A stretch of DNA of 64,000 nt from Thermococcus sp. P6 (lineage in GTDB: Archaea > Methanobacteriota_B > Thermococci > Thermococcales > Thermococcaceae): positions 62,001 to 126,000 of the forward strand of contig NZ_CP015104.1 of assembly GCF_002214525.1 (NCBI RefSeq), written 5' to 3'. Made by a program: the position numbers and the translations under genes. This document shows positions 1 through 64,000 of this stretch, in pieces. Positions within the stretch are counted from its first letter, which is position 1. Each line of letters opens with the position of its first letter. The notes beneath the pieces were generated by a model. It saw only the letters and a program-made list of their open reading frames with translations. It ran no database searches and had not been told where the DNA came from.

Positions 1-406
1 TCCACGAGTAGACTATCCCCAGGTCCCGCCCTATGATGTCCGTCAGTATTCCGCTCTTCCCGAAGAGGAGTATGAACCCCAGGGCCACCATAACGCTCGG
101 CATGACGAAGGGAACCGTCAGAATGGCCTTTACGAGCCCCTTTCCCGGAAAGTCGTACTTCGCGAAGATATAGGCCCCGGGAAGGCCCAGTAAAAGGGTC
201 AGGAGCGTTGAACCGATGGCCTGGCTTATCGTGAAGAGGATGACCCTCCGGTGGTATTCGTTCGAAAGAACCGAGAGGAGGTAACGAAGGGTAAAACCAC
301 CATCCCAGAGGCCCGTTTTCAGTATGCTGGCTAAGGGAAGGTAGAAGAAGACCAGCAGGAACGTTATGGGAACCAGCAGGAAGATCTTCGAAAGCCTCGA
401 CATCAT
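1..406 (-). CDS. ABC transporter permease, ThiP/iron-type (N-terminal part, cut by window edge)
   Basis: Integral membrane permease subunit of a binding-protein-dependent importer. About 135 codons are visible, reading MMSRLSKIFLLVPITF at the N-terminus with a first membrane helix, a periplasmic stretch containing GFTLRYL, then helices around TISQAIGSTLLTLLLGLPGAY and VPFVMPSVMVALGF. The GLPGAYIFAKYDFPGK stretch is typical of the thiamine/ferric-iron permease group. The gene runs off the left edge, so the EAA loop and partner ATPase are not seen. A TATA-like element about 25 bases before the start suggests a short or absent leader. The substrate is not determined; a thiamine-binding-family gene lies 3 kb away on the same strand, which is only suggestive. 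Confidence 0.8.
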   Translation of the reverse strand, partial: MMSRLSKIFLLVPITFLLVFFYLPLASILKTGLWDGGFTLRYLLSVLSNEYHRRVILFTISQAIGSTLLTLLLGLPGAYIFAKYDFPGKGLVKAILTVPFVMPSVMVALGFILLFGKSGILTDIIGRDLGIVYSW

Positions 407-427
407 CCTCTTCTGGAACCTTCACCT

Positions 428-435
428 TATAAAAT
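428..435 (-). promoter_or_regulatory. TATA box of the ABC permease gene
   Basis: TTTTATAA on the minus strand, centred about 25 bases before the permease ATG, the normal archaeal TATA-to-start distance for a nearly leaderless transcript. Confidence 0.6.
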
Positions 436-473
436 TTTGATTGAGGTCGATGAAGCGCCCGGGAGAAAATGGA

Positions 474-1319
474 TCAGACCTTTATCTCCTCGTATTTCCT
501 CTTCATCAGGAGGGCGTCTCCCTCGATGTTCGGGCTCTCGCTTATCACAACCCCCTTCACCCTGAACTCCTTGAGAACCCTCATTAGGTCCTCCCAGTTC
601 ATATCGCTCTCCTGAAGGTTCAGGTGGTTCCTCTCACCCTTTGAGGTGTAGTTTATGCCGCTTATGTGGATGTGCATGTTGTCGAGTGCATCCCTGCCGA
701 GGCGGTCCTCCATAAAGCTCAACACCTCTCGCCACTCCTCTGCGGTGTTGAACTTCCCCCCGTTTCTGGCGTGGCAGTGGGCGAAGTCTATGGTCGGCAG
801 AACCATCTCGAGCTCCTCGCTCAGTTTAACGAGTTCCTTCAGGCTACCGAACTGGGTTGGCTTGCCCGTTATCTCCGGCCTTACCCAGACCTCAACGCCC
901 CCCTCCTGAAGGGTCTTTACGACATCTTTCAGCTCCGCCTTTATCCTCTCGTAAACCCTCTCGGGGTTCTGTTTGAGGTAATAACCCGCGTGAAAGACGA
1001 CGCTCCAGCCACCCGCCTGATGCAGCCTCTCCGCGCTCTCGATTATTCTCCTCTTGCTCGCCTCCACCTTGGCCTTCTCCTTTGCGTTGAGGTTGATGTA
1101 ATACGGAGCGTGTGCCGTGAGCACAACATCATGCTTTCTGGCAACGTACTTTACTTTCTTCGCAAGTTCCGGCTTCAGGTTAACCCCTCTGACGAACTCA
1201 AGCTCCATAGCATCCAAACCGAGGTTTCGAACCTGAATTATACCGTTTATCGTCGAGCGTTTCGGGGTTGACAGGGGTATCCCGGCCGTACCGAATCGGA
1301 GTCTCTCCATTCTGAACAC
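474..1319 (-). CDS. Endonuclease IV-like TIM-barrel protein (AP endonuclease family 2)
   Basis: About 281 residues with the fold pattern of endonuclease IV/xylose-isomerase-like barrels. The N-terminus reads LRFGTAGIPLST; metal-ligand candidates are in LTAHAPYYINL, VVFHAGYYL, TIDFAHCHAR and MHIHISGI, and the chain ends with VISESPNIEGDAL. Family members cut DNA at abasic sites with a Zn cluster. The start is taken at the GTG lying 6 bases after the first GGTG of GGTGGTGA, the spacing seen in many genes here; an ATG at 1310 is the alternative. It is transcribed alone. The general fold is confident; the substrate (DNA or sugar) is less so. Confidence 0.75.
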   Translation of the reverse strand: MFRMERLRFGTAGIPLSTPKRSTINGIIQVRNLGLDAMELEFVRGVNLKPELAKKVKYVARKHDVVLTAHAPYYINLNAKEKAKVEASKRRIIESAERLHQAGGWSVVFHAGYYLKQNPERVYERIKAELKDVVKTLQEGGVEVWVRPEITGKPTQFGSLKELVKLSEELEMVLPTIDFAHCHARNGGKFNTAEEWREVLSFMEDRLGRDALDNMHIHISGINYTSKGERNHLNLQESDMNWEDLMRVLKEFRVKGVVISESPNIEGDALLMKRKYEEIKV

Positions 1320-1359
1320 GGTCACCACCGCAGAAATTAGGAAAACCTAACTCATAAAC

Positions 1360-2421
1360 CTATCGTTCGATATCCTGCCCGAGGATACTTTCGAGTTTTG
1401 AGAGGCTTTCCCGTAGTTCCTCCTCGAGGTGCTCCAGCCGGTTCTTCAGTTTCCTCAACTCGACCGCCTTCTCCTCCAGGAGGTGCTGAAGCTCCCAGAT
1501 CCCCCTTTCCCGCTCTTCTCCCCCGGAAAGGATTTCCCTGCGTTTCTCTTCCAGTTCGTGGAGCCTCTCCTTCTTCCTTTTGATCTCCCCGGATTTCTCT
1601 TTGAGGTTTTCCATCAACCACCTAGCCCTCTTTCTGTACTTTGCCTCCAGTTCGGGATAGACCCTCTGGAGCAGGGAGACGAATTCGTCGGGCCTTTCAA
1701 GGGCCACCCCGCTGTCCTCCACGAACCGGCTGGCTATTTCATCTTTCAAGCGCATTCTCCTGAGGGGTTTCTGAAGCTTCGAGGCCCTCGAGCGGAGGTC
1801 TATCTCGGCACTTCTGATGGACGATGATAGGTCCTCCATTTCCCTTTCAAGCTCCTCCAGTCCCTGCAGGCGATAAAAGTCCTCCAGTTCCTTCTTCCTG
1901 TTTTCCAGTTCCCCTTTGAGGGCCAGAGTTTCCCTCTCAAGCTCTGAAATACGTTCTCTGGTTTCCTTTTCTTCGGTAATGATTTCCTCCAGCCTGAGGT
2001 CCGGCAGGTTCTTTTTGGCGATTTCGCCGAGATATTCCGCGTAATCCTCGTTCAGCTCTCTGAGAAGACGGTTTATCCCGTAGACCTCCTTCTCAAAGAT
2101 CTCCAGAAGATACCTTCCATGACCCACGTGGAGCTTCGCAAGGTTCGGCAGACGTTTTCCGAGGTCCTCTATGTCGTTTATCCCCGTCAGCCCGTTCCTA
2201 AGGGCTCTAACGTAGTTCCGCTTTTCGGAGGTGACTATTCTTCTGATGTTCCCGGCGACGTTTTTCGGAACTTCTCTCCTCTCCAGTTCGTCTATCATTC
2301 TCAGGAGTTTTCCCACCTTCTTCTCGAGGCGTCGGTTGTAGGCCTTCCTTATCTCCTCGACCTCTTTTTCGGCCCTTCTCTTTCTCTTCCCGTATTCCTC
2401 AAGCGCTCGCTCCAGCTTCAA
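1360..2421 (-). CDS. Coiled-coil protein of unknown function
   Basis: 353 residues, highly charged and rich in Glu, Lys, Arg and Leu, with heptad-like helices over nearly the whole length, especially residues 1-70, 155-215 and 275-350. No enzyme motif, signal peptide or membrane helix was seen. Start is TTG with GGAGGAGAG immediately upstream; no ATG exists near it. It overlaps the upstream DUF373 gene by 23 bases, so the two are very likely translated together. I do not recognise a family; it may be a structural or scaffold partner of the DUF373 membrane protein (inference from gene overlap). Confidence 0.75.
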   Translation of the reverse strand: MKLERALEEYGKRKRRAEKEVEEIRKAYNRRLEKKVGKLLRMIDELERREVPKNVAGNIRRIVTSEKRNYVRALRNGLTGINDIEDLGKRLPNLAKLHVGHGRYLLEIFEKEVYGINRLLRELNEDYAEYLGEIAKKNLPDLRLEEIITEEKETRERISELERETLALKGELENRKKELEDFYRLQGLEELEREMEDLSSSIRSAEIDLRSRASKLQKPLRRMRLKDEIASRFVEDSGVALERPDEFVSLLQRVYPELEAKYRKRARWLMENLKEKSGEIKRKKERLHELEEKRREILSGGEERERGIWELQHLLEEKAVELRKLKNRLEHLEEELRESLSKLESILGQDIER

Positions 2422-3532
2422 CTCTCCTCCATCCCCTGACTTTTCCTCTCACGTAAGCCCCGATCATAACCGCGAGGGCAATGTCAAGGACCGCAACAAG
2501 GAGTTTTGCAAAGACGTCTATGTCGGACAGGGTGAGTATGGCCATCGCGTACCTCGTGGTCAGGTCTATCGTTACCCAGATGGAAGGCATCATGAGAAGG
2601 CCTGAAATGTGATACCAGATGTGGTGATCCTTTCTCAGGTAGGCCTGCACGACCCTCCCGGCTATCATAACGGAGATTCCAAGGACGAGGGAGGTACCAA
2701 TGGCGTTTATGTAGATCAGGGTTGCCAGAAGGGGTGTTCCGGGCCACCCACCTATTATGGCCTTCGCGTACTCCTCAAGCCTAAAGTAGGCGTTTATGGC
2801 GCCACCGGCGATTATCAGGATCCCGGTTACAACCGAAATCACGAACAGGAACTGCTTTGAGAGGGTTTCCCTTACGTTGAAGTTGAAGCCTTTGGTGAAG
2901 AAGTACCCGCCCACGAGCAGGAGTATCGTTCCGGTTATAGTGGCCGATACCATCTTAACGCTGTTGGGATACCAGACGCCTATGAGCCTCGCTATCCCGT
3001 AGAGAAGCAGTATCATACCCGGAATACCAAGGACCACCTTTGCAACCTCCGGATCGCTTAGAATCTCCCGCATGTATCGGTAGAGTATGTAGTAGGTCGT
3101 TTCTATGCTCTCGCTCTGTTTGACGACGATGCGGTGGGAGCTTATCACGGGCACCTTCGAGGTGATTATGGGAAGGATCTGCTCGTCCTCGGCCCCATCG
3201 GTGACGGTTATGACCCCGTCCGCCGGAAAGACCTTCAGGACCTCCCCCAGCTGCCTCGCCAGTTCAAGGTCGCTTTTAACCCCAACCTTCGGGTGCCCGG
3301 TTATGAGGGCAACTTCAACCTCCTCAAACTCACCGCTCTCCTTAAGCTCGTCGTAGAGCTTCACAGCCGCGTAAACTACGTTGGCATCGCTGTCCTCTGG
3401 ATCGGCCAGACTGAGCTTCAGGGCGGCATCGATGCAGGCTTCCCTTCCTATCACCGGGCCACCGACACCGGCCTTTTCCCCAAAGTCGTCGTCCCTGTCT
3501 ATGGCAAGAATCAGGGCCCTGATGTTAACCAC
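2399..3532 (-). CDS. DUF373 family membrane protein
   Basis: 377 residues. The N-terminal soluble part (about 1-155) begins RALILAIDRDDDFGEKAG and holds the conserved VTDGAEDEQILPI segment of the archaeal DUF373 family. The C-terminal half has about six membrane helices (for example PGMILLLYGIARLIGVWY, TGTILLLVGGYFF, TLIYINAIGTSLVLGIS). The function of the family is unknown; the Asp-rich N-terminus could bind metal or nucleotide. The GTG start overlaps the stop of the thiamine-binding gene by 8 bases and the 3' end overlaps the coiled-coil gene, giving a three-gene operon. Confidence 0.85.
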   Translation of the reverse strand: MVNIRALILAIDRDDDFGEKAGVGGPVIGREACIDAALKLSLADPEDSDANVVYAAVKLYDELKESGEFEEVEVALITGHPKVGVKSDLELARQLGEVLKVFPADGVITVTDGAEDEQILPIITSKVPVISSHRIVVKQSESIETTYYILYRYMREILSDPEVAKVVLGIPGMILLLYGIARLIGVWYPNSVKMVSATITGTILLLVGGYFFTKGFNFNVRETLSKQFLFVISVVTGILIIAGGAINAYFRLEEYAKAIIGGWPGTPLLATLIYINAIGTSLVLGISVMIAGRVVQAYLRKDHHIWYHISGLLMMPSIWVTIDLTTRYAMAILTLSDIDVFAKLLVAVLDIALAVMIGAYVRGKVRGWRRVEAGASA

Positions 3533-3827
3533 CTCTTACCTTTTTCATGACCGATTTTACCTTATCTTCCATTTTTCTCTCCACATCACGCCTGTCGTCT
3601 ATCCTGACGGTTGTTGAGACCCTTTCCACGCCGAGCCTGAACATCAGCTCGTGGGCCTCCTCCACGATCTCGAAGGCTTCCCTGACCGTTGGGACTTCGA
3701 TTATAGTTGCCATTGGGGTCAGTTGGTATTTAACACCCTTTCTCTCTAAAAGCTTTACTACTTCGGCAACGTACCCGCTCAGGCTCTTCTCCCCGAGGGG
3801 AACTATCACGAACTCCACGATGACCAT
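3525..3827 (-). CDS. MTH1187/UPF0045 family thiamine-binding protein
   Basis: 100 residues matching the small ferredoxin-like Thiamine_BP family: MVIVEFVIVPLGEKSLS at the start, TPMATIIEVPTVREAFEIV in the middle and VSTTVRIDDRRD near the end. Members form tetramers and some bind thiamine. The start is the ATG six bases after GCAGGTG; an upstream in-frame GTG would bury this site. First gene of the operon with DUF373 and the coiled-coil gene. Confidence 0.88.
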   Translation of the reverse strand: MVIVEFVIVPLGEKSLSGYVAEVVKLLERKGVKYQLTPMATIIEVPTVREAFEIVEEAHELMFRLGVERVSTTVRIDDRRDVERKMEDKVKSVMKKVRGG

Positions 3828-3857
3828 GTTCGGCACCTGCCTTATCTTCCTTCGGCA

Positions 3858-3867
3858 ATTTTTTAAG
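3858..3867 (-). promoter_or_regulatory. TATA box of the thiamine-binding/DUF373 operon
   Basis: CTTAAAAAAT on the minus strand, about 36 bases before the ATG at 3827, leaving a short leader with the GCAGGTG site. Confidence 0.55.
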
Positions 3868-3879
3868 CTTTATGGGAAA

Positions 3880-3890
3880 GGTAAATAACC
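3880..3890 (+). promoter_or_regulatory. TATA-like element of the AMMECR1 gene
   Basis: GGTAAATAACC centred 36 bases before the ATG at 3921. It lies back to back with the minus-strand promoter of the thiamine-binding operon. Confidence 0.5.
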
Positions 3891-3920
3891 ATCGACGTGT
3901 AGTGCCCCACGGTGAGGACG

Positions 3921-4538
3921 ATGTACAGGATAAGGGATGAGTGGGGGGAGTTCCTCGTCAGGCTCGCGAGAAGGGCCGTGGAGGAGTACGTGAGGAACGG
4001 GAGGGTCATAAAACCACCCGAAGATACCCCCCGGGAGCTGATGGAGAAGATGGGGGTCTTCGTAACCCTTAACAGGCACGGCTTACCCCCCGAGAGGGCA
4101 CTCAGGGGATGCATAGGCTTTCCGTTACCGATCTACCCGCTGGCCGAGGCCACGATAAAGGCAGCGATCTACTCCGCTTCGGAGGATCCTCGCTTTCCGC
4201 CGGTGAGGGAGGACGAGCTCGACGATCTGGTGGTTGAGGTGAGCGTTCTAACCCCGCCAGAGCTAATCGAGGGTCCGCCGGTGGAGAGGCCGCTCAAGGT
4301 GAAGGTCGGCAGGGACGGTCTGATAGTGGAGAAGGGCATCTACTCGGGCCTGCTCCTCCCCCAGGTGCCTGTAGAGTGGGGCTGGGACGAGGAGGAATTT
4401 CTAAGTCAAACGTGCTGGAAAGCCGGCCTTCCACCGGACTGCTGGCTCGACGAGGATACAAGGGTCTACCGCTTTACCGCAGAGGTCTTTGAGGAGGAGA
4501 AGCCGGGGGGACAGGTGAGGAGGAAACCCCTTAAATGA
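3921..4538 (+). CDS. AMMECR1 domain protein
   Basis: 205 residues, the usual length of archaeal AMMECR1 proteins such as PH0010. The hallmark RGCIGFPLPIYPL is at about residue 60, preceded by FVTLNRHGLPPERAL, and the C-terminus has VPVEWGWDEEEFLSQTCWKAGL. The molecular function is unknown; genome contexts in the family point to RNA or protein modification. The ATG is chosen because GGTGAGGACG precedes it; the GTG inside that site is not a likely start. Its 3' end faces the methyltransferase gene 4 bases away. Confidence 0.92.
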   Translation: MYRIRDEWGEFLVRLARRAVEEYVRNGRVIKPPEDTPRELMEKMGVFVTLNRHGLPPERALRGCIGFPLPIYPLAEATIKAAIYSASEDPRFPPVREDELDDLVVEVSVLTPPELIEGPPVERPLKVKVGRDGLIVEKGIYSGLLLPQVPVEWGWDEEEFLSQTCWKAGLPPDCWLDEDTRVYRFTAEVFEEEKPGGQVRRKPLK

Positions 4539-4542
4539 AGGA

Positions 4543-5901
4543 TCAATCGGTCCTCATCAATTTTGATATGAAGAAGCCGTTGCAGTCGTGTCTGTGGGGC
4601 CACGTCCTGAAAACCCTCTCACCGATCTCGAGGAACCCCCTGTCGCCCCATTCGAAGCCGTAAGGGACGAGCTCCAATCCAAGTTTTTTAACGCCAAAGA
4701 GGACGTTCTCCTCGTCCTCGTCGATCCTTATCGAGCAGGTCGAGTAGGTCATCTCCCCCCCTTCCCTCAGGTTTTCGTACGCGTTGCGGAGCATGTTGCG
4801 CTGCACGTTTATGATTCTCCGTATCTTCTCCCCATCGAAGCGCCATTTCACCTCGGGAAACTGCCTGTAGGTTCCGGAGCTCGAGCAGGGGGCGTCGAGG
4901 ATTACCCTGTCGAACTTCTCCCTTCCTTTGAAGCTCTGGCCGTCCGCGTGGACGAGTTTGACGTTTTTCACACCGAGTAGCCTCATCTTCTCCCTCATCC
5001 TCATAAGCCTGTCGTAGGAGTAATCAACCGCCGTTATCTCGCCCCTGTTCTCCATCAGGGCCGCCGCATGGAACGTCTTGCTCCCGGGGGCCGCCGCCAG
5101 ATCAAGAACCCTCTCACCGGGTTCCGGTTTCAGGACGTGGGCAACGTAGGCACTCGCCAGATCCTGAATTACGAACTTTCCTTCCCTGTACCATTCGAGC
5201 TTCGTTACTGGCTTTCTGTATTCGAGGATCTTCAGAACGTCCGGAACAGGGGTCAGGGCCGTTCTAACGCCCCTCTCCTCGAGGTAGTCCCTCAGAGAAT
5301 CCACGTCGGTCTTGAGGGTGTTCGCCCTGACGTAGTACCTCTGGGGCCTGTTGTTGCTCAGGAAAAGCCTCACCGCCTCGTCGTAGCCCAGAAGGGCCAC
5401 GGTGTACTCGACGTACCACCTCGGATGGGAGAAGCGGACGCTCAGCCACTCAATCCTGTCCCTTTCCCTGAGCCTTCTGAGCGCTTCATCGACATCGAAC
5501 TTCTCTATCGAGTGCATGAGCGCGTTGACGAACCTTGAGGTAGCGAGATCGAAGCGCTCCTTAACGACCCTTATTATCGAATCCGTGGCTACGGCGGGGG
5601 GAACCTTTCTGAAATGGATCTCGAAGGTGCCTATTCTCAGGAGGTTGGCCAGATAGGGATCCAGATCTTCGAGACGTGAGCCCTTCAAAACGGAGTTTAT
5701 TATGAAATCTATCCTGGCCCTCCATTTCTCTATCTCGAAAACGTACGCGTGGGCCAGTCCCCGGGCCTTCTCACTATCCCTTCCCGTTACCCGCCTGAAA
5801 ACCCTCTCAAGGGCGTGCTTTGATGAGAGTTCACGCTCCTCGACTAAACTCAACGCATCGGCGACCACTTCCTGAAAGCGCACCCTGTAAAACAGCTCCA
5901 T
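4543..5901 (-). CDS. NOL1/NOP2/Sun family RNA cytosine-5 methyltransferase with N-terminal NusB-like domain
   Basis: 452 residues, like the structurally studied PH0851 (about 450). Residues 1-130 form an all-helical NusB-like domain; the catalytic part has the SAM motif VLDLAAAPGSKTFHAAA, the motif IV cysteine in DAPCSSSGTY and the second cysteine in STCSIRIDEDEENV. It transfers methyl from SAM to C5 of cytosine in rRNA or tRNA; the exact target is not known from sequence. A longer reading would run through the TATA box, so translation should begin at ATG 5901. There is no good RBS there and the TATA centre is 25 bases upstream, so the transcript is probably leaderless. Confidence 0.9.
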   Translation of the reverse strand: MELFYRVRFQEVVADALSLVEERELSSKHALERVFRRVTGRDSEKARGLAHAYVFEIEKWRARIDFIINSVLKGSRLEDLDPYLANLLRIGTFEIHFRKVPPAVATDSIIRVVKERFDLATSRFVNALMHSIEKFDVDEALRRLRERDRIEWLSVRFSHPRWYVEYTVALLGYDEAVRLFLSNNRPQRYYVRANTLKTDVDSLRDYLEERGVRTALTPVPDVLKILEYRKPVTKLEWYREGKFVIQDLASAYVAHVLKPEPGERVLDLAAAPGSKTFHAAALMENRGEITAVDYSYDRLMRMREKMRLLGVKNVKLVHADGQSFKGREKFDRVILDAPCSSSGTYRQFPEVKWRFDGEKIRRIINVQRNMLRNAYENLREGGEMTYSTCSIRIDEDEENVLFGVKKLGLELVPYGFEWGDRGFLEIGERVFRTWPHRHDCNGFFISKLMRTD

Positions 5902-5922
5902 GGGGTTGGCTCCGGGAGGAGG

Positions 5923-5930
5923 TTTAAAAA
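5923..5930 (-). promoter_or_regulatory. TATA box of the RNA methyltransferase gene
   Basis: TTTTTAAA on the minus strand, centre 25 bases before ATG 5901, which places the transcription start at or next to the start codon. Confidence 0.6.
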
Positions 5931-6006
5931 TGTGACGTTCCGCCAGAGGCCTCGTTATACGCACTGACGGATCTCCCCGGGATGGTGAAGGACTTAAGCG
6001 GCGAAG

Positions 6007-6014
6007 TTTATTAA
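6007..6014 (+). promoter_or_regulatory. TATA box of polB
   Basis: TTTATTAA centred about 34 bases before the polymerase ATG; a TTAGGTGGTT ribosome site follows in the short leader. Confidence 0.6.
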
Positions 6015-6044
6015 TACCAAGCTCGATAATCCTTAGGTGGTTGC

Positions 6045-9000
6045 ATGATCCTCGACGTTGATTACGTTACCGAAGATGGGAAGCCCGTCATAAGAATATT
6101 CAGGAAGGAGAACGGGGAGTTCAGGATAGACTACGACAGGGACTTTGAACCCTACATATACGCCCTTGTAGAGGATGATTCTGCTGTGGATGAGGTTAAA
6201 AGCATAACCGCCGAGAGGCACGGAAAGATGGTGGGGATAAAGCGCGTCGAGAAGGTCCGGCGTAAGTTTCTGGGCAGACCGATAGAGGTGTGGAAGCTTG
6301 TTTTTGAGCATCCGCAGGACGTTCCGGCAATTAGAGACATCATAAGGAACCATCCCGCCGTTAGGGAGATATACGAGTACGACATACCCTTCGCAAAGCG
6401 CTACCTCATAGACAAGGGCCTCGTGCCCATGGAAGGGAACGAAGAGCTCAGAATGATGGCCTTCGACATAGAGACGCTCTACCATGAGGGAGATGAATTC
6501 GGAGAAGGCGAGATTTTGATGATAAGCTACGCCGATGAGAGCGGCGCGAGGGTGATTACGTGGAAGAAGATCGATCTCCCCTACGTTGAGGTCGTCTCCA
6601 CCGAAAAGGAGATGATCAAACGCTTCCTTCGGCTGGTTAAGGAGAAGGATCCGGACGTTCTCGTGACCTACAACGGCGACAACTTCGACTTCGCCTACAT
6701 AAAAAAACGCGCCGAGAAGCTCGGGTTGAAGTTCATCCTCGGAAGGGACAGTAGCGAACCAAAAATTCAGAGGATGGGCGATCGCTTCGCCGTCAAGGTC
6801 AAGGGCAGGATACACTTCGACCTCTACCCGGTCATAAGGCGCACCCTGAACCTGCCAACATACACGCTCGAGGCCGTCTACGAGGCCATCTTTGGAAAGC
6901 CTAAGGAGAAGGTCTATGCGGAGGAGATAGCGACGGCGTGGGAAACCGGGGAGGGGCTCGAGAGGGTCGCCCGGTACTCCATGGAGGACGCAAAGACCAC
7001 ATACGAGCTCGGAAGGGAGTTCTTCCCGATGGAGGTGGAACTGGCGAAGCTCGTAGGGCAGAGCGTTTGGGACGTGTCGAGGTCGAGCACGGGCAACCTC
7101 GTGGAGTGGTACCTCCTGAGGGAGGCTTACGAGAGGAACGAGCTCGCACCGAACAAGCCGGACGCTGAGGAATACAAAAAACGGTTGAGGAGCACCTATC
7201 TCGGCGGCTACGTCAAAGAACCCGAGAAGGGACTCTGGGAGGGCATAGCTTATTTAGATTTTAGATGTCATCCGGCCGATACAAAAGTTATTGTAAAAGG
7301 CCGTGGACCCGTTAACATAAGTGAGGTCAGGGAGGGGGACTATGTCCTTGGAATCAACGGGTGGCAGCGTGTTAAAAAAGTGTGGGAGTACGATTACAGG
7401 GGAGAGTTAATAAAAATCAACGGGCTCAGGTGCACTCCAAACCACAGGATACCTGTTGTTACTAAAAACGAGAGACAGACAAGGATAAGGGACAGCCTCG
7501 CCAGCTCCTTTTTGACCCACAGAGTTAAGGGACGGATAATCATGACTCCCCTCTTCCAAAGGGTGGGCGACCTTGAGTCCGCCAGCGTGGATGAAGAGGA
7601 GATCCTGAAGGGGGAACTCGTGGGCATACTGCTTGCGGAGGGAACGCTACTCAGAAAAGATGTTGAGTACTTTGACTCGTCGCGTGCCAAAAGACGTGTG
7701 TCCCACCAGTATCGGGTTGAAATAACGATTGGAGCCCATGAAAAGGAGTTCCTTGATAGGATTACCTACATTTTTGAGAAGCTCTTTGGGGTTACCCCCT
7801 CGGTCGTAAGGAAGGGAAAAACAAACGGGATAGCGATCCGGGTTGCAAAGAAGAGGGTTTACCTTGAAATTGAAAAACTGATGAACAACATTGAGAATCT
7901 GCATGCACCTTCAATCATCAGGGGCTTCTCAGAAGGCGATGGAACTGTTAACCGTGTTCGCAGAAGTGTCGTCATTAGCCAAGGGGGAGACAACAGATGG
8001 AAACTCGAGTTGATTTCAAAACTTCTGGATAAGCTCGGAATTCCCTACAGTACTTACGAGTATCAGTACACGGAGAATGGAAAGCGCCTCACAAGGCACA
8101 TACTTGAGATAACGGGCAGGGATGGCCTGATTCTCTTCCAGATTTTCGCCGGATTTATCAGCTCCCGCAAGAAAGAGATGCTCCGGGAGGCCATTCAGAA
8201 CAGGGAAATGAAGGGGCTCGAAAACAACTCTTTCTACAGGCTCAGCGACTTCGCTGTGGAGAAGGAGTACTATGAGGGCAAGGTTTACGACCTGACTCTT
8301 GAAGGCAGTCCTTACTACTTTGCCAACGGAGTACTGACTCACAACTCCCTTTACCCCTCCATAATCGTCACGCACAACGTTTCCCCCGATACGCTCGAAA
8401 GGGAGTGCAAGAACTATCACGTGGCCCCGGTCGTTGGCTATCGCTTCTGCGGGGACTTCAAGGGCTTCATCCCGAGCATACTGGAGGAGCTCATAGAGAC
8501 CCGACAGAGGGTTAAGAGGAAGATGAAGGCCACGATCGACCCCGTGGAGAGGAAGATGCTCGACTACAGGCAGAGGGCACTGAAGATTCTGGCGAACAGC
8601 TATTACGGCTACATGGGCTATCCAAAGGCGCGCTGGTATTCAAAGGAGTGCGCCGAGAGCGTCACGGCGTGGGGAAGGCACTACATAGAGACCACGATTA
8701 AAGAGGCGGAGGGATTCGGGTTCAAAGTGCTCTACGCGGATACGGATGGCTTTTTTGCAACGATACCCGGTGAAAAACCGGAGGTCATAAAGAAGAGGGC
8801 CCTGGAATTCCTGAAGCACATAAACAAAAAGCTCCCCGGAATGCTCGAGCTCGAGTACGAGGGCTTCTACATGAGGGGCTTCTTCGTCACCAAAAAGAAG
8901 TACGCCCTCATTGACGAGGAGGGGCACATAACCACGAGGGGCCTCGAGGTTGTGAGGCGCGACTGGAGCGAGATAGCGAAGGAAACTCAGGCCAAAGTTC

Positions 9001-9449
9001 TGGAGGCCATACTGAAGCACGGGGACGTTGAAGAGGCTGTAAGGATCGTCAGGGAGGTCACGGAAAAACTCAGTAAGTACGAAATTCCACCCGAGAAACT
9101 GGTAATCCACGAGCAAATAACGAGGGAACTGAAGGATTATAAGGCAACGGGACCCCACGTGGCCATAGCCAAACGCCTGGCCGAGAGGGGCGTGAAGATA
9201 CGTCCCGGGACGGTCATAAGCTACATCGTCCTCAGGGGTTCGGGAAGGATAGGGGACAGGGCGATCCCCTTCGAGGAGTTCGATCCGGTAAAACACAAAT
9301 ACGACGCGGATTACTACATTGAAAATCAGGTTCTGCCGGCCGTTGAAAGGATCCTCAGAGCCTTCGGCTACAGGAAGGAGGATCTGAGGTATCAGAAGAC
9401 GAGACAGGTCGGGCTGGGGGCGTGGCTCAAAAGGGGAAAGAAGGGTTAA
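6045..9449 (+). CDS. polB: Family B replicative/repair DNA polymerase precursor containing one intein
   Basis: 1134-residue precursor; removing a 360-residue intein leaves 774 residues, the size of KOD and Pfu polymerases. The N-terminal domain starts [19 protein letters not shown]. Proofreading exonuclease motifs are [10 protein letters not shown] (Exo I), [13 protein letters not shown] (Exo II) and [11 protein letters not shown] (Exo III). Polymerase motif A (DFR/SLYPSII) is interrupted by the intein; motif B is [13 protein letters not shown] and motif C is YADTDGFF, with both catalytic aspartates present. The thumb ends with [17 protein letters not shown]. The known KOD Pol-2 and Tli Pol-2 type intein sites (motif B/C) are empty. 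The gene ends 4 bases into the convergent HAD gene. Confidence 0.98.
7266..8345 (+). mobile_element. Intein with LAGLIDADG homing endonuclease in DNA polymerase (KOD Pol-1 type)
   Basis: Residues 408-767 of the precursor, exactly 360 residues, as in KOD Pol-1. It begins at Cys in [15 protein letters not shown] and ends [10 protein letters not shown]. Splicing blocks are complete: Cys1, [10 protein letters not shown] (TxxH), penultimate His, final Asn, and Ser as the +1 residue. Two dodecapeptide motifs are present, [11 protein letters not shown] and [12 protein letters not shown], each with an acidic residue in the catalytic position, so the endonuclease may be active. The DNA looks clearly more A/T-rich than the flanking exteins, consistent with acquisition by homing. 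Confidence 0.96.
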
Positions 9450-10147
9450 CCACGTTCCCCGAGAACCTCGAGCACCTCAAGGATGCTTCCCACTTCGGGC
9501 ACCTCGAAGCCCCTCTCGTGGATTCTCCTAACCTTTTTCGCACGGGGGTTTATCCAGACCGCCCACATACCCGTTTTCAAAGCGCCCGTGAAGTCCTCCT
9601 CGTAGGTGTCCCCGACGTGTACAGCCTCCCCGGGCTTCACCCCGAAGGCATCCAGTGGCTTCCTGAACATCTCCGGCATCGGCTTGTAGGCGAGCACCTC
9701 GTCGGCAAAGAAGGCTCCATCCACGTACCTCATGAGCCCGAACCTTTCAAGGAGGAGCCTCGTGTAGGAACCCGGCCAGAACATAACGTTTCCCGTTACC
9801 ACGATCCTCAGGTCCCTCTCCCTGATCGCTTTGAGGGTCTCCCTCGCTCCGGGGAGGACCATCTCCCCGCCAGCTTTCAGCACCGCCCTCGCGGCGGCCC
9901 TCCTGACGCTCTCAACTTCCGTGCCAAGCAGGTTCGCCAGTATCCTCTGACTCTCCTCGAGGGCCCTCGAGGGATCACCCCTTCCGGAAGCCCTGATGTC
10001 CTTTATCCTCGCCCGGGCGAGCGCGATCTCCTCCCCCACGTCCCGACCCATCAGTCCGCTTAGCTCCTCTCCCAGGGCCCTGAGCATGACGTTGATGTCC
10101 AGCAGGGTATTCCATACGTCGAAGGAGACGAGCTTTATCACCGTCAC
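9446..10147 (-). CDS. HAD superfamily hydrolase
   Basis: 233 residues. Motif I is FDVWNTLLD (the usual second Asp is replaced by Trp-Asn context, DVWNT, common in HAD haloacid dehalogenase-like members), motif II is IVVTGNVMF, the lysine is in [14 protein letters not shown] and motif III is [15 protein letters not shown]. It likely hydrolyses a small phosphorylated metabolite; the substrate is unknown. Its GTG start overlaps the stop of the TOPRIM protein gene by 4 bases (GTGA) and GGAGGAGG lies just upstream, so it is translationally coupled to that gene. Confidence 0.85.
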
Positions 10148-11166
10148 TTCCTCCTCCAGCCTGCCAGACGGATCAGGTCGTCCATAAGGCCCGCTTCCCT
10201 GAGGACGGCCTTCAGGTTCCTGAACCGGGAACGCATTACGAAGAGTTCGTAGAATCCCTCGAGATTCCCCCAGTGCCCGTAGGCCGATAGGACGAGGTAC
10301 ATTACCTCTTTGGGTCCAAGCTTTCTTCCGAGGCTTTCGTTCAATGTCTTGAGTCCGGGTTTTATCCTGTCCAGAAGGCCCTCTCTGGAGACGAGGTGGA
10401 GCATCAGATCCTCAATGGCAGGCTTCTTCCATTCGATCGCCTCGTCCTCGAAGGGCAGACCGATTATCAGCGGTATGACCTCGGTTTCCCCCACGGAATA
10501 GCCATGGGGTGTTTTTCTGTGTTCAAAACCCGAGAGCCTTCCGGTTATCGAGGAAAGGGCGCTCTTTCTGTCCTCGTCTGTATCAACGGCCACCCCCACC
10601 CTATCGACCCGGAAATCGAACGCTTCCATGGCCCTGAGGAAGTTGCCGAGGTTCCTAACGACTCCCGAATTACCCTCGCTCGGGATCACGGCGAGGTAGC
10701 TATCCTCCCGTCTCAGCAGGTCGAAGTTATCGCGCTCGAAGACCCTCTCGATGAACTTTAGGCTCAGGGGAACTTCGCGGCTTTCCCTGAACTCGAAGAG
10801 CTTCTTGAAGACCGCCTTGAAGAACTTGGCGTCCGTTTTGCCCTCCACGAACAGAACGGTGGTTTCCCCTTCCTCACCGGAAAAGCCACCACGGACGTCG
10901 AAGTCGAGGTATTTCCTCAGCTCGTAGGTCTCTTTCAGCGTAACGCTCTTCCCCGTGTCAGAATAGACGAGAACGTTTTCCTCGCTTTGTTTGAACTTTC
11001 GAGAGATCAAGTCCACGAGCTCGAGGCTTGCGGTAACAACCGTTTCCTCCCCGGTTAGAGAATCCACGAATTCCACAAGTTCATCGCGGTTTTTTCTGTA
11101 CTCCGGAAAGAGCAGGGCGTTTTCATCCACGAAGGCCTCGAATCTGCTTCCGGTTACGACTCTCAT
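10144..11166 (-). CDS. DUF3226-like protein with TOPRIM motifs
   Basis: 340 residues. A TOPRIM-like core is visible: the glutamate motif TVLFVEGKTDAKFFKAVF near residue 108 and the DxDxD-type motif VGVAVDTDEDR near 195, as in DUF3226 and OLD-family TOPRIM domains. The N-terminal 100 residues (FVDENALLFPEYRKNR...) and the C-terminal 100 residues (AIEWKKPAIEDLMLHL...) have no assignment by me; the latter resembles the helical tail of DUF3226. Catalysis on nucleic acid with Mg2+ is inferred from the motif. ATG 11166 is chosen because GGTGAGTGGA precedes it. First gene of a two-gene unit with the HAD hydrolase. Confidence 0.7.
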   Translation of the reverse strand: MRVVTGSRFEAFVDENALLFPEYRKNRDELVEFVDSLTGEETVVTASLELVDLISRKFKQSEENVLVYSDTGKSVTLKETYELRKYLDFDVRGGFSGEEGETTVLFVEGKTDAKFFKAVFKKLFEFRESREVPLSLKFIERVFERDNFDLLRREDSYLAVIPSEGNSGVVRNLGNFLRAMEAFDFRVDRVGVAVDTDEDRKSALSSITGRLSGFEHRKTPHGYSVGETEVIPLIIGLPFEDEAIEWKKPAIEDLMLHLVSREGLLDRIKPGLKTLNESLGRKLGPKEVMYLVLSAYGHWGNLEGFYELFVMRSRFRNLKAVLREAGLMDDLIRLAGWRRK

Positions 11167-11259
11167 TCCACTCACCGCATCGATTCGTGCTCAGGTTGGG
11201 GGTTCATCATCCGTCAGCATTGGATTCACTCATCATCGCGGAATCGACTCACGGGGAAA

Positions 11260-11267
11260 TTATATAA
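11260..11267 (+). promoter_or_regulatory. TATA box of the S-layer protein gene
   Basis: TTATATAA preceded by purine-rich GGGGAAA, a good BRE/TATA pair. It lies 36 bases before GTG 11300 and excludes the ATG at 11276, which would be too close to be transcribed. Confidence 0.75.
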
Positions 11268-11299
11268 ATGTTGAGATGGACCTGAGAGGGGTGGTAAAC

Positions 11300-12763
11300 G
11301 TGAAAAGGGTTCTGGTTGCATTTGCGGGTCTGTTGATTCTCGGCCTGTTACTTACGCCGATGAACGCGGCGGTCGGCGGTATGAACTCCTCCAACACGGT
11401 GATAGTCCTCCCCACAACCAAGATAGTGAACGGTACCCCTCTACACATAGGCGAGGACGCGATAACCGGTTCAAGGCTCGGTGCCTTCCTCGTCCTTAAG
11501 GGCGTTTCTCAGGGGACCTACACGAAGACCGTTTCGGTGCCCGTTGAGTATCACAGCGTGCCCATCGCAGACGGGAATCAAACGTACAGCCTTAATCCCA
11601 CAGACATGCCCGACATCGGGCTCAAAGTTGGCGATCAGCCCGTCGGGGACACGCTGGTCATCAGGGTCAACTTCTCGCGGGTGGATTTCAACTCGACAGA
11701 GAAATCCGCCGAATTCGGGGACAGGAGCGTGGAGATAGTATTCAACGAGAACACGACGCCCCTTAACGTTGGGGGCGACTACAGAATCGTCTCCACGACG
11801 GTCGACGGTAAGGACAGGATGTACTTCTACTCCTACGATAACGTTAGCGGGACCTCGAGCTCCCTCGGGGACACGCTCAGCGTCGGGGGCTGGAAGATAA
11901 AGTTCGTGGACATAAACGTTAATCAGGAGGAGATGCTCATCGACTTGACCTATCCAAGTGGTACCCTGAAGCAGAAAACGATGGCCAAGGACAACTACTA
12001 CGTCATGTACGTCGATGCCAGCGGGAACGAGGACTTCGAGCCCTTCAGCACGTACCCGGAGAGCAGGATAAACGAACTCCTCGGGAGCGGTGTTAAGAGC
12101 CTTCTCGTCTTCACCCCGACCAGCTTCTTCATCGGCGTGGGCGGAACCAAGAGCGTTATCTACGACTACATCTACTACGAAAAGGCCCGGGAGTACAGGG
12201 ACGGCGACGTTTACAGCGGTCAGTGGGTCTGGGACATCGATCCAGCGAACAACCTCTACATCCTCTACCTTCACGTTAACGAGAGCGAAGGCTTCGGAAG
12301 GGTTTTCGTTGGAGAAGGCTCCTCGCTCAGGCTTCCCACGAACTGGGGGCTCGAGATAGAGCCGATCTTCACGAAGGAGAACGGAATCGTAACCGGAGTT
12401 GAGGCCTACCGCTTCGTCCGCGTTACCACGGTTACGAAGACGGTTTCCATAACTGCTCCCAGGATCGAGGCCACGGATGACGTCCACGAGCTCATAATCA
12501 ACGATACCCAGCTCACGGCCCTTCCTTCTGACAGGAACGTCATAATAGTTGGCGGATGGGTAAGCAACAGGGCCTGGGAGGTTCTTGAGAAGGTCTATGG
12601 AAAGGATGCCGTGGATTCCATCAGGGAAGAGGTGATGGAGAAGGGTTACGTGGTAAAGGAGCTCAAGAACCCAAACAACCCGAACTACAGGGTCATAATC
12701 CTCGCCGGAAAGACCTACGTCGAGACCAGGCTGGCCGTCGAGAAGTTTATGGAAGGTTCTTGA
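11300..12763 (+). CDS. S-layer protein with signal peptide
   Basis: 487 residues. MKRVLVAFAGLLILGLLL is a Sec signal peptide, probably cleaved near MNAAVGG. The mature part has many N-glycosylation sequons (NST, NDT, NGT, NES), the alternating beta pattern of S_layer_N/S_layer_C proteins, and the terminal region with NVIIVGGWVSNRAWEVLEKVYG and RVIILAGKTYVETRLAVEKFM that ends Thermococcales S-layer proteins. It builds the paracrystalline cell envelope or is an S-layer-like paralogue. The GTG start has GGGTGGTAAAC before it and a strong promoter. It is transcribed alone and ends in a T-rich terminator. Confidence 0.88.
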   Translation: MKRVLVAFAGLLILGLLLTPMNAAVGGMNSSNTVIVLPTTKIVNGTPLHIGEDAITGSRLGAFLVLKGVSQGTYTKTVSVPVEYHSVPIADGNQTYSLNPTDMPDIGLKVGDQPVGDTLVIRVNFSRVDFNSTEKSAEFGDRSVEIVFNENTTPLNVGGDYRIVSTTVDGKDRMYFYSYDNVSGTSSSLGDTLSVGGWKIKFVDINVNQEEMLIDLTYPSGTLKQKTMAKDNYYVMYVDASGNEDFEPFSTYPESRINELLGSGVKSLLVFTPTSFFIGVGGTKSVIYDYIYYEKAREYRDGDVYSGQWVWDIDPANNLYILYLHVNESEGFGRVFVGEGSSLRLPTNWGLEIEPIFTKENGIVTGVEAYRFVRVTTVTKTVSITAPRIEATDDVHELIINDTQLTALPSDRNVIIVGGWVSNRAWEVLEKVYGKDAVDSIREEVMEKGYVVKELKNPNNPNYRVIILAGKTYVETRLAVEKFMEGS

Positions 12764-12766
12764 GCT

Positions 12767-12780
12767 ATTTTTCTTTTTCT
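12767..12780 (+). terminator. T-rich terminator after the S-layer gene
   Basis: ATTTTTCTTTTTCT directly after the stop codon, typical of archaeal oligo-T termination; it also covers the end of the convergent glycosyltransferase gene. Confidence 0.6.
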
Positions 12781-13915
12781 ACAAACCCGAAAGAACCTCC
12801 TCGTAGGCTTTCTCCACCTCAACGACCACCCTGTCCCAGGAGTATTTCTCCTCAACGGCCCTTCTTCCATTTTTGCCGTAAAATTCCCTGAGTTTCTCGT
12901 CCTCCAGCAGCTTCCGGATCGCCTTTCCGAGCTCGAACTCGTTCCCGGGAGGGACCAGCAATCCGGCCTCGTTCTCCCTTACCACCTCGGGGATTCCGCC
13001 GACGCTGGTTGCCACGACCGGCACTCCGGAGGCCATAGCCTCGAGAACCACTATCCCAAAGGCCTCCGCCGTTGTCGATGGCAGGACGAACACGTCCGCC
13101 ATCCTGAAAACTTCCGGGAGCTCTTCATCGTCCAGATAGCCCGTGAAGATTACCCTGTCCTCAATTCCAAGGAATTTTGCCTGCATCTTCAGGAAGGGCA
13201 ACATATCACCGCTGCCCACCATCACGAGGGTCGCTCCGTCTATGCTGGAAAAGGCGTTGAGGAGCACGTGGGGCCCCTTTCTGTAACTCATGCGGCTCAC
13301 GTACAGCACCACGTCTCCGCTGACCCCAAATTTTGCCTTTATCTCCTCCTTATCCCGGGCGGGAGTAAAACGGCCGTCGTCCACCCCGTTCGGAATTATG
13401 GAGATGGGCCCTTCTGTAAAATGCTCGATGAAGGCTCTGGCGGCCTTACTTACCGCGATTATCCTGTGGGGGTACCTGAGGTAGGAGTTGAACAGGGGGA
13501 TCGTAAGGCCGAGGGCCTCCCAGAGGCGTGAGTCGTGTGCAAAGGATATGCTGTGGGTGGTCAACAGGGTGGCCTTTCCCATGCTTCTCCCGGCCTTCAC
13601 GGCCTTTAAGGCGAGGGGGGTAAAGGCATGGTGCGAGTGGACGACGTCGAAGTCCTTTAAAAACACGTTGAGCTCCCTGGAAGACTTAAGGCTGTAGCTT
13701 GCGTTTACATCGAGCAGCGGGGCCATTATTCCGGGGACTTTCACCAGCTCGATTCCCCTCTCCTCGAGTTCTTTTTCCTTCCCCGTTTCCCGGTCGTTTG
13801 TCACTATAGCTACCTCGTGCCCCCCCTCCCTTAGCTTCAGGGCAAGGTTGTGCATGTGCGAGGCCACTCCCCCTATCTTCGGGTAATACCAGTCGCTAAC
13901 CAGTGCTATCCTCAT
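12779..13915 (-). CDS. GT4-family glycosyltransferase
   Basis: 378 residues with two Rossmann halves. The N-terminal half opens MRIALVSDWYYPKIGGV with the glycine-rich acceptor loop; the C-terminal half has VVLYVSRMSYRKGPHVLL and the donor-binding E-x7-E motif EAFGIVVLEAMASGVPVVAT near residue 290, as in PIG-A/PimA-like enzymes. It transfers a sugar from a nucleotide donor to a lipid or glycan on the cytoplasmic face. ATG 13915 follows GGGGTGATGGGA; the gene overlaps the upstream flippase-like gene by 20 bases. The neighbouring S-layer gene suggests a role in envelope glycolipid or glycan synthesis (inference). Confidence 0.92.
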   Translation of the reverse strand: MRIALVSDWYYPKIGGVASHMHNLALKLREGGHEVAIVTNDRETGKEKELEERGIELVKVPGIMAPLLDVNASYSLKSSRELNVFLKDFDVVHSHHAFTPLALKAVKAGRSMGKATLLTTHSISFAHDSRLWEALGLTIPLFNSYLRYPHRIIAVSKAARAFIEHFTEGPISIIPNGVDDGRFTPARDKEEIKAKFGVSGDVVLYVSRMSYRKGPHVLLNAFSSIDGATLVMVGSGDMLPFLKMQAKFLGIEDRVIFTGYLDDEELPEVFRMADVFVLPSTTAEAFGIVVLEAMASGVPVVATSVGGIPEVVRENEAGLLVPPGNEFELGKAIRKLLEDEKLREFYGKNGRRAVEEKYSWDRVVVEVEKAYEEVLSGL

Positions 13916-14828
13916 TCCCATCACCCCTTCTGTTCAGCATCCTGTAGAAGACAAAGGCGCCCGCTATCGAGTAGGCGTACTGGAAAAGGAACTTGTAGGA
14001 AAAGGCCGTGAGGAAGGCCTTCGTTGACGAACCTATTCCGACGAGGATCCCGGATTCGTTTGCGCCTATTCCCGAGGGTATCCCGCTCAACGATGCAAAA
14101 ACAACGCTGATAACGAAGGCGTAGAACGCCCGGCCAAAGGGGATCTCCAGTGAAAAGGCTTTTCCCACGATGATCAGGCCGAAAATCTGAAGCAGTATCC
14201 CCAGAGCCGAGAATAAAAACACCGCAAGGAGGCTGGATCTGGCTTCCCGGGCCCTTTTCCAGGCAGTGTATCCCCTCCTCCACCATCCCCTCAGCTTTCT
14301 GGAGATCCTCCCCGCCCCCAGCTTCTCCAGGAGATCGAAGAAGGCCAGTGCCGTCCTGTTGAAGGCCCCGTCGTAGATGAACGCCAGGACTATCAGACTC
14401 AGGCCAAGGAGCCCGAGCTTTGTAAAATCCAAAAAGATCAACGCTAGAGAGAGCACAACCACCGTCTCCGCGGCCATCCCGAAGGTGAGGGAGGAGAGGG
14501 CCCTGAAGTAGTCCCCGCCCACGAGTTTGACCTTTGCCATGTGTCCCAGCGTGGGCGGAAGAATGGCCATCAGGTAGTAACCGCTGACGAAGGCCTGAAC
14601 CGTCCGCTTAAAGTCCGTGTTCTGGACCCTTCTCAGGACGATGTACCACCTGGTCGCACTAAGAAGAACGTTCAGAAGGGAGAGCGCGCCCGCAAAAAGG
14701 AGGTATCCATAGCGGGCTCCTCTTAAGGCAATGAGCAGTTCGCCGGGTTCCACGCTCCTGTAGAGGTAGATCAGGGATACCACAAATGCCAGAAGGCTGA
14801 AGAGCTTTCTTAAAGTGGCCCTCTCCAT
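13896..14828 (-). CDS. Lysylphosphatidylglycerol synthase TM-like/UPF0104 (flippase-like) membrane protein
   Basis: 310 residues with about eight membrane helices and the UPF0104 pattern: LRGARYGYLLFAGAL, LSATRWYIVLRRV, FVSGYYLMAILPPTLGHMAK and the late SGIPSGIGANESGILVG segment. The family covers the membrane half of MprF and AglD-like proteins linked to lipid or dolichol-sugar movement. Start at ATG 14828 with GGTGAGCGGTG. The following GT4 gene overlaps its end, so a glycolipid-synthesis-and-transfer pair is likely. Confidence 0.85.
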   Translation of the reverse strand: MERATLRKLFSLLAFVVSLIYLYRSVEPGELLIALRGARYGYLLFAGALSLLNVLLSATRWYIVLRRVQNTDFKRTVQAFVSGYYLMAILPPTLGHMAKVKLVGGDYFRALSSLTFGMAAETVVVLSLALIFLDFTKLGLLGLSLIVLAFIYDGAFNRTALAFFDLLEKLGAGRISRKLRGWWRRGYTAWKRAREARSSLLAVFLFSALGILLQIFGLIIVGKAFSLEIPFGRAFYAFVISVVFASLSGIPSGIGANESGILVGIGSSTKAFLTAFSYKFLFQYAYSIAGAFVFYRMLNRRGDGNEDSTG

Positions 14829-14992
14829 CACCGCTCACCGTCGGGAAATATCATGTTCGTCACCACGTTTCGGGCGAACCTTCCGCAGGCCGTAACGTCT
14901 CTAAGGGGCATCTCACGAAGTGCTTATATCCTTTTTCCAGACCACCTTTCACCGGATAACGGGAACTGCAGCGGAAAGGTTTTCGGGGGAAA

Positions 14993-15001
14993 GGTTATAA
15001 G
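14993..15001 (+). promoter_or_regulatory. TATA box of the DHH nuclease gene
   Basis: GGTTATAAG, about 52 bases before ATG 15049. The in-frame ATG at 15004 touches this element and therefore cannot be the translation start. Confidence 0.65.
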
Positions 15002-15048
15002 TCATGAACGGTAGCTCCGCCGGTGAGAGTTTCTGGAGTGTGATGCTC

Positions 15049-17274
15049 ATGGTGGTTAAGGATTGTCCCGAATGCCACGGAACCGGGAAGGTGAAGACGG
15101 GCGAGAAGGAGTGCCCCGTTTGCGGGGGCTGGGGTTACGTGCCAGCTGATTTCAAGGTCGGTGAGAAGCTTAAGGGTTACAGGAACCTCGATTACATAGG
15201 GGTTGAGGAGGAGGTTGACGAGATACCCTGTCCGGAGTGCCACGGCAGGGGGACCGTCCCGGTCTACGACACCTGTCCGACGTGCGGGGGAACGGGCAAG
15301 GTGATCGCCTGCGACATCTGCGGAAAGGTCAAGGGGCCGTGGGAACCGGGTATGGAAACCACGTGGGTCTGTCCCGAGTGCCTGAGGAAGTATAAGGTGG
15401 TCTACGTTCTGGACAAGACCTGCGACGTTGAGGACATCGAGATCGGGAACGTCTACAAGGGGAAGATCGACAGGGTGGAGCGCTTCGGCGTCTTCGTAAG
15501 GCTTAACCCCCACCTGAGGGGCCTCATAAGGAGAAAGGACCTCCTTGGAGGCAGGGACTACAGGCCGGGGGAGGAGATCCTCGTTCAGGTCCTCGACGTC
15601 AAACCTGACAGGGCGGAGATAGACCTCATAGAATCGGCCCTCAAGCACTACAGGGAAGTTTTCGTGCGGAAGGAGCTTCCCGTTACTCCCATCGGCGAGC
15701 TCAGCAGGGACATGGCGGGTCAGACGGTCAGGCTCCGCGGCAGGGTTACTCAGGTGCAGGTTACCGGGGGCCCGACGGTCTTCACGGTGACCGACGGAAC
15801 GGGCATAACGTGGGCGGCTGCCTTCGAGGCCTCGGGGGTCAGGGCCTACCCGAACATCAACGTCGGCGACATAGTCGAGATAACAGGTAAAGTGGCCTTT
15901 CACTCGGGGGAGATACAGATAGAGACCATAGACATGGCGAGGCTATGGGGAGCAGATGCTGCCGAGGTAAAGAAGCGCATAGAAGCGGAACTCGACAGAC
16001 GCGCTCAGCCGCAGGACGTTGGTTTCCTGATTAAGAGCGAGGTCCTCGAAAAGCTAAAGCCGAGGATAACGAAGGCTGCCTTCATGATAAGGAGGGCGAT
16101 CTACGAGGGAAGGCCTATACTGCTGAGGCACCACGCCGATACCGACGGGTACGTTTCGGGTCTGGCCCTTGAGTACGCCATAGTTCCCCTCATCGAGGAG
16201 GTCTCTCCCGATTCAGGGGCAAGGTGGAAGCTTTTCAAGAGAAGGCCGAGCAAAGCGCCCTTCTACGAGCTGGAGGACGTCCTGAAGGACATCATCTTCA
16301 TGATCGAGGACCATGAGAAGTTCGGGGATCCCCTCCCCCTCTTAGTGGTGGTGGACAACGGGGGGACGAGCGAGGACATTCCTGCTTACAGGCGCATAAG
16401 GGCCTACGGCGTTCCAATAGTGGTCATAGACCACCACGATCCCCGCGAGTGGGTGAGCGATGACAGGGCGAGGGTCGATGATTACGTGGACGTCCACGTG
16501 AACCCCCACCACGTAAAGCGCGGTTACTACGAGCTCACTGCTGGAATGCTGGCGACGGAGGTGGCCCGCTTCGTGAACCCGGCTGTTGAGGACAGGATAA
16601 AGCACCTGCCGGCGATAGCCGGAACGGGGGACAGGAGCGATGCTCCCGAGTTCCATCAGTATCTCAAGATAGCCAGAGAATCAAAGGGCCTCGACGTGGA
16701 GGATCTAAAGAGGATAGCCGAGGTTATCGACCACGAGGCCTACTTCTGGAAGTTCATGGACGGGCACGGGATAATAGACGAGATACTGCTCCTCACGGGC
16801 AACCTTCAGAGGCACCGCGAGCTGATCAACGCCATCTACCCCGAGGTGAAGGAGAAGCAGGAGAGGGCGCTGAGGGCTTCCCTGCCGCACGTTAAGAGCG
16901 TCGTCCTCCCCAATGGAATAAGGTTCAACACGATAGACATAGAGCTCTTTGCCCCGAAGTTCTCCTACCCCAGCCCCGGCAAGCTCTCGGGCCTCATCCA
17001 CGACCACTTCAAGGAGAAGTACGGGGAGGATTCCCCCATACTGACGCTCGCCTACGGTCCGGATTTTGCGGTCGTCAGGGCAAGCGATGGGATGGGAGCT
17101 TACGACTTCGACCTAAACGCGATAATCCCCGGACTGCAGGAGGCCCTGCCGAGCGCTGGAGTCGAGGGTGGCGGGCACAGTTACGCGGGCTCGATAAAGT
17201 TCTTCGAGGGGATGAGGAAGGAGGTCCTCGAGGAGTTCGCAAAGCAGGTGGTGAAGCTGAGGAGGAAGGGCTGA
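15049..17274 (+). CDS. Multidomain DHH/RecJ-like nuclease (HAN-type, Hel308-associated nuclease family)
   Basis: About 741 residues. Residues 5-125 carry a DnaJ-like zinc region with CPECHGTGKV, CPVCGGWGYV, CPECHGRGTV, CPTCGGTGKV and further CxxC pairs. An S1 domain follows (GNVYKGKIDRVERFGVFVRL), then an OB fold (VRLRGRVTQVQV ... VGDIVEITGKV). The DHH phosphoesterase core has HHADTDGYVSG near 361, VVVDNGG and IDHHDP near 459, and the DHHA1 part has VEGGGHSYAGSIKF near 707. This architecture matches the Thermococcales 3'-5' exonuclease I recall as HAN (PF0399 type), a partner of helicase Hel308; this identity is from memory. ATG 15043 is an alternative start; GGAGTGTG lies upstream. Confidence 0.9.
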   Translation: MVVKDCPECHGTGKVKTGEKECPVCGGWGYVPADFKVGEKLKGYRNLDYIGVEEEVDEIPCPECHGRGTVPVYDTCPTCGGTGKVIACDICGKVKGPWEPGMETTWVCPECLRKYKVVYVLDKTCDVEDIEIGNVYKGKIDRVERFGVFVRLNPHLRGLIRRKDLLGGRDYRPGEEILVQVLDVKPDRAEIDLIESALKHYREVFVRKELPVTPIGELSRDMAGQTVRLRGRVTQVQVTGGPTVFTVTDGTGITWAAAFEASGVRAYPNINVGDIVEITGKVAFHSGEIQIETIDMARLWGADAAEVKKRIEAELDRRAQPQDVGFLIKSEVLEKLKPRITKAAFMIRRAIYEGRPILLRHHADTDGYVSGLALEYAIVPLIEEVSPDSGARWKLFKRRPSKAPFYELEDVLKDIIFMIEDHEKFGDPLPLLVVVDNGGTSEDIPAYRRIRAYGVPIVVIDHHDPREWVSDDRARVDDYVDVHVNPHHVKRGYYELTAGMLATEVARFVNPAVEDRIKHLPAIAGTGDRSDAPEFHQYLKIARESKGLDVEDLKRIAEVIDHEAYFWKFMDGHGIIDEILLLTGNLQRHRELINAIYPEVKEKQERALRASLPHVKSVVLPNGIRFNTIDIELFAPKFSYPSPGKLSGLIHDHFKEKYGEDSPILTLAYGPDFAVVRASDGMGAYDFDLNAIIPGLQEALPSAGVEGGGHSYAGSIKFFEGMRKEVLEEFAKQVVKLRRKG

Positions 17275-17282
17275 TGGGCAGG

Positions 17283-17290
17283 TTTTTAAA
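17283..17290 (+). promoter_or_regulatory. TATA box of the 84-residue protein gene
   Basis: TTTTTAAA right after the nuclease stop codon and 36 bases before GTG 17323, so the small gene has its own promoter. Confidence 0.55.
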
Positions 17291-17322
17291 AGACCCGTCC
17301 AGAGGTAAACGGAGGGATAACC

Positions 17323-17577
17323 GTGAGGATCGTTCTCGAAGTCACCTTCCGGATGGGTGGCGTTTCCTACAGGGGCCACCGCTGGGAGGACGATGTTTTG
17401 GTGTTTGAATTCGAAAGGCTGGGGGATGCCTTCATACAGGTGCTCAGCACGAGGAAGGTCGAGGAGGAGGTCGAGAGGGAGCCACACCGGATTATCGTCG
17501 AGCTGAAGACGAAGGAGGGCGGAAAGGTCTTTGAGGCCACCGCGGAGGATGGAATCTACAGGGCGATGGAGCCTTAG
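17323..17577 (+). CDS. Small conserved-looking protein of unknown function
   Basis: 84 residues starting at GTG with GGAGGGATAACC upstream. The chain MRIVLEVTFRMGGVSYRGHR ... YRAMEP alternates beta strands and turns and is acidic in the middle (EEEVEREPHR). No membrane segment or metal motif. Own promoter, codon use like neighbours, so a real gene; function unknown. Confidence 0.7.
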   Translation: MRIVLEVTFRMGGVSYRGHRWEDDVLVFEFERLGDAFIQVLSTRKVEEEVEREPHRIIVELKTKEGGKVFEATAEDGIYRAMEP

Positions 17578-17578
17578 G

Positions 17579-17587
17579 TTTTTATAG
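17579..17587 (+). promoter_or_regulatory. TATA box of the 71-residue protein gene
   Basis: TTTTTATAG overlapping the end of the preceding small gene, about 35 bases before GTG 17618. Confidence 0.5.
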
Positions 17588-17617
17588 CCTTACCCCCAAC
17601 CCTTCCCGGTGGTGCCC

Positions 17618-17833
17618 GTGTACATGGCGGAGTTCAGGCTTCGCTACGGGGAGATGAAGTGGTACGTCAGGAGGATAGTCGAGGGAAACTCCCTTGAAGA
17701 GGCCCGGGAGATTGCTGAACGCTACGCCCGGCTCATGAGCCGTGGAGAAGTTAAGTGGGAGCTGAGCTACGTCATCGAAGCTAAAAGACCCCTTCTCATA
17801 GGAAAAGAGGAGATGGAGAAGCTCGGCGGCTGA
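17618..17833 (+). CDS. Small protein of unknown function
   Basis: About 71 residues, MYMAEFRLRYGEMKWYVRR ... EEMEKLGG, a strand followed by an amphipathic helix (NSLEEAREIAERYARLM) and another strand. GGTGGTGCCC precedes the GTG; ATG 17624 is an alternative. Own TATA box and a T-run terminator. I recognise no family. Confidence 0.65.
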   Translation: MYMAEFRLRYGEMKWYVRRIVEGNSLEEAREIAERYARLMSRGEVKWELSYVIEAKRPLLIGKEEMEKLGG

Positions 17834-17839
17834 CCTTCC

Positions 17840-17845
17840 TTTTTT
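17840..17845 (+). terminator. T-run terminator between converging genes
   Basis: TTTTTT seven bases after the stop of the small gene, just before the end of the convergent MFS gene. Confidence 0.5.
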
Positions 17846-17852
17846 CAGTATT

Positions 17853-19028
17853 TCACTCCCTTATCTGGATCATCAGGACCATGGCGACGGCGTTCATAAG
17901 GGCGGAAAAGAGGAAGCTTGCCGTTAACGAGAACCTCGTCCACAGAAAGCCCGCTATGACAGATGCTGGAAACACGAGCACGCCGAAGACCGTGTGATAG
18001 GCCCCTATGACCGTCCCCTTCTCGTAGTCCTTTGCCAGATCCGCCATGTAGGCCCTCGGAACGGTGTCCTCTATCGCTATGTAAACCCCGTAGAGGACGA
18101 AGGCTCCCATCAGGGTGTAGAGGTCCCGCGCGTAGGCGAAACTCAGTGCAGCCATGGAGGCGATCCCAAAGCCGAGGGTTACCATCCTCTTCTTGCCGAA
18201 ACTGTCCGAGTAGTTCCCTATTGGATACGCGGAGAGGGCGTAGATGAGGTTGAAGAGGGCGTAGAAAGCCATGCCCTGGACGATGGAGTAGCCGAGCTCC
18301 TGAGCCTTCCAGAGCGTGAAGGCGTAGCTGTACCTCCCGAGGGCGCCGACGGCAACCACTACCAGAAAGAGCAGCAGGTTCCTGTCCCTCAGGGCCGAGA
18401 CCCCCTGAATCTTCTTCCTGACCTCCTTTCCCCTGTCCTTCACGAAGAGGAGTATCACCGCGACGGCAAGCGTCCCGGGAATGGCCGAGAGCAGGAAGAC
18501 GTAGCGGTAGGCCCTCTCGGGCGGGATCCCTTTTAGGAGCTCGATCAGGCCTATCGCCACCAGAGGTCCCGCCACGGCTCCGAGGGTATCCATCATCCTG
18601 TGGAAGCCGAAGGATTTTCCGGTCCTGCCCTTCTCGCTCGACTCGGCTATGAGGGCATCCCTCGGGGCGGTTCTTATCCCCTTGCCAATCCTGTCAAGGG
18701 TTCTGAGCAGGAGGAAGTCCCACCAGTAGCGGGTGAATGCGAGGGCTCCCTTCGAGAGGGTCGAGAGGGCGTAGCCCGTGAGGACGAAGGCCTTCCTCTT
18801 CTTAAAGCGGTCGCTCACGTAACCGAAGACCACCTTGAAGAGCGAGCTCGTGCTCTCTATGGCCCCCATGACGAAACCGCCGAGGAGCTTCCCGGTGTGA
18901 AGGACCTCCATGAGGTAGCCCGGCACGATCGGTGCTATCATCTCGCTGCTCATGTCGTTGAGAAAGCTGACTATTCCAAGCAGGAAAACGTTCCAGCTAA
19001 TGCCGAAGATCTTCTTCTCCTCCTCCAT
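17853..19028 (-). CDS. MFS transporter
   Basis: 391 residues with about twelve membrane helices. The loop 2-3 MFS signature is GYVSDRFKKRKAFVLTG and the segment LDRIGKGIRTAPRDALIAE marks the prokaryotic MFS group often annotated as YfkF/quinolone-type or antibiotic efflux. The substrate is not known. It follows the thioesterase gene by 12 bases and is likely its co-transcribed partner; no strong RBS is visible before the ATG. Confidence 0.9.
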   Translation of the reverse strand: MEEEKKIFGISWNVFLLGIVSFLNDMSSEMIAPIVPGYLMEVLHTGKLLGGFVMGAIESTSSLFKVVFGYVSDRFKKRKAFVLTGYALSTLSKGALAFTRYWWDFLLLRTLDRIGKGIRTAPRDALIAESSEKGRTGKSFGFHRMMDTLGAVAGPLVAIGLIELLKGIPPERAYRYVFLLSAIPGTLAVAVILLFVKDRGKEVRKKIQGVSALRDRNLLLFLVVVAVGALGRYSYAFTLWKAQELGYSIVQGMAFYALFNLIYALSAYPIGNYSDSFGKKRMVTLGFGIASMAALSFAYARDLYTLMGAFVLYGVYIAIEDTVPRAYMADLAKDYEKGTVIGAYHTVFGVLVFPASVIAGFLWTRFSLTASFLFSALMNAVAMVLMIQIRE

Positions 19029-19040
19029 CCGCGGTTCCCC

Positions 19041-19433
19041 CTACTCGAGCACGTGCCTTTCGAGGACGTAACAGTGGAAGGTCCCCTCGAAGACCCGCTC
19101 GTTCTTTCCGTTGAAGACCTCCGCCCTGACGATCTTCTTCCGGCCGTGATCTTCAACCACTTCGGCCCTGGCCCTGAGGGTTTCTCCCGCCTTCACAGGC
19201 TTCAGGAACCTGACCTCAGCCTTTCCGAGAACGACGGTTGGTTCGTTCACCGCGAGCATGGCGGCGTAATCTGCCAGCCCGAAGGTGAAGCCCCCGTGGA
19301 CGAGGCCGTACTCGTCAACCGCCATCTCCCCTGACGTCTTCAGGACTACCTCGGACAGACCTTTTTCTATCCTCACCGGCTTCCCGACGAGCCTTTCCGA
19401 AGCCAGCCTGTGGGTTCTCTGTTCCATCTTCAT
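19041..19433 (-). CDS. Hotdog-fold thioesterase (PaaI-like)
   Basis: About 130 residues. The single hotdog domain has GLVHGGFTFGLADYAAMLAV, with the HGG turn and the Asp of LAD as in PaaI/4HBT acyl-CoA thioesterases, followed by VRFLKPVKAGETLRARAEVV. It hydrolyses an acyl- or aryl-CoA thioester; substrate unknown. A TTTAAA element about 27 bases upstream of ATG 19433 implies a near-leaderless transcript and rules out the longer reading. ATG 19427 is possible. Confidence 0.85.
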   Translation of the reverse strand: MKMEQRTHRLASERLVGKPVRIEKGLSEVVLKTSGEMAVDEYGLVHGGFTFGLADYAAMLAVNEPTVVLGKAEVRFLKPVKAGETLRARAEVVEDHGRKKIVRAEVFNGKNERVFEGTFHCYVLERHVLE

Positions 19434-19457
19434 CCCCCGGATGAGTTTCACCGGTGG

Positions 19458-19463
19458 TTTAAA
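19458..19463 (-). promoter_or_regulatory. TATA box of the thioesterase-MFS operon
   Basis: TTTAAA on the minus strand, 27 bases before ATG 19433. Confidence 0.5.
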
Positions 19464-19480
19464 GCACTAACGGGCAAAGG

Positions 19481-19490
19481 TTTATTTATT
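19481..19490 (+). promoter_or_regulatory. TATA box of the DUF2240 gene
   Basis: TTTATTTATT about 35 bases before the TTG start at 19520, back to back with the thioesterase promoter. Confidence 0.5.
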
Positions 19491-19519
19491 CCGGCGTCCT
19501 AAAAAGGTTAGGTGATAGC

Positions 19520-19912
19520 TTGCACCCGCTCAAACGGGCCGTTGAGTACAAGGGCTCGGCCGAGTTCACCCGTAGCGAGCTCGTTGGCATACTCGCCTTC
19601 AGCCTCCGCCTGATGGACGTTAAATCCGCCAAGGAGCTTATAGAACAGTCCATAAAGAAGGGCCTCTTAACAGAACGGGAAGGAAAGCTCCTCGTCAACG
19701 GGTCCATGCTGAAGGATGAAGGGGGAGACCCCTTCGAGGAGATGGTGGAGTACATCTCGGCCTCCCTTGGGTGGGAGAGGGACGAGGTGATGAAGGGCAT
19801 AAGGGGAATGCGCGAGCGCTACGGCGATCTCGATGAGAAGCTTCTGGCTTACCTCTTCGGTATGAGCATGGGGCTCGACATGTCCCGGTTCAGGGATGTG
19901 CTCGAGCTTTGA
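19520..19912 (+). CDS. DUF2240 family protein
   Basis: 130 residues, matching archaeal DUF2240: HPLKRAVEYKGSAEFTRSEL at the start, a winged-helix-like KSAKELIEQSIKKGLL, and MSRFRDVLEL at the end. Function unknown; the helical pattern could bind nucleic acid. TTG start with GGTGATAGC directly upstream; no ATG is available at the expected N-terminus. Confidence 0.82.
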   Translation: MHPLKRAVEYKGSAEFTRSELVGILAFSLRLMDVKSAKELIEQSIKKGLLTEREGKLLVNGSMLKDEGGDPFEEMVEYISASLGWERDEVMKGIRGMRERYGDLDEKLLAYLFGMSMGLDMSRFRDVLEL

Positions 19913-19961
19913 CCCGAAAACGGTTTAACCCCTTCTTACCAACCCCCCACGGGTGAAGGAT

Positions 19962-20498
19962 ATGCCGGAGGAGGCCCTGATAGTTGTGGACATGCAGCGC
20001 GACTTCATGCCCGGGGGAGCCCTGCCCGTTCCCGGTGGAGACAGGATAATCCCGAGGTGCAACGACTACATAAGGGAGTTCATGAAGAGGGGGGCCCTTA
20101 TAGTTGCCACCCGCGACTGGCATCCGGAAAACCACATCAGCTTCAGGGAGAGGGGCGGGCCGTGGCCGAAGCACTGCGTTCAGGGTACCGAGGGGGCGGA
20201 GTTCGTGGTTGAGCTACCGGCGGACGCTGTAGTGATCTCGAAGGCTACGGAGCCGGATAAGGAGGCCTACTCGGGCTTTGAGGGGACGGATCTTGAGGAG
20301 ATACTCAGAAAACACGGGGTGAAGCGCGTCTACATCTGCGGGGTTGCGACCGAATACTGCGTGAGGGCCACGGCTCTGGACGCTGTAAAACGCGGTTTTG
20401 AGACATATCTCCTGAGGGATGCTGTTAAGGGGATTAAGCCACTGGACGAGGAGAGGGCCCTGAAGGAGCTTGAGCGGGCTGGCGTGAGGATTCTTTAG
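19962..20498 (+). CDS. Nicotinamidase
   Basis: 178 residues, nearly colinear with the P. horikoshii enzyme PH999. The triad is visible: Asp10 in VVDMQRDFMPGG, Lys94 in ISKATEPDKEA and Cys133 in GVATEYCVRATALDA; the Zn ligands are in RDWHPENHISF. It converts nicotinamide to nicotinate for NAD salvage. ATG 19962 is chosen for GGGTGAAGGAT. The 3' end overlaps the convergent AI-2E family gene by 65 bases. Confidence 0.97.
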   Translation: MPEEALIVVDMQRDFMPGGALPVPGGDRIIPRCNDYIREFMKRGALIVATRDWHPENHISFRERGGPWPKHCVQGTEGAEFVVELPADAVVISKATEPDKEAYSGFEGTDLEEILRKHGVKRVYICGVATEYCVRATALDAVKRGFETYLLRDAVKGIKPLDEERALKELERAGVRIL

Positions 20499-21477
20499 CC
20501 ACGACCCTCTTCCACTCTTTCAGGATAACGAGGAGAAGGTTCAGGGCTATTGGGCCGATTATGAGTCCCTTAACGCCCATGGCCCACGTCCCGCCCACCA
20601 TTCCGAGGAAGACCAGGGTCTCGTCGAGGTCGGTATCCCTCGCCACCATCATGGGCCTTATCGTGTAATCCGGCATGGGGGAAACCAGCAGGAAGCCGTA
20701 GAGGGATATCCCAGCCGCGTGGAAGTACATTCCCTTGCTCGCGAAGTAGATCCCGGCCGCGAGCCATATCATCCAGCCCTCGAAGAGCGGAACGAAGGAG
20801 AACACAAAGGTCAGGAACCCAGCAACTATGGCCGTGTAGAGGTCGGAAACGCCGAATATCAGGAAGCCGAGCGTCATCAGGAAGCCCTTTAGGATGTTGA
20901 GCACAAGCCATGCCCTCACGAGCGCCCCGAGCGTTTTGTTGAGGCTCTCGAGGAGCTCCTCACCGAGACGGCGGTTTTCCTCGGGTATCAGGCTTCTTAT
21001 CTCCGCTACTATCTCCTCCGAAAAGACCAGTGCGTAGTAGAAGGTGAAGAGGAAAACCACGAGCTGGAGGAGGTAGGCAGGAATGGAGAGGCTCCACTCC
21101 GATACGTATTCCGAGAGCCTCGGGATCAGCTGATCGGAGAAGTTCTGGACGAATTCGAGAAGGTCCCCGGGAAGGGGCAGGGCCATGAGCCAGTCAAAGA
21201 AAACCTCGACGTTCCGGTAAAGCGAGAAGGCAACCCTGTAGGTTACGGTGAATAACCCAAGGGTCAGAACCCCGCCGAGGCCAATCATCCCGAGGGTCAG
21301 GATCACCGCCGAGGCCCTCTTTCCGGCCCTTGATCTCAGAAGTCTGTGCAGGGGATGGACCGCGTAGGCGAGGATGAGGCCGAAGAATATGGGGGTTATC
21401 AGGGGACTTACCGTTCCCCACGCGAGGTAGAGTATCAGGACCACGATGGACAGCCAGACGAAACCTTCGACCCTCAT
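20434..21477 (-). CDS. AI-2E family (PerM-like) transporter
   Basis: 347 residues with about seven to eight membrane helices. Family features include ILAYAVHPLHRLLRSRAGKR at the N-terminus, SVIPxx-like VPLFEGWMIWLAAGIY and the late MVGGTWAMGVKGLIIGPIAL helix. Members export small molecules or ions; the substrate here is unknown. The last 20 residues (SSRQPAQAPSGPSPRPVA) are Pro/Ser-rich, lie antisense to the nicotinamidase C-terminus and look like a run-on tail rather than a domain. Confidence 0.9.
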   Translation of the reverse strand: MRVEGFVWLSIVVLILYLAWGTVSPLITPIFFGLILAYAVHPLHRLLRSRAGKRASAVILTLGMIGLGGVLTLGLFTVTYRVAFSLYRNVEVFFDWLMALPLPGDLLEFVQNFSDQLIPRLSEYVSEWSLSIPAYLLQLVVFLFTFYYALVFSEEIVAEIRSLIPEENRRLGEELLESLNKTLGALVRAWLVLNILKGFLMTLGFLIFGVSDLYTAIVAGFLTFVFSFVPLFEGWMIWLAAGIYFASKGMYFHAAGISLYGFLLVSPMPDYTIRPMMVARDTDLDETLVFLGMVGGTWAMGVKGLIIGPIALNLLLVILKEWKRVVAKESSRQPAQAPSGPSPRPVA

Positions 21478-21490
21478 CGTCCTTCGATGG

Positions 21491-21498
21491 GTTTATCA
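21491..21498 (+). promoter_or_regulatory. TATA-like element of the DUF357 gene
   Basis: GTTTATCA centred 37 bases before ATG 21532. It overlaps the left arm of an inverted repeat shared with the divergent promoter. Confidence 0.4.
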
Positions 21499-21520
21499 GG
21501 TTCCCCCTTATAAACCTGAT
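21495..21520. repeat. Perfect 8-bp inverted repeat between divergent promoters
   Basis: ATCAGGTT (21495-21502) and AACCTGAT (21513-21520) with a 10-bp spacer. The arms frame the minus-strand TATA box and touch the plus-strand TATA-like element, the layout of a dimeric repressor operator controlling both genes (inference). Confidence 0.6.
21507..21515 (-). promoter_or_regulatory. TATA box of the AI-2E family gene
   Basis: TTTATAAGG on the minus strand, about 34 bases before ATG 21477, located in the spacer and right arm of the inverted repeat. Confidence 0.5.
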
Positions 21521-21531
21521 CGGTGGTGAAG

Positions 21532-21855
21532 ATGGAAGAGGAACTTATCGAAAAAGCGCTGGCTTACCTGCGGGTGGGTGACGTTTATTTCGAGGAGAAG
21601 AGGTTCGACCTGGCCCACAAGGCCTACATGGACGCCCTCTACACCATCGGGGCCCTGCTCGTCTATCTCGACACCGGAATCCTCATGCCGGCTGAAGAAA
21701 TGGCGGGAATCCTGAAGGGCAAACATCCCGGGGTTTACGCTCTCATATCCCGCTACGCTGGAATCACCGCCCCCGATGGGGAGACGCTAAGGTCCCTGAG
21801 GGCTGAGGTAACTGACCTTTTGAGCTCCTTTGGAGGTCATCGGGGTTCGCTTTGA
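21532..21855 (+). CDS. DUF357 family protein
   Basis: 107 residues, helical, with the DUF357 pattern: IEKALAYLRVGDVYFEEKRF, FDLAHKAYMDALYTIGALLVYLD and a C-terminal helix. The repeat-like hairpins resemble HEPN/TPR-type helical bundles; function unknown. Start ATG is preceded by GGTGGTGAAG. The 3' end overlaps the convergent unknown gene by 92 bases. Confidence 0.82.
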   Translation: MEEELIEKALAYLRVGDVYFEEKRFDLAHKAYMDALYTIGALLVYLDTGILMPAEEMAGILKGKHPGVYALISRYAGITAPDGETLRSLRAEVTDLLSSFGGHRGSL

Positions 21856-22315
21856 GCTCCCTTTCCGTCATGGAGGATTCTAACTCCAGAGAAGTGACCT
21901 TTTCGGGTTTTTCCCTAATGCAGTCTCCCACGGCCCCCCTGAGGGTCTTCGAGAGTCCTTCGTTTCCATGGAAGGTTACGGTTACGTATCCACCGTCGGG
22001 GAGGTCGAAGGTTAAGGTAAGCTCCCTCCCCCTGATCGAGATACCCGAAGGAGCCATCCTCAGAAGAAAGGCCCCGTTCTCTTCTCTTTCCCGCCATATG
22101 GAAGTTACCTCCAGCGTTCCACGGGAGTAGAAAACGCTGAGAACGGCCCCACGGGGAGTTAAGGCATGGGTTCCCCTTTCGTGGAGAGCCGCCCTCCCCC
22201 TTGCCGTCCCGAGGAAAGTTGAGTTGCAGAGGGAATCCACGTAGGAACCCAAAGTTTCATAAACCGTGCCTTTTGATCCTTTCAAAGCCATCACCCGGCT
22301 AAGGTTGTCGCTCAT
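21764..22315 (-). CDS. Unknown protein
   Basis: 183 residues starting MSDNLSRVMALKGSKGTVYE. Residues 30-110 alternate beta strands (GAVLSVFYSRGTLEVTSIWR, ELTLTFDLPDGGYVTVTFHG), then a helix (LSKTLRGAVGDCIREK). The last 30 residues are low-complexity, antisense to the DUF357 gene, and may be a run-on after loss of a stop. It fills an otherwise empty 490-base interval and has plausible codon use, so I call it a gene, but no family is recognised and no clear RBS is seen. Confidence 0.55.
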   Translation of the reverse strand: MSDNLSRVMALKGSKGTVYETLGSYVDSLCNSTFLGTARGRAALHERGTHALTPRGAVLSVFYSRGTLEVTSIWREREENGAFLLRMAPSGISIRGRELTLTFDLPDGGYVTVTFHGNEGLSKTLRGAVGDCIREKPEKVTSLELESSMTERELKANPDDLQRSSKGQLPQPSGTLASPHRGR

Positions 22316-22350
22316 GGTATATTGGTAATTGGTCGTTAACGGTGGTCGTT

Positions 22351-23034
22351 ATGAGGATCGTCTCAGCCGACACGGGTGGAGCGCTTCTCACGGAGGACTA
22401 CGAACCGGTGGGGTTGATAGCGACCGCGGCCGTTTTAGTTGAGAAGCCCTACAGAACGGCGACGCTGAAAACCGTCAGGTACGCGGATCCCTTCAGCTAC
22501 GACATGAGCGGAAGGCAGGCCATCAGGGAGGAGCTTCTTCTTTCCGTCGAGCTCGCACGCAGGGTAAAACCGGACGTTATCCACCTCGACTCGACCATTG
22601 GCGGAATAGAGGTCAGGAAACTGGACGAACCGACCGTGGATGCCCTGAACATAAGCGAGAGGGGAAAGGAGGTCTGGAGGGACCTTGCAAGGGAACTTCA
22701 GCCTCTGGCAAAGGGCTTCTGGGAGGACACCGGGATCGAGATAGTGGCGATAGGGAAGCCGAGCGTTCCCGTCAGGATAGCCGAGATTTACGCGGGGATT
22801 TACACGGCAAAGTGGGCCCTTGACTACGCCCGGGAGCACGGCAGGGTTATCGTCGGCCTTCCGAGGTACATGAAAGTGGAGATCCGTGGGGGAAAGATCC
22901 ACGGCGAGAGCCTTGACCCGAGGGAGGGAGGCCTCTTCGGTGAGATCGAGGCAGAGGCTACTGGAGTGGCGTGGGAGCTCTACCCCAACCCCCTCGTGAG
23001 GCGTTTTATGACCCTCGAGGTGTGGAGGGAGTAG
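22351..23034 (+). CDS. DUF4152 family protein
   Basis: 227 residues, MRIVSADTGGALLTEDYEPVG ..., matching the Thermococcales-centred DUF4152 family. Acidic residues in VSADTGG, HLDSTIGGIEV and the later KVEIRGGKIHGESLD recall an RNase H/actin-like fold with carboxylate clusters, but I cannot assign an activity. ATG 22351 follows GGTGGTCGTT. It ends one base before the end of the convergent iorA gene. Confidence 0.75.
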   Translation: MRIVSADTGGALLTEDYEPVGLIATAAVLVEKPYRTATLKTVRYADPFSYDMSGRQAIREELLLSVELARRVKPDVIHLDSTIGGIEVRKLDEPTVDALNISERGKEVWRDLARELQPLAKGFWEDTGIEIVAIGKPSVPVRIAEIYAGIYTAKWALDYAREHGRVIVGLPRYMKVEIRGGKIHGESLDPREGGLFGEIEAEATGVAWELYPNPLVRRFMTLEVWRE

Positions 23035-23035
23035 C

Positions 23036-24934
23036 TCAGCCCTCCAGCTCGTCCCTGAACTTTATGGCATCGAAGGGGCAGAGCTGGTTGCAGAGGCCAC
23101 AGCCGGTGCAGATGAGCGGGTCTATCCTGACCTTCCCGGTGCCGGCATCGTAAACGAGGGCCGGACAGCCCGTCAGGAGGATGCAGGCCTTACAGCCCGT
23201 GCACCTGTCCTCCACGACAACCGGTGGCTCCCCCACCTCCCCGCGCCTTATCACGGGAATGACGCACTCCCTTCTGGCTATTATGACCGCCGGCCCCTCG
23301 ACCTTCATGGCTTCCTTTATCGCCTCCCTCGTGGCCTTGAGGTCGTAGGGATCCACCGTCCTGACGTACTTAACCCCGAGGGCCTTCACGAGGGCTTCGA
23401 TGTCTATCTCGTTGAACCTCCTGCCCGTCTCACTCCCGCCCGTTCCGGGGTGGGGCTGGTGGCCGGTCATGGCGGTGGTCCTGTTGTCGAGTATCATCAC
23501 CAGAACGTTAAGGTTCTTGTAGACGGCATCTATCAGGGGCTGGATCCCGTTGTGGAAGAAGGTGGAATCGCCGATGGTTGCGATTATTTTCCTGTTCATA
23601 ACCACGCTCTGGCCGCCGGCGAGGCTTATACTAGCTCCCATAACGTACTCCGTCCAGATGGCCTCAAGCGGTGGAAGCAGGGACAGGGCGTAGCAGCCTA
23701 TGTCCCCGTGAACCGGAACGGAGTAACGGCCGAGGCGGAGCTCCCTCAGGGCATCGAGGACGGCACGGTAGCTTCCCCTGTGGGGACAGCCGGGGCACAT
23801 AACGGGCGGCCTCTTCGGGGCGAGGCTTTCGGCCAGCCTGACCGCCTCGGGTTTCTCGTAGCTTTCTGCCTCCTTTCCGATGAGCTTTAGAAGTGCATTC
23901 CTGACGAGGGACGGCGTTAGCTCGCCCTCAAGCGGAAGATGGCCGGTTCTTTTGCCGTAGATCGGCACCCCCAGACGGGCCTCGTAGGCGGCCACCTTGA
24001 CCTCCTCCTCAACGAAGGGGGCTCCCTCCTCGATCACTATGGCCGCCTCAACCTCCCGGAGGAATCCGAGGACCAGCTCCCTCGGGAGCGGATGGGGCGT
24101 TGAGAGCTTGAGAACCCTGAAGTCCTCCCCGAGTTCCCCCAGAACCTCCTTCACGTAGCCGTAGGGGGCGCCCTCAACGATGATCCCGAGCCTTCCCCTC
24201 CCCTCGATCCTGTTGAAGGGCATCGAGTTGAACTCCTCCTCGATTCTTCTCAGGGTCTCGTTGAGCCATCCGTGCCTCTTCCTGTTCCCCTCCATGCTGG
24301 CCCTCACGTACCTCTCTATGTCCTTTTTGAAGACGGGTTTCCGTTTCAGATCGACGAACTCCCCCACCTCGACGTTAGCTGTGGTGTGGTTTACCCTCGT
24401 GGTAGTCCGCAGTATAACAGGCACCCTGTACCTCTCGCTCAGATCGTAGGCGTAGATGATTATATCGTGGGCCTCCTGTGGGTCCGATGGCTCGAGAACC
24501 GGCAGAAGGGAGAGCTTTCCATAATAACGATCGTCCTGTTCCGTCTGCGAGGTGTGCGGTCCGGGGTCGTCCGCGACGAGAATCACCAGTCCACCCTCAA
24601 CGCCCGAGTAGGCGAGGCTCATCAGGGGATCGGCGGCAACGTTCAGGCCAACGCACTTCATCGTCACGAGGGCCCTTAAGCCTGTGTAGGCCACACCCGC
24701 GGCCTCCTCAAGGGCCACCTTCTCGTTCGGTGCCCATTCCGCGAACACTTCCGGTTTAAGCCTCGCTATCGTCTCCACCACTTCGGTCGAGGGCGTTCCG
24801 GGGTAGCCGGTGGCGAAAACGACGCCACTCTCGAGGGCCCCGTAGGCTATGGCCTCGTTCCCCATGAGAAGCTTCATCCCGTGCTTTTTCGGTTTCACGT
24901 AGGAACCTGAGGGATAAGAGTTAGCCTGCTCCAC
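23036..24934 (-). CDS. iorA: Indolepyruvate:ferredoxin oxidoreductase alpha subunit
   Basis: About 632 residues. The N-terminal pyrimidine-binding domain has MGNEAIAYGALESG and TGYPGTPSTEVVETI; the ThDP domain has CPGCPHRGSY, GDIGCYAL and IGDSTFFHNG. Two [4Fe-4S] sites close the chain, RCTGCKACILLTGCPA and CTGCGLCNQLCPFDAI. With IorB it oxidatively decarboxylates aryl pyruvates from Trp, Phe and Tyr catabolism to aryl-acetyl-CoA, reducing ferredoxin. The expected iorB partner is not next to it in this window. The start is uncertain: GTG 24934 has GGTGGTGATC upstream. Confidence 0.95.
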   Translation of the reverse strand: MEQANSYPSGSYVKPKKHGMKLLMGNEAIAYGALESGVVFATGYPGTPSTEVVETIARLKPEVFAEWAPNEKVALEEAAGVAYTGLRALVTMKCVGLNVAADPLMSLAYSGVEGGLVILVADDPGPHTSQTEQDDRYYGKLSLLPVLEPSDPQEAHDIIIYAYDLSERYRVPVILRTTTRVNHTTANVEVGEFVDLKRKPVFKKDIERYVRASMEGNRKRHGWLNETLRRIEEEFNSMPFNRIEGRGRLGIIVEGAPYGYVKEVLGELGEDFRVLKLSTPHPLPRELVLGFLREVEAAIVIEEGAPFVEEEVKVAAYEARLGVPIYGKRTGHLPLEGELTPSLVRNALLKLIGKEAESYEKPEAVRLAESLAPKRPPVMCPGCPHRGSYRAVLDALRELRLGRYSVPVHGDIGCYALSLLPPLEAIWTEYVMGASISLAGGQSVVMNRKIIATIGDSTFFHNGIQPLIDAVYKNLNVLVMILDNRTTAMTGHQPHPGTGGSETGRRFNEIDIEALVKALGVKYVRTVDPYDLKATREAIKEAMKVEGPAVIIARRECVIPVIRRGEVGEPPVVVEDRCTGCKACILLTGCPALVYDAGTGKVRIDPLICTGCGLCNQLCPFDAIKFRDELEG

Positions 24935-24963
24935 GATCACCACCGCTGGAGTTTCGTCCGGGA

Positions 24964-24973
24964 GGTTAAAACC
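24964..24973 (-). promoter_or_regulatory. TATA box of iorA
   Basis: GGTTTTAACC-type element on the minus strand about 35 bases before GTG 24934, followed upstream by an unusual A/T-rich tandem repeat. Confidence 0.5.
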
Positions 24974-25000
24974 CTATGTTCCGGGAGGAGGAGGGGTTTA

Positions 25001-25022
25001 TCGAAAAATTTTCGAAAAATTT
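25001..25022. repeat. Two perfect 11-bp tandem copies of TCGAAAAATTT
   Basis: TCGAAAAATTT at 25001-25011 and 25012-25022. The block sits upstream of the iorA promoter, in an island of A/T flanked by GGAGGAGGGG on one side and CCCCCTCC on the other. It could be a regulator or chromatin-protein site for iorA or the divergent small gene. Confidence 0.7.
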
Positions 25023-25052
25023 CCCGGATCCCCCTCCGATGTGCCGGAGAGG

Positions 25053-25060
25053 TTTAAATA
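25053..25060 (+). promoter_or_regulatory. TATA box of the 95-residue protein gene
   Basis: TTTAAATA, about 28 bases before ATG 25084, suggesting a very short leader. Confidence 0.55.
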
Positions 25061-25083
25061 CCCGGAGTGATAAGGATGAGGTG

Positions 25084-25371
25084 ATGAAGGTTGGAGAACT
25101 AATCGAACTGGTCGATCGCACCATAACGCACCTCAGGATAGCGGTTCTGGCCAATCAGAGCAGGAGCTTTGAGAGTCCCTACACGAGTTACGAGTTCATC
25201 CAGCGCTCGCTTGAACTTCAGAAGGACCTTGAGGACCTTACCAGAGCCAGAGAACGTTTGAGCGAACTCGACCCGGAGAGCGAGGCCGAGGAGCACTTCT
25301 CAAAGGAAGAGCTCGAGGAGTTCCTGAGACTGCTGGAGCTTCTCGGGAAGGCCAATGCCCACAGCTATTAG
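25084..25371 (+). CDS. Small helical protein of unknown function
   Basis: 95 residues, MKVGELIELVDRTITHLRIAV ... GKANAHSY, nearly all helical and acidic at the end (DPESEAEEHFSKEELEEFLRL). The TATA box 28 bases upstream excludes the longer upstream reading. No family recognised; the amphipathic helices suggest a protein-interaction role. Confidence 0.7.
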   Translation: MKVGELIELVDRTITHLRIAVLANQSRSFESPYTSYEFIQRSLELQKDLEDLTRARERLSELDPESEAEEHFSKEELEEFLRLLELLGKANAHSY

Positions 25372-25423
25372 GTAACACCAAAGACTTAAAACCCCCTCGT
25401 GGATAGGAAGGTCGGTGGGATCG

Positions 25424-25642
25424 ATGGAGAAAAGGCTTGAGGTTATGGAGAGGACTTACAGGAGGTTCCTCGCGATCGGCATGGGGATTCTCCTGCTGGC
25501 CTTTGCCACGATGATCCTTCGGCCTTTCGGGGAGAGCTCCCTGATTCTGGCCCTCGTGTTCTTCGTGATCGCCTTCGTCCCCCTTGAATTCGCCAGAAGG
25601 ATTGCAAGAAGGATGGCCATACTCGCCCTCAGGAATGAATAG
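25424..25642 (+). CDS. Small two-helix membrane protein
   Basis: 72 residues with two hydrophobic segments, FLAIGMGILLLAFATMIL and LILALVFFVIAFVPLEF, flanked by basic ends (ERTYRRF; ARRIARRMA). ATG 25424 has GGTGGGATCG upstream. Function unknown. Confidence 0.68.
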   Translation: MEKRLEVMERTYRRFLAIGMGILLLAFATMILRPFGESSLILALVFFVIAFVPLEFARRIARRMAILALRNE

Positions 25643-25715
25643 AAAAGCTTAATTAGACCATCGGGAATTGATGAAGGGAGTGAAAGGATAGGATGAAGTT
25701 TAGAGGTGATGTGAA

Positions 25716-26498
25716 ATGGCGTTTGTACCACCACAGGCGGGCTACGACAGGGCGATTACCGTCTTCAGCCCGGATGGAAGACTTTTTCAGGTGAACTATG
25801 CCAGAGAAGCCGTTAAGAAGGGTGCAACCGCCGTCGGGGTTAAATGGAAGGACGGCGTTGTCCTCGCGGTTGAGAAGAGGATAACCAGCAAGCTCATCGA
25901 GCCGAGAAGCTACGAGAAGATCTTCCAGATAGATGACCACATAGCCGCCGCCCCCAGCGGCATAATAGCCGATGCGAGGGTCCTCATTGACAGGGCCCGA
26001 CTTGAGGCTCAGGTTTACCGCCTCACCTACGGCGAACCCGTTCCGCTCACCGTTCTGGTGAAGAAGATCTGCGACCTTAAACAGGCCCACACCCAGTACG
26101 GGGGTGTAAGGCCCTTCGGTGCGGCCCTGCTCATGGCGGGCGTTAACGACAAGCCCGAGCTCTACGAGACCGACCCGAGCGGGGCCTACTTCGAGTGGAA
26201 GGCCGTTGCCATAGGCAGCGGAAGGAACACCATTATGGCCATCTTCGAGGAGCACTACAGGGAAGACCTCGACATGGAAGGGGCCGTAAAACTGGCCATA
26301 AGGGGCCTCGCCAAAACCCTCGAGGAGCCGGGTGTCAACTCAATAGAGGTGGCTTACATAACCACCGCTGACAAGCGCTGGAAGAAGCTCGGCAGGGACG
26401 AGCTCTCCAGGTATCTCGATGAGATCCTCAAAGAGTCAGAAGGGGAGGAAGTCGAGGAGAACTCCAAAGATTACGCCGAACTCGACAGGAACTACTGA
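25716..26498 (+). CDS. psmA: Proteasome subunit alpha
   Basis: 260 residues, the normal size in Thermococcales. The alpha-type N-terminal signature [20 protein letters not shown] is intact, followed by the RPFGAALL strand and an acidic C-terminal tail. Seven copies form each outer ring of the 20S core and gate substrate entry; a C-terminal recognition role is played by the beta rings, which are not encoded here. RBS GAGGTGATGTGAA. First gene of an operon with SBDS and three exosome subunits, the classic archaeal linkage of protein and RNA turnover. Confidence 0.98.
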
Positions 26499-26509
26499 GG
26501 TGACGGGCG

Positions 26510-27220
26510 ATGCCCATAAGCGTTGATAAAGCTGTCATCGCCCGTCTCAAGACGCACGGCGAGACGTTCGAGATACTCGTTGATCCATACCTTGCGAGGG
26601 ACTTCAAGGAGGGTAGGGACGTTCCGGTGGAGGAGATCCTCGCCACCCCTTATGTTTTTAAGGACGCCCACAAGGGAGACAAGGCCAGCGAGCACGAGAT
26701 GGAGAAGGTGTTCGGGACGAGCGACCCCTACGAGGTCGCCAAGATAATACTCAGAAAGGGCAACGTCCAGCTGACGGCACAACAGAGGAAGGAGATGCTC
26801 GAGGAAAAGAGGCGCTACATAGCGATGACGATCCACAGGCACGCAGTTGACCCGAGAACCGGCTATCCTCACCCCGTGGATAGAATCCTCCGGGCGATGG
26901 AGGAAGCGGGGGTTCACGTTGACCCCTTCAAGGATGCGGATGCTCAGGTTCCTAACGTCATCAGGGCCATAAGACCGTTGCTTCCGATAAAGCTCGAGGT
27001 GAAGGTCATAGCCGTTAAGGTGCCTTCGGACTACGTTGGCAAAACCTACGGCGAGGTAAGGAAATTCGGAACCATAAAGCGCGAGGAATGGGCCAGCGAC
27101 GGTTCGTGGATGTTCCTGATCGAGGTCCCCGGAGGACTCGAGGGGGAGTTTTATGAGAAGCTTAACGCCCTTACGAAGGGCACCGCTGTAACCAAACTGA
27201 TAGAGAGGAAGGGACTATGA
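26510..27220 (+). CDS. Ribosome maturation/anti-association protein SBDS homologue
   Basis: 236 residues with the three SBDS domains: N-terminal FYSH domain ([19 protein letters not shown]), the central helical domain with [16 protein letters not shown] and a ferredoxin-like C-terminal domain ([20 protein letters not shown]). In eukaryotes it releases eIF6 from 60S subunits; the archaeal protein is thought to act likewise. RBS GGTGACGGGCG; its stop overlaps the rrp4 start by 4 bases. Confidence 0.96.
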
Positions 27221-27981
27221 GGAGGATTTTTGTAAAGAGCAGGGAACTTGTGGTTCCTGGGACCCTGCTGGCTCAGGGACCTTTTAAAAACGGAAAGGGG
27301 ACGTTTAAAGAGGGCAACAGGATATACTCCACGGTCATCGGCCTCGTGGACGTAAGAGGAGACTTCATAAGGGTCATCCCACTCGAGGGCCCCTACATGC
27401 CCGAGGTTGGCGACAACGTTCTCGGCAAGATAATCGACGTCAGGTTCTCCAGCTGGGACGTGGACATAGGGGCGCCCTACGAGGCCAGCCTGCGCATTCA
27501 GGACGCCGTGGAAGAGCGTATAGACATCACGAAGACCGACCTGAGGAAGATATTCGACATAGGCGACATCATCTATGCCCGGATAAAGGCCTACAACGAG
27601 ATAAAACAGATAGACCTCACAACGAAGGGGATGCCCTTCAGAGGTGGTCCCCTAAGGGGAGGTCAGATAGTCAAGATAACGCCCTCCAAGGTTCCGAGGC
27701 TCATAGGCAGGGGCGGTTCGATGATCAACATGATCAAAACGCTCACTAACACGAGGATAATAGTGGGTCAGAACGGCTGGGTATGGGTCAGCGGTAGAAA
27801 CGAGGAACTCGAGAGGCTCGCGATAGAGGCCGTTCTCAAGGTTGACAGGGAGAGCCACACTCGGGGACTTACCGATCGGGTAAAGGAGTTCCTCATGACC
27901 CGGCTTCAGGATCTGAAGAATAAAGGAGTGATAGAGGAGATACCCCAGATTGAGGAAAGGCAAAAGGGTGAAGCACAATGA
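27217..27981 (+). CDS. rrp4: Exosome RNA-binding subunit Rrp4
   Basis: 254 residues: N-terminal domain ([11 protein letters not shown]), S1 domain about 65-140 ([22 protein letters not shown]) and KH domain with the GxxG loop [11 protein letters not shown] near 170. It forms the RNA-binding cap on the Rrp41/Rrp42 hexamer. ATGA overlaps couple it to SBDS upstream and rrp41 downstream. Confidence 0.97.
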
Positions 27982-28727
27982 TGGGCAGACCAGAGGGTTT
28001 AAAGCTCATAGATGAGAACGGGAAGAGGCTTGACGGAAGAAAGAAGTACGAGCTCAGGCCCATACGTATGGAGGTTGGTGTTCTTAAAAACGCTGACGGT
28101 TCCGCCTACGTCGAGTGGGGTAAGAACAAAGTTTTAGCTGCCGTTTACGGGCCGAGGGAGATCCATCCGAAGCACCTCCAGAGGCTGGACAGGGCCATAC
28201 TCCGGGTAAGGTACAACATGGCCCCCTTCAGCGTTGAGGAAAGGAAAAAACCCGGACCCGACAGGAGGAGCGTCGAGATAAGCAAGGTCCTAAGAGGGGC
28301 CCTTGAACCGGCCCTGATCCTCGAGATGTTCCCGAGGACGGCGATAGACGTTTTCATCGAGATACTTCAGGCCGATGCAGGAACGAGGGTCGCGGGGATA
28401 ACGGCCGCCTCACTGGCTCTGGCCGATGCCGGTGTACCAATGAAGGACCTCGTCAGTGCCTGCGCCGCGGGCAAAATCGATGGTGAGATCGTTCTCGACC
28501 TCAACAAGGACGAGGATAACTACGGCGAGGCCGACGTTCCCGTGGCCATAATGCCCCTGAAGAACGACATAACGCTCCTTCAGATGGATGGCTACCTGAA
28601 CAAGGAGGAGTTCATCGAAGCCGTGAAGCTTGCCATCAAGGGAGCTAAGGCGGTTTACCAGAAGCAGAGGGATGCCCTGAGGGCCAAGTACCTCAAGGTG
28701 GCTGAGGAGGTCGTTGGAGGTGAGTGA
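27978..28727 (+). CDS. rrp41: Exosome catalytic subunit Rrp41
   Basis: 249 residues of the RNase PH fold. Phosphate and RNA contacts are in [16 protein letters not shown] and the catalytic aspartates are in [19 protein letters not shown]. It degrades RNA 3'-5' phosphorolytically in the exosome core. ATG 27978 overlaps the rrp4 stop and has GGTG seven bases upstream. The rrp42 gene follows two bases after its stop. Confidence 0.97.
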
Positions 28728-28728
28728 G

Positions 28729-29538
28729 ATGGAGATCATGGCCGGTATAATGCGCGACCACGTCCTGAACCTTCTCAGGGAAGGGGCGAGGGTGGACAAT
28801 CGCGGTCTCGAGGACTACCGCGATCTGGAGGTAGAGGTCAACGTCATCGAGAAGGCTGAGGGATCAGCTCTGGTGAAGCTCGGCAACACTCAGGTTCTCG
28901 TAGGCATAAAGGTCGACGTTGGAGAACCCTTCCCGGATCTCCCGGACAGGGGGGTTATAACGACGAACGTTGAGCTCGTCCCCCTTGCCTCGCCGACCTT
29001 TGAAGCCGGACCACCTGACGAGAACGCCATTGAGCTGGCCCGCGTTGTTGACAGGGGGATAAGGGAAAGTAACGCCGTGGATCTGGAGAAGCTCGTCATA
29101 GTTCCCGGCAAGCTCGTCAGGGTGATCTTCGTTGACGTTCACGTGCTCGACCACGACGGGAACCTCCTCGATGCGAGTGGAATAGGCGCCATAGCGGCCC
29201 TTCTGAGCACGAAAATACCGAAGGTGACCTACGACCCTGAGAAGGAGGAGCTTCAGGTTCTTGAGGAATACGAACCCCTGCCGGTGGGGAGGATTCCAAT
29301 CCCGGTCACCATGGCCAAGATCGGCCAGAACATCGTTGTGGACCCAACGCTCGAGGAGGAGCGCGTCATGGACGGCAGGATAACGATCACCACCGACGAA
29401 AACGGCATGATCTCCTCCGTCCAGAAGGGCGAAGGGGGAAGCTTCAAGCTCGAGGAGGTCATGTACGCCGTCGATCTGGCGATCAGGAAGGCCGCGGAGA
29501 TAAGGGAGAAGGTTCTGAAGGCGGTTGGGAGCGAGTGA
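28729..29538 (+). CDS. rrp42: Exosome structural subunit Rrp42
   Basis: 269 residues, RNase PH fold without the Rrp41 catalytic acidic cluster. Typical segments are GARVDNRGLEDYRDLEVEV, GNTQVLVGIKVDVGEPFPD and VDPTLEEERVMDGRITI. It alternates with Rrp41 in the hexameric ring. ATG 28729 is preceded by GGAGGTGAGTGAG; an upstream TTG lies within this site and is not used. A T-run terminator follows the gene. Confidence 0.97.
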   Translation: MEIMAGIMRDHVLNLLREGARVDNRGLEDYRDLEVEVNVIEKAEGSALVKLGNTQVLVGIKVDVGEPFPDLPDRGVITTNVELVPLASPTFEAGPPDENAIELARVVDRGIRESNAVDLEKLVIVPGKLVRVIFVDVHVLDHDGNLLDASGIGAIAALLSTKIPKVTYDPEKEELQVLEEYEPLPVGRIPIPVTMAKIGQNIVVDPTLEEERVMDGRITITTDENGMISSVQKGEGGSFKLEEVMYAVDLAIRKAAEIREKVLKAVGSE

Positions 29539-29540
29539 CC

Positions 29541-29552
29541 CTTTCCTTTTTT
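29541..29552 (+). terminator. T-run terminator of the proteasome-exosome operon
   Basis: CTTTCCTTTTTT just after the rrp42 stop codon. Confidence 0.6.
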
Positions 29553-29573
29553 GTTCAAAGGGGATTTCAGAAA

Positions 29574-29582
29574 GAGATATAA
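29574..29582 (+). promoter_or_regulatory. TATA box of the sepF gene
   Basis: GATATAAAC, about 55 bases before ATG 29634; the leader carries a GGGGGGAA ribosome site. Confidence 0.55.
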
Positions 29583-29633
29583 ACACCAATGCCCAAACCC
29601 ATCCAGCATTACGATTAATCCGGGGGGAATGGT

Positions 29634-30029
29634 ATGGGACTGTTTGACAGCCTTAAAAAGAAGGATGGAAAGGCCAGAAAGAAGCTGCCCGCGGCGGTGA
29701 AAAAGGAGGTCGCTCCCAGACGGGATGTGGAGGTCGTTCCTCTTGAGGAAGATGTTCTTGCCAAGGAGATAGCCAAACCCCAGATCAGGTACCTCAAGAA
29801 GATAGTCGTTACGAGCTACGCCGACCTTGAGAGGATCTCCAGTGAGCTTCAGGAGGGCAACGTCGTTATAGTCGACCTGAGCCCGCTGGAAGCCAAGCCG
29901 GAGGTCCTTGAAAAGGTTGCCGAGCAGGTAAAGGGCATGGTCGGTGCCCTCGGTGGTCAGGCTGCCATGATCTGCAAGACGGAGATAAAACTTATCCTCC
30001 TGCCCGCGGACATCAAGATAGCCAAATGA
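29634..30029 (+). CDS. sepF: Archaeal SepF-like cell division protein
   Basis: 131 residues. The N-terminal MGLFDSLKKKDGKARKK is the expected membrane-targeting amphipathic helix, followed by a linker and the SepF (DUF552) domain with KIVVTSYADLERISSEL and GNVVIVDLSPLEAKP. Archaeal SepF anchors FtsZ to the membrane. Single gene with its own promoter and terminator. Confidence 0.92.
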   Translation: MGLFDSLKKKDGKARKKLPAAVKKEVAPRRDVEVVPLEEDVLAKEIAKPQIRYLKKIVVTSYADLERISSELQEGNVVIVDLSPLEAKPEVLEKVAEQVKGMVGALGGQAAMICKTEIKLILLPADIKIAK

Positions 30030-30032
30030 GGC

Positions 30033-30041
30033 TTTCTTTTT
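30033..30041 (+). terminator. T-run terminator of sepF
   Basis: TTTCTTTTT three bases after the stop codon. Confidence 0.5.
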
Positions 30042-30049
30042 ACCCCATG

Positions 30050-30058
30050 GTTTTTAAG
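30050..30058 (+). promoter_or_regulatory. TATA box of the ZPR1 gene
   Basis: GTTTTTAAG, about 35 bases before ATG 30089. Confidence 0.5.
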
Positions 30059-30088
30059 GGGCCCTCCTATCTTTTCTCGGTGGTGTGG

Positions 30089-30700
30089 ATGGAAGACGAG
30101 ATTCAGGAGATCCGGCTCGGGGACTGCCCGATCTGCGGTGGTAAAGGAACCCTCAAGGCCTTTCAGCACGTTCATGAGATACCCTACTTCGGAAAGGTTA
30201 TGGAGAGCACGATAATCTGCGAGAAATGCGGTTACAGGAACGCCGATGTTATTCCCCTTGAGGACAGGCCACCGAAGCTCTACAGCGTTAGGGTTGAGGA
30301 GGAGAGGGACCTCTTCACGAGGGTCGTCAGGAGCAAGAGCGGAACCATCGAGCTGGAGGAGATAGGTGTTAAGATAGAGCCCGGGCCTGCTGCTGAGGGC
30401 TTCGTGACCAACGTTGAGGGCCTGCTTGAGCGCGTCAGGGAGACCCTGATAATGACCTCCCACTTCAAGGAAGAGGAGGGAGAGGAAAAAGCGGTGGAAA
30501 AGATTGAGGAGCTCCTCAGGTACATAGAAGAGGTCAAAAAAGGCAGAAAACCGCTCACCGTCAGGATAATGGATCCCCTCGGCAACAGTGCCCTGGTAGG
30601 GGAGAAGGTCAGGAGCAGGCTCCTCACGGAGGAGGAGATCAAAAAACTGAGCCTCGGCCCGTACGTTATCGTGGATTCCGAAGAAAGGGATCAGAGGTAA
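30089..30700 (+). CDS. ZPR1-type zinc finger protein
   Basis: 203 residues. The C4 zinc finger CPICGGKGTL ... CEKCGYRNADV at residues 13-50 is followed by the ZPR1 beta domain (TRVVRSKSGTIELEEIG; EGFVTNVEGLLERV). Eukaryotic ZPR1 assists eEF1A folding; archaeal members are single-module versions with probable translation-related roles. ATG 30089 is chosen for GGTGGTGTGG. The 3' end overlaps the convergent ASCH gene by 10 bases. Confidence 0.93.
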   Translation: MEDEIQEIRLGDCPICGGKGTLKAFQHVHEIPYFGKVMESTIICEKCGYRNADVIPLEDRPPKLYSVRVEEERDLFTRVVRSKSGTIELEEIGVKIEPGPAAEGFVTNVEGLLERVRETLIMTSHFKEEEGEEKAVEKIEELLRYIEEVKKGRKPLTVRIMDPLGNSALVGEKVRSRLLTEEEIKKLSLGPYVIVDSEERDQR

Positions 30701-31215
30701 ACCCTTTCCCTGAGGAGGAGGTCCTCGAGCAGGGCCCTTACCCAGGGCTTCCTCGTCCTGCCCGAGATGTGGATTATTCCCTCCACGTTAACCCCGTAGC
30801 GTTCCCTGATTTCTTCCCTGCTCAGGGGCTTTTTGAAAAGGAAGGGCCTCTCTATGGTGAAGGCGTAGCCGTGGTCCTTCAGGTATCCCTCAAGCCAGCG
30901 CTTTCCCCCCTCTCCGTGGACGATTGTCAAACCGCTTTCCTCCCCGCTCACTTCCCAGAGGGTCTCAACGTCCGCCCTCATTACCTCCCCAACCTCGAAG
31001 CCCCCGGCTATGGTTCCCCTCCCGGTTAGAACCTGCTCCCTGTGCAGGCCGAGCTTTTCAAAGGTGTTCACCAGTTCCCTTCCGTTTCCCCGGGCGATGT
31101 AAAGGAAGACCGTGTCACCCTCATCGAACGTTCTGGTCTTCCTCAGCTCCACGGTTTTAAGCCCCCGGAATATCAGCTCCGCGTAGACCTGATGGATCGC
31201 TATAACGTGCTCCAT
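30691..31215 (-). CDS. ASCH-domain (PUA-like) protein
   Basis: 174 residues starting MEHVIAIHQVYAELIFRGLK with the characteristic ASCH/PUA opening in which KTVELRK forms the first strand turn; VFLYIARGNGRELVNTFEK and GRGTIAGGFEVGEVM complete the barrel. ASCH domains bind RNA or modified nucleotides. It begins 6 bases after homoserine dehydrogenase with RBS GGGTGAAGGAGT, so it is the third gene of that operon. Confidence 0.82.
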   Translation of the reverse strand: MEHVIAIHQVYAELIFRGLKTVELRKTRTFDEGDTVFLYIARGNGRELVNTFEKLGLHREQVLTGRGTIAGGFEVGEVMRADVETLWEVSGEESGLTIVHGEGGKRWLEGYLKDHGYAFTIERPFLFKKPLSREEIRERYGVNVEGIIHISGRTRKPWVRALLEDLLLRERVYL

Positions 31216-31221
31216 ACTCCT

Positions 31222-32232
31222 TCACCCTTTCGGCAGCTGAAGGGAGGCCTTTACGATGTCACCCACCCCACCGCTGGCCGTTTCCTTCAATCCCGCGCCC
31301 GAGCCCTTTATCACGAGCTCTCCGAGAAGGTCCGTCTTTATTATCGCCACGTTCTCGTAGCTCTTCACCGCCAGCGGGCTTTCGCCGGAAACCTCCTTCG
31401 GCTCCACGGTTACGCTGCCTTCCCTGATGCTCGCCACGAGCCTCACGGTGTTCCCCCTTCCCCGGGCACGCTCGATCTCTTCCGGCGTTACACCCGTTAT
31501 ACCGCGAACGCTGGCTTCCCCGAAGGTAAGGGGATGGAAGGCCACGCAGTGGAGGATGGTGGCTTTGTAGCCCGCGTCCATCCCGAGAACGTCCGCGGTG
31601 GGATCGCGTTCTGCTATGCCCATCTCCTGAGCCTTCCTCAGGGCTTCCTCGAAGGTCATCCCCTCCTCCATCCGGCTCAGTATGAAGGTCGTCGTGGCGT
31701 TTAAAACGGCCTCGATTCCCTCCACTGTATCCCCGAGGAGGTTCTCACGGAGAAGGGCTATAACCGGTGTTCCGGCCATCACGGTGGCCTCAAAGAGGTA
31801 GGGCAGTTCCCTTCTCTCCGCTTCCCCAACCAGCTCGGAGTAGTGGAACGCCAGAGGTGGCTTGTTGCTCGTAACGACCCCCTTCCCTTCCTTCAGGGCT
31901 TCAAGGTGCCACACATGAGCTCTCATGTCTCCGGTGACGTCCACCACGAGATCGGCCTCGATCTCCCTCACAGCTTCCTCCGGCCTGAGACTGTAGACCT
32001 CGTAATCGTTCGTCCAGGCCGAGAGCTTTCCGAAGTTCTCCTTGACGAGGAGGGCTTCTCTGAGGTCTATTCCCTCCGGAAGCCACACGAGACCGCTCGT
32101 ATCGGCCACGCTCACGACCCTGAAATCCAGCCCGTACCTCTCCCGGAAGAAGGGTTCCTTTTCGAGCAGAACCCCCGCCAGAGCCCTGCCGACGTTACCA
32201 AAACCAAAAATTGAGAGCCTCACCTCCCTCAA
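31222..32232 (-). CDS. hom: Homoserine dehydrogenase
   Basis: 336 residues. The NAD(P) motif is FGFGNVGRAL, the catalytic-domain hallmarks are SNKPPLAFHYSEL, TVMAGTPVIALLRENLLGD and ERDPTADVLGMDAGYKATIL. It reduces aspartate semialdehyde to homoserine for Thr/Met synthesis. No ACT domain is present, so feedback control is absent from this chain. The start is taken as TTG (M-REVRLSIFGFG), which aligns with the N-terminus of the P. horikoshii enzyme and has GGTGGTGCCG before it; the longer GTG reading at 32259 overlaps the CBS gene stop by 4 bases and is an alternative. Confidence 0.94.
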   Translation of the reverse strand: MREVRLSIFGFGNVGRALAGVLLEKEPFFRERYGLDFRVVSVADTSGLVWLPEGIDLREALLVKENFGKLSAWTNDYEVYSLRPEEAVREIEADLVVDVTGDMRAHVWHLEALKEGKGVVTSNKPPLAFHYSELVGEAERRELPYLFEATVMAGTPVIALLRENLLGDTVEGIEAVLNATTTFILSRMEEGMTFEEALRKAQEMGIAERDPTADVLGMDAGYKATILHCVAFHPLTFGEASVRGITGVTPEEIERARGRGNTVRLVASIREGSVTVEPKEVSGESPLAVKSYENVAIIKTDLLGELVIKGSGAGLKETASGGVGDIVKASLQLPKG

Positions 32233-32255
32233 CGGCACCACCTTCAAGGGGAGGA

Positions 32256-33101
32256 TCACTTTTCGAGGATTACCTTTATTATGTCGATGTCCCTGACTAT
32301 TCCGACCAGCTCGTCGTCTCCCCGTATAACCGGCAGCTGCTCGATACGGTACTGGACCATCTTCTGGGCGACGTCGTAAATGCTCATGTGGGGCGTTGCC
32401 ACGATGGGCTCACGGCTCATTATCTCGGAGACGGGCTTTTTGGGCAGCCGGAGTTCCGCCTTCTCAAAGAGGAGCGTGGGGTTACTCTCCAGCACCCACT
32501 CTTCCTCGCTCGATGCCGAGAGGGTGGTCTGCTTCATAATCCTGACGACCTCGCTGTCCTTGAGAAGGTCCGTCTCGTCCACCATTCCCACGAGGTTACC
32601 CTCGTCGTCTATAACAGGGATCGCCATGGCGTTGCACAGGAGGAGGGCCCTGAGGGCTGCTTTTATCGGCGTTCCCTGCCACACGACGCCCGTGTACTTC
32701 TGGTAGTAGTTCTCGATGGTCACATCCCTAAGCTTCTCGTTCTTGGCCAGATAGCGCCTTACGATGTCCCCGACGGTTAAGATTCCCTGAACGTGCCCCT
32801 CATCATCGACCACCACCACGCGCCTGTAATCCATCCTGAGCATGGCCCTGACGGCCTTCCTGAGGTCATCGTCGGGTTTGACCGTTGGCACTTCCCTCCT
32901 TATCAGCATGGCAAGCTGCTCCTCGTCCGGGTGGAGCAGAACACGTTTTATGCTTATGATCCCGACGAGGGTCTTGGTGTTTCTGTTGATAACCGGAAAC
33001 GACCTCACCCTGTGCTTTTTGAAGAGGCTGAGGGCATAGTTCCTCGTTGCCGGGAGCTCTATGACAACCGGGTCCGCTGTCATCAGGGTCTTCACACGCA
33101 C
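32256..33101 (-). CDS. Four-CBS-domain protein
   Basis: 281 residues made of four CBS repeats: MTADPVVIELPATRNYA, RREVPTVKPDDDLRKAV, TGVVWQGTPIKAAL and MSREPIVATPHMSIYDV open each. No fused enzyme or DNA-binding domain is seen. Such proteins sense adenine nucleotides or SAM. It precedes homoserine dehydrogenase in the same unit, so a link to control of the aspartate/methionine pathway is possible (inference). GTG start with GGTGATGAGAG upstream. Confidence 0.92.
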   Translation of the reverse strand: MRVKTLMTADPVVIELPATRNYALSLFKKHRVRSFPVINRNTKTLVGIISIKRVLLHPDEEQLAMLIRREVPTVKPDDDLRKAVRAMLRMDYRRVVVVDDEGHVQGILTVGDIVRRYLAKNEKLRDVTIENYYQKYTGVVWQGTPIKAALRALLLCNAMAIPVIDDEGNLVGMVDETDLLKDSEVVRIMKQTTLSASSEEEWVLESNPTLLFEKAELRLPKKPVSEIMSREPIVATPHMSIYDVAQKMVQYRIEQLPVIRGDDELVGIVRDIDIIKVILEK

Positions 33102-33138
33102 CTCTCATCACCGCCTTAAGGTAAGGCCATCTCTCCCT

Positions 33139-33146
33139 ATTTTAAA
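33139..33146 (-). promoter_or_regulatory. TATA box of the CBS-homoserine dehydrogenase-ASCH operon
   Basis: TTTAAAAT on the minus strand, about 41 bases before GTG 33101. Confidence 0.55.
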
Positions 33147-33155
33147 CTTTCTATG

Positions 33156-33161
33156 AAAAAA
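33156..33161 (-). terminator. T-run terminator of the decarboxylase operon
   Basis: TTTTTT on the minus strand, 13 bases after the stop of the beta subunit gene. Confidence 0.5.
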
Positions 33162-33173
33162 TGTGAAGGACGA

Positions 33174-34379
33174 TCACCCGAGAACGGCCAGAAGCACTCC
33201 AGCCGCAACGGCCGTGCCTATGACGCCGGCAACGTTCGGACCCATGGCGTGCATTAGTATGAAGTTCCCGGGGTCTTCCTTGCTGGCCATCCTCTGGACG
33301 ACCCTTGCCGACATCGGAACGGCCGAAACTCCCGCGGCACCGATCATCGGGTTTATCTTTCCTCCGGAGAGCTTCATCATAACCTTTCCGAGGAGCACTC
33401 CACCGGCGGTGGCGCTGGCGAACGCCACTATCCCGAGCCCAAGGATCTCAATGGTCTGAGCCGTGAGGAAGCTGTCCGCCCTCATCGTCGAGCCCACGCC
33501 GAGCCCGAGGAATATGGTGACGATGTTCATGAGCTCCTCCTGTGCCGCCTTGCTCAAACGCTCAACTACACCGCTCTCCCTGAAGAGGTTGCCTATCATG
33601 AGCATTCCAATGAGGGGCGCTGCCGTGGGAACGAGTAGTGCTATGACTGTCATGCTGACTATCGGGAAGAGTATCTTCTCTCTCCGGGAAACCGGTCTGA
33701 GCTGTTCCATTCTTATTTTCCTTTCCTCTTTCGTTGTGAGGGCTTTTATAATGGGGGGCTGGATCAACGGGACGAGGCTCATGTAAGAGTAAGCTGCCAC
33801 AGCGGTTGCCCCGAGGATCTCGGGGGCGAGCTTGGTGGTTAGGTATATCGTCGTCGGTCCGTCCGCACCGCCTATGATTCCTATCGAAGCTGATTGCGGC
33901 AGGGTGAAACCCAGAAGAACCGCCGTCAGCAGGGCCACGAAAACGCCTATCTGTGCTGCCGCACCGAGGAGTGCCGTTTTTGGATCGGCTATCATCGGCC
34001 CGAAGTCCGTCATCGCTCCGAGACCGAAGAATATCAACAGCGGCACTATCTCGGTCTTTATCAGGAGGTAGTAGATTATGTCGAAGAGCCCCGGCGGGCC
34101 GTAATGCTGGTTCAAATAACCCAGGGTTGCGAATACGTTGTCCTCCATTCCGGGGGGGAGCTGGGGTGCCACGGGCCAGTTGACGAGGTGGCCCAGAGGC
34201 AGGTTAACGAGAACCGCGCTGATGCCTATCGGGAGCAGCAGGAGGGGCTCCATCTCGTACCTGATGGCCAGGTAGACCAGCGTCAGACCCACGAGTATCA
34301 TTATAAGGTTGCCGACCGTGAGGTGCAGCAGTCCCAAGTTGTTGAGGAAGTCCATTATCGCCTGCTCCATTCCAGTCAT
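33174..34379 (-). CDS. Na+-translocating acyl-CoA decarboxylase beta subunit (MmdB/OadB type)
   Basis: 401 residues with about eleven membrane helices. Conserved beta-subunit segments include GLGAMTDFGPMIADPKTALL, the Na+-site region GIIGGADGPTTIYL, and the C-terminal VLLGKVMMKLSGGKINPMIG and HAMGPNVAGVIG. It couples decarboxylation of the carboxybiotin carrier to Na+ export. ATG 34379 is chosen for GGTGATGGTA; the gene starts 5 bases after the stop of the biotin carrier gene. Confidence 0.94.
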   Translation of the reverse strand: MTGMEQAIMDFLNNLGLLHLTVGNLIMILVGLTLVYLAIRYEMEPLLLLPIGISAVLVNLPLGHLVNWPVAPQLPPGMEDNVFATLGYLNQHYGPPGLFDIIYYLLIKTEIVPLLIFFGLGAMTDFGPMIADPKTALLGAAAQIGVFVALLTAVLLGFTLPQSASIGIIGGADGPTTIYLTTKLAPEILGATAVAAYSYMSLVPLIQPPIIKALTTKEERKIRMEQLRPVSRREKILFPIVSMTVIALLVPTAAPLIGMLMIGNLFRESGVVERLSKAAQEELMNIVTIFLGLGVGSTMRADSFLTAQTIEILGLGIVAFASATAGGVLLGKVMMKLSGGKINPMIGAAGVSAVPMSARVVQRMASKEDPGNFILMHAMGPNVAGVIGTAVAAGVLLAVLG

Positions 34380-34384
34380 TACCA

Positions 34385-34840
34385 TCACCCTATTTCTATT
34401 AGTGGTTGGCCGGTGTTTACGGTGTCTCCTTCCTTCACGAGGATTCTCTTAATCTTCCCGTCCCTCGGCGCTGGAATCTCGTTTTCCATTTTCATGGCCT
34501 CGAGGACCAACAACCCCTGGCCAGTCTTAACACTCTCCCCCTCCTTCACCAGAATCCTCAGTATCTTACCCGGCATTGGAGCGGTAACAACACCCTCTCC
34601 CGCCGGGGAAGGAGCCTGAACCGGCTCCGGAACCGAAAGAGACTCCCGAACCGGAGAAGGAGAAGGAGCCGTAACTGGGGCAGAAGCGGGGGCAGGACCG
34701 ATGGCTCCAAGGCTGATCCCCACGTCCTTTGCCTCAACGCTGTACTCCTTTCCATCAAAGGCCACTCTGAACCTTCCGGCTTCGATTTCCTCAACCTCAA
34801 CCTCGTATTCAACGCCATCGACGATGACCTTAACCTTCAT
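34385..34840 (-). CDS. Biotin carboxyl carrier protein of the Na+-decarboxylase
   Basis: 151 residues, like the P. horikoshii BCCP PH1284 (149). An N-terminal domain (MKVKVIVDGVEYEVEVEE) is joined by a Pro/Ala/Ser-rich linker (about 50-80) to the biotinyl domain, with the lysine target in VLEAMKMENEIPAP. The start ATG has GGAGTGGTGAAG upstream and lies in the second copy of a perfect 41-bp tandem duplication shared with the end of the gamma-subunit gene. Confidence 0.95.
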   Translation of the reverse strand: MKVKVIVDGVEYEVEVEEIEAGRFRVAFDGKEYSVEAKDVGISLGAIGPAPASAPVTAPSPSPVRESLSVPEPVQAPSPAGEGVVTAPMPGKILRILVKEGESVKTGQGLLVLEAMKMENEIPAPRDGKIKRILVKEGDTVNTGQPLIEIG

Positions 34841-34904
34841 CTTCACCACTCCCCAAGTTCGTAGATGACCTTAACCTTCATCTTCACCACTCCCCAAGTT
34901 CGTA
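34823..34904. repeat. Perfect 41-bp tandem duplication at the gamma/biotin-carrier junction
   Basis: Positions 34823-34863 and 34864-34904 are identical. On the coding (minus) strand each copy holds the last six codons of the gamma subunit (YELGEW and stop), the ribosome site GGAGTGGTGAAG and the first six codons of the biotin carrier (MKVKVI). The upstream copy closes the gamma gene; the downstream copy starts the carrier gene. Confidence 0.97.
34843..34881 (-). other. 12-codon mini-ORF created by the duplication
   Basis: ATG of the upstream repeat copy reads MKVKVIYELGEW and stops in the duplicated TGA, which lies just before the true carrier start. It has the same ribosome site as the real gene, so ribosomes leaving the gamma gene may initiate here first. 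Whether it is translated is unknown. Confidence 0.5.
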
Positions 34905-35255
34905 GTTGAAGTCCTCAACGTCCTTCATTGCAGACTGGACGCCGTAGAGGCGCCAGGCGTCTGAAACCTTCCTCCTAAAGGGCAGGGGCCTGAGCTGTGA
35001 GGCCTTCTCGGAGACATAGGCGAGAATCGCGGCGGTTATTACCGCGAGGTCCTTTGGGGGTATGGAGGCCCTTTCCTCCACCTTGGCCTCAACCTCCCCT
35101 TCTTCAGGTCCAGGCGCTTCCCTCTCTACAAGCCGTCTCTCCAGCCATCCAACGAAGTAAAGGACGAGTGCCAGTACGCTGAGGACGATGAAGACCACCG
35201 TCACCCCGAGGACGGTTATGTCCAGCCCCTCAATGAACTCCGCCATGGACACCAT
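34884..35255 (-). CDS. Na+-decarboxylase gamma subunit (OadG family)
   Basis: 123 residues. One N-terminal membrane helix (ITVLGVTVVFIVLSVLALVLYFVGW), a charged linker rich in Glu/Pro (EAPGPEEGEVEAKVEE), then a soluble helical tail (PPKDLAVITAAILAYVSEKA). The subunit holds the carboxyltransferase to the membrane beta subunit. ATG 35255 has GAGGTGTGAGAA upstream. The last codons are part of the 41-bp duplication. Confidence 0.88.
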   Translation of the reverse strand: MVSMAEFIEGLDITVLGVTVVFIVLSVLALVLYFVGWLERRLVEREAPGPEEGEVEAKVEERASIPPKDLAVITAAILAYVSEKASQLRPLPFRRKVSDAWRLYGVQSAMKDVEDFNYELGEW

Positions 35256-35265
35256 TTCTCACACC

Positions 35266-36834
35266 TCACAGGGGTACGTTGCCGTGTTTCTTCGGGGGCA
35301 GTTTGACGCGCTTGCTCTCCATTGCCTCGAGTGCCATTATCACCTTCGCCCTCGTCTCGGCCGGGTCGATAACGTCATCTATGTAACCGCGCGAGGCGGC
35401 AACGTACGGGTTGGCGAAGCGCTCGCGGTACTCGGCTATCCTCTTCTGGCGGACCTCCTCGGGGTTCTCGGCGTTCGCTATCTCCTTCCTGAATATGATG
35501 TTTGCGGCCCCCTCGGGTCCCATAACCGCTATCTCCGCCGTCGGCCAGGCGAAGACGAAGTCCGCACCGAGGTGCTTGCTTCCCATCGCCAGATAGGCCC
35601 CTCCATAGGCTTTTCTGAGGATCACGGTAACCATCGGGACCGTGGCTTCCGAGTAGGCGTACAGGACCTTCGCACCGTGCCTTATGATCCCGCCGTATTC
35701 CTGCTGGGTGCCGGGCAGGTAGCCGGGAACGTCAACGAGGGTGACTATCGGAATGTTGAAGGCGTCGCAGGTTCTTACGAAGCGGGCGATCTTGTCGGAG
35801 CTGTCTATGTCCAGAACACCCGCAAGGTGTATCGGGTTGTTGGCCACTATACCCACCGTCCGGCCGTTCATCCTTCCGAACCCGACGACGGCGTTGGGGG
35901 CGAAGTGGGGCAGTATCTCGAGGAAATCCGGGTTTCCGTTCTCGTCCCTGTCCACGATCTCCCGGATTACGTTCCTCACGTCGTAGCCCTTGTTCGGGTC
36001 GTCGGGTACCACCGAGTAGAGGTCCGGGGTCTTCCTGAAGGGGGGGTCGTTGCTCTTAACCCTCGGCGGCTTCTCCATGTTGTTGGACGGAAGGTAACCC
36101 ACGAGCCTCCTTATGAGCATCAGGACCTCCTCATCGCTCTTCCCGATAAGGTGGGCCTGTCCGGAACGCTGGGCGTGAACCATGGCACCGCCGAGCTGTA
36201 TCGGGGTAACCTCAACCCCTGTTACGGCCTTGACCACCTGGGGACCGGTGATGAACATGAAGCTGGCAGGGTTATCCACCATGAGGATGAAATCCCCTAT
36301 CGCAGGGCTGTAAACGGCCCCACCGGCACACGGGCCCATGATAGCCGTTATCTGTGGAACCACCCCGCTCAGCAGTGTGTTCATCTTGAATATCTCACCG
36401 TAGCCCTTGAGGGAGTCAACGCCCTCCTGAATCCTCGCCCCTCCGGAGTCGTTGAGGCCTATAACAGGGGCTCCGGCCTCCATGGCGAGCTCCATGATCC
36501 GTTTGATCTTCATGGCGTGCATTTCCCCAAGGGAACCGCCCATGACGGTGAAATCCTGAGCGAAAACGAAAACGAGCCTCCCGTCGATCGTGCCGTAGCC
36601 GGTGATTACGCCGTCCGCCGGGAGCTCCCGCCTCTCCATTCCGAACTCTGTCGAGCGGTGTTTCACGAACATGCCCGTCTCAACGAAGCTTCCGGGATCG
36701 AGGAGTTTTTCTATTCTCTCCCTTGCGGTAAGCTTGCCCTTGGCGTGCTGCTTCTCGATGGCCTTTTCGCCACCCATACCCATAACCCTCTTCCTTCTCT
36801 CGTACAGGTCGTTGACCTTTTCCTCCATTGTCAT
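35266..36834 (-). CDS. Biotin-dependent acyl-CoA carboxyltransferase subunit (methylmalonyl-CoA decarboxylase alpha/PCC beta type)
   Basis: 522 residues, the standard length. Two crotonase-like halves: the N-half has ADGVITGYGTIDGRLVFVF, GLNDSGGARIQEGVDSL and the oxyanion site GPCAGGAVYSPA; the C-half has FGRMNGRTVGIVANNP and VPGYLPGTQQEYGGIIRHG, IVTLVDVPGY and RKAYGGAYLAMGSKHLGAD. It moves the carboxyl group from (methyl)malonyl-CoA to biotin. With the gamma, biotin carrier and beta genes downstream it forms a full Na+-pumping decarboxylase; the acyl group (methylmalonyl is the usual call) cannot be fixed from sequence. Confidence 0.94.
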   Translation of the reverse strand: MTMEEKVNDLYERRKRVMGMGGEKAIEKQHAKGKLTARERIEKLLDPGSFVETGMFVKHRSTEFGMERRELPADGVITGYGTIDGRLVFVFAQDFTVMGGSLGEMHAMKIKRIMELAMEAGAPVIGLNDSGGARIQEGVDSLKGYGEIFKMNTLLSGVVPQITAIMGPCAGGAVYSPAIGDFILMVDNPASFMFITGPQVVKAVTGVEVTPIQLGGAMVHAQRSGQAHLIGKSDEEVLMLIRRLVGYLPSNNMEKPPRVKSNDPPFRKTPDLYSVVPDDPNKGYDVRNVIREIVDRDENGNPDFLEILPHFAPNAVVGFGRMNGRTVGIVANNPIHLAGVLDIDSSDKIARFVRTCDAFNIPIVTLVDVPGYLPGTQQEYGGIIRHGAKVLYAYSEATVPMVTVILRKAYGGAYLAMGSKHLGADFVFAWPTAEIAVMGPEGAANIIFRKEIANAENPEEVRQKRIAEYRERFANPYVAASRGYIDDVIDPAETRAKVIMALEAMESKRVKLPPKKHGNVPL

Positions 36835-36884
36835 GAGAACTCCCCCTGACCCTTAGAGTATCAACCCACTTGTAGTTTGTAAAG

Positions 36885-36893
36885 TTTAAAAGA
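36885..36893 (-). promoter_or_regulatory. TATA box of the decarboxylase operon
   Basis: CTTTTAAAC-type element on the minus strand about 55 bases before ATG 36834, leaving a leader of roughly 25-30 bases with GGGGGAG. Confidence 0.5.
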
Positions 36894-36915
36894 GTTTTCA
36901 TACCCGCGAAATTCC

Positions 36916-36928
36916 GGAAAAGAAAAAA
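36916..36928 (-). terminator. T-rich terminator of the aIF2-beta gene
   Basis: TTTTTTCTTTTCC on the minus strand, a few bases after the stop codon. Confidence 0.55.
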
Positions 36929-36932
36929 GGCT

Positions 36933-37379
36933 TCAGAGGTGCTGGATCGGCGTTTCGGCACCACAGGCCTCGCACTTCAGGAAGTGGAAGCGCCCGCGCT
37001 TGATGATCTTTGTATCCGGGCTTCCGCAGACCGGGCAGATGACGTACTCCTTGAGGTACCTCTTCATCTTGTTGCCTATAAGGTAGGGCGTAAAGCGTCC
37101 CTGAAGGATCGCACGTCTTCCCTCGAGGGCGCCGGCCGTGCCGACCTCGCGCAGTATGAACTTGAGCAGGTGGTTGGGGTCCCTGTTCATAGCCTCCGCC
37201 ACATCGACGAAGTTCTCGATTATCGTCCTGCTTCCGGCTATCGTAACGACCGCCGCCGGGACCTCGAAACGGGAATCGTGATGCCTGACGTTCTCCGGGA
37301 GCTCCCCGTAAGCCTTCTCAAGCAGACCCTCGAAATCGTAAAAGTCAACCTCCTTCTCGCTCACTTTCCTCACCTCCAT
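36933..37379 (-). CDS. Translation initiation factor aIF2 beta subunit
   Basis: 148 residues. A short N-terminal helix for gamma-subunit binding ([18 protein letters not shown]), the alpha/beta core with [20 protein letters not shown], and a C-terminal C4 zinc ribbon [12 protein letters not shown] ... [13 protein letters not shown]. It is part of the heterotrimer bringing Met-tRNAi to the small subunit. A TATA box (GGTTATAAAC) ends only about 20 bases before the ATG and there is no RBS, so the mRNA is probably leaderless. Confidence 0.97.
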
Positions 37380-37398
37380 CCTAACTCCGGGGTTGCGT

Positions 37399-37408
37399 TT
37401 ATAACCTT
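37399..37408 (-). promoter_or_regulatory. TATA box of the aIF2-beta gene
   Basis: GTTATAAACG on the minus strand, close to the ATG at 37379, consistent with leaderless transcription. Confidence 0.55.
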
Positions 37409-37423
37409 TTGGAGTGGGGGGAA

Positions 37424-40400
37424 TCAGAGCACCCTGTAGAACCCGGCCCTCGGCTCGTATATCCGGGCATCACGCCTGAGGTCGCTCAGGAGCTTCTTTA
37501 TCTCGCTCTCCGAGCCGATGCCGGCCTGCTTGGCCGCCTCTATCACCTCATCCTCGGGGGCCCCGAACTCGCCCTCGCTCTCGAGTTTCTTTATGATGTC
37601 GATGATACGCTCTATCCTGTTTATCTTTCTGGAGCTCTTCCCCACCTCGAGTATGGAGACGTCAAGCGTTCCCTCCTCGTCAACGGCTATCTTCCCTATC
37701 ATCTCCTCGATTATTCCTATGGCGGCCCTGGCATCTTCTCTCTCCACGGTTTCGCTCAGCCTCATCCTCGCGTGCGCCTCGCTGAGCCTTATCAGGGCCT
37801 CGAGCTGTCTCGCCGTTATGGGGATCGGCTGAACCCCTTCCTCATCCCCGGATGTCCTGAAGCCCTTCCTCATCCTGACGTAGTACCTCTTCAGCTCTTC
37901 CATCGCTTCCCTGCTCATAACCGGGTGGATGTTCTTCCTCGCGTAGGCGATGTACTTCTTGAGCAGGTCGTAGGGTATCTTCGGCGTCACCACCTCGCTC
38001 TCTCCCCGCCTCACCCTGAGGATGTGCTCGGCTATGCTCGAATCGACCTTTTCATCGGGCTCGTCGAGGAGGAGGAAGATGAGGTCGAAACGGCTGAGCA
38101 ACGTTGGAGGCAGTTCAAGCTGCTCCGGGAGGGATTTATGGCGGTTAAAACGTCCGTATTTTGGATTCGCCGCCGCTATGACGGTTGTCCTTGCGTTGAG
38201 CGTTGCAGTTATGCCGGCCTTGGAGATGCTTATCGTCTGCTGCTCCAGAGCCTCGTGTATAGCACTCCTGTCCCTCTCGCTCATCTTGTCGAACTCGTCT
38301 ATGAGGGCGAAGCCGCCGTCAGCGAGAACCAGAACCCCCGCCTCCAGCACCCACGAGCCTGTAAACTCGTCCCTGACGGCTGCCGCGGTCAAACCGGCGG
38401 CCGAACTGCTCTTGCCGCTCGTGTAAATCGCCCTTGGTGCCAGGTTGGCCACGTAACGGAGGATCTGGCTGTTGTGAACGAACACGTCGTTGGCTATGAA
38501 GTTGTGGTGCTCCGGAATCTGCAGGTCGTAAACCCACGGGCGTTCCGGTTCGTATTCCTCCTTCTCCACAACCCTATCCCAGAAGATGTCCGATTCAGCG
38601 AGGAGTTTGAGGAATCCAAGTTCGGGGGTTTTCTTTTCTCCAAGCCTTTCCACGATCCTTTTGAGTTCCCTTTTGCCCGGTGCCTTCCCTTTTACCCCCA
38701 CCTTCTCGAGGAGTTCTTCAACCCCCGGGATGAGGTCCTCCAGCTCGTTCCCTGGAGCCGGAGGTAGTCTTTCGAGGACTTCGGCTCTGGAAAGCCTGCG
38801 GAACCCTATCCTCTCCATGAACAGGATCGCATCCTCTCCGGATATGGAAAGCCGGTAGGAGGTTTTTCCGCCGGTTTTAATCTCCCGGATCCGGGACTTC
38901 ACGCCGAAGCGCAGGAGCAGGTGCATTATTCCTTTGAGGGTTTCTACACCGTCTTCCACCACGATACTTCCTTCCCTCAGGCTTCCCCTTTCCTCGAAGT
39001 AGCCCCTCAGGAACTCCCTCAGTTCCTCCCTTCCGGCGACGAAGAGCTCCGGGGGAAGCTCCTCCCCTTTAAGCGGCGCGGAAGGTGTGCTGGAGTACCT
39101 TCCGGATTTACCCTCTACCGGCAGGGTTCCGGGCACGGCTATGAAGTCCCCCACCTTCAGTTCCCGGGCCTTTCTCGTCTTGAAGCTGCCCCCTTCAAGC
39201 GTGAAGAAGGGATGGGTCGGCGTTACCCTGATCTCCCTCCCGCTCAGGGTTCTTATCAGGTACATCCTCTCCGGGGCCGTCCTCTTCCACGCCAGATCCG
39301 CCCTGACCTTCCTGACCTTCAGCGTCCGGGCGTCGAGGGCGTAAAGCTCGAGGTCAAGGGGTGCGTAGAAGCCGTCATCGACCTTCCCGAGGTTCCCCCT
39401 TCTCCTCGCCCTCTCAACCGCTTCCTCGACAATTTCACCGATCTTTCTCAGGCTTCCATCCGCGAGGAGGACCCTTGTGTCATGGTCAACGCACTTGGCA
39501 ACGCCGGGGTCCCCGACGAGCAGGACGTGGCTCTCGCCCCTCAGCCTCGTGCCATCCGGCAGGACCCTCTGGACGCCGCCGAAGAGCGCCAGAGCGATGC
39601 CCTTCTTGACGGTCTTATGGCCCCAGATGGCCGGGGCTATGGAATCCACTATGGCATCCACTATGTCCTTTCTCCGGGAAAGCTCCCGGATCTTCTGCTC
39701 GTCCTCCGGTGATATCTCGAGCTCCTCTATCTCCTTGCTGATCTGTTCTATGTGGTTTACCTCCAGAACCTTCCGGAAGATGGGCCTCTTGTCCTTCTGC
39801 TCGAGGATGACCCTGAGGATCCCGGTGACCAGAACCCTGTCTCCCGGAAGGGCCGTGTCAACGAGGTCATCGAGGAGTATCGCATCGACAAAACGTGGCA
39901 TCTGGCCCCCTTTGAGGCTCTCCGGCCTGTCCTGAAGGCGGAAGCTCTGAAAGTTTAGGAACCCGCTCTTCTCGACGTCGAGGATTATGTTCCTCGAACC
40001 GCAGGAATCGCATTTGGTCGGCCGAACTATGTTCTCGTAGGGCCTCTGGAGTCTCACCATCTCGTTACCGCAGTCCCTGCATACGAAGACGGCCCTCTCG
40101 ACGAAGGGCTTCACCTCGCTCACGCGGGTGATTATGCCCTCAACCTGAACGAACCTGTTTATGTGCTCGCTCCCCAGTTCCTTCACGAGGAGAGTCCGGG
40201 GAAGGTTGTAGAACCTTGCGTGAACCTTGAACTCCTCCTCCCTCAGGAGGGGTGGTTCGCGGAGGATTATCTGGATCGCATCCTCGGCCGCGAGTATGCT
40301 CTCCTCGGGGTTCTTAAGGAGCTCCCCGGCCAGCTCCGGATCGAAGGAGTTGAGGTGCGTCCAGTCAATCGTCAGGGAGCGCTTCGGAGTCAGGGTGAGC

Positions 40401-40501
40401 AGGTCCCTGAGCCTGTTAAGGTAAACCTCGTCCCCGTCGTCGCTAACGTATTCCCTCAGAAAGCGGGCGAAACGCTCTATCATCTCCTCCCTTTCCATCA
40501 T
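37424..40501 (-). CDS. mcm: MCM replicative helicase precursor with one intein
   Basis: 1025-residue precursor; excision of 341 residues leaves 684, normal for Thermococcales MCM. N-terminal OB region with a C4 zinc motif ([11 protein letters not shown] ... CDSCGSRNI), then AAA+ core: Walker A GDPGVAK/SQ split by the intein, Walker B LIDEFDKM, sensor 1 [10 protein letters not shown], arginine finger LLSRFDLIF, and a C-terminal winged helix ([27 protein letters not shown]). It unwinds DNA at the fork as a hexamer with GINS and Cdc45/GAN. Its ATG overlaps the gins23 stop by 4 bases, as in the TK1619-TK1620 pair. Confidence 0.97.
38471..39493 (-). mobile_element. Intein in MCM Walker A motif, endonuclease apparently decayed
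   Basis: Residues 337-677, 341 residues, inserted in GDPGVAK/SQ. It starts with Cys ([15 protein letters not shown]), has block [10 protein letters not shown] with TxxH, and ends VFVHN followed by Ser, so splicing residues are complete. I find no first LAGLIDADG motif; the only candidate, [11 protein letters not shown], has Arg where the catalytic Asp of GDG should be. Base composition looks like the host gene, unlike the polB intein, which suggests long residence. Confidence 0.93.
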
Positions 40502-40992
40502 TCCTCACCGAGCCACTCGTTTCTGATCTTTGAAAGCTGCAGGTACACGTTCCTCTCCCCGGGCGATAGCCTCGATAGGAGCTCCAGACTGCCGGGTCTC
40601 AGCAGGACGGCCTTCAGTATCTTGTTGAAGCGGATCAGCTTCAGATGTTCCAGCTTCTTCTTCAGGTTGGCGAGCTTCGTCAGTTTGACGTTTATCGTCT
40701 CTATCCCTTCCCCGGCGTTCCTTTTGACGTAGTTCTCGAGGTAGTAGATGTAGAACCCGGCCCTGTCGTACAGTCCCGCCGGCAGGGGCATCAGGGGCTC
40801 GTTGTTCATCTCATCTGCTATCGCCCTGTCTATCTCGCCTATCACCTTATCCGTTTCATCCACCACATCCACGACCCCGCTCTCCCAGAGCTCCCTTGCC
40901 TTCCAGTCCTCGACCAGAATCACGTCCCCGCTACTCCAGTCGCCGAAGGGCCTGAGGACCTTGACCGCTATTCTCGCCCTGCCCGTGAACAT
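40498..40992 (-). CDS. gins23: GINS complex subunit Gins23
   Basis: 164 residues with the B-then-A domain order of archaeal Gins23: small beta domain (VKVLRPFGDWSSGDVILVEDWKA) followed by the helical A domain (AGLYDRAGFYIYYLENYVKR ... [12 protein letters not shown]). It joins Gins51 to activate MCM. GGTGATGGT precedes the ATG and its stop overlaps the mcm start (ATGA), so the two are co-translated. An 8-bp inverted repeat covers the start codon and leader. Confidence 0.93.
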   Translation of the reverse strand: MFTGRARIAVKVLRPFGDWSSGDVILVEDWKARELWESGVVDVVDETDKVIGEIDRAIADEMNNEPLMPLPAGLYDRAGFYIYYLENYVKRNAGEGIETINVKLTKLANLKKKLEHLKLIRFNKILKAVLLRPGSLELLSRLSPGERNVYLQLSKIRNEWLGEE

Positions 40993-41017
40993 ACCATCAC
41001 CGTCTTAAGGATGGTAT
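40991..41017. repeat. Perfect 8-bp inverted repeat over the gins23-mcm start region
   Basis: ATACCATC (40991-40998) and GATGGTAT (41010-41017), spacer 11 bases. It includes two bases of the gins23 start codon and part of its ribosome site and lies 20-45 bases downstream of the TATA box, covering the predicted transcription start. Either a repressor operator or an RNA hairpin (inference). Confidence 0.65.
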
Positions 41018-41033
41018 CATCGAATGCTTTTAA

Positions 41034-41040
41034 CTTTATA
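41034..41040 (-). promoter_or_regulatory. TATA box of the gins23-mcm operon
   Basis: TATAAAG on the minus strand, 45 bases before the gins23 ATG; a second TTAAAAG lies just inside. Confidence 0.55.
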
Positions 41041-41059
41041 GGCATCCGGAACGGTTAAC

Positions 41060-41068
41060 CCTATAAGT
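41060..41068 (+). promoter_or_regulatory. TATA box of the phosphoesterase gene
   Basis: CCTATAAGT about 34 bases before ATG 41098; GGTGAGAGC is the ribosome site. Confidence 0.55.
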
Positions 41069-41097
41069 CATTACTGCAAATACATCCCGGTGAGAGC

Positions 41098-41610
41098 ATG
41101 CTGATAGGGATAATGAGCGATACCCACGACAACCTGCCGGCCATAAGGAAGGCCGTCAACCTGTTCAACGGGAGCAACGTCGAGCTGGTACTCCACGCGG
41201 GCGACTTCGTGGCGCCCTTCGTTGCAAAAGAGCTTAGAAAGCTCGAGGCCCCGTTAAAGGGGGTCTTTGGCAACAACGACGGCGAAAGGAAGGGCCTCTA
41301 CGAGGCGCTTGGAATATACGACGAGATACTCGAGGTGGAAGCGGACGGTATGAAGATCGTGGTAACCCATGGAACGGACGAGCGCATCGTCCGTGCACTG
41401 ACGAGGAGCAACCTTTACGACGTCGTCGTGGTCGGCCATACCCACCGCTACGAGATACGCGAGGAGGGGCGCACGGTACTCGTTAACCCGGGGGAGGTCT
41501 GCGGTTACGTCACCGGCGTCAGGAGCGTGGCCTTCCTCGACACGAGGAAGAGGGAAGTGAGGATAGTCAACCTCGACACCGGGGAGCTCTTAGGGGCCAT
41601 GAGCCTCTAA
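41098..41610 (+). CDS. YfcE/MJ0936-type metallophosphoesterase
   Basis: 170 residues containing every metallophosphoesterase motif: SDTHDNLPAI, HAGDFVAPF, GNNDGER, VTHGT and VGHTHRYEI. Compact single-domain members such as MJ0936 hydrolyse phosphodiesters (bis-pNPP, cyclic nucleotides) with Mn2+ or Ni2+; the cellular substrate is unknown. The unknown gene downstream follows after 18 bases and is likely co-transcribed. Confidence 0.95.
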   Translation: MLIGIMSDTHDNLPAIRKAVNLFNGSNVELVLHAGDFVAPFVAKELRKLEAPLKGVFGNNDGERKGLYEALGIYDEILEVEADGMKIVVTHGTDERIVRALTRSNLYDVVVVGHTHRYEIREEGRTVLVNPGEVCGYVTGVRSVAFLDTRKREVRIVNLDTGELLGAMSL

Positions 41611-41628
41611 CGGTAGGGGAGGAACCTC

Positions 41629-42468
41629 ATGGATCCCGGGGATATTCTCGTCCCGAAGGAGAGGACCGATGCGGTCGTGATGGTGGGCGTTGACAGGGAT
41701 GAACGCGTGGAGTTCATCAAGGTCTACGCGGTCAGCGAGGAAAGGGCCAGAGAAACCCTCAGAGATTTCTTCAACGCAGGGGGCCTCTTCCCCAGCGATT
41801 ACTTGATAGTGAGCAGCGGTATCGAGGAAGTGGGGGACAGGAAGGCCATAACCACGGCGGGCGAGGCAGAGCTGAGTTCCTTCCTTGGCCGGCTCGGGCT
41901 GAAGCTCCTCTCCAACGGAGTTCTATATCTCGAAGGCGTCGACAGGCTCTACCAGTTCACGCTCGTCAGCGAGGACCTATACAAAAAGCTCTCCAGAAAA
42001 CCCGGGGGAGAGGAGAGAAAGGGGGACTTCAATGCCCTTGATGTCCTCTCCCTCGGGGTTGACGTCATCGTGGAGAACCTGAGGGGTATCGAGCTCGAGG
42101 AGGTGGTTCCAGAGGGCTCCATACTCCTCAGGGAGCCCGATCCGGGGGAACTCTGGAGAATCCTCAGGGAGGAAAGGGATTCCCCGGTGGTGGTGGAGAC
42201 GAAGAACGCAGAAACCTACTCCTCTCTGGATTTCCCGGCCATCGTCCGCCTCCCTCCCCTCACGGTGGAGGAGTTTGTAGCTGAGCTTTCGGAGAGGCTG
42301 GGTTTCCACGTTGAGCCGGACCACTTCGCCGGCTATCCTCCCGAGAGGCTCAACCTGAGAAACGTGAAGGCCCTCGCGGACCTCGTTAAGGCCCTGATGG
42401 ACCGCAGAGGTCTTTCCCCCGATGAAGCCCTCCGCCTTGCGGTGAGGCTCAACCTCGGAGAGCTTTGA
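41629..42468 (+). CDS. Unknown protein downstream of the phosphoesterase
   Basis: 279 residues, MDPGDILVPKERTDAVVMVG ... RLNLGEL. The first 120 residues look alpha/beta (DAVVMVGVDRDERVEFIKVY), the middle has short strands ending in VVVETKNAETYSSLDFPAIVRLPPLTVEEFV, and the C-terminal 70 residues are helical (LNLRNVKALADLVKALMDRRG), resembling the lid of a degenerate AAA/P-loop protein, but no Walker A is visible. RBS GGGGAGGAACCTC. The 3' end overlaps the convergent gene by 20 bases. No family recognised. Confidence 0.75.
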   Translation: MDPGDILVPKERTDAVVMVGVDRDERVEFIKVYAVSEERARETLRDFFNAGGLFPSDYLIVSSGIEEVGDRKAITTAGEAELSSFLGRLGLKLLSNGVLYLEGVDRLYQFTLVSEDLYKKLSRKPGGEERKGDFNALDVLSLGVDVIVENLRGIELEEVVPEGSILLREPDPGELWRILREERDSPVVVETKNAETYSSLDFPAIVRLPPLTVEEFVAELSERLGFHVEPDHFAGYPPERLNLRNVKALADLVKALMDRRGLSPDEALRLAVRLNLGEL

Positions 42469-43036
42469 AGTGGAGATGCACCTTCTCCCTGAACTCCCGG
42501 TTGTGCCTGCCGAGGGCCATACTCACGAGTTCCCGCAGCTTTTCTTCACCCACCAGATAAAGGATGAGAAGGCCCTGATCAGCGGTTACCTCCGAGAGGA
42601 ACGCCGTTCTTTCGAGGAAGTCCCTTCTGCTTCTGGACTTCCAGAGTTCCACGATCCTCTCAAGGTCCTGAACGATCGCTCCCCTCCTCCTCTCGAACTC
42701 CAGCCAGTCGATTGAAACCCTCTCCCCGGGGGACACGTACCTTCCCGGGCTTTCGAGGTAGGGTCTCAGCCCCTCCCCGGCTCTGGAATTGAGGAGCCTT
42801 TTACGGAACCTTTCAACGGCAGCGTAATCGTCCTGAAGACGCTTTTTATTCACCATGTCAAGGGCATCGAAAAGGGCTACGGTGGTGAGGTAGCAGAGGG
42901 CCGGGAACGGAAGCTCCGGGAGATCCAGAACGCATTTTCCGACCTTTATCCTGGCCCCCTTCCTCCTCTCAAGGCCCTCCAGCACCATTCCCAGAGGATA
43001 GCTAAGGCTTTTCACGCAGAATTCGAGCCCGTCCAT
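42449..43036 (-). CDS. Unknown helical protein
   Basis: 195 residues, MDGLEFCVKSLSYPLGMVLEG ... HLHFKALRG. Mostly helical, with an aromatic/hydrophobic helix (FPALCYLTTVALFDALDMV) near residue 50, too polar around it for a clear membrane segment, and basic helices after it (NKKRLQDDYAAVERFRKRLL). GGTGGGGAC precedes the ATG. No motif or family recognised. Confidence 0.7.
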   Translation of the reverse strand: MDGLEFCVKSLSYPLGMVLEGLERRKGARIKVGKCVLDLPELPFPALCYLTTVALFDALDMVNKKRLQDDYAAVERFRKRLLNSRAGEGLRPYLESPGRYVSPGERVSIDWLEFERRRGAIVQDLERIVELWKSRSRRDFLERTAFLSEVTADQGLLILYLVGEEKLRELVSMALGRHNREFREKVHLHFKALRG

Positions 43037-43083
43037 GTCCCCACCATCCGAAGTTCCGGGATAATGCTAAAAGGGTTTCGTCA

Positions 43084-43091
43084 GGTTTTTA
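43084..43091 (+). promoter_or_regulatory. TATA-like element of rtcA
   Basis: GTTTTTAG about 37 bases before the rtcA ATG, followed by AAGGTGAGAGG as ribosome site. Confidence 0.45.
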
Positions 43092-43115
43092 GATGGTCTT
43101 TTCCTTTTACCCTAA

Positions 43116-45001
<1,886 letters not shown>

Positions 45002-45010
45002 GCCATCACC

Positions 45011-45319
45011 TCACGATCTGTAAACCTCAAGCTCCTCCCCCTCCTCACAGGGAATCCATTTTTCAAGCGTTATGGCAACCCTGTCTCCCTCAACCGCGAA
45101 GTCCACCCTCCGGCCGTCGAGTTCCATCCACATTATAGGGCTTACTCCCTTCCCCCTCACCTTGTAGCCCGGGTATATGAGCCCTTCGACCACCTCCCCC
45201 ACGAGAACCGGCCCGGAGGGGGTTTTAAGGGATTCCTCGACCCTGAACCTGCCCACGGGTTCCCTCGAGGCCACCTCCGTGTTCTCCCCCCTCCGGAAGA
45301 TCCGCTTCAGGAGCCGCAA
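45011..45319 (-). CDS. Pbp11-like tRNA-binding protein
   Basis: 102 residues; a basic N-terminus (RLLKRIFRRGENTEV) and an EF-Tu domain II-like beta barrel: SREPVGRFRVEESL, VGEVVEGLIYPGYKVRGKG and FAVEGDRVAITLE. It resembles the Thermococcales family I remember as Pbp11; that name is from memory. The start is TTG following GGTGGTGAAG, the same pattern as other genes here; the ATG at 45352 lies near the transcription start predicted from the TATA box. Confidence 0.72.
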   Translation of the reverse strand: MRLLKRIFRRGENTEVASREPVGRFRVEESLKTPSGPVLVGEVVEGLIYPGYKVRGKGVSPIMWMELDGRRVDFAVEGDRVAITLEKWIPCEEGEELEVYRS

Positions 45320-45362
45320 CTTCACCACCTTACGATTCCTTCGGTACTCCAAGTAGTTCCCC

Positions 45363-45371
45363 CTTTTATAT
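45363..45371 (-). promoter_or_regulatory. TATA box of the Pbp11-TatD operon
   Basis: ATATATAAA-type element on the minus strand about 48 bases before TTG 45319. Confidence 0.6.
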
Positions 45372-45447
45372 ATGCCTTTTGCCGTAGAAGTTCGAGCACC
45401 TTGGAATCCTCGAGTAATCGGGCTACCCCGCCGAAGAAAAGGGAAAC

Positions 45448-46359
45448 TCAGATAAGCGCGGGAACGCCCGGTATCCTTGGGAAGGGCTGGACCTCAGCGA
45501 TGTGCTTTGCACCCACAAGGTACCTCACGAGTCTTTCCACCCCTATCCCCGCTCCGGCGGAGGGCTTTAGAAGGCCGGCCTTCGCCACCTCGAGGTATGG
45601 CCTGAAGGCTTCGGGGTCCAACCCGGCCCGCTTCATCTTCCTGACTATGACCCCGTACTCCCACTCCCTCTCGCCGCCACTCGAGACCTCCCCGTAACCT
45701 TCGGGAAGGATCAGATCGTAGTTCCTGAAGTGGCCCGGCTTTTCCGGGTCTTCCCTGTCGTAGAACTCCCTCGGTATATCGACTATCCAGAAGGGTTCAT
45801 CCATCGCCTCGCTCGCCTTCTCCTCATCGCCGAACTCTTCCCTGATTTCTTCCATCGTGAAGCGCCTGAAGGGGGTCCTTACCTCCGGCACCTCCCTGCC
45901 GAACACCTCACCCACTACCTCCCTCATCTCAAGGAAGAGGCCCCTGAAGAGCCCCTCGATGAGTGCCATAACGTCGTCCATGCTCGCACCGGCCATCTCG
46001 AAATCGAGCTGGGTGAACTCGTAGGCGTGTCTTCCGTCGTCGGCCGAGGGGTCTTCGAGCCTCACGTTCGGCGAGAGGACGAAGAGCCTGTCAACCCCCA
46101 TGGCGACGGCCATCTGCTTGTGGAGTATCATGCTGTGGGTGAGGCGAAGCCTTGAACCGTAAGCCCGGATCTCAGGCGGCCTCATGACCCTTTCGGCGGA
46201 CGGCTCCGGCCAGAGCGGATCCGTGACGGAGCTGAGCATTACCGGAAGAAGCCATCTGAACCCTCTCCTCACCATATAGTCCGTCATGTAACTTACGACC
46301 CTCGTCTGGACCTCCATGATAGGTTCGATCCCTCTGGTAACGATCTGCAGGGCGTTCAT
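45448..46359 (-). CDS. Archaeal asparagine synthetase A (AsnRS-related AS-AR)
   Basis: 303 residues, a class II aaRS catalytic core without an anticodon-binding domain. Motif 2 region LRLTHSMILHKQMAVAMGV, the substrate loop YEFTQLDFEMAGASMDDV and motif 3 GAGIGVERLVRYLVG are present. It matches the P. abyssi AS-AR type (about 294), which makes asparagine from aspartate, ATP and ammonia. Start ATG 46359 is chosen for GGTGATGCCA; longer readings pass through the promoter. Confidence 0.9.
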   Translation of the reverse strand: MNALQIVTRGIEPIMEVQTRVVSYMTDYMVRRGFRWLLPVMLSSVTDPLWPEPSAERVMRPPEIRAYGSRLRLTHSMILHKQMAVAMGVDRLFVLSPNVRLEDPSADDGRHAYEFTQLDFEMAGASMDDVMALIEGLFRGLFLEMREVVGEVFGREVPEVRTPFRRFTMEEIREEFGDEEKASEAMDEPFWIVDIPREFYDREDPEKPGHFRNYDLILPEGYGEVSSGGEREWEYGVIVRKMKRAGLDPEAFRPYLEVAKAGLLKPSAGAGIGVERLVRYLVGAKHIAEVQPFPRIPGVPALI

Positions 46360-46392
46360 TGGCATCACCGACTCCGGTTCTCCCATTCCCTT

Positions 46393-46403
46393 ATGACTTT
46401 TAT
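46393..46403 (-). promoter_or_regulatory. TATA region of the AS-AR gene
   Basis: Two overlapping TATA-like elements, GCATAAAAG and CATAAGG, on the minus strand about 38 bases before ATG 46359. Confidence 0.45.
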
Positions 46404-46506
46404 GCAAAAATTATTGGATTTTGGTCAGAATAAGACGTTAAATATTGGCTAAATCTGAACAAACGACAATAAATAAGGGGAACCTCCATCCGTACCTGAC
46501 GATACA

Positions 46507-46514
46507 GTTATAAC
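46507..46514 (+). promoter_or_regulatory. TATA box of the P-loop ATPase gene
   Basis: GTTATAAC, itself palindromic, centred 35 bases before ATG 46546. Confidence 0.55.
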
Positions 46515-46520
46515 GTCCGC

Positions 46521-46530
46521 AGGGTACCCT
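46521..46530. repeat. Perfect 10-bp palindrome between TATA box and start of the P-loop ATPase gene
   Basis: AGGGTACCCT lies between the TATA box and the predicted transcription start, a typical place for an archaeal repressor site. Confidence 0.55.
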
Positions 46531-46545
46531 ACACGGTGGCAAACC

Positions 46546-47127
46546 ATGGGAGTGTACCTATTCAAGCCGGAGGACCTCGTACGCTACGGCTCCGCTACCC
46601 CCGAAGGGCTCGAGAGGCTGAAGGAAGCAATCCTCTCCAGAAAGGATATACTGATCGTTGGCTCCAGTCGTTCGGGAAAGACCAAGCTGGTGGAGGCCCT
46701 TATTCACTTCATACCCGACGACCGGAAGGTGGCTGTTGTAACGGCTTACGGCGAGTTCAAGGCCTTCAGGCCAAACGTAATCCTGATAGACACCAGCTTC
46801 GATGGTCAACCTCTGGAGCAGCGCACATCGAAGGTTATCTCAAAGATCAGGGCTCTGAATCCGGATTACGTTGTCATCGACACCGTCCACACGGTTGACG
46901 TTAGCAGGATCTTCCGGGAGCTCATAGAGGATTACGCGTTCATCGTGACCTCCCTTGCCCTCACGGACGACATAAAGGAGGAGGTCAAACACTGGCTCGG
47001 AATAAGCGGTGAGACCTTCGGCAGGTTTGACATCGTTGTGGAGCTCTGGAGGGACTGGAGAACCGGAATGAGGAAGGTAAACCGCATATACAAAGTGGAG
47101 GACGGGGAACTGAGGGCTATCGCTTAG
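46546..47127 (+). CDS. Orphan P-loop ATPase related to T2SS/T4P/VirB11 ATPases
   Basis: 193 residues. Walker A is VGSSRSGKTKLVEAL near residue 40 and Walker B is DYVVIDTVHTVDVSRI; VAVVTAYGEFKAFRPNVILID sits where the secretion-ATPase Asp box would be. The N-terminal part opens with LFKPEDLVRYGSATPEGLERL, like the linker before the RecA-like domain, but the N-terminal domain of VirB11/GspE and the His box are absent, so it is a short stand-alone version. No pilin or membrane partner is adjacent. RBS CACGGTGGCAAACC. Confidence 0.8.
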   Translation: MGVYLFKPEDLVRYGSATPEGLERLKEAILSRKDILIVGSSRSGKTKLVEALIHFIPDDRKVAVVTAYGEFKAFRPNVILIDTSFDGQPLEQRTSKVISKIRALNPDYVVIDTVHTVDVSRIFRELIEDYAFIVTSLALTDDIKEEVKHWLGISGETFGRFDIVVELWRDWRTGMRKVNRIYKVEDGELRAIA

Positions 47128-47138
47128 CCTTCTCCTGC

Positions 47139-47144
47139 TTTTTT
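47139..47144 (+). terminator. T-run terminator of the P-loop ATPase gene
   Basis: TTTTTT 12 bases after the stop codon. Confidence 0.55.
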
Positions 47145-47198
47145 GGTTCTTAGCGCCGGCGTGGGTTAAGGGTTCTAAAAAGGGGAAGAGATGAAAGC

Positions 47199-48353
47199 TC
47201 AGCCCCTGAGCTCTTCTATGACCTCCCTCAGGTTCTCGAGCATCTCCTCGATGTCCTCAAACGTCATGTAACCCATGTTGCCTATCCTGAAGGTCTTCTC
47301 GGCGACGCTTCCGTACCCCTTGGCAAGCTCGAAACCGCGCCTGCGCATGGCCTCGTAGACATCGACGCCCTTCATCCCCTCTGGAACGACGACTGCCGTA
47401 ATGGTCGGGCTCTCGTAGCCCTCCTCCGCGAGTATTCCGAGGCCCAGCTCCCTGACCCCTTCCCTTATCCTCTCGCTCCTCTTCCTGTACATATCGAGCC
47501 AGACGTCCTTACCTCCCATCTTCTCTATCATTCTGAGAACCACGTTCAGGCCCAGAATTTGGGGAAGCGGGGGCGTCGAGGGGGTTCCCTTTTTCTTCTC
47601 GTTGAACTTCCTGTACCTTGGAAGGTCGAAGTACCAGCCGCGCTCGGGCATCTTCTCGGCTATCTCGAAAACGCGCTCGCTTACCGCGGCCACGGCAAGT
47701 CCGGGCGGGACGCCGAAGGCCTTCTGGGAGCTGGCAAAGACGATGTCGATTCCCCACTCATCGAACTTTATATCGGCCCCGCCCATTGCAGAGACGGCGT
47801 CGACGAAGAGGAGTTTGTCGTGTTCCTTAACGACCTTCGCCAGCTCCGGCAGGGGATTGAGCACGCCGGTCGAGGTCTCGTTATAGGTTACCGTTACGGC
47901 AACGACATCGGGGTTCTTTCTGAGGGCCTCGTCGAGCTCCTCCGGTTTAACGGCCTTCCCGGGTTCCTTCTCAAGAACGACCGCCTTCCTGCCGTTGGTC
48001 TCGACAACGTCCCTGAACCTGTCTCCGAAGGCCCCTATGGTGGTTACCAGCACCTTCTCCCCCCTCGGCACGGTGTTCCTGACGGCAGCCTCCATGAAGC
48101 CCGTTCCGGAGCTCGGGAAGAGGATTACCTCTCCCTTTTCCGCCTCGAGGAACTCCTTAAGCCGTGAGAGGGTGTCAACGTGAACCTCCTTCGCCTCGGC
48201 CGAACGGTGGCTGAACATCTGAACTCCCATTATCGCGAGGACCTCGGGGAAACAGGCGACGGGGCCGGCCGTAAAGAGCCTGTACTTCGGTCTGACGATC
48301 TCGTAAACCTCCCTGTAAGCTTCCTCATACTCCATGTCGAACCGGAGTTCCAT
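47199..48353 (-). CDS. Class V PLP aminotransferase (alanine/serine-glyoxylate or aspartate type)
   Basis: 384 residues. Small-molecule and cofactor sites: FTAGPVACFPEVLAIMG, FPSSGTGFMEAAVRNTV, VTYNETSTGVLNPLPEL, FVDAVSAMGG, and the Schiff-base lysine in FASSQKAFGVPPGLAV. The class V group in Thermococcales is annotated as aspartate or alanine-glyoxylate aminotransferase; the real substrate pair is not certain. ATG 48353 follows GGTGAACGTTG. Confidence 0.92.
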   Translation of the reverse strand: MELRFDMEYEEAYREVYEIVRPKYRLFTAGPVACFPEVLAIMGVQMFSHRSAEAKEVHVDTLSRLKEFLEAEKGEVILFPSSGTGFMEAAVRNTVPRGEKVLVTTIGAFGDRFRDVVETNGRKAVVLEKEPGKAVKPEELDEALRKNPDVVAVTVTYNETSTGVLNPLPELAKVVKEHDKLLFVDAVSAMGGADIKFDEWGIDIVFASSQKAFGVPPGLAVAAVSERVFEIAEKMPERGWYFDLPRYRKFNEKKKGTPSTPPLPQILGLNVVLRMIEKMGGKDVWLDMYRKRSERIREGVRELGLGILAEEGYESPTITAVVVPEGMKGVDVYEAMRRRGFELAKGYGSVAEKTFRIGNMGYMTFEDIEEMLENLREVIEELRG

Positions 48354-48384
48354 CAACGTTCACCTCAATTGAAGGTTGACGAGG

Positions 48385-48393
48385 GATATAAAA
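48385..48393 (-). promoter_or_regulatory. TATA box of the aminotransferase gene
   Basis: TTTTTATAT on the minus strand about 36 bases before ATG 48353. Confidence 0.55.
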
Positions 48394-48433
48394 AGGATTC
48401 GCCCCTTAGACCTCAAACTTCCCGGGGGCTTAA

Positions 48434-48441
48434 GTTTAAAA
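48434..48441 (+). promoter_or_regulatory. TATA box of the second MFS gene
   Basis: GTTTAAAA about 35 bases before ATG 48472. Confidence 0.55.
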
Positions 48442-48471
48442 GCATCACGTGAACGTTCAGAAGGTGATCTA

Positions 48472-49644
48472 ATGGAGTCCAGAAGTCTCGCCGGAATAAC
48501 GTTGCTCGTCGTTTCGGCCTTCACAGGGACGGTGGCCTTCCGTCTGGCAACCCCGGCGGTTGCCTTCTACACCCGCGACATACTAAAGGCTTCCATGCTT
48601 TCCGTTTCGATAGTCTCGATGTCCTTCGTCATCGCGAGGGCCCTTTCTTCCCTGTTCGGGGGGCTGATCCTCGAAAGGGGTAAGAAGTTCGTTTACATAG
48701 GTTCCCTCGCTATGATGGGGAACGCCCTGACCGTTCAGCTCTATCCCCTTACCTCGACGTGGGTTCAGGTGGCCGGTGTAAAGCTCTTGAACGGGTTCCT
48801 CAACGGTCTGAGCTGGCCGATGGCCCAGTTCGTGATAGCCGTCGCAACGCCTAAGGAGATGAGGGCGAGGGTCACAGCGGTGTACTTCCTCTTCGGTAGC
48901 GTGGCTTCCCTCCTCGGGAACTACGTCTACGCCTTCACGGTTGACCTCGGATTGACTGCTCAGATGTGGATCTCCTCGATCTTCTTTCTCCTGACGGGGG
49001 CGGTTATGGCCCTCGCCTACCTCCTGCTCCACGACCGGATAGTCCCGAGAAGGGAGAAAACCCATGGAAAAGAAGCTCCGGCCCTTGATCCGGGGAAAAT
49101 CCTGATCATGGCATCACTGATGGCCATGATAGTGGCCTTCACCTCCGGCGAGATAACCTACGTCTACGTCTCGGAGGCCCTTGGAATGGAAAAATCAACC
49201 ACCGCAGCCCTTATCGGTTGGGCGGGTTTCTTAGCGGCGATTTTGAGTTACCCCATCTCGTGGATGGCCGACGTCGGAAACGAGAGGAGAACGGTTATTC
49301 TAACATCAACCATGGCGGCAGCCTCACCCCTCCTCGCGGCCATAAAGACCACCCCAACGGTCTTCCTCGGGATATTTCTGGCCCTCTTCGCCTTTCAGAG
49401 CTTCCGCCCGATATCGAGAAAGGTTCTCTCTGCCTACCATCGCTCTTCCCTTGCCATCGGAGGGATCAATGCGGTTCAGAATCTATCCACCTTCCTCGGG
49501 GGGATGCTCTTTGGCTTTGCCTACTCCCTCGGGGAGATTCGCCTCTTCGTTTCCATGAATCTGGCCCTTTTGACTTTTGCTCCCGTATCCCTGCTCTTGC
49601 TGTGGGAGGCCCTTGGGGTCAAGGGGGAAAGATCCCGGGGGTGA
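48472..49644 (+). CDS. MFS transporter
   Basis: 390 residues with about twelve membrane helices. The loop signature is FGGLILERGKKFVYIGS and helices such as LLVVSAFTGTVAFRLATPAVAFY and SLLGNYVYAFTVDLGL are clear. It is not closely similar to the other MFS protein in this window. Substrate unknown; drug-efflux or sugar export are typical. ATG 48472 follows GAAGGTGATCTA. Divergent from the aminotransferase gene. Confidence 0.88.
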   Translation: MESRSLAGITLLVVSAFTGTVAFRLATPAVAFYTRDILKASMLSVSIVSMSFVIARALSSLFGGLILERGKKFVYIGSLAMMGNALTVQLYPLTSTWVQVAGVKLLNGFLNGLSWPMAQFVIAVATPKEMRARVTAVYFLFGSVASLLGNYVYAFTVDLGLTAQMWISSIFFLLTGAVMALAYLLLHDRIVPRREKTHGKEAPALDPGKILIMASLMAMIVAFTSGEITYVYVSEALGMEKSTTAALIGWAGFLAAILSYPISWMADVGNERRTVILTSTMAAASPLLAAIKTTPTVFLGIFLALFAFQSFRPISRKVLSAYHRSSLAIGGINAVQNLSTFLGGMLFGFAYSLGEIRLFVSMNLALLTFAPVSLLLLWEALGVKGERSRG

Positions 49645-49653
49645 CCTCCAAAA

Positions 49654-49665
49654 CTTTTATAAAAG
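49654..49665 (+). promoter_or_regulatory. TATA box of the uL16 gene
   Basis: CTTTTATAAAAG, a perfect 12-bp palindrome, about 56 bases before ATG 49716; strong consensus as expected for a ribosomal gene. Confidence 0.7.
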
Positions 49666-49715
49666 CCACGCCAAGCTAAGTTTAGACCGGCTTACGCTCA
49701 TCCGGAGGTGAGATT

Positions 49716-50264
49716 ATGGGACTTAGACCGGCCAAGATAGATAGGGACGTTGACAAACCGGCTTACACGAGGAGGGAATACATACGCGGTGCGCCCGGTC
49801 CGAAGATAACGATCTTCGACATGGGCAACCTCTCGGCAGAGTTCGAATACGAGGTCAGTCTGCACGCTGAGCAGGCCATGCAGATAAGGCAGAACGCCCT
49901 TGAGGCCCTGCGTATTCAGGTGAACAGATACCTCCAGAAGAACGTTGGAAGGAGCAACTACCACTTCAAGATCAGGGTTTATCCCTTCCAGGTTCTCAGG
50001 GAGAACCCGATGGCAACGGGAAGGAAGGCAGACCGTTACGGAAACGGTATGCGCAGGCCCTTTGGAAAGCCCATAGGCCTTGCCGCCCGCGTCAGAAAGG
50101 ATCAGAAGATACTCAGCGTCTGGGTCAACGAGGACCACCTTAACTTCGCCCTCGGTGCCATGCACAGGGCGAGGATGAAGCTCCCCTACGGAGCCTACTA
50201 CAGGATCTACGACAGGGAAGGCAACGACATCACCACAAAGGTTCTCTCCACCATGAAGCGCTGA
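49716..50264 (+). CDS. rpl10e: Ribosomal protein uL16 (L10e)
   Basis: 182 residues, [22 protein letters not shown] with the conserved [16 protein letters not shown] and [15 protein letters not shown] segments near the tRNA-facing loop of the large subunit. Unlike in bacteria it lies outside the S10 cluster, in its own unit with a strong promoter and T-run terminator, just upstream of the superoperon. Confidence 0.98.
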
Positions 50265-50266
50265 GC

Positions 50267-50272
50267 TTTTTT
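50267..50272 (+). terminator. T-run terminator of the uL16 gene
   Basis: TTTTTT three bases after the stop codon. Confidence 0.6.
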
Positions 50273-50358
50273 ACCTTTCTCTCCCCATAGATCCCCGCGG
50301 GTTTTGGGTATATTCATAATAGATTATTACGGCATCACCCCGGATATCTTTACGCCGG

Positions 50359-50370
50359 TTTTTGCAAAAA
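50359..50370. repeat. 12-bp palindrome in the ribosomal superoperon leader region
   Basis: TTTTTGCAAAAA, perfect, about 55 bases upstream of the superoperon TATA box, in a 217-base interval that otherwise holds no gene. Confidence 0.5.
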
Positions 50371-50413
50371 AATTGTATACCCTCGAACTCAAAAAAGGGT
50401 TGCAGCGTTCGAA

Positions 50414-50428
50414 AGCCTTTTAAAGGCT
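50414..50428 (+). promoter_or_regulatory. Palindromic TATA box of the ribosomal superoperon
   Basis: AGCCTTT-T-AAAGGCT: 7-base inverted arms centred on the TATA-like CTTTTAAAG, about 55 bases before the first gene. Confidence 0.6.
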
Positions 50429-50481
50429 CTCCATAGACCCCCCTTCAGCGTTGAAGTTAGCATAGCGTAAGGATGACGGAA

Positions 50482-51249
50482 ATGGCCTGGCATGTCTTCA
50501 TTCCGGATTCACTCCTCGAAGAAACCGACGACCCAAAGATCAGGACCTACAAAGTCGGCCAGATAGCAAGGGCCTGTTCGATCTTCGGCGTCGAGCACGT
50601 CTGGATCTACAGGGCAGGAGGCAGGGATGGAAAGTTCATCAAAACGGTCCTCGAGTACGCTGAAACGCCCCAGTACCTCAGGAAAAGGCTGTTTCCACTG
50701 ACGCCCGAGCTAAGATATGCCGGGGTGGTACCCCCCCTGAGAACGCCCCACCACAAGCTCCGGGGAAAACCGAAGGTCGGCGAAATCCGCGAAGGCTTCG
50801 CCTTCAGGAAGGGGAAGCGGGTTTACGCGGACATCGGTCTCCACGAACTCGCCATCGTCGAGGGCAACGTTGAAGGGAGGGGAACGTTTCGAATCGTCTC
50901 GGTGAGGCCCCTGAAGGTGGTTCCGGCAAAACCCCTCGGGTACTGGGGCTACCGGGTGCACCTCAGCGGGAAACCGCTGGCAAAAACACTTAAAAAGGCC
51001 AGGCTGGATTTGAGCATCGCGACCTCGCGTAAGGGACGCGACGTAAGAGAGGTGAACCTTCCCCCGATCGAGGGGGAAGTGGGATTCATATTCGGCTCAC
51101 CGAGGAAGGGTGTGATGGAACTCCTCGGAGGGGAGTACGAATTCGACCTGATCCTCAACACGATTCCAAATCAGCGGACCAAAACCGTCCGCACGGAGGA
51201 GGCCGTTTTGGCCACGCTCGCGGTGTTTAATCTCATAAGGAGGGATTGA
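50482..51249 (+). CDS. SPOUT-class RNA methyltransferase (DUF171, SPOUT1/CENP-32 homologue)
   Basis: 255 residues. N-terminal [20 protein letters not shown] and the deep-knot C-terminus [17 protein letters not shown] ... [18 protein letters not shown] mark the family; an OB-like insertion ([14 protein letters not shown]) sits between the two halves. Human SPOUT1 methylates 28S rRNA uridine N3, so a uL3-neighbour rRNA site is a fair guess here (inference). First gene of the superoperon, ending 1 base before the uL3 ATG. ATG 50473 is an alternative start. Confidence 0.9.
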
Positions 51250-51250
51250 G

Positions 51251-52294
51251 ATGGGAAAGATACACAGGCCAAGGAGAGGTTCACTGGCTTACTCGCCGAG
51301 AAAGAGGGCCAGAAGCGTAGTTCCGAGAATCAAAAAGTGGCCAAAGGACAGCGAAGTTAGGATGCTCGGTTTCGCAGGCTACAAGGCAGGCATGACCCAC
51401 GTTCTCATGATAGACGACAGACCGGGACTTACCAACGGCAAGGAGATATTCATGCCCGTTACGATAGTTGAGGTCCCGCCGCTCTTCGTCTACGGCATCA
51501 GGGCTTACCGGAAGGGCTACCTCGGACTCGAAACCGCCACGGAGGTCTGGTTCCACGAACTCAACGAGCACGTTAGGAGAAGAATAAGGACCCTACCGAA
51601 GGACTACGGCGAGGATGCCTTCAGGGAGAAGCTCGCCACCCTCGAGGATCTCATCAACGATGGCGAGGTGGTTGACCTCAGGCTCCTCGTTCACACCCAG
51701 CCGTGGCTCATCGGGCTTAAGAAGAAGCCCGAGGTCATGGAGTACGCCATCGGCGGCGATGACGTAAGGGCGAAGTTCGAGTACGCCAGGGAGAAGATCG
51801 GAAAGGAACTCAAGGCCGGAGAGGTCCTCCACGAGGGCGAGCTCGTTGACGTGGCTGCGGTCACCAAGGGCAAGGGGACGCAGGGCCCGGTCAAGCGCTG
51901 GGGCATTAAGGTGCAGTTCCACAAGGCCCAGAGGGCCGGAAAGGGCAGACACGTCGGTAACCTCGGTCCGTGGCACCCGGCGAGGGTCATGTGGACGGTT
52001 CCGCAGGCCGGTCAGATGGGCTTCCACCACAGGACCGAGTTCAACAAGAGGCTCATAGCGATAGGTGAGAACGGCAAACTCAGGCTTGACGGAGGGAAGG
52101 AGATAGACATAACCCCGAAGGGTGGCTTCCCCCACTACGGAATCGTGAAGAGCGACTTCCTCATGATACAGGGAAGCGTCGCCGGTTCCTTCAAGAGGAT
52201 CATCAGGATCAGGCCTGCCATCAGGCCGCCGAAGAAGAGGCCACCCGTGGAGAGGCCACAGATAACCTACGTCAGTAGGGAGTCCAAGCAGTGA
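51251..52294 (+). CDS. rpl3: Ribosomal protein uL3
   Basis: 347 residues, archaeal length. N-terminal [16 protein letters not shown] reaches the peptidyl-transferase centre; [18 protein letters not shown] and the globular-domain segment [15 protein letters not shown] are typical. Follows the methyltransferase by one base with GGAGGGATTGAG as ribosome site. Confidence 0.98.
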
Positions 52295-52304
52295 GGTGAG
52301 GTAG

Positions 52305-53072
52305 ATGAAGGTTAAGGTTTTCAATCTCGAAGGCGAGCCCGTGGAAGAGATAGAGCTTCCGGCGGTCTTTGAAACACCCTTCAGGCCGGACCTTATCAGA
52401 CGTGCGGTTATAGCATCATGGACCCACAGGATTCAACCGCAGGGCAGGAGCCCCTACGCCGGAAAAAGGCGCGTTACCGAGAACATTGGAAAGGGTCACG
52501 GAATGGCAAGGGTTGAGAGAATAAAGACCTCCCCAAGGTTCGCCGCCTTCGTTCCCTTTGCCCGCGGCGGTAGGAGAACCCACCCGCCCAAGGTCGAGAA
52601 GGTAATAAGGGAGGGCATCAACAAGAAGGAGCGCAGGCTGGCCATAATGAGCGCCATAGCGGCCACGGCCAACTACGACCTCGTGAGGACAAGGGGACAT
52701 GCCGTTGACAACCTCCCGCAGGTTCCCCTCGTCGTGGTCGACGACCTCGAGGGAATATTCAAGACCGCCCAGACGAGGGAAGTGTTCAAGAAGCTCGGCG
52801 TCTGGGATGACATCGAGAGGGCCAAGAAGGGAACCAAGATCCGCGCCGGGAAGGGCAAGATGCGTGGCAGGAGATACAAAAAGATCAGAGGACCGCTCAT
52901 CGTCGTTGCCGAAAACAGGGGAATCGTTCAGGGTGCCAGAAACCACCCGGGTGTTGACGTGGTTACCGTGGAGAACCTGAGTGCCGAGCTGCTCGCTCCC
53001 GGAACGCACCCCGGAAGGCTTACGATATGGACGAAGGGAGCACTTGAGAGGCTTAGGGAGATTTACGGGTGA
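52305..53072 (+). CDS. rpl4: Ribosomal protein uL4
   Basis: 255 residues: [18 protein letters not shown] start, the tunnel-lining loop [20 protein letters not shown] and RKIRGPL-like [18 protein letters not shown] near the end. It lines the exit tunnel. RBS GAGGTGAGGTAG; 10 bases after uL3. Confidence 0.98.
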
Positions 53073-53078
53073 TGGGAG

Positions 53079-53339
53079 ATGGATCCGTACAAGGTCATCA
53101 TAAAACCGGTTGTCACGGAAAAGGCCGTGGCAATGATAGAGAAGGAGAACAAGCTAACCTTCGTGGTCGACAAAAGGGCAACCAAGGGAGATATCAAGAG
53201 AGCCGTGGAAGAGATGTTCGAGGTAAAGGTCGAGAAGGTCAACACTCTCGTGACGATGAAAGGGGAGAAAAGGGCCTACGTGAAGCTGAAGCCCGAGTAC
53301 AGCGCGGGTGAGGTTGCCGCCAGAATGGGATTGTTCTGA
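53079..53339 (+). CDS. rpl23: Ribosomal protein uL23
   Basis: 86 residues: [20 protein letters not shown] and the C-terminal [20 protein letters not shown]. It sits at the tunnel exit and docks SRP. Six bases after uL4. Confidence 0.98.
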
Positions 53340-53352
53340 AGGGGTGAGTGAG

Positions 53353-54072
53353 ATGGGAAAGAGTCTGATCCAGCAGAGGAGAGGTAAGGGAACCACGACC
53401 TTTAGGGCACCCTCCCACAGGTACAGGGGTGCGGTCAGATACGTTCCGCTCAACCTTACAAAGGAGAAGACCCTCGTGGGAAAGGTCGTGGAGATACTCC
53501 ATGACCCGGGAAGGACGGCACCGGTTGCGAGGGTTAAGTTCGAGGACGGCACGGAGAAGCTCATCATAGCCCCAGAGGGGCTCCTCGTTGGGGACGAGGT
53601 GGCCATCGGGCCGAACGCCCCCGTCAGGATAGGCAACACCCTCCCGCTGGCGATGATACCCGAGGGAAGCTACGTCTACGACATCGAGGGAGTCCCCGGG
53701 GACGGGGGCAAATACGTTAGGGCCGGAGGTTCCTACGCACTCATCGTTAGCAGGGAGAAGGACAGGGTCATAGTCCAGCTTCCGAGCGGTGAGCTCAAGA
53801 GCTTTAAACCGACGTGCAGGGCCACCATCGGTGTCGTTGCCGGCGGTGGAAGGCTGGAGAAGCCGATAGTCAAGGCGGGTAAGGCCTACTACATCATGAA
53901 GGCACGGAACAGGTTCTGGCCGAAGCCGAGGGGTGTTAAGATGAACGCGGTGAACCACCCCCACGGTGGTAAGGAGCACCACATCGGAAGGCCGAGCACC
54001 GTCTCAAGGAGGGCCCCGCCCGGAAGGAAGGTTGGTCATATAGCCGCGAGAAGAACCGGTAGGAGGAAGTGA
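53353..54072 (+). CDS. rpl2: Ribosomal protein uL2
   Basis: 239 residues starting [20 protein letters not shown]; the peptidyl-transferase-centre loop [20 protein letters not shown] is complete. ATG 53353 is chosen because GGGGTGAGTGAG precedes it; the longer reading is not needed. Confidence 0.98.
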
Positions 54073-54479
54073 TGAGGATGGTGAGAAGGAAGGAGTTCAG
54101 GTATAGGGGTTACACGCTGGATGAACTGCTCAACATGTCGCTGGAGGACTTTGCCAGACTCCTCCCGGCAAGGCAGAGGAGGAGCCTCAAGCGCGGCCTT
54201 TCTCGGGAGCAGAAGAAGTTGCTCAGGAAGATAAGACTCGCCAGAAAGGGCAAGTACACGAAACCGATAAGGACCCACAGCAGGGACATGATAATCATCC
54301 CCGAGATGGTCGGTATGACCATACACGTCTACAACGGAAAGGAGTTCGTTCCGGTGAGCATCAAGGAGGAGATGATAGGCCACTACCTCGGCGAGTTCGC
54401 GCCCACGAGGAAGGTAGTCCAGCACGGTTCACCGGGTGTCGGTGCTACCAGATCGTCGATGTTCGTGGCCATCAAGTGA
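54072..54479 (+). CDS. rps19: Ribosomal protein uS19
   Basis: About 135 residues: [18 protein letters not shown], archaeal helical insert, and [20 protein letters not shown] with [13 protein letters not shown]. The ATG overlaps the uL2 stop by one base and has GGAGGAAGTG upstream; ATG 54078 is also possible. Confidence 0.97.
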
Positions 54480-54489
54480 GGTGGTGTAG

Positions 54490-54960
54490 ATGAGCAGGGG
54501 CAGGTTTTCCTACTCATTCCAAAATTTTGATCCCGACAGGATGGCCCGTGCCAGCGGAAGGGACCTCAGGATCTCACCGAAGCACAGCGTGGAGCTGCTC
54601 AGGGAGATAAGGGGCATGATGCTCAACGACGCCCTGAAGTACGTTGAAGACGTTATCGCCCTCAGGAGACCGGTGCCGGTGAAGAGGTTCAACGACAGTC
54701 AGGGCCACAAGCCCGGAAAAGGCTTCGGTCCCGGAAGGTATCCCGTCAAGGTCGCCAAAGCCGTCAGGAAGATCCTCCTCAACGCCAGAAACAACGCCGA
54801 ACAGAAGGGCCTCGACCCGGACAGGCTCAGGGTAATACACGCCGCAGCACACAAGGGACCCGTCCTCAGGGGCTACATCCCAAGGGCCTTTGGAAGGGCC
54901 ACGCCCTTCAACGAGCAGACCACCCACATCGAGATAGTCGTTGAGGAGATCAGGAGGTGA
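54490..54960 (+). CDS. rpl22: Ribosomal protein uL22
   Basis: 156 residues, with the beta-hairpin region ending [20 protein letters not shown] and the start [31 protein letters not shown]. Part of the exit-tunnel wall. Confidence 0.97.
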
Positions 54961-54964
54961 GATT

Positions 54965-55585
54965 TTGGCCATTGAGAGATACTTCATCAAGGAAGGCGTT
55001 AAGGAGATGCTCATCGATGAGTACCTCGAGAAGGAACTCAGGAGGTCCGGTTACGGCGGTATAGACATCAAGAAGACCCCCCTCGGGACCAAGGTAACCA
55101 TCTTCACCGCCAGACCCGGTTACGTTATAGGAAGGGGCGGAAGGCGCGTCAGGGAACTTACCCGGATCCTCGAGAGGGAGTTCGGGCTTGAGAACCCCCA
55201 GATCGATGTGGAGGAGATCAAAAACCCCTACCTCAACGCCAAGGTTCAGGCGGTAAAACTGGCCCAGGCTCTGGAGAGGGGCATCCACTTCAGGAGGGCC
55301 GCCTACTCGGCCATCAGGTCCATCATGAGAAACGGAGCCCGGGGCGTTGAGATTCGCCTCAGCGGAAAGCTCACAGGCGAGAGGGCCAAGAGCGTCCGCT
55401 TCTATCAGGGGTACCTTGCGAAGGTTGGGAACCCGGCGGAGACCCTCGTCAGCAGGGGCTACGCTCAGGCCCAGCTCAAGCTCGGTGTTATAGGCGTGAA
55501 GGTTTCCATCATGCCACCCGACGCCAAGCTCCCCGATGAGATTGAGGTCGTGGAAAAGGTGGAGGAAGAGGTGAGCAACCAATGA
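54965..55585 (+). CDS. rps3: Ribosomal protein uS3
   Basis: 206 residues starting with TTG ([20 protein letters not shown]) after GGAGGTGAGATT; no ATG fits. The KH domain loop is [12 protein letters not shown] and the C-terminal domain holds [17 protein letters not shown]. Located at the mRNA entry site. Its stop overlaps the uL29 start (ATGA). Confidence 0.97.
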
Positions 55586-55782
55586 AGCCGAGTGAGATCA
55601 GGGAAATGAGCATCGAGGAAATCGAGAAAAAGATCAGGGAACTCAGAATGGAGCTCGCCAAGGAGAGGGGTGTGCTCACCATGGGGGCCTCTCTGGAGAA
55701 CCCCATGGTCATCCGGAACCTCAGGCGCGACATAGCGCGCCTGCTTACCATAAAAAAGGAGAAGCTTGAGGAGAAAAGGTGA
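55582..55782 (+). CDS. rpl29: Ribosomal protein uL29
   Basis: 66 residues, two helices: [21 protein letters not shown] and [22 protein letters not shown]. Overlaps the uS3 stop by 4 bases. Confidence 0.97.
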
Positions 55783-55788
55783 TGTTTG

Positions 55789-56085
55789 GTGCCCAGAATC
55801 GTTAACCCTCTGGATGAGATGCTCTTTAAGGAAGTGCTGAAGGAACAGCAGAAGATCCGGGTTTACATAGAAAAAGCCCGCTACGGAAAGCTTAAAACCA
55901 TAATCGAAGGTATAGACGAGAAGGAGTTCGACCTCGAAAGCATAGCCAAAAAACTGAAGGCGAAGCTGGCATGCGGCGGAACGGTAAAGAAGGGCAGGAT
56001 AGAACTTCAGGGAGACCACAGAGAAAGGGTCAGGAAGTTGCTCGGAGACCTTGGATTTTCCACGGACATGATAGAGGTCGAGTGA
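55789..56085 (+). CDS. Translation initiation factor eIF1/SUI1 homologue
   Basis: 98 residues, [19 protein letters not shown] followed by the SUI1 core [40 protein letters not shown] and the C-terminal [15 protein letters not shown]. It guards start-codon selection on the small subunit. GTG start with GGTGATGTTTG upstream; its stop overlaps the Rpp29 GTG. Confidence 0.96.
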
Positions 56086-56348
56086 ACCGGGGAAACATCG
56101 TCTGGAGCGAGCTCATAGGCCTGAAAGCAAAAATTATAAGGGCATCCCATCCAGAGCTGGTTGGCATCGAGGGCTATGTCCTTGACGAGACGAGGAACAC
56201 CCTGACCATCGGTGGTGAAAGGGTTTGGATCATTCCAAAGGACGTGGTTTGGCTCGAATTTGAAGCTGACGATAGAAAGATCCGGATCAATGGAAAAGAG
56301 CTGATTGGAAGGCCTGAGATGAGGTTGAAGAAGAGGTGGCGAAAATGA
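56082..56348 (+). CDS. rnp1: RNase P protein component Rpp29/Pop4
   Basis: 88 residues: the Sm-like barrel [39 protein letters not shown], and C-terminal [12 protein letters not shown]. It binds Rpp21 and the RNase P RNA specificity domain. The GTG overlaps the eIF1 stop (GTGA) with GAGGTCGA upstream, so the gene is shorter at its N-terminus than the roughly 127-residue forms I remember for Pyrococcus, whose extra residues correspond to the eIF1 gene read in another frame. Confidence 0.93.
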
Positions 56349-56680
56349 GAGAGATAGGATTGAAGGTTCAGCCTCCAGCTGAGAAGTGCGACGACCCGAA
56401 CTGCCCCTGGCACGGGCACCTCAGGATACACGGAAGGTATTTCGAGGGAACCGTCGTCAGCGATAAGGGCAAGAAGACCGTCGTTGTGGAGAGGCAGCAC
56501 TATCATTACCTCAAGAAGTACGAGAGGTACGAGCTCAGGAGGAGCAGGATTCACGCGCACAACCCCGAGTGCATAGACGCAAAGGTCGGTGACAGGGTTC
56601 TCATCGCCGAGACCAGACCGATAAGCAAGACCAAGAGCTGGGTTGTGGTTGGGATCACCAAGAGGGCCGGCGAGAGGTGA
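56345..56680 (+). CDS. rps17: Ribosomal protein uS17
   Basis: 111 residues: [20 protein letters not shown] with an archaeal metal-type CxxxxC start, then [20 protein letters not shown] and [23 protein letters not shown] overlaps the Rpp29 stop by 4 bases with GAGGTGGCGAAA upstream. Confidence 0.97.
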
Positions 56681-56685
56681 TACGG

Positions 56686-57111
56686 ATGGCAAAGAAAGGT
56701 GCAGGTTCCACGAGGGGTCTCAGCCCGGTCAGGCCGACCCGCGCCCTCCCGATAGGCGCTTACCTCAAGGTCGCCGACAACAGTGGCGCCAAGGTGGTTC
56801 AGATAATAGGCGTCGTTGGCTACAAGGGGACGAGAAGAAGGCTCGCCTCCGCGGGCGTCGGTGACATGGTGATCGCGACCGTTAAGAAGGGAAGGCCCGA
56901 CATCAGGCATCAGGTGGTCAGGGCGGTTGTCGTCAGGCAGAGGAAGGAGTACAGAAGGCTGGACGGTATGAGGGTCAAGTTCGAGGACAACGCCGCGGCC
57001 ATAGTTACCCCGGAGGGTGTTCCGAGGGGAACCGAGATCAGGGGTGCCATAGCGAGGGAGGCGGCCGAGCGCTGGGTCAGGCTCGGAAGTATAGCGAGCA
57101 TAGTGTTGTGA
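56686..57111 (+). CDS. rpl14: Ribosomal protein uL14
   Basis: 141 residues: [36 protein letters not shown] and [19 protein letters not shown]. It faces the small subunit at a bridge. ATG 56686 is chosen for AGAGGTGATACGG; the upstream in-frame start lies inside that site. Confidence 0.98.
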
Positions 57112-57121
57112 GGTGAGAAAG

Positions 57122-57487
57122 ATGAAGTTGAAGACGAGACAACCCAAGAAGCAGAGGAGGTTCCTTTACAACGCTCCCCTTCACATCAGGGGTAAGATAA
57201 TGACCGCCACCCTGAGCCCCGAGCTCAGGAAAAAGTACGGGTTCAGAAGCATTCCGATAAGGAAGGGCGACAAGGTTCGCGTAATGCGCGGGGACTTCAG
57301 GGGTAAGGAAGGCAAGGTCGTTAAGGTCGACCTCGGAAGGTACAGGATACACATCGAAGGGGTCACCCAGAAGAAGGTCGACGGAACCGAGGTGTTCTAC
57401 CCGGTCCACCCGTCGAACGTTATGATAATCGACCTCAACCTTGAGGACGAAAAGAGGGAGAAGATAATCAACAGGAGGGCTGGATGA
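57122..57487 (+). CDS. rpl24: Ribosomal protein uL24
   Basis: 121 residues with the KOW motif region [20 protein letters not shown] and archaeal N-terminus [33 protein letters not shown]. The eS4 gene starts at the last base of its stop codon. Confidence 0.97.
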
Positions 57488-58218
57488 TGGCGAGGAAAGG
57501 AGCCAAAAGACACCTTAAGAGGCTCGCTGCTCCAGAGCAGTGGTACATCCCGAGGAAGGCCTACAAGTGGGCGATCAGACCGAGACCCGGTCCCCACAGC
57601 ATGAAAACCTCCATACCGCTCCTCTACGTGGTCAGGGACTACCTCGGCTACGCAAAGACCGCCCGTGAGGCCAGGAAGATACTCAACGAGGGCAGGGTGC
57701 TCGTTGATGGGAAGGTCAGAAAGGACTACAAGTTCCCGGTTGGAATCATGGACATCGTCTCGATCCCCGAGACCGGGGAGCACTACAGGGTTCTCCCCAA
57801 CAGGATCGGCAAGCTCGTCCTCCACCCGGTAGACGAGAAGGAAGCCGCCATCAAGCCCCTCAGAATAAACAACAAGCGCATGGTCAAGGGCGCGAAGGTT
57901 CAGCTCAACCTCCACGACGGAAGCAACCACCTCGTTACCATGGATGTTAAGGACGACTACAGAACGGCCTACACCGTTCTCATGAAGGTTCCCGAGAGGG
58001 AAGTCGTTAAGGTCATTCCCTTTGAGGTGGGGGCCTACGTCTTCGTTACCAACGGTAAGAACGTTGCCAGAAAGGGCAGGATAGTCGAGATCAGAGGGTT
58101 CCCCATGGGCTGGCCTGACGTCGTTACGATTGAGGACGAGAACGGGGACCTCTTCGACACGCTGAAGGAGTACGCCTTCGTCGTCGGTAAAGAGAAGCCG
58201 GAGATTTCCCTTCCGTGA
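57487..58218 (+). CDS. rps4e: Ribosomal protein eS4
   Basis: 243 residues: [21 protein letters not shown]4-type domain ([20 protein letters not shown]) and C-terminal KOW ([20 protein letters not shown]). Eukaryote-like small-subunit protein. ATGATG duplicates the start; the second fits known N-termini and GGAGGG spacing. Confidence 0.97.
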
Positions 58219-58229
58219 GGTGAGATGAG

Positions 58230-58781
58230 ATGCAGGTTAACAGAGAGGCTATCCTTGCAGACTGGGAAGCTCACCCGATGAGAAAACCCCGGATAGCGAA
58301 GGTCACCATAAACATCGGGGTTGGCGAGAGCGGTGAGCGTCTAACCAGGGCCGAGAGGATGCTCGAAGGGCTCGTCGGTCAGAAGCCGATAAGGAGGAGG
58401 GCAAAGCAGACCAACAAGGATTTCGGAATCAGGCGCGGAGAACCGATAGCCGTCAAGGTCACCCTCCGGGGCAAAAAAGCCGAGGAAATGCTCAGAAGAC
58501 TCCTCGCAGCGGTGGACGGCAGGCTCAAGGCAAGGAACTTCGACGAGCACGGTAACTTCTGCTTTGGGATAGAGGAGCACATCAACATACCGGGTGTGGA
58601 GTACGATCCGGAGATAGGCATCTTCGGTATGGACGTCTGCGTCACCCTCGAGAGGCCCGGTTTCCGCGTTGCGAGAAGGAAAAGGCGGAGGAAGAAGATA
58701 CCGAGCAGGCACAAGCTGACCAAGGAAGAGGGCATCGTCTTCGCTATGGAGGAGTTTAAGGTTACCGTGGAGGGATTGTGA
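58230..58781 (+). CDS. rpl5: Ribosomal protein uL5
   Basis: 183 residues: [39 protein letters not shown] and [19 protein letters not shown]. It binds 5S rRNA. RBS GAGGTGAGATG. Confidence 0.98.
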
Positions 58782-58782
58782 G

Positions 58783-58953
58783 ATGGCGAAGGCTGATTAC
58801 AACAAGAGGAAACCCAGAAAGTTTGGGAAAGGAGCCCGGAGATGCGTCCGCTGCGGCCAGTACGGGCCCGTGATCAGGGTACACGGCCTCATGCTCTGCA
58901 GGCACTGCTTTAGAGAGATAGCTCCAAAACTGGGCTTTAAGAAATACGAGTGA
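58783..58953 (+). CDS. rps14: Ribosomal protein uS14 (zinc form)
   Basis: 56 residues, [20 protein letters not shown] with the C4 zinc site CVRCGQYG ... [14 protein letters not shown]. It starts two bases after the uL5 stop and ends KKYE. Short but unmistakable, and in the conserved place between uL5 and uS8. Confidence 0.97.
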
Positions 58954-58963
58954 GGTGAGGGAG

Positions 58964-59356
58964 ATGACTTTACTTGACCCGCTGGCAAACGCGCTTTCGC
59001 ATATAACGAACAGCGAGAGGGTTGGGAAGAAGGAGGTTTATCTGAAACCCGCTTCCAAGCTCATGGGAGAGGTCCTCAGGGTTATGCAGGAGAACGGTTA
59101 CATCGGCGAGTTCGAGTTCATAGACGATGGAAGGGCCGGCATCTACCGCGTACAGCTCGTGGGGAAGATCAACAGGGCAGGGGCCATAAAGCCAAGGTTC
59201 CCGGTGAAGGCGAGGGACTACGAGGCCTGGGAGAAGAGGTTTCTACCGGCCTTCGAGTTCGGTATCCTGATAGTCTCAACCTCCCAGGGAGTCATGACCC
59301 ACAAAGAGGCAATAGAGAAGGGAATCGGCGGAAGGTTGATAGCCTACGTCTACTGA
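58964..59356 (+). CDS. rps8: Ribosomal protein uS8
   Basis: 130 residues: [20 protein letters not shown] and the C-terminal [23 protein letters not shown]-binding core of the small-subunit platform. ATG after GAGGTGAGGGAG. Confidence 0.98.
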
Positions 59357-59366
59357 GGTGAGGGAG

Positions 59367-59921
59367 ATGCCAATAGACGCGTGGGTAAGGGAAGAGGTCG
59401 AGATCCCGGAGGGGGTTGAGGTCACCGTAGAGAACAACGTCGTGAAAGTCAAGGGACCCAAGGGCGAGCTTGAGAGGGAACTCAGGTACCCGGGAGTCAG
59501 AATATTCACCGAGGATGGTAAGGTCGTGATCTTCAAGGAGTTTCCAAGGAAGCGCGATGTGGCAATAGCGAGGACCTTCAAGGCCCACATAGCGAACATG
59601 CTCAAGGGCGTTACGGAGGGTTTCACCTACAGGCTCAAGGTCGTCTACAGCCACTTCCCGATAACCGTTAAGGTTCAGGGGGATGAGGTGGTCATCGAGA
59701 ACTTCCTCGGTGAGAAGAACCCGCGGAGGGCCAAAATACTTCCGGGCGTTAAGGTCAAGGTCATGGGACAGGAGGTCATCGTTGAGGGCATCGACAAAGA
59801 AGCCGCTGGCCAGACCGCTGCAAACATCGAGCAGGCCACCAGGATAACCAAATGGGACAGGCGCGTCTTCCAGGATGGGGTTTACATCGTGGAGAAGGCT
59901 GGTAAGCCGATAAAGTTCTGA
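59367..59921 (+). CDS. rpl6: Ribosomal protein uL6
   Basis: 184 residues with two similar halves: [20 protein letters not shown] and the second [20 protein letters not shown]. Lies by the factor-binding site. ATG after GAGGTGAGGGAG. Confidence 0.98.
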
Positions 59922-59931
59922 GGTGTGAGGT

Positions 59932-60315
59932 ATGAACGAGAAGGCGAGACTCCTTAGGATAAGGGCCAGAATCAAGGGGAAGAAACCCAAGTTCCTCAGG
60001 CAGGAGTGGTGGCGCTATCCGAAGTTCAGGAACAACCCCAAGTGGCGCAGACCGAAGGGAATAGACAGCAAGATGAGGCTCAAGAAGAAGGGCAAGCCGA
60101 GATCACCGAGCATAGGGTGGAGCTCACCCCGGCTCGTCAGGGGACTTCACCCGAGCGGGTACGAGGAGGTCCTGATTCACAACGTCAGGGAACTCGAGAG
60201 CGTTGATCCGACCAGACAGGCGGTGAGGATAGCGGGAAGCGTTGGTGCCAGAAAGAGGGAGGCCATCCTTGCAAGGGCAAAAGAACTCGGTGTGAGGGTC
60301 CTTAACGCGAGGTGA
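59932..60315 (+). CDS. rpl32e: Ribosomal protein eL32
   Basis: 127 residues: [40 protein letters not shown] and the C-terminal [34 protein letters not shown]. Confidence 0.98.
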
Positions 60316-60319
60316 GAGC

Positions 60320-60766
60320 ATGCTCAGGATGCAGAGAAGGATTGCCGCTGATCTGTTGAAGTGTGGTGAGAACAGGGTCTGGATAGACCCGGAGAGGATT
60401 GATGACGTGGCCGCGGCCATAACCAGAGAGGACATCAAGAGGCTCATCAACGACGGCGTCATCAAAAAGAAACCGGTAAAAGGACAGAGCAGGGCCCGCG
60501 CCAGGGCCTATCAGGAGGCCAAAAAGAAGGGTCGCCACAGGGGTCCGGGGAGCAGGAAGGGTAAGAAAACTGCCAGAATGGGCAAGAAGGAGCGCTGGAT
60601 AAGGACTATCCGCGTCCTGAGGAAGGAACTCAGGAAGCTCAAAGCCGAGGGCAGGATAGACGAGCACACCTACAGGAGGCTCTACATAAGGGCCAAGGGC
60701 GGCCAGTTCAAGAACAGGAGGCAGCTCTACCTGTTCATGAAGGAGCACGACATACTGAAGGAGTGA
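60320..60766 (+). CDS. rpl19e: Ribosomal protein eL19
   Basis: 148 residues: [20 protein letters not shown], the basic [17 protein letters not shown] bend and a long C-terminal helix. Four bases after eL32; RBS AGGTGAGAGC. Confidence 0.98.
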
Positions 60767-60776
60767 GGTGAGAGGA

Positions 60777-61373
60777 ATGGCACACGGACCGAGGTATAGG
60801 GTTCCCTTCAGGAGAAGGAGAGAGGGTAAGACTAACTATCACAAGAGGCTCGCCCTCCTCAAGTCCGGAAAGCCGAGGCTTGTTGTGAGGAAGACCCTCA
60901 ACCACCACATAGCTCAGATAATCGTCTACGATCCAAAGGGGGACAGGACGATAGTTTCCGCCCACACAAGGGAGCTAATGAGGGACTTCGGCTGGAAGGG
61001 ACACGGGGGCAACACGCCCTCCGCTTACCTGCTCGGGCTCCTCATAGGCTACAAGGCCAGAAGGGCAGGTGTGGAGGAGGCCATACTGGACATAGGCCTT
61101 CACCCGCCCACAAGGGGTTCGAGCGTGTTCGCCGTTTTAAAGGGTGCGGTTGATGCCGGACTTAGCGTTCCCCACAGCGAGGAGATCTACCCCGAGGACT
61201 ACAGAATAACCGGCGAGCACGTGGCGAAGTACGCCGAATCGCTCGAGGAGGATGAGTACCGGAGGCAGTTTTCGGGATACCTCGCCAGGAGCCTCAAGCC
61301 GGAGAAACTCCCCGAGCACTTTGAGGAGGTCAAGGCGCGGATAATCGAGAGGTTTGAGGGGGCGAGAGAATGA
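60777..61373 (+). CDS. rpl18: Ribosomal protein uL18
   Basis: 198 residues: [37 protein letters not shown] and [20 protein letters not shown]. Binds 5S rRNA with uL5. ATG after GAGGTGAGAGGA; stop overlaps the uS5 start. Confidence 0.98.
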
Positions 61374-62077
61374 GCGATCCAAGGGAGATCACTCAGAGGG
61401 TTCTGGAGGAGTGGGAGCCGAAGACCAAGCTCGGCAGGCTCGTCAAGGAGGGCCAGATAACGGACATTCACGAGATATTCCGTAAGGGATACCAGATCAA
61501 GGAACCGGAGATAGTTGACGTTCTCCTTCCGGAGGTCAACATGAGGGAGAACCAGGAGGTACTTGACATAGCCCTGACCGTCAGGATGACCGACAGCGGC
61601 AGGAGGATAAGGTTCAGGGTTCTCGCTGCCGTCGGCAACAGGGACGGTTACGTGGGCCTTGGCATCGGCCACGGCAGGGAAGTCGGAGTGGCCATCAGGA
61701 AGGCCATCAACTACGCAAAGCTGAACATCATCGAGATCAAGCGCGGCTGTGGAAGCTGGGAGTGCAGGTGCAGGAGACCCCACTCAATACCCTTCGCCGT
61801 TGAGGGCAAAGAGGGAAGCGTCCGCGTCAAGCTCATGCCCGGACCGAGGGGTCTTGGACTGGTCATAGGTGACGTTGGTAAGAAGATCCTCAGCCTGGCG
61901 GGAGTTCAGGACGTCTGGTCGCAGAGCTTGGGTGAGACGAGAACCACCGTGAATTTCGCCAAGGCTGTGTTCAACGCACTCTACAACACCAACCGCGTTG
62001 CAGTCCAGCCGGGCATGGCTGAGAAATACGGCATCGTCGTCGGAAGGGAGATGTCGACCAACTTCGAGCTGGAGTGA
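61370..62077 (+). CDS. rps5: Ribosomal protein uS5
   Basis: 235 residues: dsRBD-like half with [20 protein letters not shown] and [15 protein letters not shown], then the [16 protein letters not shown] insert of archaeal and eukaryotic forms and [20 protein letters not shown]. Start overlaps uL18 by 4 bases. Confidence 0.98.
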
Positions 62078-62088
62078 GGTGAGAGGTA

Positions 62089-62556
62089 ATGGCAAAACTC
62101 GCACTCATCAGGCTTAGGAGCGGGATAAGGGCCGGGGGTGATGTTAGGGACACTCTGGCCATGCTCCGCCTCCACAGGATCAACCACCTCGTCCTCGTCA
62201 ATGACGATCCCAGCTACAGGGGAATGATCCAGAAGGTCAACAACTACATCACCTGGGGAGAGGTGAACGCCGAGACCCTCGCGGCACTGATCAGGAAGAG
62301 GGGCAGGCTCGTGGGCAACAAACCCGTTACGGATGACTACGTAAGGGAGAAGCTCGGGATGACCATCGACGAGTTCGCCAGAAAGGTCGTTGAGGGCGAG
62401 ATGGAACTCACCCAGATACCGAACCTTAAGCCCGTCTTCAGGCTCCACCCACCGAGGGGTGGCCTCAAGGGGAGCAAGAAGCGCAGCTTTAAGGAAGGAG
62501 GCGCCCTCGGCTATCGTGGCGAGAAAATAAACGACCTCATTGAGAGAATGCTCTGA
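62089..62556 (+). CDS. rpl30: Ribosomal protein uL30
   Basis: 155 residues: [20 protein letters not shown], the archaeal/eukaryotic extension and the C-terminal [36 protein letters not shown]. Confidence 0.98.
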
Positions 62557-62567
62557 GGTGGCGAGAG

Positions 62568-63014
62568 ATGATTAGGAGGAAAAGGAAGGTTAGAAAGCTC
62601 CGCGGAAGTCATACTCATGGATGGGGCTGCAAGAAAAAGCACCGCGGCGGTGGTAGCAAGGGCGGCAGGGGAATGGCAGGAACCGGAAAGAGGAAGAACA
62701 CCAAGTGGACGTGGGTCATCAAATACGCCCCGGACCACCTCGGTAAGAGGGGCTTCCACAGGCCAAAGGCGGTTCAGTATACCCCCTCCGTCATAAACCT
62801 CAGCGATATCGATGAGAACCTTCAGCTCTTCCTCGATATGGGTATAGCCGTTGAGGAAGGGGGGAAGGTGATCGTTGACGTCACGGGGCTCGGCGTGGAC
62901 AAGGTCCTCGGAACGGGGAAGCTCACCAGACCCATCGTCATCAAGGCCCGTTACGTTACCCCGAAGGCTGAAGAGAAGATAAGGGCTGCCGGCGGCGAGG
63001 TTATCCTCGCCTGA
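62568..63014 (+). CDS. rpl15: Ribosomal protein uL15
   Basis: 148 residues: [20 protein letters not shown] start, typical Gly/Arg-rich tail into the rRNA core, then LPLDK-like globular end [36 protein letters not shown]. secY follows after 29 bases. Confidence 0.98.
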
Positions 63015-63043
63015 CCCCCTTTAACTTTTGGCGGGTGTTGACC

Positions 63044-64000
63044 ATGAGCTTCAGGAACGTAGTGTTTGCGATGGAACGGTACTTCCCAGAGGTGGAACGG
63101 CCCAAGAGGCACGTCCCGCTCAAGGAGAAGTTCATGTGGAGTGGAATCGTTCTGGTACTCTACTTCATCCTCGCGGAGATCCCCCTCTACGGGATCCCGT
63201 CACAGATTCAGGATTACTTCTCCACGCTCAGGTTCGTTCTCGCGGGAAGGAGCGGTTCCCTCCTGACGCTGGGTATCGGCCCAATAGTCACCGCGAGTAT
63301 TATAATGCAGCTTCTCGTCGGTTCGGAGATAGTCCACCTTGATCTTTCCAATCCGGAAGATAGGAGGTTTTATCAGGCCTCCCAGAAGCTGTTTGCGGTA
63401 TTCATGAGCTTCTTCGAGGCGGCAATATACGTCTTCGCCGGTGCCTTCGGAAGGGTGGACTCCAGCCTTGGGGCCTTCCAGACGACCACCACACCCGCGG
63501 GTACGGCCTACATCGGGCTCGGTCTGGCGACACTAATAATCCTTCAGCTCGGATTCGCCTCGACGATGCTCATCCTCCTCGATGAACTCGTGAGCAAGTG
63601 GGGCATCGGGAGCGGTATAAGCCTCTTCATCGCCGCGGGTGTTTCCCAGACGGTCATCACGAAAGCCCTCAATCCAGCAACGACCTCCAGCTACATCGAT
63701 CCGGTGACGGGTGGCCCGGCTATAGTCGGTGCCATTCCCGCCTTCATACAGCACCTGTTCCATGGTGACCTCACGGGCGCCCTTTACAGGGGAACGCTAC
63801 CCGATATAATGGACCTCACCGCCACGATAATAGTCTTCCTGGTGGTCGTTTACCTCGAGAGCATGCGCGTTGAGATACCCCTGAGCTACGGCAGGGTCAC
63901 CGTCCGCGGAAGGTACCCGATAAGGTTCATGTACGTCAGCAACATCCCCATCATACTGACCTTCGCCCTCTACGCCAACATCCAGCTCTGGGCCCGGCTC
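63044..64000 (+). CDS. secY: Preprotein translocase SecY (N-terminal part, cut by window edge)
   Basis: About 319 residues visible. Cytosolic start [20 protein letters not shown], first helix [21 protein letters not shown], the plug region [22 protein letters not shown], and [17 protein letters not shown] typical of helix 2b. It forms the membrane channel with SecE and Sec61-beta. ATG follows GCGGGTGTTGACC. The gene continues past the right edge; being the last member of the spc-type cluster is its usual place. Confidence 0.97.

Follow-up and report, generated by a model that had tools for sequence, protein, structure and literature searches.

The window analysed here, a stretch of 64,000 nucleotides from the genome of Thermococcus sp. 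P6, carries an MCM helicase gene that is interrupted by a single intein (Table 1). The 341 codons of the intein contain no stop and lie within the 1025-residue MCM frame. The insertion point, GDPGVAK|S, falls directly behind the Walker A lysine, the position that passages of a study on haloarchaeal MCM inteins name MCM-a (PMC10643990), or the CDC21-1 site. In the genome (1,522,818 bases in one contig) the MCM family matches this gene in two stretches and, weakly but above the cut-off, a second frame of 318 residues; there seems to be no full MCM gene besides the one in the window. Further inteins were not found in it. Because the insertion breaks up the ATP-binding loop of what looks like the sole full MCM, activity of the helicase should depend on splicing, as an earlier note on this DNA had claimed.

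Table 1. Parts of the MCM gene and its intein, with positions in the window.
Feature	Position	Strand	Details
MCM helicase gene	37424..40501	minus	1025 aa, single intein inside; Pfam and own-genome search
N-extein	39494..40501	minus	MCM 1-336; last residues GDPGVAK (Walker A through Lys)
MCM-a (CDC21-1 site) intein	38471..39493	minus	341 aa, MCM residues 337-677
Splicing domain, N part	39131..39493	minus	intein 1-121
Cys1 codon	39491-39493	minus
TPTH block	39212-39223	minus	intein 91-94
Linker	39053..39130	minus	intein 122-147; scar of the 97-aa loss incl. LAGLIDADG motif 1; contains the model's lowest-confidence stretch
Surviving LAGLIDADG half	38801..39052	minus	intein 148-231; predicted half-LAGLIDADG helices and strands
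LAGLIDADG motif 2	38984..39010	minus	LRGYFEERG
Arg codon in motif 2	38987-38989	minus	Glu in most relatives
Accessory-domain remnant	38597..38800	minus	intein 232-299; without the 21-aa HTH core; short helices predicted
Splicing domain, C part	38471..38596	minus	intein 300-341
C-terminal His-Asn	38471-38476	minus	intein 340-341
C-extein	37424..38470	minus	MCM 678-1025 and stop; first residues SQILRYV
+1 Ser of C-extein	38468-38470	minus

Splicing residues and losses in the endonuclease

The residues of a class-1 intein are in place, with Cys1 (in CVD), TPTH at residues 91-94, HN at 340-341 and the +1 Ser of the C-extein; the boundaries and intact splicing residues given in the earlier note are thereby confirmed. 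Pfam recognises Intein_splicing (8.1e-27) and a single LAGLIDADG_3 stretch at residues 157-230 (3.6e-10), and the same scan of the intein found no HTH. Among solved structures the best sequence matches are 6rpq (PhoCDC21-1, 2.2e-69) and 6rpp (PabCDC21-1, 4.5e-58), and identity to 50 other inteins of the MCM-a site amounts to 62-80% over 158-173 aligned residues. Judged by these matches, the splicing domain is kin to the known MCM-a inteins, and the intein looks like a splicing-competent member of class 1.

What has been lost was read against 28 complete orthologous full-length inteins (473-482 aa). Six gaps of 97, 3, 8, 1, 21 and 2 residues appear in the alignment with the 473-aa form, a loss of 132 residues. 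The largest takes away LAGLIDADG motif 1 together with its half-domain, and the 21-residue gap the core of the helix-turn-helix; the three full-length relatives scanned with Pfam each show two LAGLIDADG_3 stretches and an HTH_3. Early overlapping matches had left it possible that the surviving motif was motif 1, but the alignments show that motif 2 stays. This motif reads LRGYFEERG, and LRGYFDAEG in most relatives. All 28 complete full-length relatives have Glu at position 8 of motif 1; in motif 2 the same position is Glu in 26 and Lys in two, and Arg in this intein. Position 7 of motif 2 is Ala in 27 of the 28 and Val in the other one, and Glu here. The alignment with MCM-a inteins, a check that the earlier note had proposed, thus agrees with its claim of a missing first motif and shows the first endonuclease half deleted along with the HTH core and small loops. 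Its claim that Arg stands in place of a catalytic Asp needs correction: the acidic residue is indeed lost, but it was a Glu. The two full-length MCM-a inteins with Lys at this position (L065, L192) are probably nuclease-dead through that point change.

The intein is therefore not a two-motif LAGLIDADG nuclease, having no motif 1 and an Arg in motif 2, and it lacks the accessory HTH domain of full-length inteins, of which the 21-residue core is missing. Neither is it a mini-intein, a form without endonuclease domain, as one LAGLIDADG_3 stretch and a predicted half fold remain. Homing nuclease activity is very unlikely on the evidence of these losses.

AlphaFold2 returned a model with a mean pLDDT of 91.2 and a pTM of 0.90 from a 22-sequence alignment that includes full-length relatives, which favours a folded half. 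The model is weakest around residues 131-140 and shows a helix at the motif, the strands and helices of a half-LAGLIDADG domain and then three helices. Compared to solved structures, it best matches PI-TkoII (2cw7; Z 30.9, 314 residues), the TliVMA intein (Z 30.9, 307 residues) and PhoCDC21-1 (Z 29.1, 167 residues; 6rpq, 71% identity, rmsd 1.1); structure matches were also listed with Foldseek. The remnant is thus confidently predicted to form a half-LAGLIDADG fold.

Substitution pattern of the remnant

Mean identity to the 28 full-length inteins falls from 82.7% (N-extein) through 73.8% (splicing domain) to 41.9% (remnant); the corresponding means among the 378 full-length pairs are 81.7, 77.9 and 71.2%. 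Amino-acid trees built from 20 sequences give this intein a branch of 0.107, 0.236 and 1.78 substitutions per site for the three parts, respectively. For selection we rely on a joint codon model with shared branch lengths, custom-written for this analysis, rather than on a model with separate branch lengths. For this one sequence, on one branch with saturated synonymous sites, the joint model estimates a dN/dS of 0.303 in the remnant, 0.103 in the background and 0.059 in the splicing domain. Its log-likelihood is -9723.5 with a free remnant rate, -9729.5 with the remnant at the background rate and -9734.0 with a neutral remnant, the free rate being better by 6.1 and 10.6, respectively. With separate branch lengths the remnant dN/dS is 0.22 on a saturated branch, 1.9 log units better than background and 8.5 better than neutral. 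A dN/dS between 0.1 and 1 would likewise result if the remnant had been functional in the early part of the branch and had drifted later.

With 14 tips as foreground, the ratio of remnant to splicing domain is highest in this intein (5.1, versus 0.23-3.2 in the 13 others). Higher absolute values for the remnant occur in two tips with very short branches, L062 (0.55) and L177 (0.46), in which dN/dS of the splicing domain is elevated equally or more; values from control tips with such branches (L054, L062, L066, L177) are unstable. The rate of the remnant is raised but stays below neutral, and the remnant may not simply drift.

The kind of residue retained points in the same direction. Counting columns that reach a conservation of 85% or more among the 28 relatives and are still present in this intein, 22 of 30 hydrophobic positions, all nine Gly/Pro positions and 12 of 37 other polar positions are kept (hydrophobic versus polar, Fisher p 0.0013). 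A neutral simulation started from L050 and run to the same total retention gives p 0.0019 for this contrast. Other thresholds and start sequences give p 0.0007-0.035 for the whole remnant and p 0.0155-0.13 for the LAGLIDADG half alone, where the loosest threshold accounts for values of 0.095-0.13. Three out of four full-length relatives submitted to the same test retain polar positions more often than hydrophobic ones; in L193, the fourth, 23/32 hydrophobic, 25/39 polar and 5/9 Gly/Pro positions are retained. Net charge over the same columns is +3 in this intein versus +7 to +14 in the 28 relatives. What is left of the endonuclease seems constrained to keep a fold.

Base composition and other inteins of the genome

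The earlier note described the composition as host-like. This is mostly borne out: the splicing domain has a GC3 of 0.76-0.77 beside 0.80 and 0.78 in the two exteins, and the remnant a lower one (0.66-0.67). The gap to the host is -0.038 for the splicing domain and -0.134 for the part between, both the smallest among the 13 inteins with an N-extein GC3 of at least 0.70 (full-length inteins and this one). Over the 28 full-length relatives the gaps range from -0.227 to +0.054 for the splicing domain and from -0.283 to +0.026 for the part between, and some relatives in low-GC3 hosts have smaller gaps than this intein. The composition fits long residence.

Family searches of the same genome yielded inteins in three other genes. 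GC3 of intein and exteins is 0.59 versus 0.74 in PolB, 0.590 versus 0.660 in a class II ribonucleotide reductase-like gene and 0.671 versus 0.746 in a radical-SAM-like gene, the latter two genes being named by eye. A genome-wide degradation of homing machinery was considered and rejected, as all three inteins show, by eye, two LAGLIDADG-type motifs with an acidic residue. Among them, the PolB intein has 360 aa and lies at 7266-8345 (plus strand) in the frame 6045-9449. The radical-SAM-like intein (L074, frame from 1396, plus strand) apparently begins with the Cys that closes a CxxxCxxC motif, which the +1 Cys rebuilds on splicing; this iron-sulfur site may also need splicing.

The MCM-a site in related genomes

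We surveyed 94 genomes of the archaeal family, including that of Thermococcus sp. P6, and could assess the site in 88; it was unassessable in six (G017, G032, G063, G070, G077, G109). It is empty in 32 of the 88. Complete full-length inteins of 473-482 aa occupy it in 28 genomes and fragments of such inteins in three (G016, G083, G092). Complete minis of 185 aa number 17, with two more cut by a contig end (G089, G112), and there is a single mini each of 168 and 164 aa. Intein length and the PDB match are the grounds on which G064 and G066 are treated as P. abyssi-like and P. horikoshii-like, respectively. Three inteins have 254 aa (G102, G106, G107), and the 341-aa state is represented by the present intein only, which makes 94 genomes in all. 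No other of the 51 complete inteins in the alignment has exactly one LAGLIDADG half. The 254-aa inteins (L206, L207, L208) have lost both LAGLIDADG halves and retained the HTH segment, and Pfam found HTH_3 in the one that was scanned.

A further MCM intein is present in all 20 frames with a nuclease-less intein at site a (185, 168, 164 or 254 aa) and in 21 of 27 frames with a complete full-length one, counts that derive from open-frame lengths, omit five frames too short for an entire MCM (G087, G089, G106, G112, G115) and fragmentary full-length inteins (G016, G083, G092), and concern related species, so that little is drawn from them.

Some observations reach beyond this distribution. L068 and L173 have almost the same N-extein, but the intein of L173 clusters with that of L059, a pattern which suggests that the full-length intein has recently moved from one species to another. 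Full-length inteins straight after the P-loop Lys in an MCM-like context were also seen in hosts far from Thermococcales, comprising Asgard groups, Micrarchaeota, Diapherotrites, Methanosarcinales and others (L100-L106, L108, L111, L114, L115, L121, L122), so that both the site and its intein are either old or of wide distribution. Two related inteins that sit behind the P-loop Lys in what appear to be other ATPases (L133:3501-5021, GPSGSGK|S; L140:235-1539, GKRGSGK|S) hint that P-loop inteins cross between protein families. One scan of viral contigs gave two distant loci of 23-24% identity.

Discussion

A homing cycle in which the endonuclease decays after fixation has been described (portions of PMC6801210 and PMC8966425). 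Across the family the MCM-a site is full-length, mini, otherwise truncated or empty, and thus displays this cycle, of which the present intein is one frame, in the midst of degeneration. As a kind the intein is ordinary, standing late in a familiar parasitic life cycle, and not a new type of element. None of the literature matches listed (titles and abstract starts, with subscription papers mostly outside the coverage) concerned this intein or a half-LAGLIDADG MCM intein.

In this study, we propose that this MCM-a intein is a resident one, no longer capable of homing, in which the dead endonuclease persists as a folded spacer, a reading that we hold to be probable. The intact residues suggest that the intein excises itself from the MCM precursor via Cys1, Asn341 and Ser+1 and so restores the Walker A loop. 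Given the losses in the alignment, the homing endonuclease would be inactive, and its remaining LAGLIDADG half would be a folded monomer that spaces the two splicing subdomains. Substitution pattern and model are consistent with a selection that now concerns the fold and solubility of the precursor, perhaps also the orientation of the splicing subdomains, and no longer DNA cutting. Passages of PMC10643990 describe minis able to ride only with neighbouring inteins. Because this intein has neither a nuclease nor a neighbouring MCM intein to carry it, it would be resident, left to inheritance, chance recombination or exact deletion.

Stand-alone single-LAGLIDADG enzymes pair with themselves, and both Pfam and the model find one LAGLIDADG half here, as expected of a working single-motif nuclease. 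Position 7 of the motif, which would pack at the helix interface, is Glu in this intein, however; position 8 is Arg, the HTH core and loops are deleted and the charge is lowered, which makes such an enzyme extremely unlikely. More weight attaches to plain decay, with a roleless, drifting remnant in an intein that is turning into a mini-intein or about to be lost. No function of the remnant is required, since minis at the same site (17 of 185 aa, plus those of 168 and 164 aa) do without the nuclease part and the PhoVMA intein, in the available text of PMC8966425, splices without need of its dead nuclease; the elevated rate and the several small in-frame deletions agree with decay as well. Against it, a wholly neutral branch is worse by 10.6 (joint model) or 8.5 (separate lengths) log units, and hydrophobic, Gly and Pro positions are retained far above polar ones, unlike in the neutral simulation. 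We regard it as possible but doubtful. Of the neutral retention considered in the earlier note, free drift of the remnant is disfavoured, on one branch, while retention of the whole intein without benefit to the host stays the default.

The remnant might also be more than a spacer. As a switch responding to temperature, redox or DNA, it would time splicing of the MCM precursor and gate replication, as the ATP loop of apparently the only full MCM is interrupted. The fold-level pattern in the remnant speaks for such a role, as does the P-loop intein in RadA of the same order, whose splicing is, in the sections available, under the control of a loop left behind where the nuclease used to be (PMC5790916). 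Yet the site is empty in 32 of the 88 assessable genomes of the family and holds several forms elsewhere, and the frequent gain and loss of MCM-a inteins in haloarchaea has been argued, in part of PMC10643990, to count against a sweeping benefit. The regulatory role in replication that the earlier note suggested found no positive evidence; regulation by the intein is possible but unsupported, and a switch of this kind is quite improbable. Cases are known in which splicing has come to require the endonuclease scaffold (excerpts of PMC6801210 and PMC8966425). Co-option as a structural control module, in which the monomeric half positions the splicing subdomains and sets the timing of MCM activation, is nevertheless improbable.

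One site in one archaeal family presents the homing cycle side by side: full-length inteins with both acidic residues, others of full length in which a point change has altered motif 2, two distinct partial losses, minis and unoccupied sites. Being a mid-cycle state, this intein is a useful test case, and it makes testable the debated point whether dead endonuclease scaffolds persist through use in splicing or precursor folding.

Comparison with known inteins

Close relatives are the full-length MCM-a inteins of the family (473-482 aa), which are orthologous to this intein along what survives; unlike it, they have two LAGLIDADG halves, an HTH domain in the three scanned and both acidic residues in 26 of 28. 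The 254-aa inteins (G102, G106, G107) share the site and a partial deletion of the endonuclease, but have undergone the opposite loss. With the MCM-a / CDC21-1 inteins of P. abyssi and P. horikoshii (6RPP, 6RPQ) the intein has the insertion site and splicing domain in common, whereas those are minis of 164 and 168 aa without endonuclease (PMC6801210, from the text accessible) and this one still has a LAGLIDADG half and some of the accessory domain. The PhoVMA intein (VMA-b, 7QST) is likewise a P-loop intein behind the Walker A Lys that retains a dead LAGLIDADG domain (parts of PMC8966425 and PMC10643990); it differs in keeping both fold halves and in splicing without them (PMC8966425, same limits). 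Finally, the RadA inteins of P. horikoshii and T. sibiricus resemble the present case in their P-loop position, their order and a leftover at the former nuclease site; according to passages of PMC5790916, that leftover is a flexible loop with a demonstrated influence on splicing, whereas here it is a half-domain that is predicted to be folded.
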